From assembly GCA_031280545.1 (NCBI GenBank), contig JAITGP010000008.1, positions 1-41,355 of the forward strand: 41,355 bases of DNA, in the 5' to 3' direction. Every line of letters begins with the position of its first letter. The stretch's first letter is position 1. Made by a program: the position numbers and the translations under genes. The notes beneath the pieces were generated by a model, which saw only the letters and a list, made by a program, of their open reading frames with translations, was not told where the DNA came from and did not search any database. Source of the DNA: Candidatus Peribacteria bacterium (GTDB lineage Bacteria > Patescibacteria > JAEDAM01 > Absconditabacterales > Absconditicoccaceae). Positions 1 to 41,355 of this stretch are shown here, piece after piece.

Positions 1-105
1 ATTGATGCGGTTGTAAAAGCCGAGGAAGATGCAGAAAAAGTAGAAGAAGCTAGAAAACAACAATTAGCCCAGAATCAAAGAAAAACTCGTATTGCTAATG
101 TCTAA
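1..105 (+). CDS. C-terminal end of an unknown protein (partial)
   Basis: The open frame enters from the left edge and ends at TAA 103-105. Only 34 residues are visible. They are charged and helix-prone (VKAEEDAEKVEEA), as in the tail of a coiled-coil or ribosome-associated protein, but too little remains to name it. A strong terminator hairpin follows directly, so this is the last gene of its transcript. Confidence 0.6.
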   Translation: MDAVVKAEEDAEKVEEARKQQLAQNQRKTRIANV

Positions 106-126
106 TATAAAAAACTAAATCACCCA

Positions 127-156
127 AACTCTCTCCTACTTCGGAGGGAGTTTTTT
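127..156 (+). terminator. Rho-independent terminator
   Basis: A 10-bp stem (AACTCTCTCC pairing with GGAGGGAGTT, one G-U pair) with a six-base loop is followed by a run of T. It closes the gene ending at 105. Confidence 0.85.
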
Positions 157-223
157 CTCTTGAACTTTTTCCCTCCTTGCATACACTATACTCAAGTCTT
201 TTATCTCTCAAGCTGAAATTCCC

Positions 224-943
224 ATGCTCTCCCCTATCACGCTCAAATTTTTGGAGGCGGTTAAAATCCATAACAATACCACACGAATGCATACCAATCA
301 TGATCTTTATATACAAGAAAAAGAGAGATATTTTGCATTGATTGACAGCCTTTTAATTCAAATGAAAAAAATTGATCCACAACTGGAGGAGATAACGACT
401 AAGGATTGTATTTATAGGTTCAATAAAGACATTCGTTTTTCCAAAGATAAAAGCCCTTACAAAACCCGATTTTGAGCATTTATGTCACCAGGCGGGAGAA
501 AATCGCCAATACCGTGATATTACCTCCATATTCAACCCGACAACGAAAGTGGAATTTCTGGGGGGACTCGGTGTCCCAGCCCTGCTCAAAGAGATACTAT
601 CATTCTCCATATTTGGAAAAATTGGAATCAACGAGAAGAAATTGTAAAGAAGCCAGCTTTTTCTAAATATTTCGGAGGACTAGTAGACAAAAATGAAGTA
701 AGCCTAGAAAGAAGACTAAAGACAAGTAAGACAAAAAAACTTCTCGAAACACTCGGCAAAACAAAAGCAAAAAAAATTCTCGCTACTCCCGAAGCATTGG
801 AGATTTTACTTTACCCGAGATTCTGCGTACGACATACGATAAAAGACGACGAAATCGTAAAAGAAAACTTTGAACAAGAAGTGATAAAAGGCTTCAAAAT
901 TCTGAAACCATTTAATGATTTTTTGGGTGAAGTGATAGAATAG
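224..943 (+). CDS. DUF2461 family protein
   Basis: 239 residues when the two in-frame TGA codons (473-475 and 515-517) are read as Gly. The N-terminal half carries the DUF2461/TIGR02453 signature: an FRxxxDxRFSKDKSPYK-like stretch (here YRFNKDIRFSKDKSPYK), followed by GAF, GGRKSP and GYYLHIQP. The glycines of GAF and of GYYLHI are the UGA-encoded ones. The C-terminus KILKPFNDFL also matches the family. The family's biochemical role is unknown. The middle (about residues 110-140) is divergent and a frameshift was considered, but GGL and the family C-terminus continue in the same frame. It starts at ATG 224, about 70 nt after the terminator, and seems to be a single-gene transcript. Confidence 0.85.
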
Positions 944-945
944 TT

Positions 946-977
946 AAAAAAAAACAGACAACCAATATGGTTGTCTG
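946..977 (-). terminator. Rho-independent terminator (minus strand)
   Basis: A perfect 9-bp inverted repeat (CAGACAACC / GGTTGTCTG, loop AATAT) is followed on the minus strand by nine T. It ends the leftward gene 987-1280 and may also act on the converging DUF2461 gene. Confidence 0.85.
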
Positions 978-986
978 CCTGATGTT

Positions 987-1280
987 TTAAGAACTAGAGG
1001 AATCATAATCTCGCTTTCGAATACGAGGCTTTTTTGTAGTTCGAACTATTTCAAATCCAACACCAGCTTTTTTTGGAACACTGAGATGATCCGTAATCAG
1101 TTGTTGATGAACGGAGTAGTCCTGTTTTGTGAACTTTGGACCTAAGTCCTTAACCGTCTTGGTTCCTAGGAGTAAGTTTATTTCTACCTTACGAAGCTGA
1201 TACTCTACTCCGTCCGCGAGAAATCCCACTCGTTTAGGAAGCCACTGCTTCCAATCCTTTCCATTTTTGTCTTTTGCCAT
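987..1280 (-). CDS. hypothetical small basic protein
   Basis: 97 residues, ATG start, TAA stop. It is rich in Lys and Arg, has no signal peptide or membrane segment, and ends in a low-complexity YDSSSS tail. I do not recognise a family. It has no in-frame UGA. A terminator lies just downstream, and the next leftward gene (1316-1732) is 35 nt upstream, so the two may be co-transcribed. Confidence 0.6.
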   Translation of the reverse strand: MAKDKNGKDWKQWLPKRVGFLADGVEYQLRKVEINLLLGTKTVKDLGPKFTKQDYSVHQQLITDHLSVPKKAGVGFEIVRTTKKPRIRKRDYDSSSS

Positions 1281-1315
1281 GGCTTTTAATTTTTGTTTTT
1301 AATACCATTTTACCC

Positions 1316-1732
1316 TTAGAGGGTATTGTCAAAAGAAAGACTTGGAATCCATATTCCGTTTATCTCTTCTAAAAGAAATAAGCGTCCTCCTTTTTCCACC
1401 CTTTCGCACATCTCTTTGCGAGGGATCTGCCACCCGGAAGGAAGCACTTGTAAAGCTTCTTCTAGGTCTTGCCTCAACACTTCGAAGACTACTTCTTCTG
1501 GTTTGAATGCTCCTGGAGCCTCCTTCCCGGTAAGAATTGTTTCCACGCTACCAACTAGCGTTTCTTTGTCGTCTTCATAGATGAAGAGCAGACCAGAAAG
1601 CGGATGATTTACATGCCCTTTTAGGTACCTCCGCGGTGTGTGCTGTGAGTCTGGGAAAAAATCCAAGATCACTTTTTCCTGCTTTCCCTCAAAAGAAAGC
1701 CAAATGAGTTTTTTGAAAATTTTTTTTCTCAT
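1316..1732 (-). CDS. hypothetical protein
   Basis: 138 residues from the ATG at 1732 (MRKKIFKK). A TTG eight codons upstream is possible but less likely. It is soluble and mixed alpha/beta in appearance, with no signal peptide and no recognisable motif. It probably forms a two-gene unit with 987-1280. No in-frame UGA. Confidence 0.6.
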   Translation of the reverse strand: MRKKIFKKLIWLSFEGKQEKVILDFFPDSQHTPRRYLKGHVNHPLSGLLFIYEDDKETLVGSVETILTGKEAPGAFKPEEVVFEVLRQDLEEALQVLPSGWQIPRKEMCERVEKGGRLFLLEEINGIWIPSLSFDNTL

Positions 1733-1831
1733 GTGTGTTTTTTTAACGTTTAACAATTTTTTTATTTTATAAACAGTAATACCATTTATATTTTATATAT
1801 AATTATTTTTGTCCATATATCAAGTAAATTT

Positions 1832-2860
1832 CTATCAATTCTTCCAATCTCTCCAAAATCCCTCTTCAAATTGCTGGATCAAAGAGGAATCTATTAACAT
1901 GATTCAGATTTCTCTATTATTGTCTAAAGAGTTATCCGAAAGGTTCATAGAACCCAGTAAAAGGTACTTTCAATCAATAAGAATCATTTTAGTGTGATTG
2001 TAGCGAGAAGAGAGCTTGCGAGCAAGTGCTGGCCCGAAATAGCTCACCACTTCCGTGTTATCCACCGTATCCGCCACGATAATGTGCAAATCAACCTTTT
2101 CAGATTGCTGACGAAGAATATCCAGAATCGCAGGATCGAGAATGTATTGCGTCTGAATGATAATTGACTCCTCTGCCTTTGTCAGCATTGCTTCTATCAC
2201 GGCTCTACAATTAGTAGGACAAAAGACCAAATTTGGATGAAGTTGATCAGCTTTTAGAGTTTCTCCTGCCCAATCTTTTTCAAAAAGTTGTTGTAATGAC
2301 TCGCGAACCACCTGATTGGAAGAGTAAAAAAAATGTTCACGATTGGACTCAAAGCTGGATTTGGTAAGGTTTGCCGTCTGAATCCAAAAAGCCTCTTCAT
2401 TCAGCATTACTTTACTGTGTACGTAGACCGTCCCCATCGGGTCATCAGACTGAATTTTTATAGGTTGTTCACCAGAAAAAGCGTTTTGCAACTGCTTAAA
2501 AAAGTTCTGATAGGCATTGTAGATATTATTTTCCAAAATAATACGAATCGGGAGTCCTTTCTTCTGAGAAAGCTCTAAAAAAGCAGATTTAAAAGGCTGA
2601 TAGGTAATTTCATAATTTCGCAGATGGAGGAAAGAATTTGTGTTTGCTAAGAAGTTTTGATAAGTTTGCAAAACTTTAGGATTGGGTCAAATAAAGAGAG
2701 TTCAGGTAATATTTTGTAATCAAGAAAAAAAGGCTGACGGGTCAAAGGAAACATCTTTGGAATCTGGAGCATGATATCCCGACCCAAAGTCTAGTTTGAC
2801 GAGTAGAGAAAACACGATAAGAAAAATCAGGGAGAGAGATCGTAGGACAGTTTTCTTCAT
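1832..2860 (-). CDS. phospholipase D family protein (two HKD motifs), membrane-anchored or exported
   Basis: 342 residues once six in-frame TGA are read as Gly. The N-terminus MKKTVLRSLSLIFLIVFSLL is a signal peptide or anchor. Two HxKxxxxD-type catalytic motifs are visible. The first is HSKVMLNE (H148, K150), where Glu replaces the usual Asp, followed by TANLTKSSFESNRE. The second is HTKMILID (H289, K291, D296), followed by GSMNLSDNSLDNNREIG. This is the bilobed architecture of PLD/cardiolipin-synthase enzymes, which cleave or transfer phosphodiester bonds. The size is short for cardiolipin synthase, so an exported phospholipase or nuclease is also possible. UGA encodes the Gly right after the second HKD motif. 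The last sense codon is also UGA, directly before the TAG stop. A TATAAT lies about 35 nt upstream of the start. Confidence 0.88.
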
Positions 2861-2919
2861 AAAAGATTGACAAATTAAAAGGTTTTGAGTAGTATTATAT
2901 GAGAGATATAAAAAAGTGC

Positions 2920-2948
2920 TTGTGATTTACAAGTTTTAAATCTATTAT
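2920..2948 (+). promoter_or_regulatory. putative promoter for the cell-wall gene cluster
   Basis: TTGTGA and TATTAT are separated by 17 nt. The -10 ends 32 nt before ATG 2981, which matches the spacing at other promoters in this window and helped choose that start. Confidence 0.45.
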
Positions 2949-2980
2949 TTCATCTCATTATGACGAAAGAAGATATATAT

Positions 2981-3934
2981 ATGAGAAGTTATTGATATGT
3001 ACAACTACCAACTAAGTTTAACAAGATAGTAAAAAACCTTGAAAAATTTTTGATGATAATTATAAGCGGTAGTATTATAGGATGTTCCTCACCTGATAAA
3101 AAAGAAAGTAATATTCTATCTAGCTCCTATATCGGCAATTATAAAGCTGATTTTAATGACCTCTTAAAAGATTATAAAGATACTGCCAGAAAGGTTGGAA
3201 TAACTCCTATAAAAAATCGCAAAGTAGCTGAAACTAAGAAGAAAGATCTTGTAGAAATTAAAAATGGGAAATATTATGTGATAGATCCAGAAATGAATCG
3301 TTCTATTCCATTCCTCGTCCCTCATGCAAAAAATTTATTGGATGAAATTGGAAGAGAATTTTCCGATTCTTTATCAACTCTAGGATATCCAAGATATCAA
3401 TTAATCATTTCTAGTGTATGGAGAACCGAAGAAGATATAAAAAACATGAAAAAAATAGATCACAATGAGAATGTTTCAAAGGATTCTCCACATCGTTTTG
3501 GAATTGCTTTTGATCTTAAATATCTTTCCTTTGAAAAAGTAGAAGGAAATGATAAAGATATTGATCCCGAGGAGTTGCAGAGAATTTTAGCATCCGTACT
3601 TCTTAATTTCAAAGAAGATGCTTGGATCACATATGAAACTGAACAGGCATGTTTTCATATTGTATCTAAAGGGACTTATATTCTCTCTCCCAGAGACCTT
3701 TCTACTCTTTCAGCTTACACTGTTGAATGAGGGAATACTCTGTGAAGTAGTATTGAGAACAAAGCTAAAGAATTCTGATTTACGAGTGAACTTTCTTGGT
3801 CCATGAAAAAAGAAATTATTCAAAAAATTAAAATCTGGAATCCTAATTTGGATATTGATCATATCAAGGCAGGAGATGTAATTTATTGGGATATCAAAGA
3901 AATAGAAAACAGTATACACCAACGAAAAAAATAA
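2981..3934 (+). CDS. DUF5715 / VanY-like lipoprotein with LysM-like tail
   Basis: 317 residues. Its in-frame TGA codons, including one in the N-terminal MRSYGYV and others near 3728, 3743 and 3773, read as Gly. A hydrophobic stretch ending in SIIGCSS gives a lipobox (Cys near residue 35). The central domain matches DUF5715, related to M15/VanY D,D-peptidases: SSVWRTEEDI, then NENVSKDSPHRFGIAFDL (the SxHxxGxAxD zinc-ligand pattern), then QACFHIV. After the UGA codons a LysM-like end follows (WNPNLDIDHIKAGDVIYWD). The likely job is binding or cutting peptidoglycan stem peptides on the outer face of the membrane. ATG 2960 is in frame upstream and ATG 3053 downstream. I prefer 2981 from promoter spacing. 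Confidence 0.78.
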
Positions 3935-3964
3935 CAAATATTTTTACTTTATTATTATACTACT

Positions 3965-4384
3965 ATGTTTAGCGAAAACTGACTACTTCAAACACCCCTT
4001 CCAAAAGAAAATGAGGGATTGCAATTACCAAAAGGAGTTAAATCTCTAGAAATGAAACAAGGAGCAACTTTGAGCTCCCTAGTAGAACCTCTTCTGAAAG
4101 GAATTTTAGATGGATATCATTCTGTGGACGCAGAAGGGAAAGACCATCCTATTGATCAGGAATATTACAAAGATTGGAAACTAAAAAAGGAGTGTATAGA
4201 TCATCTGGTAATGATGACAAACGCTCTAGCAAACAAGGAAATTATTTCTGACCCGAATAACATTATAGCAGGGACTAAGCTTTACTATGACGAAAAAATC
4301 GTTTCTGGCATAGTTAATGATTATTTTATTCAAAAAGAAATTGAGAAAGAGGTAAAGAAAGTGAAGGAAGATGTTGCAAAATAA
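3965..4384 (+). CDS. small LysM-like protein
   Basis: 139 residues from ATG 3965, with one UGA (3980-3982) read as Gly. MKQGATLSSLVEPL resembles the opening of a LysM peptidoglycan-binding domain, and DPNNIIAGTKLYYD resembles its end. The two halves are separated by an unusually long insert. No signal peptide is visible, so export is unproven. It lies 30 nt after the DUF5715 lipoprotein and before the LysM-amidase, suggesting a shared role in wall remodelling. The C-terminus is Lys/Glu-rich. The LysM assignment is an inference from motif shape. Confidence 0.6.
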
Positions 4385-4438
4385 AGTTTTTATCTATTGT
4401 AAATTAGTAGTATGAATACTCCTAAATGATGATTAAAT

Positions 4439-5761
4439 ATGAAAATGATTGCTAGAAACTTTTTTGCAATTCCTGCTTTAGCTCTAATACTTTTTGCATG
4501 TGAACAAAAAAAACCTTATATAGTGCAATCTGGAGATAGTTATCGAAAAATTGCAACTGCAATTGCAGAAGGATTGTGATATGATAGCCTGACTAATGCT
4601 CAAAAAAATACTCTTGTTCTACAATTGCAAGATTGGAATCCTGAGCTTAAAGCTGAATCTCTCAAAACATGAGATACCGTTAATTATGATGAAGATGAAA
4701 TAAAAGCTTCATTAAGAGGAGGTGATAAGGTAAAAAAAAATAGTCCAGACAAAAACTCTGCTCCAGATAAAGGATCTACATGACCAATTAAAATAAAGTC
4801 GGTAGAAGAATTTAAAAATTCTAAAAATTATCTTGTTCATAAATTATACTTAGATAACTATCATGACAAAAGAAACCCAAATGCCCTATCTAATAGAGAA
4901 AAAATAGAAAAAGCTTTAAATGAAGGATACTCAATTTATTTTTTCCCAGAAAGAGAAAATACGAATTCTCCTATTTTACATTTAGAAGATATTATAGAAA
5001 CAGAAATAGAATCGACCTCTCTCCAATGAGTAAAAATTGTATTAGATCCCTGACATTCTGGTTATGATCCAGGAACTATCGGATTAAGATCTTATGGACC
5101 AGAAGAAAATAAAGAAAAAACATTAGTATACGAAAACGCTATAGCTATGGATTTATCTTATAGAATAGCACAATGAATTAGAAAACATTCAGGGAACGTA
5201 GAGTTTACTCACTATTTTAATAGGAGATGAATAGTTAATTGAGAAGAAGGGAAATACCTTCCACCAGCTACTCATTACAAAGATAAAAATGGGAATGAAC
5301 AATACCAAGATGTATGAACAGATGATATTAAAAATGGAATAGTCCCTCAAGGTGGTATTTTTCCTGCAGATAAAACATGATTAGAGAGAAGAGTAAATAT
5401 TTCAAATAATAAAAAATGAGTCAATCTCTTTATTTCTATACATGCAGATGGTGTAAGTTCTAGTATTGAGAACTTTGAAGTTCAATATTATAGAGATTCC
5501 CAACCATCTAAAAGAATAGCTGACCAACTATTGGCAAATGGAGCTGGATATTATTATCAGTGAATAAAAAGTAATGGAGTTGATCATCATACTACTGGGA
5601 ATGGAAATTTTGTAATAAAAAATACAAAGAGTCCTGCAATATTGATAGAAATATGAAATACTATGAATATTCATCAAGCATTTATCCTAGCGACTCCCGA
5701 GGGAAGACAGATGCTAGCGGATTCAATTATACAAGCTTTAATAGCAGTATATAAAAAATAG
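4439..5761 (+). CDS. N-acetylmuramoyl-L-alanine amidase lipoprotein (LysM + Amidase_3)
   Basis: 440 residues with 13 UGA codons read as Gly. With the standard code almost nothing of this gene is visible. The lipobox is LFAC at about residues 18-21. A LysM domain follows (YIVQSGDSYRKIA ... WNPELKAESLKTGDTV). The C-terminal half is a zinc amidase of the Amidase_3 family: VLDPGHSG (H206), E232, SIHADG (H335) and LIEIGN (E404). The Gly of DPGH and the Gly of EIGN are both UGA, at invariant family positions. The enzyme cleaves the amide bond between MurNAc and L-Ala of peptidoglycan. It sits between a LysM-like protein and a transglycosylase-like lipoprotein. Confidence 0.95.
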
Positions 5762-5784
5762 TTTACTGTTCATCATAATCTCTC

Positions 5785-6900
5785 ATGGAAAAACACACTT
5801 CCTCCTCATCAAAATCAACTTCTCTATATAAAGTCCTTTCAACACTAGCTATTGCTTCCGTATTTTTTTCTTGTAATCCTAAATCAGATACTTCTACTAC
5901 TGGGCATTCAGATACACTCCCAACAGATGTTCCAGAGATTGTTGTTCCCGAAAAATTTGGGACCCCACAGAAACTTCCTGATAATGTAGCCACTAGAGTA
6001 TATAAACTCGGCATTGCTTCCATGAATGACGTATACCTTGACTTTAGAGAAGCACAGGTAAAAATAGAAACTACTCCTGCATTGAAAGATCTGTTTACTC
6101 ACCAATTATTTATATTTGAAGATATCTTACCTTTGATCATCAAAGAAAGCCGTATGCAAAGTGATGCCGTAAGCAAATCAAATGCAAGGGGATATACTCA
6201 ACTTCGTTCTATAGCTATCGAAGAAGTATACAGAAAATATCCAGAACTAAAAAAATTGAATTTGGATGTAAATTGTGGAAAAGATAATATTATTTTGGGG
6301 TATGTATATCTTTGAATTATGAGAAATAAAGTAAAAAAAATTAGTGATCAGCTTTCTCTAAATGATAAGGAAATTCAACAACTTATTACCTTTAGCTATA
6401 ATGTAGGAGAAGGAACCTTGGAAAAACTTTTTAAAGCTTCTAAAGCAAAAACCTTGGAAGAGTTTCGAAAATTTTGTGTAAAAAAAATTGGACTTTCTTA
6501 TAAACCCATAAACCAACATGATGGCACTTACAATGTAGACTATACGGATATTTTGGGAGGTAGAAAACTTTCTGGATCTACAGACAAAGAAAAATCAAAA
6601 ATTTTTGAATGAGTGAGATATGCTCATATCATTAATGCCTTATCAAAAGTGCTTAAAACACAAAAAACTCTCTTAACTCTTGGAGTAATTAAAGTGACTC
6701 CAGAGAATACTCTCTTTTCACAAGTGTTAAAAGCAAGGGATAAAGGTATTTTCAAAAGCAATGCAAGTATTAAGGAAATCTGTGACATTATTTTAAAATC
6801 CAATGGTATTGGAGAGGCTAATGCAACCGATAAAATGGAACTTTTAATAGTCGTCCCATTTTTGGAAGAGTATCTCACTACCACTTCCTACCCTCAATAA
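5785..6900 (+). CDS. lytic transglycosylase-like (SLT) lipoprotein
   Basis: 371 residues, with two UGA (6313-6315, 6610-6612) read as Gly. The N-terminus has a hydrophobic segment ending in VFFSC, a probable lipobox. The SLT-like core has the catalytic Glu in KESR (E121), then DAVSKSNARGYTQL (the AVSxxGAxGxxQ pattern) and YNVGEGTL (the YNxG motif). Such enzymes cut the glycan strand of peptidoglycan. It begins 23 nt after the amidase and is probably co-transcribed with it. The C-terminal 130 residues are helical and unassigned. Some features could also fit a phage-type lysozyme fold. Confidence 0.85.
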
Positions 6901-6945
6901 ATCAGACTTTTCTATTTTTTTCAGTCTTACTAAGTAAATCCCCTC

Positions 6946-6975
6946 TTGCATTTCATCTCTAAATTTTTATATAAG
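6946..6975 (+). promoter_or_regulatory. putative promoter
   Basis: TTGCAT, 18 nt, TATAAG. The -10 ends 32 nt before ATG 7008. Confidence 0.55.
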
Positions 6976-7007
6976 TGAGAGTATAACTTTACTTTCCCTT
7001 TTTTGGT

Positions 7008-7547
7008 ATGAATCTTGAAAAACTCTTTGGAAGCAAAACAAAGGTAGATATCCTCAAGTATCTCCTTTTTCGTAGACAAGGAGTCAGCATGAGAGCATTG
7101 GAAAGCGAACTTGAACGAACCTTCCCCGCTATTAAGAAACAAATCGATTCTCTAGAAGAATCAGGGATCTTGGCAATAGAAAAAGACTCTGCAGGATTTT
7201 CCATCAGTATGCATCCTGACCAATATGAGATATTCAAACAGTTCTTTTTTAATGCAATGAAAATCCAGTTGAGTCAGCTTTTTAAAAGCTATGCTGTCAT
7301 GATCAATAAATATTTTCGAGGGAAAAAGTTTGGAGTACCCTTAGAGATGGATCTCATTGTCGTCTATCAATATATGGAGAAGCCACAGATTGAAGAGCTC
7401 AAGAATGCTATCGCTGATATTTTTAGAGGATTTTTCATCGAAAACGTCTCCCTCGTCTTTATGTCTGCCGAGGAATGGGAGAGAAGATACAGAATGGCAG
7501 ATAAATTTGTCCTCCAAGTCATGAGATATTTCCCTGATACCAAATAA
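7008..7547 (+). CDS. winged-helix DNA-binding protein
   Basis: 179 residues. Residues 1-65 form a winged helix-turn-helix typical of ArsR/MarR-like regulators: FGSKTKVDILKYLLFR, then VSMRALESELERTFPAIKKQ as recognition helix region, then LEESGILAIEK as the wing. The C-terminal part (about residues 95-175) is a compact alpha/beta segment, possibly a ligand or nucleotidyltransferase-like domain, but I cannot identify it. It is cytoplasmic and has no UGA codons. It likely represses or activates a neighbouring gene. The target is unknown. Confidence 0.8.
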   Translation: MNLEKLFGSKTKVDILKYLLFRRQGVSMRALESELERTFPAIKKQIDSLEESGILAIEKDSAGFSISMHPDQYEIFKQFFFNAMKIQLSQLFKSYAVMINKYFRGKKFGVPLEMDLIVVYQYMEKPQIEELKNAIADIFRGFFIENVSLVFMSAEEWERRYRMADKFVLQVMRYFPDTK

Positions 7548-7576
7548 GGTCCCTTTATCTTAAAAAAAATAAAATC

Positions 7577-8779
7577 ATGAAAAAATTTGTCCTTCTAACC
7601 ATGCTCACGCTCCTCTGCTGATGGTGAACTTCTTTAGCAGACTCTCCCCTTACAGGGACTTCATTTGAAAGTCTTGAGAAAATCCAATCTCTTTACTATG
7701 GATACAAAGAGCTCCCCTCTCCCATCTATACCTTAACAGGAAGCATACCCAAGGGAGCTGATGTCATAAAAATTCAACGAAAAAATGGGAAAAAAGCTGA
7801 TTCCTTTTCTATTAATGCAAGTAATTGGAAAGAATTTTCGCTTACTTTTAGCTTGGGATATAAGAATCTCGCTCAGGGAGATAATCGCTATAATTTGAGT
7901 TTTTACCAAGGAGAAAAACTCTTGGGTAGGGGAAGTTTATGGCTAAAAAGCAATTTTGAAAGGAGAAGCTTTGCTACTACTACCCTCTCTATTGATCCTA
8001 AAGCAGAAGTAGTGAGAGAAAATGGAGATATCGGTATTTTCCCTAATGGCAACGTGTATGTAGTAGAGGAAGGGGGAGAATTTTCTTTGCTCACTACACC
8101 TTTCGTTTACAATACGGGAACAGAGACACTTTATACCACAAAAAATCTCCACGCCCTCGATAAAAAAAGGAATTTAGGAGATTTATATCTTAATGGCACA
8201 TTGATCGCGGAGCAGGTTCCTGTTTCTTATCAAGATGCTGGAGGCGGAAATGCAATCAGCTTTTCTTATGAGCCTCAGCGTAATTATCTAGAGATTAGCT
8301 ATGGAGAAGGTGATGGTTGCGGATATAGTAATCATATCCAAGGATACACGCTTTCAAATAAGGAAAAGTATTTGGAGATGGCAATTTTTAAGGATTGGAT
8401 CCCAGATAAAGCTGATTGGAACGAAGAAATGGGCAGTGAAGGGGTAAAATTGGAATATCTCACTAAAAAGCTGGAAGTGTACCCAATTTTTGCTACAGGA
8501 GAAGATAAAAATCTGGTTTCTCTCAAGTATCGTTATTTTCTTCGAGATGGAGAACAATGGAATTTAAAGATTGAGAATTTTATTGTAAAAGATCAACCAT
8601 TCACGAAAGATGTGGAAAAGGAAACATGAAATGTGTGTGGGAAAAATCTCTTTTCTTATGATTTTGATCTCAATATAGGGAGTTTGATTATCAAAAGGTC
8701 TCAAAATGTTGGTGAAAAATCTGAGACATACACTTGGAAAATCGCTCAAATCCCAAATTACTATAGGACTCGCCCTTAA
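7577..8779 (+). CDS. secreted protein of unknown function
   Basis: 400 residues from ATG 7577 to TAA. Two UGA lie inside the signal peptide (LLTMLTLLCGWGTSLAD, where both Gly are UGA) and one near 8626. A standard-code caller would miss the start and report only an internal fragment. The rest is beta-rich with many aromatic and Gly residues and no cysteine pairs. I recognise no family. It starts 29 nt after the winged-helix gene, so the two may be co-transcribed. Signal peptidase I cleavage after SLA is plausible. Confidence 0.75.
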
Positions 8780-8793
8780 GTTAGGAAAATCTC

Positions 8794-8821
8794 TTGCAAG
8801 TGGGTAGGAAATAACTACTCT
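8794..8821 (+). promoter_or_regulatory. putative promoter
   Basis: TTGCAA, 16 nt, TACTCT, located 36 nt before ATG 8858. Confidence 0.45.
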
Positions 8822-8857
8822 AAAATCAGAATCTTTTATTTCTTTATTTCATTATCA

Positions 8858-9487
8858 ATGAAAAAAACTTTACGAACTTTGCTCATTATCCTCGTTATCG
8901 CAGGAGGTGTAGCGTATTATGGAAACCAACAAGGACGATTCTCAGCTGGAGAAACTCCAGAAGAAGCTGTTCTGAATCCTTTGGCAAACACGTCACGAAT
9001 TCTGAGAGAATTCGATGGACAAGCTGTAAATGGAGAGTACAGATTAGACTTCTCTGACACTAGTGTAAGTACTCAGCTTTGTAATAGTATTGGTGGAGAA
9101 TACACTATAGCAGAAGGTGATGGAACTATTCAAGGAACCTTCTTCCAGACTCAAATGTTATGTATTGATGAAGAAAAAACTCTTCTCGAAAATGCATTTG
9201 ATCTTAACGGAGCAACTTTCACTATTGCAAGTACTCGTATGGTAGGAAACAATGCTGAACGTTTGGCTATCACTACGGTAGCAGGTAATGTCTTCACTTA
9301 CAGTAAAGCAGAAGCAGTAGACGAAACTCTGAATGCTCCACAAGTAGAAGATCCTAATTTGATCAGAATCGGAGGAGAACAAGATGAAACTACTACAAGT
9401 GAAGCTAACACAGAAGCTACTCCTACAGAAGCTAACCTTCCTGAGGGAGAAGCTCCTACTATTAATCAAACTGAAACTGGTGAATAA
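8858..9487 (+). CDS. META domain (HslJ-like) membrane-anchored protein
   Basis: 209 residues. The N-terminal segment RTLLIILVIAGGVAYYG is a signal anchor. Residues 50-150 match the META/HslJ domain: GEYRLDFSD, a CN pair followed by GGEYTI, then GTFFQTQMLC, the conserved strand and cysteine pattern. Two cysteines could form a disulfide outside the cell. The C-terminal 50 residues are low-complexity Glu/Thr/Ala/Pro. META domains are found in exported proteins linked to stress or motility in other bacteria, but the molecular function is not settled. It is a single-gene unit with its own promoter and terminator. No UGA. Confidence 0.8.
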   Translation: MKKTLRTLLIILVIAGGVAYYGNQQGRFSAGETPEEAVLNPLANTSRILREFDGQAVNGEYRLDFSDTSVSTQLCNSIGGEYTIAEGDGTIQGTFFQTQMLCIDEEKTLLENAFDLNGATFTIASTRMVGNNAERLAITTVAGNVFTYSKAEAVDETLNAPQVEDPNLIRIGGEQDETTTSEANTEATPTEANLPEGEAPTINQTETGE

Positions 9488-9511
9488 TTAGAAACATCTA
9501 CAATTATAAAG

Positions 9512-9542
9512 AAAGAGAGGACGTTGATTTCCTCTCTTTTTT
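9512..9542 (+). terminator. Rho-independent terminator
   Basis: A perfect 10-bp stem (AAAGAGAGGA / TCCTCTCTTT) with an eight-base loop is followed by T residues. It closes the META-domain gene. Confidence 0.9.
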
Positions 9543-9560
9543 GTATGAAATATTTTTGGA

Positions 9561-10076
9561 TTATGGTGTAGGTGGTGTGGTTGGAGCAGGAGCTGGGGTT
9601 GGCGTTGGTGCTGGACTATTAACTCACCATTGTCGCTTAGATATTCGGTTGGTTTTATTCACATTTCTGTCTTGCAATTCTTGAAATTTGAAGGTAGAAG
9701 GATCTTCATGGTGAGCAGTCCATTTTATGGTATTCCCTTCATTTACTAATACATTTCCAATAGAATCTCTTGCATTACAAAATAAGTTTCGAGTAGGGTT
9801 GAGCACGGCTCTAACAGCTCATTCTAACATAGTCCCTGTGGCTATAAAAGGGCTTGCTATTCCATTAACAATCTTTTGGTACCATTTTCCTTTACCAAAG
9901 GCATTTTTGAAAACATTTTTGGTATGGATTGTTGTATCTGACAAAATTTCAAAAATCTGTTTTGGATAATTGAAGGTTGTTTTGAGTGCATCTAGCCCTC
10001 CATATCACACAGTCCCAATACTTCTCGGAGCAACTCCAGCAGTATTTAGGGTCCTATTTCGCAGTTTTAGAGGCAT
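9561..10076 (-). CDS. hypothetical protein with Pro-rich C-terminal tail
   Basis: 171 residues, visible as one frame only when three UGA are read as Gly. ATG is at 10076 and TAA at 9561-9563. It has no obvious signal peptide. The body contains a short hydrophobic, Gly/Ala-containing segment (IASPFIATGTMLEGA). The last 25 residues are a repetitive Ala/Pro/Thr tail (SPAPTPTPAPAPTTPPTP), as in surface or wall-spanning linkers. No family was recognised. It is divergent from the giant gene at 10246 and has a near-consensus promoter of its own. Confidence 0.75.
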
Positions 10077-10107
10077 TTTATATGTGGTAAGTAATAAATA
10101 TAATTCC

Positions 10108-10135
10108 ATTATATATATTCCATTTTCAAAGTCAA
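10108..10135 (-). promoter_or_regulatory. near-consensus promoter (minus strand)
   Basis: On the minus strand, TTGACT, 16 nt, TATAAT, 31 nt before ATG 10076. Confidence 0.75.
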
Positions 10136-10185
10136 GTATTTGTTGATTTTTTATGCCATATTAGGGTACTAAATAGTGTCAAATT

Positions 10186-10214
10186 TTGCAAAAAAAACGA
10201 TTTTAGAATATAAT
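10186..10214 (+). promoter_or_regulatory. near-consensus promoter of the giant gene
   Basis: TTGCAA, 17 nt, TATAAT. The -10 ends 31 nt before ATG 10246. It is back to back with the promoter of the divergent gene. Confidence 0.75.
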
Positions 10215-10245
10215 TAGCTATATTTATTATTTATCCCCTAGCTCT

Positions 10246-13200
10246 ATGGCTACTTCCACTTCCTCACGTAATGCACAAGATCATTACGCTAATCTCAAAG
10301 ACAAGATCAAGTTTTTACCTGATGATTTAAAAGAAATCGTTAGTGCTAATCTTGCAACCTCTTTACAAACAGGTTTTTCTGCCCTTTCTCCTACAGAGAT
10401 GAAAGAGATGAAAAAAGATCTCTCCGCTCTGATAGCAGATCCCAACGTCTCTGAACCCGAAAAAGAAAAATTTAGACTACTGGAAACAGAAATCGCAGTA
10501 CGTTATCCTCCTAAGATAGAACTCACAGGAGAGATGAGTACCAAACTCGTTTCTAGAGATAATCTAGCAAAAGCAATTAGCGAAAATAGAAGAAGTAAAG
10601 AAGATGGAATACCTTCTGGGACGATCACATTTTCAACAATCTTTCCTGCAGAAAAATTAGAAAACTACCCCCTCTATACAGAAATGGAAGCAAAGTACAA
10701 AGAAGCTGTTGAGCATAAAGATGATAAAAAATTAGAGGAATTAGATACCCAGTTCGCAGAAAAGATTATCCTTTTCAAAGATTTTTATATCCAAATTAAT
10801 AATGAAAAACTGGAACCAGGAGCTACAGATTATAAATCTGGAGATGAATTGAGGAAAGAAGCAATTCAATGAGTACGTGGTTTGAAAGGAATCGGTGAAG
10901 AAGTAGAATATGTACAATTATTTGACCAAACTACCAATAAAGTATATTATGTCCTCAGAAGAAAAAAACAAGAACAAGAGGAAATAGAAGAAGAAAAATT
11001 AACTGAGATTCTAGATATAAAACTCAAGGGAAAGGAAGTAGTAACTCTAAACATAGGAGATGACTACACTGATGAAGGTGCAGAAGCAACCCTTGAAAAT
11101 AAAAAGACCAAAGTAAAGAAAAAACTTCCTACTAGCGAAATTGATGTAGCTGTTTTTAAGGACCATCAATTGATTGGAGATTTAGATAATATGGATACTA
11201 ATGAACCGGGAGAATATGAAATCAAATATACCGTTGAGGCAGAGGAAACCTTTGAAGGGGAAGTAAAACCTCAAACAAGAGAGGTGACAAGAATTGTAAA
11301 AATAGAAGGAGTAAAAAATGAAGTAGAAGAAATTGAGCATACCCTCACTCTTGAAGTCCTTGGAGATAATCCAGCTACTCTCCAACAGGGAGAAACCTTT
11401 GTAGATGAAGGAGCTATTGCAACTTGGGATGGAGAAGACGTGTCGGAGGATATTAAAGTAACTGGAACCGTAGACACCAATACGCCATGAACGTATGAAC
11501 TAGTATATAGCATCAAAAAGAAATACACTGATCATGAAGGAAAAGAAAAAACAAAAACCAAAACAACAAAGAGAAAAATAATCGTAAAGGAAGAAGATAC
11601 CCCTCCGCCACCTCCAAGACCAGAGCCAGAAGAAACCTTTGATATCTCTGGAGTGCTTTCTAATGTGAGCCAATCTTATGAAGATATGATTTCTCGTGAA
11701 GTCGAAAATGAGCTCAAAGACGAATGGAATAATATGGCATGGTACAATCCGAAAAGATTTACACGTTTCTTCAATAGAGGCAGACTGAGAAGAAAGAGAA
11801 TTGATGAGAAAAAGAAGAACTACGGAAACGATCCGTTCGTAAATAATGCAAATATCAACGATGAAATGAGTGCTCAAGCAGACAGACATGAGCTTGAACT
11901 CCAAAATAACGTCGGAAAAGTTGAAAAGAAAACTGCATTCAAATTAGATCCAGCTACTGCTACTGGTCTCAATCAGCTTGGTAAAGATTTTATTGAAGGG
12001 AAAGTGAATGCATTTCAGTTTCAAAAAACTTTCAACGATTTATTGAAAAACGATGATACGGTAAAACAGAATAGAAAAGATCTTAAAGCAGACTTTATTG
12101 GAACTAATATTCTTGAAAAGCTGAAACATTATAAAGCAGAAAGAGATTTGAACGAAGGAGTAAAAACCTTGCTTGAAAGTTTAGCTACTGCAGGAGACAA
12201 AAAATCTGTAGAAGCACAGATCATGAAAAAGATTTCTGATCATGTCCTCGCTTTCCAAAAAGATCCTCGATTTAGAAAGGAGCTTGAAAAATCTGGAGGA
12301 AAGATTGATGATGCTCAGCTTTTGCTCCATTTGAAAGATAAAATCGCAAAAGAGCAATTAGCTCTAGGAAATCTGAATATTAAATTGGATTTACTCGACA
12401 AAGGAGAAGGAGCTTATCAGATTAATAATAAAGATCGTGAAAACTGGGTCTATAAATTTGGACATTGGATGGATAAACTTCCTCGATGGGGACAAGCTCT
12501 AGTAGGTGTAGGAATGTGAGGGATTATCATGGGATCAGGAGGACTTGCAACAGCTTTGGGAGCTTCTGCTGTAGTTGCAGGAGGTGTAACAGCAGGAGCA
12601 TCTGGAATCGTGGTAGGATTTAGGACTTTTGTAAAAAAATGGACTCACCATACAAAAGAACAAAATACTCATGAAAAGGACACCACGAGAGATTTCACAA
12701 ATGTACAAGCAAAAATGGCTCAGTGGAGAGCTGAAAAAGATGATAAATCTTTGAGTTGGTGGAAGAGATATAAAGCAAAAAGACAATATGAGCTCTATGA
12801 AACCACGACACAAAGTGCAGAAAAATTCGCTGATACAAAACAGCTTTCTGACACTATTATGAAGGGACTAACTTTATCGAATCTTTCTGAACAGGAAAGC
12901 GATACCTTCAATCTTGTGATACTTGATGCTTATGCAAGACTCGACTTTTATAGAAGTAAGGGACATAACTTTTTGAAGTCTGAAAACGCAAACCAAATTG
13001 AGCAGGATTTTCGTGCCTTGGAGAAGTCTCTCCAATTGGTAGCCGAAAGACAAGGAGGGACATTGACTGATATTCCAGCATTGATCCGTGCAAAAAATGT
13101 GGACGGAAGTGCAGTAAATTACAATGAATTGAGAGGTGAATTTGAAAAAGATTATCAAAAAGCCAGAACAAAATTCTGACAAGAAAGAGCACGACTTGCT

Positions 13201-16152
13201 ACAAAATGGGGACTTACTGCAGGAGCATTAGCAGCTGGTATGAGTGTGGCTTCACAGTATTTTACTCATTCTGGACTCTTTTCAGAACAGACTAAAACTC
13301 TGGATCCAATGAAAATTGGTGAAACAAATGTAGGATTTGAACATACAGGATCAAAACTGTATGAAGATACTGCTGGAAAAATCGCTGGAGATACTCAGAA
13401 TATCTTTACTGGTAATCCAAATCTAGCAAACGCAACTAAAATTGATGCAAACATCGGTTCATGAACAGATTTAGTGAAAGTGATCCCTGGTGGAGGTAGA
13501 GCAAATTTGGCAAATTACAATAATGTCTTTGATAGTGTGAAATCTTATGTTGATACCTTACCGTCTGGTGCAACCAAAGACAGTGCTTTGCAATTTTTGA
13601 AAGATGCCGAATGGATGAATATGACAGGAATGAACAATGAGTATCTCAATGGAATGAGAGCCTTGAAGACCTTTGAGGGAGTTTTACAGGGATATACGAG
13701 CTCATGATCAACCATTCCTTTGGATTTCCATTATGTCCCTGATTTAGCGTCTACTACTACCAAAGTGGGGCAAGCAATCTTCGATGCGACTTCTACACCT
13801 AATAACGGTTTCCCTATCGTAGACAGAGTTTTAGCAAGTTTTATTCCTGTAGTAGCTGGACTTACCTCTAATACCTATAGAAGAAATGGAAAGGACATTG
13901 AGAAACCGAACTATGGAAAAGATACGATTTTGGTTCGCAATAATAAACAAGGTGAAGTCGACCTCATCAAAGTAGATACCAATAATAGACCTCTAGCTGG
14001 AGCGAAATTTATTGTAAAAGATGCAAATGGGAAAGTGATAGACTCTTGGGAAAGTACCGACCAACCGCATAAAATTACAGGACTCAATGCTGGTACTTAT
14101 ACGGTAGTGGAGACCACTCCACCTGCTGGACATCAGCTCAGTGATGAGGCAATTGAACTTACGGTGGATAATGAAGGAAACGTGACAAAGAGAAAAATCG
14201 ATAGAAGTCAGGTTCCCGTAACGGTGGAAGAGAAACCGGAGAATATCAAAGGAGATGACTTGGGTAAGAAAGAAACAACTAATGAAAAAGATAAAGAATC
14301 CATCGAAAAAGTATTTGGAAAATATCCTCAATTAAAAAAGCTCTATAGTGCTCTGGTTGACCAGGGGAAAATTAAAAAGTTGTCCTTGGATACTACCACC
14401 TTTGTCTCTAAAAACGATAGAGATGACGGTAAAGGGGCGATTATCACTTTGGGAAGTAAATATAATGAAGGTATGCGATATCAGCAGGATACACTTTTCA
14501 AAAATCAGACTGATGACTTGGCTCGTAAGTTAGCTCATGAACTAATGCACAGTGTAGTACCTACTGTAGTGATGAAAGAAAATTCTCCTATGGAAAGTTT
14601 GTTTACAGCTTTAAAGGATGTAAGAAAACACGATGAAAAGAAAGGACTCTCTATGCTAGTAAGTAAATACTTATGAACCTATCAAGGAGCTGGATTACAA
14701 GCGAACGAAGATATGACCGAACTTTTTGCAATGTATGCTATTGATCCTGATCACTTGAAAGAGTATCTCACTAACTATCTCGTAAATATTTCTGATGCTG
14801 AAGCAGATCGCCTCGGTCTCAAGAAGCTTTCTCCTGAAGTTGGACTCTACATCTATGAATTGGTAGACAAAAATCTCAAAGCAGTAGTGAAAGGAGATTT
14901 ATCGGGGATCGACAAGCAAATCGATAAGGTAAAGCTTGGCATAGAGCCTAGAGGTGAAAAATCTGAAATCTTCAGCCCTGATGGGAAAAGGAGGATGACC
15001 TTTAATGAAAAAGGGGAGATAGTTTTTGCGGATGTGAAAGATGAAGATAGTGAAGCTGCAAAAAAAGCTGAAATCGAGAGAAAAAAAAAAGAACTTAATA
15101 AAAATACCATCGAATCATTAAAATTTACAACCCCTCATCTACAACAAGAAAAAATAATGATTGATGGAAAAGAGTATCCTCCTGTAGTTAAAATCCATGA
15201 TAGACCTGTAAGTTTGATAAATATATGATGAACAATTGTCCCTTTCTACATCACTACAGGACAAGGAGGAAAAAATCTCAAACCAGGTTGGTATCCATTC
15301 TTTGGATATGGCAAGGACGGCTGGCTCAACAAAACCCATTGAAAAGATATGGCAAATTATTATGAAGAATTTGTTGGTCAAGAAGTGGCAAAGGTTTGGG
15401 AAAATATTGCTAATGAACTGGCTAAACAATATGGAACAGATCCAGAAAAATTTCAGCATACCTCTTTAATTGAAGGGTCAAGTCGCCCTGTCTCTGAGTT
15501 CGCAGATAAATTTGAAGATTATCTTAATGATAAACTAATGGTTACACCTGTAAATAACAATGGAGATCCAACAGAAAATATAAAAAAAATTGGAACACAG
15601 ATAAAGAAGGATTTGAAATTTGAAGAGAAAGAGGATAAAGAAGAAGAGGAAAGAAAAAAACTCACAAGACTTAAAGAGATCAAAGAAAAAATTACTAATC
15701 AGATTTTTATTGATGCATTAAAAGAAACAACAAAAGAATCTGAATCGCTTTCCCTAAGAGGAATAGATAATAAGGACTTAAATAAAAATCGAGATACTAT
15801 CATAGAATTATTGCCTAAATTGAAAAACTTAAAAATAGAGGGAACAAAGTCAGATCAACTTTCTACGGATTCCTTAGCTAGAAACAAATTAGAAGATAAT
15901 ATTCTACAGTTCTTTAGGGAAAATATTGAGACTTTAGAATTGCCAAATAATTATTTCACCGATCTCAATTGGTTGAGGGGTGAATCTCAATTAAAAAAGA
16001 TTGATCTAAGTGATAATGGAATCACTACTATAAATTATGATGATTTTCAGGATTTACCAAAAGGCTGTGAAATCATTTTAAAAGGGAACAATCCTATTAG
16101 TCAAGAAACCTGAGATAAGAATATCGCAAATAAATTGAAAATTATAAAATAA
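10246..16152 (+). CDS. giant composite protein: Ig-like, SpaA-like, HELMH metallopeptidase-like and LRR segments
   Basis: 1968 residues in one frame with at least eleven UGA read as Gly, TAA stop. Segments by residue: 1-250 helical; about 255-345 and 363-450 two DUF5011/HYR-like Ig domains (IGDDYTDEGA and QQGETFVDEGA motifs); a PPPPPRPEPE linker near 453; a helical region; about 745-795 a Gly/Ala-rich hydrophobic stretch; a second one at about 985-1003; about 1235-1335 a SpaA/Cna-B-like domain (LAGAKFIVKDANGKVI, then ITGLNAGTYTVVE); HELMH at 1431-1435 with downstream NEDMTELF supplying a possible third zinc ligand (E1488 or E1492); about 1840-1960 leucine-rich repeats. There is no N-terminal signal peptide, although the Ig and SpaA folds are normally extracellular. 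Function is inferred: contact with, or processing of, another cell's surface. Confidence 0.88.
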
Positions 16153-16160
16153 AAACAAAA

Positions 16161-16190
16161 AAAGCGACTCTCAAATAAGAGCCGCTTTCT
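16161..16190. terminator. terminator between converging genes
   Basis: The stem AAAGCG-A-CTCT / AGAG-C-CGCTTT has one mismatch and loop CAAATA. A-rich sequence lies on the left and T-rich on the right, so it can serve both the giant gene and the leftward gene 16213-17130. Confidence 0.75.
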
Positions 16191-16212
16191 TCTATAAGAT
16201 AAGAAATTTCCA

Positions 16213-17130
16213 CTATTCAAAACTAAATACAGTTTTGGGGTAAATTTTTGGGATTTGTTCTTCACAAACATCATACCAAGCTTGTCGTTTGGCTTCGATT
16301 CCCGTAATAACACTTCGTGTAATCCTGAATCTTACTTTTTTAGGATAGGTGTCAGTAACTTGGAAGTACTCACTAAGGTCTACTTCTTCACCTGCGTATT
16401 CATAGGCAGATAAGCCTTTCCTTTTGTGCTCCATTAAATCTGTAGCTATTTCGACGACAGTGTACGGTTTTTTGAAGATGTGATTCAACTGTTCAAATAA
16501 TAGTGTCTCAGGCATTACTTTTGGTGCCTGAGAGAGAAAACTCTTTGCTATTTTCTCAATACTTTCAATATCACCCTTTTTGATGGTTTTCTTCCCTGGT
16601 ATTTCGTTATACCCGATCGAATAAAGATCAATAGAGAAATCGTTTCCTCTCTTAATCCAATCCAGATCTTTTTCATCTAGGATTTCTCCTAAATTAAATT
16701 GACCATTCCAGCCTTCCGTGATGTCCACGGCAATGGCATAGGATCTAAAAAGGGTTTTACCAACTTTCCATGCTTCGAATTCTTTTTTCAAAGATCTAAG
16801 CTCTTTTTCCCCGGTTTGTTTCCACCATTTCCGGCGTTCTTCTTTAGTTTCTTTTTCAAAACAAATATCTTCCGTAGAGAAAACCTTTTCAAAATTACTG
16901 TTACGGGCATCAATGCCACGAAAAGTGATAGAAACTGGAATTCTTTTCCTTAGTTGTGTTTCCATATCGGGCAACTGAGGGGTCTCTTCCTCACCAGTTT
17001 CCATATTCGACAACCAAGTAAAGGTTTCCGTATCAGCAATTGAGTTTTCTTTACTATTATTAAAAAACACAAGTGCACCAATCCCTACCGCAACAATTGC
17101 GATAAGGGTTATTATCTGTTTTGTTTTCAT
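16213..17130 (-). CDS. hypothetical membrane-anchored protein
   Basis: 305 residues. Residues 5-25 form one hydrophobic segment (IITLIAIVAVGIGALVFF), a signal anchor. The remainder is soluble and charged. A strand SYAIAVDITEGW followed by DLYSIGYNEI is faintly reminiscent of a von Willebrand A-type fold, but I do not see a MIDAS motif and make no such call. Stop is TAG and no UGA is used. It starts 6 nt after the upstream membrane gene (17137-18294), so they form an operon. Confidence 0.65.
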   Translation of the reverse strand: MKTKQIITLIAIVAVGIGALVFFNNSKENSIADTETFTWLSNMETGEEETPQLPDMETQLRKRIPVSITFRGIDARNSNFEKVFSTEDICFEKETKEERRKWWKQTGEKELRSLKKEFEAWKVGKTLFRSYAIAVDITEGWNGQFNLGEILDEKDLDWIKRGNDFSIDLYSIGYNEIPGKKTIKKGDIESIEKIAKSFLSQAPKVMPETLLFEQLNHIFKKPYTVVEIATDLMEHKRKGLSAYEYAGEEVDLSEYFQVTDTYPKKVRFRITRSVITGIEAKRQAWYDVCEEQIPKIYPKTVFSFE

Positions 17131-17136
17131 TTTTTA

Positions 17137-18294
17137 TTAAAATAAATTATTAATCTTTTGATACTTTGGTAACTGTGTATTACTTTTTATACGGTCGTAT
17201 TCTTTATTCGCTTTTTGTTCAAAAGTAATAACAATATCTCTACAGAGATTCATTGCCTTTTCACATTCATCCAACTCATCTATTTGGGGTTGAATTTTTT
17301 TATATTCTTCTTCCCATTGTTTCTTTAGAGCTGCTTTATTAGCATTATAGGTTTTTTCAACCTCTTCTACCGATGCTACACCTTCTTTCTGAGCTTTTTC
17401 TGTAAAGTTTTCCACTTTACGAATAAGCTTATCAGCTTCTAAGCGTATCGGATAATGCAACCCTGAATAGGTAAAGAATTCCCAACCACTCAGGATTAAA
17501 TTTACTGCAAATACAATTATCGTGATACCTATCGCCATTTCATTTCCATCTCGTAACGGGAGAGCAAATTTGGCTACAGTTAATACTCCACATAATCCAA
17601 TTGCAAATAAAATCACACATTTCATAATCCAACTCCTATAGGAATAACTTCCCTTATTCTCAGATACTAATGGAAATTGTTTTATCCAATTAGACAATTG
17701 ACGATTGGAGGTTAACTCACTTTCATTAAATTCATAAATTTCTTTCCTAATCCGAACATCTATTGCCAAAAATTGACCAGCAAACATCGCTAAGAGAGAA
17801 CTGGCAAGCCCAAGCAAACCATTTACTCCAACAATGGTCATCCATCCGTCAAAATATTCAGATAAGCTGGCATAGCTTACAGCCATTTCTGCCAAAGTAA
17901 CGAAAACCATCACAAACACACTACTTGCTTTCAATAAGGAGGACTTTAGATCAGAATCCGTAAGCTGATTTTTTACTTGAAAATCACGCAAATCATTTTG
18001 CGCAACATTCAAATATTCTTTCAGTTTTCCTCTTTTTTCTGCCCCATTTTCAGCTTTTTCTCTTTCTGCTGAATAACTAGTATTCAGGGTTTCGAGTTTT
18101 TTAGCCGTCTTATTGTGAAAGGGCAAAAATTTCTTAACGACACGCACTGCATCGTTGAAAGTTTGTTTAATACTCGGGACAATGGTATTCAGTTCATTGA
18201 ATCCAGTATCCTGTTGATTTTTTTGAATATCCGCATTTTCTGCTACACTCAGGGATTCAACTTTCCCTTTGATTTCTAATAATTTGTTCAACAT
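17137..18294 (-). CDS. multi-pass membrane protein with coiled-coil ends
   Basis: 385 residues from the ATG at 18294 (MLNKLLEIKGK). A GTG eight codons upstream is an alternative. Four hydrophobic segments in two pairs lie at about residues 125-180 (SVFVMVFVTLAEMAVSY, LLGLASSLLAMFAGQ) and 215-270 (CVILFAIGLCGVLTVAKF, AIGITIIVFAVNLILSG). Long charged helices flank them on both sides. No family was recognised. It is the middle gene of a leftward three-gene run and probably works with the single-pass protein downstream. No UGA codon. Confidence 0.65.
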   Translation of the reverse strand: MLNKLLEIKGKVESLSVAENADIQKNQQDTGFNELNTIVPSIKQTFNDAVRVVKKFLPFHNKTAKKLETLNTSYSAEREKAENGAEKRGKLKEYLNVAQNDLRDFQVKNQLTDSDLKSSLLKASSVFVMVFVTLAEMAVSYASLSEYFDGWMTIVGVNGLLGLASSLLAMFAGQFLAIDVRIRKEIYEFNESELTSNRQLSNWIKQFPLVSENKGSYSYRSWIMKCVILFAIGLCGVLTVAKFALPLRDGNEMAIGITIIVFAVNLILSGWEFFTYSGLHYPIRLEADKLIRKVENFTEKAQKEGVASVEEVEKTYNANKAALKKQWEEEYKKIQPQIDELDECEKAMNLCRDIVITFEQKANKEYDRIKSNTQLPKYQKINNLF

Positions 18295-18391
18295 TTTCTT
18301 AATTGTTTTTTGTCCCACGACTCTTTTTTTGATTTTTTCGGAGATTGGGGAGATTAGTAATGTTTAATTTTTTGATTTTTTAAAAGGAAAT

Positions 18392-19066
18392 CTAACCTAT
18401 TTGCGAATACGTCGTCACAACAGCATTAAAGATCCCTTTAATAGTATCTTTTCCATCTGCCGACTCAACGGATGCATACAAACTTTCTGGTAATACATAT
18501 ATATATTCCTCTTCGAAAGCAATAATTGTCGCTTTTAAATCAGAATATTGTTTTTCAGAAAGCTGTTTTTCCATCAGTTTTTTTTGCTCCCAAAAGGCGA
18601 CCTTCTGTTCTGCAGAAAAACTGATGAAGAGTTGCAATAACTTATCTCGATAGGAAAAAATCTTTTTTTGCCGTTTTACAAATTCGGCTGAAAATCTTTT
18701 CAAAGAGAGCGTTATCATTTCAAATGACCAACTATACACCAGAACAAAAACATGATGATAGCCCAGATATTTTTCAAACTTTTTTTTAGTACACAGATCA
18801 AAAGGATGACCCGTTTCCATAAAAGTACAAATTTCTTGGACGCTATCATATGCCTCACTGGTAGATAATTTTTCATTTTTCATCCTAGAGATGTACTCTG
18901 TAAGCATACAAAGTACTTTTCTCTGTCCTGGTGGTGGCAAAGAAAAAAACTTTCGTTCACTTTCCTCCCCAAGCTCCAGAGCCAGAAAAACCCTCGATCC
19001 TAAGTCTTTGTAATTTAAAATCATATTCCCATTAATAAATTTTAACATGTTAATGACCAACTTCAT
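18392..19066 (-). CDS. hypothetical soluble protein
   Basis: 224 residues from ATG 19066. Later ATGs eight and sixteen codons in are possible. It is alpha-helical with many aromatic residues (KYLGYHHVFVLVYSWSFEM) and has no signal peptide. No family was recognised. It is the first gene after a near-consensus leftward promoter, and the two membrane genes follow after a 97-nt gap, so it may be co-transcribed with them. Stop is TAG and no UGA is used. Confidence 0.6.
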   Translation of the reverse strand: MKLVINMLKFINGNMILNYKDLGSRVFLALELGEESERKFFSLPPPGQRKVLCMLTEYISRMKNEKLSTSEAYDSVQEICTFMETGHPFDLCTKKKFEKYLGYHHVFVLVYSWSFEMITLSLKRFSAEFVKRQKKIFSYRDKLLQLFISFSAEQKVAFWEQKKLMEKQLSEKQYSDLKATIIAFEEEYIYVLPESLYASVESADGKDTIKGIFNAVVTTYSQIG

Positions 19067-19085
19067 CACTCATAGTGATATTGAT

Positions 19086-19113
19086 ATTATAATGATTTAG
19101 ATATATATATCAA
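19086..19113 (-). promoter_or_regulatory. putative promoter (minus strand)
   Basis: On the minus strand, TTGATA, 16 nt, TATAAT, 19 nt before ATG 19066. Confidence 0.6.
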
Positions 19114-19185
19114 GAGAATTTTTAAAAAAAGTCAATATTTAGTAAGATTACTTCACAACCTAAATTATTTATACTTATTTTTAAG

Positions 19186-19213
19186 TTGACTTTTATTGGG
19201 ATATATTTATACT
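19186..19213 (+). promoter_or_regulatory. putative promoter
   Basis: TTGACT, 16 nt, TATACT. The -10 ends 27 nt before ATG 19241. It is divergent from the promoter at 19086-19113. Confidence 0.7.
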
Positions 19214-19240
19214 CAAATAAATTAAAATAATAATAAAAAT

Positions 19241-20104
19241 ATGAAATTGCAAAGAAAAACAAAAGTAATAATAGTAATAAGTCTCTTACTACTCTGTTCG
19301 GGATGCGACCTAAAGAGAGAAGATAATCTAAAACGATTAGGCTACACTCCTCCCGTATTAACTAATTCTGTAAGGTATGGAATTTCGCAAGAAGAATTTC
19401 AATCTACAGATTATGAAGCTCTAAGTTTCACCGTAAATTGGTACCATAAAAGAAGACCCCTTTTGAGAAGGAACTATAAAAATGCAGGGATTCCAATGAG
19501 CATGGCAAAAACAGAATTCCAATACTTTCTGCAGGAAAATATCCAACTAGAGGTTAAATTGGTGGAAAACTTACGAAACATCTCAGAAACATTAGGTGGT
19601 TATGTAGTTATGCAGGAAATGACATCAAGAGAAAAGATTACAAGAACAGTACGACACGGGGAGGTTATAGAAAAAGTCATCGAACAAAAAGAGGAAAAGA
19701 CAATAAGTTTTAAAGAAATGCTTATCAGTGCAGAAAATACTCCCTATTGGGGGTCAAGCTTGTATGACCATCCTCTATTGCTTACCATGATTCATGAACG
19801 AACACATGTCTTCAATCTTCAAGGTCCACTGCAATTAATCACTCAACGAATAGAGCAATATCGCAGAAATAATAGAAATTTTCTGCAAAACGGAAATAGT
19901 CCAGATAAATACTATGATGATCCTGATGAAATTAAATCTCGTTTAATGGAAGTCAGAGCATATCTATCAATTAACCCAAAAAAGAAATTCTCTCTACAAG
20001 AAGTAAGACAACTGCAACAGGAACAAAGTCCTCATGATCAATCTTGCCTCATAAGTAGATATACCGCGGACTTTCTCTTATTCTTATTTAATGAAGTTGC
20101 TTAG
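19241..20104 (+). CDS. lipoprotein with HExxH zinc-peptidase-like motif
   Basis: 287 residues. A positively charged start and hydrophobic run end in LLCSGC, a clean lipobox (Cys 22). A zincin motif MIHERTHVFN is present at about residues 185-194. Further on, EIKSRLMEVRAYLS offers a Glu for a third zinc ligand, as in gluzincins. It is therefore probably a membrane-tethered metallopeptidase facing outward. The substrate is unknown and I cannot name the peptidase family. Stop TAG, no UGA, with its own promoter and terminator. The HERTH motif resembles in layout, not in sequence, the HELMH motif of the giant protein. Confidence 0.75.
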   Translation: MKLQRKTKVIIVISLLLLCSGCDLKREDNLKRLGYTPPVLTNSVRYGISQEEFQSTDYEALSFTVNWYHKRRPLLRRNYKNAGIPMSMAKTEFQYFLQENIQLEVKLVENLRNISETLGGYVVMQEMTSREKITRTVRHGEVIEKVIEQKEEKTISFKEMLISAENTPYWGSSLYDHPLLLTMIHERTHVFNLQGPLQLITQRIEQYRRNNRNFLQNGNSPDKYYDDPDEIKSRLMEVRAYLSINPKKKFSLQEVRQLQQEQSPHDQSCLISRYTADFLLFLFNEVA

Positions 20105-20116
20105 TTCATCCTATCC

Positions 20117-20150
20117 AAAAATTCGTTTTGGTTTATCAGAACGAATTTTT
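20117..20150 (+). terminator. Rho-independent terminator
   Basis: An 11-bp A/T-rich stem (AAAAATTCGTT / AACGAATTTTT) ends in a T run just after the HExxH lipoprotein gene. Confidence 0.8.
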
Positions 20151-20152
20151 AT

Positions 20153-20180
20153 TTGCAAAAACAAAAGAAATTATTACTGT
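20153..20180 (+). promoter_or_regulatory. weak putative promoter
   Basis: TTGCAA, 16 nt, TACTGT, 41 nt before ATG 20222. The -10 is poor. Confidence 0.35.
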
Positions 20181-20221
20181 AGATTTGCATTAGATTTTTT
20201 ATTCTCTCCCGTTTCATTCCC

Positions 20222-20563
20222 ATGACTACTACTTCTGCAGAACAATGAGCTCACATAGCTAGTGATGAGGCATTTCTCGATGAAACCCTCACCCTCGCAG
20301 GATTCGATCCTGAAAGAGATGACTTTGATCTCCTCAAAGAGGAACTTCGTCCCCTGCTTGAAGAGAGAATCACCCTGAAAATTTATCAAGCATTACCCAC
20401 CGAAGAAGACAGAGCGAAATTTGATGAGATAATGACTTCTGATGATGAAATAGATTCTGAGGTAATCGATAATTTTTTCACCTCCAGAATTCCGAATTTT
20501 GATGATTTTTTAGCGGAGGTATATATTGAGTTTCAAGATGAATATTTAGAAGCAATGAAATAA
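20222..20563 (+). CDS. DUF5663-like small acidic protein
   Basis: 113 residues from ATG 20222 to TAA. One UGA at codon 9 hides the gene from standard-code callers. The sequence is very acidic. Its layout matches the CPR-typical DUF5663 family: a short helix (FLDETLTLAGFD), a long central helix (LLKEELRPLLEERITLKIYQ), then LPTEEDRAKFDEI, and an RIPNFDDFLAEV segment near the end. It is cytoplasmic and its function is unknown. It converges with the leftward gene 20583-21422. Confidence 0.75.
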
Positions 20564-20582
20564 ACGACGTGTTGTAAAATTA

Positions 20583-21422
20583 TTAGTTTCCAAGCTCCCA
20601 TTTGATGATTTTCAAATATTCTGCGAAGATTCCGTCTTTTTTGTGGGTTCCTGTCCAGACATCGTTTTCATACCCTTCTCGAAAATATTTCGGAGAAGCT
20701 GGAGTAATTTTTCCATAGACGGTAGCCCCGCTAAGTCCATTATAGAGAGCTGAGAATCTCAAAAGATCTGTTTGAGTAGCTCCTGTATAACCCAATCCAA
20801 TAGTAAGTCAGTCTGCTTTATTTTTTTCGTTATATCGATTGATTTTAGTATTTGAAAAGTCTAGAAAATCCTGTACGGTCTGAAGGAAAAGCTCTTCGGT
20901 GATTTCTCCGGTTCCGTAGTCTTTACTCACGATTTGGAAAGGTCCATCTCCATTTTTAGGCAAAGCATAACTACAAGTGGACTCTCTATATCGCACCGCA
21001 ATCGTCAACGCCGTTGGAAAATTATTCACAAAGCTGAGATTATCGAGCGTATTATATCGTCCGATACAATTACTAGCTACTTTGTCATCAAGTAAAAGTT
21101 TACCCTCATACGTTTCTAGGAATTCAGCTTTTGCTGTTTTAGTCTGCTGGATAAATAGATTTTTTCTATTAGTAATTTGAGTAAAACTCCAGTCTCTCAG
21201 ACTCGTAAGCAGATAACTCAGTCTGGTATCATGTCCCTCTACTGCTTTTTGGAGCTTAGCGAATTGCTGATAATAGTTCCATAAATCTGCGTTATTGGCG
21301 GAAGAGAGTGCAGTTTGGAGATTAGAAAGCTGTTTGGTGTCAGTATCAGTAGGAGCATAGGCTTGAGTATAGGCAAAAAGTCCAAATCCCAAAACAAAAA
21401 CAGAAAGGAGAATTTTTTTCAT
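20583..21422 (-). CDS. secreted lysozyme / transglycosylase-like protein
   Basis: 279 residues from ATG 21422, with one UGA (in KADGLTIGLG) read as Gly. The signal peptide MKKILLSVFVLGFGLFAYTQAYA is clear. A helical N-terminal region is followed by a muramidase-like core: VRYREST (E147 as candidate catalytic Glu), NGDGPFQIVSKDYG (the GxxQI element), then GLGYTGATQ and YNGLSG. These match the layout of SLT/goose-type lysozyme folds that cut glycan strands. The exact family is not certain. A second such enzyme is encoded at 5785-6900. Confidence 0.75.
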
Positions 21423-21453
21423 CAGCAAAACAGATAAAAGATAAATCTCCTTA

Positions 21454-21481
21454 AACTTAGGAATATGAAAAAGAAATGCAA
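21454..21481 (-). promoter_or_regulatory. putative promoter (minus strand)
   Basis: On the minus strand, TTGCAT, 16 nt, TAAGTT, 31 nt before ATG 21422. Confidence 0.45.
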
Positions 21482-21503
21482 GCATAAAGAAAAACAGAGA
21501 GAC

Positions 21504-21528
21504 AAAAAGCCCCATGAAGGGGCTTTTT
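21504..21528 (-). terminator. Rho-independent terminator (minus strand)
   Basis: A perfect 10-bp stem (AAAAAGCCCC / GGGGCTTTTT) ends in T on either strand. By position it terminates the surface-protein gene 21545-22558. Confidence 0.9.
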
Positions 21529-21544
21529 ATAATTCTTATATCAA

Positions 21545-22558
21545 TTAGATATATCTTTTTTTATAGAGTTTGTATCCTCCATAGATAAGCAGAGCGATAA
21601 CCACCATTCCTAAAGCATCTTCTACAGGTCCAGTTTTCGGAACCTCTTCAATCTTTGGTGGAGGTGGAAGCGTATCATCAACTCTCATTGCTTGCACAGG
21701 ATAACGGATTTCTTTTCCTCCATCTAGTGGTCTAAATCGGAAAAGATGTTCTCCATCTCGCGTCATCGTATAATCATATCTTTCATCAGACATTCTTACC
21801 GTAGCCAGACGAATAAATTTTTCTTGTTTGAGATCAAAGAGCAATAAGTCTGCAGATCCACCGTTTTCTACAGCAGTCCATCTTAGTGTGATCGTATTTC
21901 CTGTAATAGTATGAGTTACATTTGCTAAACTCCAATCCGTGGAAGCTGCTCCATGTTGAGCATAAGGATCTGTAGTCTCCTCTCCATCAGTAGAGAGAGT
22001 TGGGATGGTTTCTGCTGGGGTTGGAGTAGAAATAAACATGGTATCAAAATCTCTACAATCCTCACCACTACCATAACGAGCCTCTAGGAGATTGAAACAA
22101 AACTGCTTTGAAGGGATTCCGATTTCATTTTTATCATTAATTGCTGGAGAATAGTAAGTGGTAAACGGTGTAACCACAAGATAATAACTTTGAGTAGACA
22201 CTACTCCATCTTGTACTCCCAAAGAAAGTTTCACTTTCCCAGCAGTACTGATGTCTGCACTCGTGGAATGGAAATCTTTCCCTGATAATTCCAGATAAGC
22301 CTGATCTACATCTGCTATAAAAGAAGGACTATAGCTGATTTTGTAATCTCTCATAGCCTCCCCATACTTATCATTGAGAAGTGGTGTTTCTAAAACGATC
22401 TCAGAAGTATCTATTGATACAAAAGAAACCTGATTGACCCCAGTATATCCATGAGGCAAATCTTTAGCTAAATCTGATACAGCAGGCATTGACTGTGCTG
22501 TTACGAAAGCGAAAGCTCCTACTACTAAGGAAGTAAGGGAAATTGCTAATTTTTTCAT
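21545..22558 (-). CDS. surface protein with PKTGP-type C-terminal anchor
   Basis: 337 residues from ATG 22558. The N-terminal signal peptide is MKKLAISLTSLVVGAFAFVTAQS. The body is beta-rich with a fibronectin-III-like stretch at about residues 210-300 (ITLRWTAVENGGSADLLLF). The C-terminus has the three parts of a sortase-type signal: EEVPKTGPVED, a hydrophobic helix (ALGMVVIALLIYGGY) and a basic tail (KLYKKRYI). LPxTG-like signals of this kind usually direct sortase to anchor the protein covalently. VPKTGP is a variant and no sortase gene is in the window. No UGA. Confidence 0.8.
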   Translation of the reverse strand: MKKLAISLTSLVVGAFAFVTAQSMPAVSDLAKDLPHGYTGVNQVSFVSIDTSEIVLETPLLNDKYGEAMRDYKISYSPSFIADVDQAYLELSGKDFHSTSADISTAGKVKLSLGVQDGVVSTQSYYLVVTPFTTYYSPAINDKNEIGIPSKQFCFNLLEARYGSGEDCRDFDTMFISTPTPAETIPTLSTDGEETTDPYAQHGAASTDWSLANVTHTITGNTITLRWTAVENGGSADLLLFDLKQEKFIRLATVRMSDERYDYTMTRDGEHLFRFRPLDGGKEIRYPVQAMRVDDTLPPPPKIEEVPKTGPVEDALGMVVIALLIYGGYKLYKKRYI

Positions 22559-22645
22559 TTGTAATACATAAGATGATAAAATAAATACTACAAATAAAGT
22601 ATATTCACAAAAAAAATAAAAGCAAATTTTCGAGGACATTTTTTA

Positions 22646-22672
22646 CAAAAAACCTCCCATTTTAGGGAGGTT
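22646..22672 (-). terminator. Rho-independent terminator (minus strand)
   Basis: An 8-bp perfect stem (AACCTCCC / GGGAGGTT), followed on the minus strand by a T run, ends the yebC transcript. Confidence 0.85.
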
Positions 22673-22694
22673 CTGGATAATTATAAGGTATAAC

Positions 22695-23447
22695 CTAGGA
22701 ATTTACATTATGATACACATGATCAACATCGTCATCTTCCTCTAAGGCATCAGAAATTCTCTCAAATCTCTCCAAATCTTCTCCCGTTAAATTCACCGTA
22801 TTGTCTGCGAAATAGTGCAAATCCGCTTCGGCGATATGGTATCCTAACTCAGCAATCTGCTTCCTTACCGTGATAAAGTCAGCTTTTTCAGTATATACTT
22901 CAGCAATCCCATCTTCAATACTGACGTCGCTGATAGCGAGTTCCATCACGTCCATTTCAAGTTTGTCTGCATCGAAAGACTCAACCTTTTCCATTTCTCT
23001 TCCTTTGTCTTCATATTTGATACTCACTCCATCAATCACAATCAACCCTTTCTCCTGAAACTGCCACGCAACAGCACCAATTTCCGCCATCGCACCACCT
23101 GCTTTCGTCAAAATCGTTCTTACGGCACTACTCGTTCTGTTCGTGTTAGAAGTAATCGTTTTGATCAAAAATGCTGAGCCATTCGGACCGTAGCCTTCAT
23201 ACATTACCTCCTTCATCTCTTCTCCTTCCAGCTGTCCAGAGCCTTTCAAAATAGCTCTATCAATCACATCTCTCGGCAATCCGTGGTATCTTGCTTTTTC
23301 AAGCACCATTTCCAAACTAGGGTTCATTTTAGGGTCTGCACCATTTTTGGCAGCCATTTGGATTTTCTTTCCAATAATAGAATAAATCCTTGATTTTGCA
23401 GCATCCCCGCTGGCTTTTCTCGCCGCGATACTATGTCGTCTTCCCAT
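22695..23447 (-). CDS. yebC: YebC/PmpR (TACO1) family protein
   Basis: 250 residues, normal for the family. Hallmarks are the N-terminal MGRRHSIAARKASGDAAKSR (a variant of the usual GHSKWxxIKHKK start), then IQMAAKNGADPKMNP, GLPRDVIDRAI, MYEGYGPNGSAFLI and TNRTSSAVRTILTKAGG. YebC proteins were long annotated as transcription regulators. Bacterial and mitochondrial members have been linked to translation of difficult, including proline-rich, stretches. That would fit a genome encoding Pro-rich tails and linkers, but this link is inference. It lies 69 nt downstream of recX on the same strand. Stop TAG, no UGA. Confidence 0.95.
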   Translation of the reverse strand: MGRRHSIAARKASGDAAKSRIYSIIGKKIQMAAKNGADPKMNPSLEMVLEKARYHGLPRDVIDRAILKGSGQLEGEEMKEVMYEGYGPNGSAFLIKTITSNTNRTSSAVRTILTKAGGAMAEIGAVAWQFQEKGLIVIDGVSIKYEDKGREMEKVESFDADKLEMDVMELAISDVSIEDGIAEVYTEKADFITVRKQIAELGYHIAEADLHYFADNTVNLTGEDLERFERISDALEEDDDVDHVYHNVNS

Positions 23448-23516
23448 AGGTGATAGTAATAAAGTTTAAAAGTCTGACTTATTTTTATTGATTCGGTTTC
23501 TGATTTCCAGAGGAAG

Positions 23517-23957
23517 CTACTCCCTCTTCCCATTTAATACGTCCTTAATATCCTGTAGCCTGTGTCCCTTTCTCATCAGCTTCTGAATAATATCAAATCC
23601 ATCTACGCCTTTTTTCTTGTAGTTCTCAATTTCTTTCCTAATTCCTGAGGCAATTCCTTCGCTCATATCAGCTTTATTTTCTTCAATAAGCTGGTCTAAA
23701 ATCCCATTATCAATCCCTCTTTGTTGTAATTTCTGCTTAATCACGAAAACAGGTTTCCCCTTTTTTACCACTTCACTGTAAAAATAGCTTTCCGCGTATT
23801 TCAAATCATTGATAAAGTCGTTTCTTTTCAGGCTTTCCATCGTTTTTTGCACGCTCTCCGTGTCATAGCCTTTTTTATACAGTAAAATCCTCATCTCCTG
23901 CTCCGTCTTGGGATAGCGGGAAAGATAAGAAAGTGCGTATTCCATACAGTTCGCCAT
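23517..23957 (-). CDS. recX: RecX-family regulator of RecA
   Basis: 146 residues from ATG 23957 (MANCMEYALSYLSRYPKTE). A TTG four codons upstream is less likely. It has the three tandem three-helix modules of RecX: ALSYLSRYPKTEQEMRILLYKKGY, then INDLKYAESYFYSEVVKKGKP with VIKQKLQQRGID, and a final KKGVDGFDIIQKLMRKG. RecX binds RecA filaments and limits or modulates recombination. recA is not in the window. The gene is followed by yebC. A 33-bp repeat lies 43 nt upstream of its start. No UGA. Confidence 0.88.
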   Translation of the reverse strand: MANCMEYALSYLSRYPKTEQEMRILLYKKGYDTESVQKTMESLKRNDFINDLKYAESYFYSEVVKKGKPVFVIKQKLQQRGIDNGILDQLIEENKADMSEGIASGIRKEIENYKKKGVDGFDIIQKLMRKGHRLQDIKDVLNGKRE

Positions 23958-24000
23958 AGGGGTATTCAAAATAATACTAAAAAGAAGTCTGATTGTAGTA

Positions 24001-24033
24001 TGGCGATTTCTCCTGCTTTATCAAGGTAAGATT
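24001..24033. repeat. 33-bp direct repeat, copy 1
   Basis: It is identical over 33 bp to 25435-25467, starting TGGCGATTTCTCC and ending GGTAAGATT. It lies just upstream of recX. The two copies bracket the RelA/SpoT gene and the palindrome pair, 1434 bp apart. Confidence 0.9.
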
Positions 24034-24099
24034 TATAGTGCGTGATGAGTATTGTTTCTCTATTGGTATTTTTGATTTAAAATTTACATTTGCATATTA

Positions 24100-25158
24100 T
24101 TATCCTTTCTTCATACTGCTACGTAAATGCTTAATAAAATTTTCGGTATCTCAAAAATAGTTTGGATAAGCCTGCTTTAAAGTTTTCAAGGAGTCCCCAG
24201 AAACCAATACAACTTGTCAGGCATATTCATCTTGAAATTGTCTTTCTTGATTTCAATAATCTGTCATAGCTTTATCCAATTCTCAGCGTTGATATCAATT
24301 GATTTTCATGGAGTTCTCTTTTAAGTTCAAAATTAAAAGATAGTATTCATAAAAAGACTTCTTTTTACTAAGTTTATTTATAAAATTCAATCATTCACTA
24401 TACACTTGCATTTTAGAAATAACATGAAGCTCTTTTTCTTTTTGTTCTAATATCTTTTTTAATTCTCCTACATCACATCATTTATGCATATCCAAAGGTT
24501 CACATCATTCTGTTATAGCAAAAAGAGAGCTAATCAAAGCAAAAAAATCTAACCAATCTTGTGTTCATTCATCAGATTTTAAAGACTTATTTAAAACAAT
24601 TCACATGGTTTCTACTGCTGTTGCCCAAATATGTTGAAGTTCAGTTCTTAATTGAATTTCTATTTGCAATCATTTATACTCAGGAGCATAAGAATTATCA
24701 TATTTATACACTAAATGTAGCGATCTGTATCCAGATTTTTTTGGTGCAGAAATATAATCATCAATCCTAACCAACTTATGATCAAATTTACTATTTTTAA
24801 TATCATCTCCTAGTTTGTACACATAATCAATTTCCCTTAAAACGACCCTTAATCATCAAATATCTTGCATTCTAGATAACATCATATTAGGATTTCTTTT
24901 TAGTTTTCACAGAATAGAATGAGTACGTTTTAGTCTTTCCGCAACGATAGCCTTATACTTTAAGGTTCTTATTTTTCATCTAAGAAAAGACTGAAAGGTA
25001 TTTAGTGGATAATCATGGACAGCTCTCCAATTATTCAAAATAGGGAAAGCCTCTTCTTTTTGTTTTTCAGAAGATTTTTCATCTATGAGAATTTTTCAAG
25101 CCTTATTAATTTGCTCTTTTGAATATTGAAGATACACTTTTTTTCATTTCCCAACCAC
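24100..25158 (-). CDS. RelA/SpoT-domain alarmone synthetase
   Basis: 352 residues with 17 UGA read as Gly; only 6 glycines use GGN. The N-terminal region (SKEQINKAGKILI, NNWRAVHDYPLNTFQ, VAERLKRTHSILGKLKR) precedes the synthetase core MQDIGGLRVVL (D99; G101-G102 are tandem UGA), KKSGYRSLHLVYKY (143 on) and EIQLRTELQHIWATAVE (E167). The C-terminal module has VSGDSLKTLKQAYPNYF. It has no HD hydrolase domain, so it is a stand-alone pyrophosphate transfer enzyme making (p)ppGpp or a related product. Some relatives are toxins (toxSAS) that modify tRNA. I see no antitoxin ORF. The GTG start at 25158 is chosen because it lies 31 nt from the -10. An ATG at 25147 is out of frame. The gene lies inside the 33-bp repeats. 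Confidence 0.9.
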
Positions 25159-25189
25159 AATTATATCATTTAAGAGATAAATCTGTCCT

Positions 25190-25217
25190 ATAATACCTTT
25201 TTTTAATCTCTATTCAA
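25190..25217 (-). promoter_or_regulatory. putative promoter of the RelA/SpoT gene
   Basis: On the minus strand, TTGAAT, 16 nt, TATTAT, ending 31 nt before GTG 25158. The twin palindromes lie directly upstream. Confidence 0.5.
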
Positions 25218-25223
25218 GTAATA

Positions 25224-25296
25224 AAGATGAAAACGTATCTTTTTGATTTTTTACTAGTTCTAAACTATTGATATTCAAAAAAGATAGAGTTTCATC
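25224..25296. repeat. 73-nt imperfect palindrome, copy A
   Basis: The ends GATGAAA and GTTTCATC are complementary, as are TATCTTTTTGA and TCAAAAAAGATA inside them. At the centre TAGTT-CTA-AACTA forms a small hairpin. It could fold as one long stem in RNA or as a cruciform. It lies 7 bp from the -35 of the RelA/SpoT promoter. Confidence 0.85.
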
Positions 25297-25315
25297 CCTT
25301 AATATAAATAAGTAA

Positions 25316-25388
25316 AAGATGAAAACACATCTTTTTGATTTCTTACCAGTTCTAAACTATTGGTATTCAAAAAAGATAGAGTTTCATC
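25316..25388. repeat. 73-nt imperfect palindrome, copy B
   Basis: Same length and layout as copy A and about 90 percent identical by eye, repeated in the same direction after 19 nt. The inner TACCA pairs with TGGTA, whereas in copy A both arms have changed (TACTA, TGATA). Confidence 0.85.
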
Positions 25389-25434
25389 TTAACGGTATGT
25401 AATTAATGCTCTCAAACATTGCTCTTGTTTTTTT

Positions 25435-25467
25435 TGGCGATTTCTCCTGCTTTATCAAGGTAAGATT
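25435..25467. repeat. 33-bp direct repeat, copy 2
   Basis: It is identical to 24001-24033. It begins 2 nt beyond the TAA stop of the leftward membrane-protein gene 25470-25988. No similarity is seen outside the 33 bp. Confidence 0.9.
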
Positions 25468-25469
25468 AC

Positions 25470-25988
25470 TTATTCAGCTTTTTCTGTATTTTCTTCCTTA
25501 ATATCTCATTTCTTATCCTTTCTCTTATGATAATGATGCAGAACCCAACGAGCAATCGGTTGTGCTAACACTGCTTCCACTCCAAAGGCAATCCCAAAAT
25601 TACGTGGTCGACGATAGAAAAAATGCGTGAATGCATCCATATTCACTTCCCCCGTCCCAATCCGCGTCGCCACCACAGTCAGGATAATCGACATCAAAAG
25701 TACATTACACAGGGTATTGATCACCATATGAGCATTGAAACTATCAGTAGGTGCGATGATTTTATTCGCCAGTCGCTGTGCAGGTTTCTGAGTTGCTAGG
25801 ACGAGAATAATCACGGTAATCCAGATAAAAGGCAGAATTTTTAAAGTATGTTTCCAGACTTCAAAACTAAATTCCACCTCAAACATACTGATTAAAGGAG
25901 CGATAATGTTGACGGAGATGAGAGAAATAATGAGCATAAAAGCCAAAAATTCACGCTTATTGCGAGGGAGTTTCATATAAAATTCCAT
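25470..25988 (-). CDS. four-helix membrane protein, possibly DUF2798-like
   Basis: 172 residues with one UGA (25506-25508) read as Gly, which adds an acidic tail ending in KAE before TAA. Starts at ATG 25988 (MEFYMKL) or, equally plausible, ATG 25976 (MKLPRNKREFLAF). Hydrophobic segments include FLAFMLIISLISVNIIAPLI, ILPFIWITVIILVLA, VINTLCNVLLMSIILTVVA and a weaker last one. The arrangement recalls DUF2798 membrane proteins, but the match is only by general pattern. Its role is unknown. Confidence 0.65.
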
Positions 25989-26020
25989 AAGATATTTTTA
26001 GAAATATAAAAAATAAGTAT

Positions 26021-26048
26021 AAAAAACTGACTCGAAATTTCAAGTCAG
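26021..26048 (-). terminator. Rho-independent terminator (minus strand)
   Basis: A near-perfect palindrome (CTGACTCGAAA / TTTCAAGTCAG) is followed on the minus strand by six T. It ends the transcript of 26092-26910. Confidence 0.75.
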
Positions 26049-26091
26049 AGTTGTATGATATAGTACGTAGTAAGTAGGATTTCTTTGATTT

Positions 26092-26910
26092 TTAATGATA
26101 CTTCACTCCTTCTTGGTCTAAAATCACATTCAACAAATAGTCATTATATATCGCATCTCTCATTATCGTACCAATCGTTTTCCCACCTCCATCTTTGATA
26201 TACAAATCTCTACTTCCCCCGTGTTTACTGGTCGGAACAAGTTCAGCGATTTCGTCCCAAGCAAACGTTTCTCCCTTAATTTCTATTCCCGCTTTGCTGA
26301 CTTTCAGACTTTCAAAATCAATACTCTCACCTTTTTCGTATTTCTCTAGCATTGCGTCTTGTCGGTAGTCTCTGTGATGTTCAAGCAGACTTTTAGAAAA
26401 ATTGAGAAAGAGATTATTTTCCTCCACGCTCAGCTTAACCTGCTCCTCATTGATGAGGGTCAATGTAATATTCACATTACTTTCGTGGGTAGGACCATTG
26501 CTTCGAAGCGACCTCTGAATGTAGCGAATATCCTTATACTCATAAGCATATTCCTTCTTCCCAATCTTCAGCCAAAAGCCTTTTCCATACACTTCTGCTT
26601 GCACACTTTTCCCCTCACCCAGACTAGAAGCATATCCCAGAAAAGCACCAAAAGGGATTAAAAGCCAGAGCAAACTTCGCTTGTTCCTTTCAATGAAGAG
26701 GTCTCGCCCGAGAAAAGTGTATTTGTCCCGAAATCGCCGTATTCCAGCGATAGAAATCGCCAAACAAACCAACGTTCCAATTCGATTTTGGATTTTGGTT
26801 CAGGTGTCTTTGAGTTTTCTTCCCTCAGGAGAAAAGGTTTTAAGCGGGCTTCCTCGTGCTTGTTTCACTTCATCAGCGGGAAGTCCAGAAAGGGTATACG
26901 TTGTTGTCAT
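26092..26910 (-). CDS. membrane protein with PH-like soluble domain (putative)
   Basis: 272 residues from ATG 26910. One UGA (in KDTGTKIQNR) would make a standard-code caller start too late. Two hydrophobic segments lie at about residues 52-65 (TLVCLAISIAGI) and 85-100 (SLLWLLIPFGAFLGYASS). The following 170 residues are beta-rich with repeated short strands (GFWLKIGKKEYAYEYKDIRYI, GIEIKGETFAWDEIAELV), as in bacterial PH-like domains that sit behind membrane anchors. The domain call is by strand pattern only. It heads towards a terminator and follows 26944-27252 on the same strand. Confidence 0.65.
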
Positions 26911-26943
26911 AATAGAGGTAGAAAAAAAGTAAAAGTCTGATTT

Positions 26944-27252
26944 TTATGAAAGATTTCCTATAATAACCATAATGATTGCAAAAATCAATCCTAATACCGC
27001 AAATCCAAACAGTGTAAAAAGCTGATTAACGACCTTTCCCAGCAAAGAAACAGGTCTCTCATAGAGTTCATCTCCTACTTTCCAAACGCCTTTCTTCCAC
27101 CATAAAGGTAGAATAGGTAGCCGGAAAATTGTGAGAAAAAGATACTGATTTCTCCTCTTTGCTCCTTGCATTTCCATTTCCGATTGCTCTTCCCCATTAG
27201 AAAAGTTAGCTAATGCAAAGAGTACCAGCGTTTTATATCCGATAATAATCAT
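26944..27252 (-). CDS. small membrane protein
   Basis: 102 residues. A first hydrophobic stretch (IIIGYKTLVLFALANF) and a strong C-terminal one (LFTLFGFAVLGLIFAIIMVII) flank a basic middle with a WWKKGVWKVGDELYE segment. No family was recognised. It is part of a leftward run of five membrane-related genes and probably belongs with the PH-like proteins on either side. No UGA. Confidence 0.6.
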   Translation of the reverse strand: MIIIGYKTLVLFALANFSNGEEQSEMEMQGAKRRNQYLFLTIFRLPILPLWWKKGVWKVGDELYERPVSLLGKVVNQLFTLFGFAVLGLIFAIIMVIIGNLS

Positions 27253-27295
27253 AAGGGCAAGATAAGAAATAAAATTCTGTCTGAAGTTTCAGAGC

Positions 27296-28141
27296 TTATT
27301 CCTCAAAAGTCGTTCCAGCTTTTTCTTCTAGCTTCTTTTGAAACATCATTTCTACATAGAGGAAGGCTTCGTAGTTGTCAGTGAGAAGTTTTTGCAGTTC
27401 CTTAAGTTCTACATTTGGAAAATCCACATTCTGAATTCGGTACACAAAATGCACTTTCTCACCATTGAACTCAAATTCTAGCACTTCACCCCCGCTCGCT
27501 CCAGAATGTACCATCAAGTCTTTCGCAGTTGCTTTTTTCAGGGTAATATTCATCAGTTGAGATAAAGGAAACACCTCATTCACCGCCAATTCGTGATGCT
27601 TATCAAAAGCGAGATAATGCAGATTTTTATCGGTCAAAACGAGGTAATATCTTCCAACATCAATATACGTTGCTTTCACACCCACCATAGACCAAAGCAC
27701 CTGTTTTCCAGCGGTTTTAGCAGCATCTTTCGCAGCACTTCCCAAAGTCTTGTAAGGGAAACATTGCCTCAATCCGATAATTTTCTCACCTTTCATCTCA
27801 GCTTGGAAAGGATGGAGTAATCCCTCTTCCCCAAAAAGAGAATCAAGCAAAGCTTGTTTTTCGGCAGGCGATTTCTGATCTATGGCGGCAAATTGATTAG
27901 ACTTAAAAGCATTCCCTTTATTCTTCACTACTTTCGTCACGACGAAGTAGAGAATGAAAAAGACAATCAGTCCTGCAGCGTAATAGTACACCATTGGTGG
28001 TATTCCAGGTGCAGTGTAGCTGTACACTTCAGGCGCAGCTGCAACATCGTCTGCACTAGGAACGTCATCAGCATCCTGAGCGAGGACGAAAGGCGACACT
28101 ATCAGTGTCAATGCGAAGAGAAGAGAGAAGAATTTTTTCAT
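27296..28141 (-). CDS. exported membrane protein with PH-like domain (putative)
   Basis: 281 residues. The signal peptide MKKFFSLLFALTLIVSPFVLAQ is followed by an acidic Ala/Asp stretch, one transmembrane helix (YYYAAGLIVFFILYFVVTKVV, about 50-70) and a cytoplasmic domain. That domain contains strand pairs such as RYYLVLTDKNLHYLAF, VFPLSQLMNITLKKA and LEFEFNGEKVHFVYRI, the usual look of a bacterial PH domain (a GRYYLVLTDKNLHYL start is typical). The likely role is at the membrane, otherwise unknown. No UGA. Confidence 0.65.
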   Translation of the reverse strand: MKKFFSLLFALTLIVSPFVLAQDADDVPSADDVAAAPEVYSYTAPGIPPMVYYYAAGLIVFFILYFVVTKVVKNKGNAFKSNQFAAIDQKSPAEKQALLDSLFGEEGLLHPFQAEMKGEKIIGLRQCFPYKTLGSAAKDAAKTAGKQVLWSMVGVKATYIDVGRYYLVLTDKNLHYLAFDKHHELAVNEVFPLSQLMNITLKKATAKDLMVHSGASGGEVLEFEFNGEKVHFVYRIQNVDFPNVELKELQKLLTDNYEAFLYVEMMFQKKLEEKAGTTFEE

Positions 28142-28169
28142 AGATAGATATGATAAGAAGATAAAAAAC

Positions 28170-28748
28170 TTAGTTAAGCTTGTCTCCTGAGAGCTTTTTT
28201 CTGATAAATTTTATGATATTCCAAACTATCGCAATAATAAAGATAGCTCATAGCCCGTACCCCAGCAGATTTTCTATCTGAAAAGTTTCAACAAAAGCTG
28301 GACGGGTAATATCGGTTTCATAGATAATCTCTCCATCTTTCGTGAGTTGATAAATGGGGATAGTTGTCGTTCCTAAATGGGAAATACTATACCGCCATTT
28401 GTGATAATTCTCTGCATCGTTCTTCAGCATTTTAACTTCTACTACATCTTTTTTACGCAAAGAAAGGTCATTCTTTGTCATTCACCGTCAAGGAATACCC
28501 AAGGCGAAAGTTTCTTCTTCGGTATAAAGCACGAAATAATCGTTAATAGTCTGTCCATTCCTAGTCTGTTTCATATGGTCAATCTTCTTAATAGTGAAGG
28601 TTTCTGTGGTAAAATCCGCTTCCGTCCTCGCAGCAGCTTGTTCCATATTTCGAAAACCATATCGAAGGATACCTCCCATCAGTCCAAAACCTCAGAGAAA
28701 AATCAGAATCCCCAAAATAATTTTCGTTTTCGTTGAGAGTGATTGCAT
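28170..28748 (-). CDS. DUF3592-like membrane protein
   Basis: 192 residues from ATG 28748 with four UGA read as Gly. Standard-code reading gives two unrelated-looking fragments. One N-terminal helix (IILGILIFLGGFGLMGGI) and one C-terminal helix (LGAIFIIAIVWNIIKFI) enclose a beta-rich domain of about 120 residues (NDYFVLYTEEETFALGIPG, YHKWRYSISHLG). This two-helix sandwich is the DUF3592 layout. The function of that family is unknown. It lies between the PH-like protein and the IleRS-domain gene on the same strand. Confidence 0.65.
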
Positions 28749-28775
28749 TGGATATAGGAGTAAAAAGATAAAAAG

Positions 28776-29387
28776 CTACTTTGTCAGCGAAATCTTCACT
28801 ACTTTCCCATCAGTTTCAAAATCTGAAATAATGTCTCCATTCGGGCTTCCTGCTTCTATTCTGCCCAATAATGCCTCTTTCTTGAAAAACTCAGCAAACT
28901 CTTCTATCAATCAAGTCAATCCGTTATCTGTAGTCTCATACGTCATCGCAACTCTCGCGTCCACGGAGAAATCAGCATCTTTTCTCATTTGGTTCAAAAA
29001 TCTGGAAATCTCACGAGCAATCCCTTCTCTCTCAAGTTCGGGCGTCAATTCCAAATCCAACTTCACAATCGTATTCCCATCAATCGCCACATCGTCGCCG
29101 TCAAGTCCTTCATACACGACTTCATAGTCCCCCTCCGCAAGTTGCCGACCCTTCCCATTCAGGTCGAAAACTTCAATTCCATCAGCATTTTCTCTGACAT
29201 TTCCTTGCTTTCCGTTGGCGATAATCTGCCCCGTATCTTTCCCAAATTTAGCAGAAAGCTGACTTCCGATTGGTTTAAAGATTTTCACAATCGGCGTGTC
29301 AGAGACGAAAAGTTCGACTTCTTTCACGTTGATTTCTTCTTTGAGAATGTCACCATATTTTTCGAGTAAGGTTTTGAGAGTAGGCAT
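28776..29387 (-). CDS. free-standing C-terminal domain of isoleucyl-tRNA synthetase (DUF5915-like)
   Basis: 203 residues from ATG 29387 to TAG, with one UGA (in NGLTGLIEE). It reproduces the last region of large IleRS enzymes: LKEEINVKEVELF at the start, a central LSAKFGKDTGQII segment, an EGDYEVVYEGLDGD segment, then LDLELTPELEREGIAREI followed by FLNQMRKDADFSVDARV. In full-length IleRS this part follows the anticodon-binding domain. Here no synthetase core precedes it. Upstream is 137 nt of noncoding DNA and a divergent gene. It may act as a separate subunit or be a relic. A complete IleRS elsewhere cannot be judged from this window. Confidence 0.85.
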
Positions 29388-29466
29388 GAGGTATTTTCAA
29401 GTAAATAAAATTTAGTTGAAATATAACGAACGAGATGGTAATTGCAAGAAAAATCTCGCTCAAATT

Positions 29467-29494
29467 TTGACAGAAAGAAAAATTTGATTACAAT
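29467..29494 (+). promoter_or_regulatory. near-consensus promoter
   Basis: TTGACA, 16 nt, TACAAT. The -10 ends 30 nt before ATG 29525. Confidence 0.7.
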
Positions 29495-29524
29495 TAAGGA
29501 GTATTTTTATGTAAGAATATCACA

Positions 29525-31492
29525 ATGGCTTTTGGAGAAAACTGAGAAAGGAAAGACCTGATAGAGGCAGTAAATACTGCGAATCTTTCTCCAAAACCAG
29601 AAAATATCCCTTTACAAAAGATCAGCCCGAACTTAGATACCAAAAGAATTCAGCAAGAAATCCAACAACTTCAAACTGAACATCTAGAAAAAATCAAACA
29701 GGAACTGCCTGCCTTGGCTGAGCAAATCAAACATTCGGTGACATTCAATGCCTATATAGGAGAACTAGAACAAGCAGTACTGACAAAAAATCAGACTAAA
29801 AAAGCTGAAAGCATTAAATACTTCAAAGAACATTCTGATCTAAAGAGTACATTGGAACAAAATGTTCAAAAACTCGCTTCTAGCTCAAAAGAAAGCTATG
29901 ACAAATTGGAACTACTCCAAATTCAGCTGTATGGATATCTTTTTTTGGATGAAGGAATTGCTATTGATGGAAACAAAGGAGTACAAACTAATCTCGTGAT
30001 TGAGGCATTACAGGAGAACGAGAATATGAATTTGGAAGCATTAACCAAAAAAATTACTAGGATTCTCCAGCGTTATAGCAAAAGTTCGATCAGAAAAAAC
30101 GTTATCTGAAAATTATTACAAACTGCTAAACAAAAATTTAAAAATACAGAATCTTCAGAAGAAGATCAATGGAAAGATAACACCCAGCTCCAGCAAATCA
30201 TTCAGAAAAAAAAGCAGAAAATGAAACTGACTACAGAGGAAATTGTAATGTTCCAGATCTATGGAAATGTCTTTTTCGATGAAGCCATTTTGGTAGATGG
30301 AATTGAGGGGACACAAACCAAGGATGTTGGAAACATTTTGACCAAACAAGGAACCCTGAGCGAGAGAGCCAAGGAATGGAAAGAAAAAGCTGAAGCCAAC
30401 CAGAAAGAAAAAGCCACACTAAACGCTCAATCTTCTAAAGAAATTTCAAAAACCAGCTTTAAATCCCCTCTTCAATCTGTGAATATTCCTGCACTTCTAG
30501 AACATAATCCCGCCCTAAAACATCTCGTAGCCAATACAGGAGAAAAAGCAGAAGAAGCAATACAGACCATACAACAGGTATTTTCGTATTTGACTAATTA
30601 CCTTGATACCACGACCCCAGAACAGAAAAACTTTCTCCAAGACTTTACGATAGATTTTACCAAAGGAATACATGTAGTGGGGAGCAAAATAGAAATCACA
30701 GGTTTTATGAAAAATGGAGCCTATAAAGACACCCCAATTAGCTTTTCTTATGATATGGATTCTAGAAATTTTGCTATCAATACCCTCTTGGAACAGAACG
30801 CAAACTCCAACACATTCAATATCAACCCTACTCATCCCAATAAAATACTCTTTCAACTTCCTCAAAATTTAGACACCTCAAAAGGAACAAGGCCTTTGGA
30901 TATTTCTCCGATCACTCAACATAATATAGAGCTCAATATCGAAAAAAATAGAGCAATTTCTACGATGTTGGATCTCTTTTACTTGGAGAGACAGCCTCCT
31001 GAATATACAAAAAAGGATTCTAAATGACTCTATCATATGTTTCAAATATTGGAAAACAGTCTAACAACGCTGGAAGATTGTAGAAATTTCAGAGAGGTGA
31101 TACAACATTTATCTACCATCATCGGAGGAAAAATACAAGAAACTCCTCCAGAAGAAATAAAGGATCCCTTAAAAGAAGAACATCATGAAGAGCTAAACAT
31201 TTCAAAGCAACAGGATGAAAAGCTGGCCAGTGCTTCCTCTTTATTGGGGACTCTCTTTAATGCCCAAAAAAGACTGCAAGATAGAACTGACCTCAAAACA
31301 CAAGACGGAACTAATAATGGACTCTATCTTTTTCTGAAACGTGCAACTCCGCAGATCACAGATTTGAATTCCACTGCTGAGGGCGAACAACAAAAAATCA
31401 ATATCAAAGAAATTTCAAGCTATCTTGCTGCGATTGAGCAAGGTAAAGAGAAGGAGTATCAAGGATTTATTAAGAGAGGACTTAAGGGGTAG
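29525..31492 (+). CDS. large non-exported protein with two peptidoglycan-binding-like motifs
   Basis: 655 residues with three UGA (29543, 30107, 31025) read as Gly, TAG stop. It has no signal peptide or membrane helix and long Lys/Glu/Gln-rich helices. Two similar segments about 110 residues apart, YGYLFLDEGIAIDGNKGVQT and YGNVFFDEAILVDGIEGTQT, have the DGxxGxxT pattern of PG_binding_1 repeats. The middle (about 330-470) is a beta-rich domain (DFTIDFTKGIHVVG, ITGFMKNGAYKDTPISF). The PG-binding reading is inferred from the motif alone. It lies upstream of another very large protein (31583-34705) of the same character. Confidence 0.75.
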
Positions 31493-31506
31493 AGAAAAAT
31501 TAGGAA

Positions 31507-31540
31507 AAAAAGTCTGTGAAAAATTGACAGATTTTTATTT
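31507..31540 (+). terminator. probable terminator
   Basis: TCTGT pairs with ACAGA, flanked by an A run and a T run, 15 nt after the TAG of the preceding gene. The right arm overlaps the -35 of the next promoter. Confidence 0.5.
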
Positions 31541-31551
31541 TTGAGTAGTAT
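31524..31551 (+). promoter_or_regulatory. putative promoter
   Basis: TTGACA, 16 nt, TAGTAT, 31 nt before ATG 31583. Confidence 0.6.
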
Positions 31552-31582
31552 TAAAGGGACTTTATTTTATAGAGATTTTGCA

Positions 31583-34500
31583 ATGACAGAGAGTTCGGAA
31601 ACGCAAGCAGACCGCAAAGACATCCTGAATATACAAAATACAACACCAAATGGTGAAAGCAATTTGTGAAATAAAGAAAATCTTAAGGATGAAAATCTTA
31701 AGAGACAACAAGAAACAGCAAAAACAAAGGAAGAAGATGAGAAAAATACTCAAATAGAAGCCAATGAAATAATTGCAGAACTAGGAGAATATCCTAGTCT
31801 ACTAGAGTTGATCAATAAGATCTCTGATAAAACAGATAAAGAATGGATTCAAGACTATATCAACACCTTTATAAAAACCAACAACCTAGGCTCACTCTCT
31901 GATCAGGAACTTTTAAAAAAGTTGGGGAGTTCCCTCTCTTTGGAACAGATTGGATCAAAGGATATGAGCAAATTTATTAATCTAGTGAAAGCTAGAAGAA
32001 TCTTTTCGCATCTCGAGACCTGAGCAAAAGTTCCTAAAGAGAATATGATTTTTTCTTCTTTACAGAAATATATAAACGCTAAGAATCGTAATTCTCAGTT
32101 TGAGACAGCATTATTTTCTAATGTAGATGTCATAAAAGCATTTGAAGATTTTCAAAAGAATAAACATATGCAGGATATCTTTAAAGCATTTGTAAAAAAT
32201 AATCATCCTGAAGTCCCCGCAGCAAAAGTAGTCCAAGCATCAGAAGAAGTAATGAAGGAGTTTTTTACTTCACCTTGGCATCAAGAAGTTTTGGTGCAGA
32301 TGCTGAATAGACAGAAAGATGAACAGACAGAAATGGGAAAAGCAAAAGAAGAGGGGACAGAAATTAAAAAACCACACTATACTGCCAAGTATATGAGAGA
32401 CAATATGTATTATAGGTCTATAATGCGGTTAGACCTACAAGAAATGGAAATAGATAAAAAGAAAGCATTAACCGCTTCACAAGAAAATGGTGAAGAAAAT
32501 CCAGATGCCACAGAGCTTATACAAGAAAGATTTGAAAAACTTAAAGCTGATAAAGAACATTTTGCAAAATTTTCCAGAGCAAAAACCACTATAGTTAAAG
32601 ATACAGTTAAGGAGAATAATGGAGACGTATCTGCCGAAATATCTACCAAAGTAGAAGCCCTCCTCAATACTGAGGTAGAAGATAAATTTGGTAAAAGAAC
32701 CTATAAAGAAATCCTTAAGCAAGGAGATCTTATTAAATTTTTTGGGAAAACCATCATTGGAGCTATCAGAACCAAAGAATGATTTGATGGAGAACCCATA
32801 TTTGAACCTGAAACGAGAGATGGGGATATTACAGATATCCAGCTCTTGGGATACCTCTACGAGGTCGGAAAATATGCAACCGTTGAAGAGAAATCTGAAC
32901 AAAAGTTAGAGTTAAACATTAATATGAGTAATGATGACAAAGATTTTCTGGCCATTCTTAGAGAATTAAAAATTGGTAGAGACACAGAAACTAACGGTAC
33001 AAATAGCGACAAAATAAAAAACAGCAAACTCTTTGCACAAATGCAAGCAGCTCAGAAAAGGATAGAACAAGAAAGTGCTCAAAAGCTAGCCATACAGCAA
33101 GAAAGAGCTAAAAATTTTAAATGAGGAAAAAATAGATTTGAATCAGGACATCAGGAGAAAGATTCTTCCAATCCCTCTACGCTAAATTCAAAAGACAATC
33201 TATCAAAAGCCAAAGGGAAAGATGTAGTAGCTGGGAATGCTTCTATAAACGCCTACTTAGATGAACTTCAAAAGGGAGAAAGTATAGATAGTAAAATCTT
33301 AGAAAAATGGAGAACTACGGGAAACACTAAGGCGTTAAGCGGATATATTGCTAGAACTACGGGGATCCCCTATGAGGAAGTTAAAAAAAATTGCTTTCGT
33401 GATGAGACACTAAAAACTGATGAGGAACTCATAGCTTTTCTCAAAACTAAAAACCAACTTTCTGACAATCAAGCCACAGAAATCATAAAAGGAATTAAAG
33501 AGTTTACTCCTACCCAGGTGGAAAGTATTATTGAGGAGAAATCAAAGCGTTATATGGATAATAACAAAGAGATTAAAGAATTTGCACTAGGAGGAGTCTT
33601 TGACTATATCAAAGAAAGTCTAAACGTGACAATAAAAAATGCTACTACAGGTAGCCCACAGAATTTCGCAGAAAAATTTTCTTTCGATGATAAGGAATCT
33701 GTAAAGATTGAGAATGGAGAATTAGTTATCAAAGGAAAAATAGACGGTGTAAGTACAGATTTTTATTACAATTTAAACAAGGGCGGAATTTATACCACTC
33801 CTAACATAGGAAGAATAGGAGACGTTTACCGTATACATAACAAACACGACAATCACAACTCTGAAAATAATTCAGATCATACGAGAATTGCTTTGATTCC
33901 TGACTTTCCATCTTTTGATGGAGTGATAAAATTGACAAAAAAAGGTATCTCTAGGAATAAAGTAGCATTTGAAGAAGCCAAAAAATTATCCCCCACAGAA
34001 AGAGGCTCAGTGATACATAAATTATTTCATTCTTCTTTGGAAAATAACAGCCTCTTAAGCGATGTAGATCAAAATAGAGAAAAATTCCTCAAGCAAGTAG
34101 AAACAGATCAATTTATGGAGTCTTGTTTTACTACTTTTCAGATAAAATTTGAGGGTAATAGTGTAGAAAAGGCTAAAGATAAAGATGCTTTTCATCTTCT
34201 TCAAGTGCTAGAGCAGAGCACTTGATCAAAAGAAGAGGCAAGAAAGGGGCAGGAATGTATCTCTCTTCTAAAAAGTTTAACTAATATAAATGCTAAATTA
34301 CAAAACACACTCCCCCCAGAAAAATTAGAAGAGAACTGAGTATGATCTACACAGGCAAAAGAAAATGTACAACAAGCCAATAAAAAAGATATCGTTTTAG
34401 AAAATTTATTCTCCAAAACAAAGCTAGAAGAAAATCACTCTAGAATTGCAATATTAAATAAGTATCTCTCTGCATACAGTACTAATACAGGAGAGGAAGA

Positions 34501-34705
34501 AAAAATAAATTTTGATAAATTACTAGGAGATTTAAATTCTATCAGTAAGGGAGAAAAATATGATGAACCAGCAAAACTTACAGCCATAAAAGAAGAAATA
34601 ATAGACCCTCATCCAATCCCCCCTGAGAAAGATAAAAAATATCTCGAAGCAGTTTTTAATGCTTATGAACAAACAGAAAACAAAGGAATAACTTCACTAG
34701 CATAA
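31583..34705 (+). CDS. very large helix-rich protein of unknown function
   Basis: 1040 residues with seven UGA (31667, 32021, 32780, 33122, 34223, 34337, 34343) read as Gly, TAA stop. It shows as five separate fragments in the standard code. No signal peptide or hydrophobic segment is present. It is highly charged, with long coiled-coil-prone stretches. A more beta-rich island lies at about residues 670-790 (VKIENGELVIKGKIDG, STDFYYNLNKGGIYTTP). I recognise no family. It pairs with the 655-residue protein upstream and may belong with it. Size and composition suggest a structural or effector-like protein, which is inference only. Confidence 0.75.
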
Positions 34706-34744
34706 CATCTCAAACAAAAACATTTACTCCTTAGCCCTACTAGC

Positions 34745-36262
34745 ATGCAACAAATCTTCAGTGCAAAAATCACTACCTTCGCCATCTCCAATGGCTGAGA
34801 CCTCACAGTCATCTTAAATGCAGAACAAGCCGCAAAATTTGGAATCAGAGAAAACGATAAAATCTCTCTTATCCGTAAGGGCGAAGAATATATCGTGGAC
34901 GTTGCCCTTTCTTCTGATTATGTAAAAGCGAATGAAGTCTGAGTGACTCATGATTTTTTGAAAAAATATCCTATAGAAGAAGGAGACAATGTCCTGGTCA
35001 CATTTCCTAAAAATAATCCTCTCTCCATGCAAGCGATCAGAAAAAAAATGCTCGGAGAAAACATTAGCGATGAGGAAATTGACGCAATAGTTGATGATAT
35101 CCAGAATAATAAACTTTCTGATCTCGTACTCGCCTACTATACGGCGACCAGTTTTTTCTATAAATCTGATCCTCATGAATTGGCCTACACGACTAAAGCA
35201 ACAGCTTATACGGGAGATATGTACCGTTTTCCAGGAAAAGTTGCGGGAAAATATAGTATTGGAGGGGTACCTGGGAATGAGACCACAATGATCATTATTC
35301 CGATTTTAGCCTCTTTGGGGATTACAGTGCCCAAGACTTTTTCTAAAGCTATTACCTCCCCTGCTGCTACGGGAGAATGTGTAAACGTATTGATGAATAT
35401 TAGTTTCAAAAAATCTGAAATCATCAGAATGACCGACAAAAATAAAGCCTGCTTGGTATGGAATGAAGGGTTGAACCTTGCACCAGCAAATGATAGAATT
35501 ATCAAAGTTTCTTCTCCGCTCGGAATGGAGCCCTATGCAAGAATGATTTCTTCTATTATGGCGAAAAATTACGCAATGGGAATTAACCACTGTTTGATTG
35601 ACATTCCTATGGGACCTACTGCAAAAGTGGCAAGTATGGAAGACGCTGAAAGAGTAGCAAAACATTTTAGAGATATTGGTGAATATTTGGGAATCAAAAT
35701 GGATGTGCAAATCACGCTCGCCGACCAACCTGTAGGAAGAGGCATTGGAGCCTGTTTGCAAGCGAGAGAAGCTTTGAGGATACTCCAAAGTCACCCTGAT
35801 CAGTCAGAAGACCTCGCAGAAAAAGCAGTTTTTTTGGCTGCTAGAATGGTAGTACTCTGCGGACTCGCCCCAACTATGCAAAAAGCTGAAAGAATGGTAA
35901 TAAAACAACTTAACAGCGGAGCCGCCCGAAAAAAGATGTCTCAAATTATTGAAGCTCAAGGAGGAGCAGATCCTGATATTAAAGCTGATGAAATCAAACT
36001 AGGAAAACTCGTTTACGAAGTAAAAGCTGAACAGGAGGGACACATTAGTAATGTCGATATGAAGTATCTCAATATGATTGTGAGAACACTTGGAGCTCCA
36101 GCAGAATACAAAGCAGGAATTTATTTGGAGAAAAAAGTGGGAGACAAGATAAAAAAAGGAGATCTCCTTTACACCCTCTATAGCGAGTCAGAGACAAAAA
36201 TGGCGAGAGCCAAAGAGATGCTGAAACAAGTGGATTTCTACACATATGAGGTAAAAAAATAG
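34745..36262 (+). CDS. AMP phosphorylase (thymidine phosphorylase superfamily)
   Basis: 505 residues, the size of archaeal and CPR AMP phosphorylases, which carry an extra N-terminal domain. Two UGA lie there (in SNGGDL and NEVGVTHDF). The core has IRKKMLGENISDEEIDAIVDD, LAYYTA, GKYSIGGVPGNETT, VPKTFSKAITSPAATG, DQPVGRGIGACLQAREAL, and the C-terminal alpha/beta domain (GAPAEYKAGIYLEKKVGDKI). The enzyme turns NMP plus phosphate into base and ribose-1,5-bisphosphate, feeding nucleotide salvage, in some lineages together with type III RuBisCO (neither RuBisCO nor the isomerase is in this window). The usual TADTMEVL motif is changed to TGECVNVL, so substrate preference may differ. Confidence 0.9.
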
Positions 36263-36319
36263 TCCCTAAAAAAATCTGTTCCTTTTGTTAGTTTGAGAGA
36301 GTTTTTTGTGAATTTCTCC

Positions 36320-36347
36320 TTGCAAATCCCTCTCCTTTATATATGCT
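36320..36347 (+). promoter_or_regulatory. putative promoter
   Basis: TTGCAA, 16 nt, TATGCT, 53 nt before ATG 36401. Confidence 0.4.
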
Positions 36348-36400
36348 AACGAAAAAATGAGATCAGATTTTTTTATATCGTCTAATCAAGAGAGTATACA

Positions 36401-38503
36401 ATGCAACTCCAAGAGACCAAACTTCAGTATGTGGACGAAGAACATATCTTTTCGTTCCAAGATACATTAGCAGATGAGATAAGCTTTAAAGTATATGTGT
36501 CTTGTACTACAGAAAAATTCCTTCAATTTCAAAAAGATATTTTGGAAGATTTTGTAGCAGAATTTACCACTGCGATCAAGACCGCTGAGGCTCTCGATAT
36601 CACGGATATCAAGTCTTTTTTTGAAGAATCTTTGCAGGTACTCAATACCAAGCTTAAGCAGTTTGCTGAAAAAGTTCGTGATGTGGAAAGATTCCAGCTC
36701 AAGGGAGTAATCCAACTCGTGATCGAAGAAGCTTTGATGACTTCAATGATTGGAGACGTAACGCTGATGATTATGAGAGACCATAAGGTCCTCTATACAC
36801 TCGCCAATAGCGTGGATTTGAGAGCGAAAATTGATCTGTTTTCTGATTTTATTGAAGGAGCTTTGGAAAGAGATGATCAAATTCTCTATATTGGGACGAA
36901 GATTTCTGACGTAATGGATCAGCATGATAGAAAAGAAATGGAACTTCTCTTGGCAAATGAAGAAGAGGAAGAAAACGGGATGGCATTTCTGGAAGAATTA
37001 CTGACTACGAGAATGAATAAAGAGAATATCGGATTTATCATCACGTATACGACCAAAGGTCCTTCCTTGCGTAATATCAAATCCAGAAAGAGAGGAAACT
37101 GAACTTTGGTGGCCAATACTTCTGCTTATTTAGAGAATCTAGGAAATAAAATCCATGAATCTGATTTGGTACAAAAGATCAAGAAACAGTTTTTGGGGAA
37201 TAGATACTATTTGGTAGCATTGATTTTGGGATTGCTGATTATCTTTATGATTTATGCTTTAACATCTCAATGGACTAAAGAACAGAGTAACGAAGAAAAA
37301 TTTCAGACTTCTAGTGGGACATATGTAGATATTACCATTGAAGATATTCAAAAGGAAATGATGGAATTCCAAGCTTTAGAAGCTGGAGACAGTACTAAAG
37401 CGATTAAATATTCTGAGATTACTCAGAAATTGAGCTTCCTAGAATCCAAAGGGAAGTGGCTTGAAGATGTAGAACAGCTTAGAACTATTTTGCAGTCTGA
37501 ATATTACAAGGGATTTAATATTGTATATATCAAAAACCTTAATCAATTTGATGATAATACCAATGGTAGAAATACAAAAATTCTGACTCTCAACTCAGCA
37601 GAGATCACCAGACTCGGAGATCTGCATTCTATTCAAGTCCCTCAACGTATTATGATTGGGGGTACTAAGGGGGCAATTATTGATACGGTCAGTGATGCAA
37701 GTAGAGGAACATTAATCGAGTACAATACGGGAAAACCTTTGGAGAATTGTGAGATTTCCCTCTTGAAAAATGGATTGTATTGTTATACTACTGCTGGCGA
37801 GATTTATGCAATTACTAAATATGGTATTGAACCCGTGACGACTACCGATGGCGATTTCAGATCAGGAATTGGTGGAGTGGGTACCTTTAGTAAAAATAAT
37901 CTCTACGTTTTCCAGCAGAACCCTTCAAACCTCGGTCAATCTTTATTAACCAGATACCGCAATACTCAAGGCTCTCAAACCCAATACCAAGCAGGAAGTT
38001 CCTATGAAGTTTTGCTTAATTCTGGAGTCAACTTAGGAAATTTTTCTAGCTTTGCTATTGATGGATCTTTCCTAGGACGAAGCAATGGAAAATTGTATCT
38101 TTTCCGAAGGTCTGATAACGCAGGATCTGCTCTTTCTTATCGTGAAGTAAAGATCGTGGGAGGAGATACGGTGACTCAAGGATATTCCTCAAATGTAAAA
38201 ATTCTGACTTCTTCAGCGACGAGATATATTTCGCTCTTTGATAGGGATAATCAAACATTTACCGTATATGATACCAATGGACTAAAGACTGCTCAAGATA
38301 ATCGACCAACCTACCAAATGAAATATCTTTTCAGCTTTAAGTTTGATCTCGGAGCTAGTAAGGTGTATGATGTAGCAATCCCAGAAAGTACTGCAAATAA
38401 ACCTGAACTCTACATCTTAAGCTCAGATGGAGTCAATAAAATCGCTCTCTACGAATTTATCGAAAGTATCAATCAAAAAGGACAATTAAAAACGGTGAAT
38501 TAA
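36401..38503 (+). CDS. one-pass membrane protein: degenerate phosphatase-like cytoplasmic part and extracellular propeller-like part
   Basis: 700 residues. UGA 37100-37102 joins two frames that would otherwise be called as two genes. Residues 1-235 resemble a PP2C-type fold in strand order (SMIGDVTLMIMRDHKVLYTL, then ALERDDQILYIGTKISDVM), but the metal-binding Asp residues are not evident, so it may be inactive. A single helix (YYLVALILGLLIIFMIYAL) lies near residue 270. Outside, about 400 residues of short beta repeats (NGLYCYTTAGEIYAITKYG, NNLYVFQQNP, NGKLYLFRRSDN) look like a beta-propeller. A sensor or signalling role is inferred. Confidence 0.75.
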
Positions 38504-38507
38504 ATTG

Positions 38508-38535
38508 ACCGAATTATTCTAATTTGGTATTTTAA
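38508..38535. terminator. terminator between converging genes
   Basis: A nine-base stem (ACCGAATTA / TAATTTGGT) with a three-base loop is followed by a T-rich stretch. It lies between the stop of 36401-38503 and the stop of the leftward gene. Confidence 0.65.
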
Positions 38536-38545
38536 TTTATTTTTT

Positions 38546-39340
38546 TCAAATCAAATAACGGAAGATATAAGGAAAAAGTTTCAAACTTTGGAGTACTTTT
38601 TTGATATTTCTTTTGGGTTGAGTCACTACTCTTCGAAACCATTCTAATTTCAGAGTCCTCACGAGCTTTGGAGCTCTTTTTTGAGAGCCTGACCATCGAT
38701 CAAAGAGTCCTCCAACATTCATGACCAGAAGGTTATTTGCTTTGATTTTTTGATAATTTCTCAGAGTCCGCAACTCTTGGAGAGGAATTTTTGGAGTGGT
38801 CATGCCGACTAAGAGAATATTGATCGTATCTTGATAATCCTCTAAGGCAACTGTGGCTTCTTCTCGTTCAAAACTTCTATATCCATCCTGAAAGTAGACC
38901 ACATTGAACCCTTTACGCGTCATATATTCAGATGCTTTTTGAATATTTTTTGGGAAGGCTCCATAGAGCAATAGACAAATCTTTTGGTTTCCATATCTCT
39001 TTTTGATTTCCTCTAGAAAATAAGGAGTAAAATCTGTCCCATTGAGATTTTCGAGTCGAGGTTTAGGAGAATGAATCACACGAAAGAAATTCGCTAAAAA
39101 ATAGAAGATTTGCAAAGCAATCCCATCGGGAAGGAGATAATCGGATTTAAGCAGAATTTTTTTATATTCTCGCTGTTTTTCTGTGAGGTCTTTTGATTCA
39201 GAGAAAAGCTCCTGATTGACGATCTGAGCAAAATACAGGAAATTTATGACCGCAAAATGCTGATCTTGATAGGTATCGAGGAGATCATCGACGAGCTGAG
39301 AAGCAGTCCCGGTGTAAAATTTGGTAAGGATAGATTTCAT
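38546..39340 (-). CDS. WecG/TagA/CpsF family glycosyltransferase
   Basis: 264 residues, usual for the family. Signatures are SDYLLPDGIALQIFYF (the LPDGxG region with Asp), LENLNGTDFTPYFLEEI (the RxxGxD region), ICLLLYGAFPKNIQKA (the GG-P nucleotide region, here YGAFP), DTINILLVGMTTPKIPLQEL, then VGGLFDRWSGSQKRAP and LEWFRRVV near the end. These enzymes add N-acetylmannosamine-type sugars in teichoic-acid, capsule or enterobacterial-antigen assembly, at the inner face of the membrane. No other glycan genes lie next to it. No UGA. Confidence 0.92.
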   Translation of the reverse strand: MKSILTKFYTGTASQLVDDLLDTYQDQHFAVINFLYFAQIVNQELFSESKDLTEKQREYKKILLKSDYLLPDGIALQIFYFLANFFRVIHSPKPRLENLNGTDFTPYFLEEIKKRYGNQKICLLLYGAFPKNIQKASEYMTRKGFNVVYFQDGYRSFEREEATVALEDYQDTINILLVGMTTPKIPLQELRTLRNYQKIKANNLLVMNVGGLFDRWSGSQKRAPKLVRTLKLEWFRRVVTQPKRNIKKVLQSLKLFPYIFRYLI

Positions 39341-39363
39341 TAGATGGAGATAAATAAAATCTC

Positions 39364-39392
39364 TCTGTACTGAAGAGAGTATACGAATTCAA
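39364..39392 (-). promoter_or_regulatory. putative promoter (minus strand)
   Basis: On the minus strand, TTGAAT, 17 nt, TACAGA, 23 nt before ATG 39340. Confidence 0.4.
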
Positions 39393-39515
39393 GGGACAGT
39401 TGCAACAAAAACTATTTCTGACACACTATATGGAGTCTTTAAAGAAAGTATATATATATATCAAATTAATTACAAATAAAAACAACTCAAAGTGGCTTAA
39501 AATCTGCCTTATTTT

Positions 39516-39544
39516 TTGCAAAATTTTTCATTTAGGGGTATACT
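39516..39544 (+). promoter_or_regulatory. putative promoter
   Basis: TTGCAA, 17 nt, TATACT, 38 nt before ATG 39583. Other noncoding DNA between 39341 and 39515 shows nothing further that I can support. Confidence 0.6.
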
Positions 39545-39582
39545 TGGATATAAAAAATTTTTATATCTTTGTATTTGTAAAA

Positions 39583-41355
39583 ATGAAAAAATTGACTGTA
39601 TCTCTTGTTGGTTTAGCTGGTATTTTAACCTTGGGAGGAATCACTTGGCGAGAGTTTTCTCCCCAGCAGGAGAAGGTGATTTTATATGATATCATTGAAG
39701 ATTCTTGAACCGAGCAGGAATCTGATCTTTTAGAGAATGAAGAGATTGTAATCGAAGAAACTATTATTGATCCAGTAGTAGAGGAAGCTGACACTTCTTC
39801 TGAAGAGGACCTCAGCGAAGAAATCCCTGAAAAAGATATTTCTGAAGAGGAAATTGTAAAAGATAGTCCAACAGAGGAAGCAAGTGAAGAGGCTAAAGCT
39901 ATCAATGAGTCTCACCTTAAAATTACATCTTCTAATAGTGATAATTATTATATCATTTACTCTAATGATTCTAACTATCCTCAGGGATGTAATACTGCTG
40001 GATTAAATGATCCCTATACTAATTGTATTTTGGCAATTCCCAATGGAATAGGGTATGTCTATGTTTCTCCAGGAGTTACTAAAATAGTAACTGGTTATGA
40101 TAATGCACAAATTTATTGTGCTAACTTAGATTTAGGAAATGTAATATGGAAAACCCCTCCACAGAATTGGTATTGAAATGGTGGAACACTTATCCTCAAT
40201 CAGAAAAGCAAAATATCTTGGTATAATGGTCTCAGTGGGCAAGTATTAGATTCAGGTAGTTCTACCACAAATGGAAACAATAATAATCATATGTGGAGTT
40301 CAGGTGGTTCTTTCTGTAGAACAGATAATCAGTCGAATTGTTGAGGAAGTTATCATTCAAATAAAGCAGCTACCCGTTGTTTTACTGAAATAGAACCACA
40401 ATTTTATACACCACTTTCCATTTGATACAATCCAAAAACTCTCACCACAGGAGAAGTGATAGTGACGGTAACCATGAATGAATCAGGAACTATTGCTTTT
40501 ACAAGTGCAGGACGAGCTACTACCGATAATATTACCTTTACTAAATCCTATAGTGATAATATCACAGGAGAATCTCTAACTTTTGAAAATGCTTCTGGAG
40601 ATAGTATAGAAAGTTTTATCAATATCACGAATATCATCCCTATTACTACCCTTTCCTATACTCCAGTAGGACCTACTCTTACTACAGGAAGCGTCAATGC
40701 TACCGTAGGTTTTAATAAACCTTGAATTACAATAACAAATAATGCTGGTAGCGATACCTATACTTTTACAGAGATTGGAAGCTTTCCTTTCGAATGGAAA
40801 GATGCATATGGTAATACAGGATTGATAGTTGCAAGCGTTGACTGGATAGGTGATGGGATATCTATTCAGCCTACTATAACCTATACGCCCCCGGAAAGTG
40901 ATGGACCTACTGAGGGAACTGTTACTGCAACTATTAGTTTTAATAAAAGTTGAGTAATCATCACAAATAATGGAGGGAACCCCAATTATAGTTTTTATTC
41001 AAATAAAAGTTTTACCTTTACCTATAAGGATAGATATGGACAGACGGGAAGTGCTACTGCAACCGTAGATTGGATTACCAATCCTCCTGATACTAGGCGA
41101 ACATGGAAAGCTTCTGCAGGGCAGAATAAGTGTTTCTATCGTAATACTACAGATACTATTACCATAGATTGGGGTGATACTACGTCTTCGGAATCATTAG
41201 CTTGAGGTTGGGGATCTGCCTGCCATACTTATAGTATAGCAGGAGAGTATGAAGTACAACTCTCTGATCCAGAAAATCTAGAATATTTGGAAATTTATAA
41301 TCAACAAGCGACAAGTTTTTGGTGAGGAATGGCAGAAAATTTGAGAGATCTTTAT
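39583..41355 (+). CDS. large secreted surface protein with Ig-like repeats (3' end missing)
   Basis: 591 residues to the window edge, still open, with eight UGA read as Gly. The signal peptide is MKKLTVSLVGLAGILTLGG. Next comes a 90-residue Glu/Ser/Asp-rich linker, then a Cys-containing domain (GCNTAGLNDPYTNC, IYCANLDLG). Two or more Ig-like repeats of about 85 residues follow. Each begins with a SYTP or TYTP strand, continues through GFNKPGITITNN or SFNKSGVIITNN, and ends WKDAYGNTG or YKDRYGQTG, then VDWI. The visible end (TITIDWGDTTSSE, GEYEVQLSDPENLEYLEIYN) has the PKD-like plus leucine-rich layout of BspA-type adhesins. Adhesion is inferred. Confidence 0.85.

Follow-up and report, generated by a model that had tools for sequence, protein, structure and literature searches.

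How did a single alarmone-synthetase gene come to lie between two identical direct repeats in the spacer that separates a membrane-protein gene from recX? The original prediction read this arrangement as a small cassette that entered the chromosome by att-type integration or by some other recombinational insertion, and it raised the possibility of a role in phage defense or stress. We analyzed the locus within its window, the whole stretch of 41,355 nucleotides in which it was noticed. The two repeats are present as predicted: the copy on the recX side (24001-24033, minus strand) and the copy on the membrane-gene side (25435-25467, minus strand) are identical at 33/33 positions and their starts are 1434 bp apart. 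The neighboring bases beyond each copy differ, and the repeat is therefore 33 bp in full. These copies, which represent candidate attR (recX side) and attL (membrane-gene side) sequences or half-sites, enclose an interior of 1401 bp that contains one gene (24034-25434, minus strand). No third copy of the 33-mer was found in the 41-kb window when allowing up to 3 mismatches (100 shuffles gave 0). With a 16-nt seed and a minimum length of 24 nt, just two further repeat families were found in the window: tandem palindromes within the cassette, and a repeat at 30997/31623 (80%).

The gene order on the minus strand is membrane protein, cassette, recX and yebC. The membrane protein (25470-25988, minus strand; 172 aa under code 25) has homologues carrying PF11391 (DUF2798), and the protein itself has no Pfam match at E 0.001. 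The recX gene (23517-23969, minus strand) encodes RecX domains and is followed by yebC (22695-23447, minus strand), which encodes YebC/TACO1 domains. One repeat had been described as starting 2 nt past the stop codon of the membrane-protein gene. This spacing is correct for its TAA (25472-25470) but valid only in code 25, because under table 11 the gene stops at 25506. The gene is 12 residues shorter in table 11 because its TGA encodes glycine. The other repeat, as expected, is found upstream of recX, 31 nt from the start of the ORF in its listed form (TTG, 23969). Joining the flanks would leave a plausible intergenic spacer, and the 33-mer is not a fragment of a neighboring gene in the window. 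No tRNA was found in the window and we rejected a tRNA attachment site.

We then analyzed the gene located between the repeats. The predicted RelA/SpoT gene is real, yet it forms an open reading frame solely under code 25, which reads TGA as glycine (24100-25158, minus strand; 352 aa; GTG start as listed, TAA stop and 17 in-frame TGA codons). Under table 11, no ORF of at least 70 aa was detected in the cassette interval. In-frame TGA codons under table 25 were also observed in other long ORFs of the window. The encoded protein matched RelA_SpoT in Pfam (PF04607; E 1.7e-20), PDC-S33 in PADLOC (E 5.6e-122; 338/349 positions) and phrog_4773 in PHROG (E 5.3e-114; 347/353 positions). Among PDB sequences, it matched CapRel SJ46 over residues 4-345 of 352 (E 5.8e-46), with a sequence identity of 33.9%. 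Its AlphaFold2 model, based on a 36-row alignment, reached a mean pLDDT of 86.9 and a pTM of 0.80, and Foldseek ranked 7ztb first (E 1.1e-22; TM 0.69; 353 columns). Three CapRel chains constituted the top PDB fold matches (E 1e-22 to 5e-21; TM 0.67-0.69), followed by single-domain synthetases with a TM of about 0.4. The rmsd to CapRel was 8-9 A, and the relative placement of the domains therefore differs or is uncertain.

Residues R79, R116, Y155, Y352 and Y355 of SJ46 correspond in the alignment to R75, R104, Y144, Y331 and Y334 of our protein. Passages of PMC9712102 on CapRel SJ46 describe R79 and R116 as coordinating ATP, Y155 as a G-loop residue required for protection and the YXXY motif (Y352, Y355) as blocking the adenine site; they also describe a protein that is released by a phage capsid protein and that pyrophosphorylates tRNA. 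Relative to SJ46, nine positions are unchanged (A77, R79, R116, Y155, V338, L339, A351, Y352 and Y355), and two are changed (R78 to Glu and A341 to Ser). The synthetase domain was identified from PF04607 together with the aligned Y144, R75 and R104, i.e., the catalytic G-loop tyrosine and the ATP-coordinating pair of arginines. The same chain carries a C-terminal domain of the self-inhibitory type, with the YXXY motif (Y331/Y334). By homology and predicted fold, these results confirm the gene as one encoding a CapRel-type fused toxin-antitoxin anti-phage protein (a fused toxSAS), hereafter capRel.

A search for homologues of this protein found 4468 sequences, of which 120 were listed. The 12 nearest listed relatives (P0001-P0012) present Trp at 2 to 7 of eight columns where other homologues have Gly. 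This pattern was observed in 13 of the first 40 listed homologues, the thirteenth (P0031) being a fragment. The set representing the standard code in this comparison began at P0019 and included at least one recoded fragment (P0031), which leaves the pattern in the first 12 unaffected. Trp at a conserved Gly is the table 4 product of genes in which TGA encodes Gly, and P0001-P0012 are therefore read as recoded. Their longest contigs measure 425 kb (P0010), 191 kb (P0012) and 46 kb (P0003). With the recoding Trp masked, our protein is 54-62% identical to these 12 relatives and forms with them one clade (support 1.0; FastTree) in a tree of 50 sequences, for which 45 of the 120 listed homologues (P0031 not among them) were combined with the query, SJ46 and three plasmid CapRels. 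The capRel gene thus belongs to a CapRel lineage living in code-25 organisms. The equivalents of R79, R116, Y155 and Y352 are kept in 12/12 recoded relatives; A77 is replaced by Val in all of them, three have a different or masked residue at A351 and one has Phe in place of Y355. The existence of this 13-member recoded CapRel clade suggests a circulation of defense genes inside the code boundary. We also observed that public protein sets hold apparent TGA=Gly genes translated by table 4 (P0001-P0012 and P0031). The resulting replacement of Gly by Trp in conserved motifs hides recoded homologues from motif searches.

Relatives were also searched in phage and plasmid sequences. In the named collections, matches to the CapRel protein comprised 27 phage records and 117 plasmid records, of which 3 and 91, respectively, covered 80% or more of the query; identity was below 60% throughout. 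The cassette DNA had no match above 27% coverage in the same phage and plasmid collections: short matches occurred in 13 phage records, and two plasmid capRel genes matched at 64-66%. No CapRel relative was confirmed in IMG/VR, either by protein (8 stretches matched) or by alignment (55 matched). Among viral contigs, the flanking recX yielded no match and yebC a single distant one. A CapRel search at E 1e-25 in 299 genomes of the phylum of a Clostridioides genome, run without a positive control, also returned none. Three plasmid CapRel loci (L028, L029 and L030; 4-6 kb each; 14-base seed) showed no flanking direct repeats of at least 20 bp, so CapRel genes are not generally flanked by such repeats. 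On one of these plasmids, pA17P3 of Psychrobacter (L028 2616-5038), the CapRel gene directly adjoins an integrase gene.

The interior of the cassette differs from its surroundings in base composition. Its GC-content is 0.28, relative to 0.39 for the repeat, recX and the membrane gene and 0.42 for yebC. In sliding windows, GC-content ranges from 0.26 to 0.30 inside the cassette; most windows in the flanks fall between 0.37 and 0.43, and the value drops to 0.32 at 25800-26199. The usage of TGA is also atypical: TGA represents 17/23 of the Gly codons of capRel (74%) and 69/701 of those in the 28 other window ORFs of at least 150 aa (P = 2e-12; Fisher test), the remaining 632 Gly codons of these ORFs being GGN. 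The next-highest TGA shares were found in a gene encoding a PLD-like protein (1832-2860; GC-content of 0.38; TGA at 40% of Gly codons) and in an amidase gene with a weak LysM match (4412-5761; GC-content of 0.31; TGA at 39% of Gly codons). These two genes were possibly acquired as well. Since the interior stands apart in both GC-content and TGA usage, the repeats fall at the borders of a foreign segment. The repeat itself looks host-like in composition.

These edges bear on two other explanations of the locus. First, capRel could be an old resident gene, long in place and merely atypical in composition, with repeats generated later by a local duplication. The other low-GC or TGA-rich genes of the window (1832-2860 and 4412-5761) are compatible with such a history, but the TGA share of capRel is far above that of all 28 other ORFs, GC-content steps at the repeats and the two copies are still identical at 33/33 positions. 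We consider a resident gene improbable. Second, the jump in composition at the exact repeats would also fit an assembly artefact, in which a short contig with 33-bp end overlaps (e.g., a capRel plasmid or phage circle) was joined into the chromosome during assembly. This scenario appears improbable since it requires two independent joins at the same 33-mer, unless a circle bearing the 33-mer does exist, and such a circle would be the mobile form itself. The idea of a defense cassette fares well on these data: the interior is foreign, its composition shifts at the repeats and its gene is a CapRel-type toxSAS. Overall, a horizontally acquired defense cassette is well supported and probable.

The chromosome that carries the cassette was characterized from its neighboring genes. 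The YebC protein of the window shares 98, 96 and 93% identity with proteins named, respectively, Candidatus Peribacteria, Bacteroidia and candidate division SR1, and 82% with one protein named Absconditabacteria. These identities are consistent with a host belonging to SR1/Absconditabacteria with TGA read as glycine, and the other taxon names among the relatives of YebC are probably misassigned. The nearest relatives of the membrane protein (79-87% identity) bear the same three names, Peribacteria, Bacteroidia and candidate division SR1. For the three relatives paired by name only, the contigs carrying YebC and the membrane protein differ in length (67.9/23.1, 9.7/14.7 and 32.7/42.0 kb), and the two genes may or may not be adjacent in these relatives. 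Beyond these three, identity to the membrane protein falls to 65% or less and the named relatives are mostly Bacillota, so the membrane gene itself is probably an older transfer. A genome scan with this gene yielded 25 loci, all titled as Bacillota taxa save one Spirochaetaceae.

The region between the membrane-side repeat and capRel contains the two predicted palindromes. Both are present and constitute tandem copies of one 92-bp unit, each copy forming an imperfect palindrome of 74 nt. The copy proximal to capRel (25223-25296) is 93% identical to the distal copy (25315-25388), at a spacing of 92. Both palindromes fold better than shuffled sequences on both strands, and the effect is stronger on the strand that does not encode capRel (proximal copy, z of -3.1 on the minus strand and -4.2 on the plus strand; distal copy, -2.7 and -4.5). 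They matched no Rfam family at the gathering score (best score of 27.6 bits vs 60). We rejected integron attC sites, as neither RYYYAAC nor GTTRRRY occurs in the palindromes and their 8-nt flanks on both strands. The palindromes also contain plus-strand ORFs of 26 and 27 aa, perhaps by chance; 3/5 base differences between the two copies change a residue, so these small ORFs show no sign of selection. The palindromes may function as an operator, an attenuator or an antisense RNA. The promoter included in the original prediction corresponds to a weak promoter-like sequence upstream of capRel (TTGAAT-16-TATTAT; 25190-25217, minus strand; 9/12). Our scan found 12 such sites relative to 9.1 expected, and another site (25189-25160; 10/12) abuts the start codon.

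The absence of an integrase or transposase from the interior, which had been predicted, was verified. Besides capRel, no ORF exceeds 52 aa from its first ATG and no further interior ORF reaches 70 aa from ATG, GTG or TTG; the cassette therefore contains no integrase or transposase, and an integrase of its own, expected of a site-specific integrative element, is lacking from the interior. The repeat does not resemble dif: its best score was 12-13/28 against the dif sites of E. coli and B. subtilis, from which that of the host may differ, and 363-484 of 500 shuffles were as good. We also rejected a DDE transposon, as the inverted repeats at the inner ends fall within the range of shuffled sequences (70/300 equal or better at width 11; 112-272/300 at other widths). 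Moreover, target duplications are usually shorter than 33 bp.

We propose that the locus is an acquired single-gene anti-phage CapRel cassette from a recoded source, inserted by recombination at 33-bp copies in a code-25 chromosome, with a probability of about 0.6. Within this proposal, we infer the defense role in this host, the insertion as one unit, the donor and the recombinase. The donor would be recoded and rich in TGA; a prophage using code 25 or a different recoded bacterium is the most likely candidate. Prophages of Absconditabacteria and Gracilibacteria are reported as rich in in-frame TGA in section 7 of PMC10746230, and a recoded prophage would thus be an obvious donor. Neither of the two search routes revealed a relative in the viral contigs of IMG/VR, so we infer a prophage donor rather than observe one. 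Donor DNA with the 33-bp sequence, either circular or linear, would recombine with a resident 33-bp copy in the spacer between the membrane gene and recX, and this exchange would leave one copy at each side of the cassette. Once in place, the N-terminal tRNA-pyrophosphokinase domain would be held off by CapRel's own C-terminal domain; binding of a phage protein to the C-terminal domain would free the toxin, translation would stop and the infection would abort. Several results count against the proposal: IMG/VR yielded neither an exact copy of the repeat nor a CapRel relative, the interior has no recombinase and no inner-end inverted repeats beyond those of shuffles, the three plasmid CapRel loci lack direct repeats over the 4-6 kb covered, and neither an empty site nor a circle junction nor a further insertion was encountered.

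Att-type integration fits this arrangement, as the original prediction had it, although it is unproven. Alternatively, a donor with a chance or shared 33-bp stretch could have entered by homologous or illegitimate recombination, either through a single RecA crossover or independently of RecA, with no site-specific enzyme involved and with the repeats serving only as the homology for the exchange. A length of 33 bp is close to the minimum used by RecA, which counts for this alternative, and neither a recombinase nor a dif or attC signature was found at the cassette. RecA-independent excision at direct repeats is further described in passages of PMC5426353 for the microcin H47 island, which is free of recombinase. 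However, such an exchange needs a donor that already carried the spacer sequence of the host, which site-specific integration explains more naturally. We consider a RecA-type or illegitimate origin unlikely on balance, although the resulting locus would be indistinguishable, as would one produced by the assembler joining contigs that overlap by 33 bp. For site-specific integration, the agent that we tentatively favor over RecA-type or RecA-independent exchange would be a recombinase acting in trans, or one that disappeared together with the remainder of a prophage or integrative element, which would make the cassette a decayed remnant similar to a CIME.

We also searched for the origin of the repeat sequence itself. 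Using 32 of its 33 bases as pattern, we found no exact copy in IMG/VR. One 21-mer from the repeat matched IMG/VR once, and this match extends to 25/25 bases (L033 964-988) inside the gene of a head-maturation (ClpP-like) protease, whereas the 21-mer from the other side of the repeat had no match in IMG/VR. Among the 50,697 phage records searched, 24 were matched and, of the 15 listed, the lowest E value was found for the Clp protease gene of Virgibacillus phage Mimir87 (L035 701-725; 23/25, with the codon frame shared; E 0.09). The two phage protease genes are homologous at the match, so they represent one signal and not two. For comparison, plasmid matches to the repeat were limited to 3 records (E 0.9-3). 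The chance of a 25-bp match was estimated at about 1e-3, assuming a database of 5e10 bases. A degenerate pattern for the ten residues encoded by the repeat gave 0 matches in IMG/VR, and no continuation of the protease was found beyond either copy in the window. The 25-bp phage match may be fortuitous, the remnant of a phage or a fragment similar to a spacer.

These results connect a phage-sensing protein that has been studied in depth with bacteria whose genetic code is altered. In one survey (PMC10746230, section 5), CRISPR-Cas was reported in 2/27 genomes of Absconditabacteria, so other defenses in these bacteria are of interest. Our search of an open-access library for papers pairing the words toxSAS with Gracilibacteria, or CapRel with Patescibacteria, found none. 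Although the protein family is already known, its recoded single-gene setting between perfect repeats is new, and we regard the mobile unit as no more than a candidate. Were the cassette to move, it would represent a very small mobile unit of defense. It is conceivable, but doubtful, that a code-locked pool of one-gene CapRel units with 33-bp cores mobilized by a trans recombinase is common to bacteria reading TGA as glycine and to the phages of these bacteria, the core possibly deriving from a phage head-protease gene. If such a pool exists, CapRel cassettes with in-frame TGA would be expressible only in code-25 cells.

Finally, we compared this locus to known systems. The protein resembles CapRel SJ46 (PMC9712102, PMC11578894) in its two-part architecture over nearly the full length, in its catalytic and YXXY residues and in its top fold match. 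In contrast, CapRel SJ46 is found in the genome of Salmonella phage SJ46, whereas the gene described here stands alone in a chromosomal spacer and is written in code 25 with 17 TGA codons. The layout of the cassette is similar to that of CIMEs and other decayed att-flanked elements (PMC5704250), whose cargo lies between two direct repeats without integration genes; it differs by its single gene in 1.4 kb and its candidate att sites, and no ICE or IME was recognized beside it among the window genes examined. The XerCD dif modules of Acinetobacter (PMC6449649) also place small cargo, including toxin-antitoxin pairs, between short recombination sites, but the 33-mer is unlike the dif sites of E. 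coli and B. subtilis. The microcin H47 island (PMC5426353) is a mobile island that also lies between direct repeats and lacks a recombinase of its own. That island, however, spans 13 kb between imperfect repeats in E. coli and its excision was shown, whereas the CapRel cassette is a candidate mobile unit.
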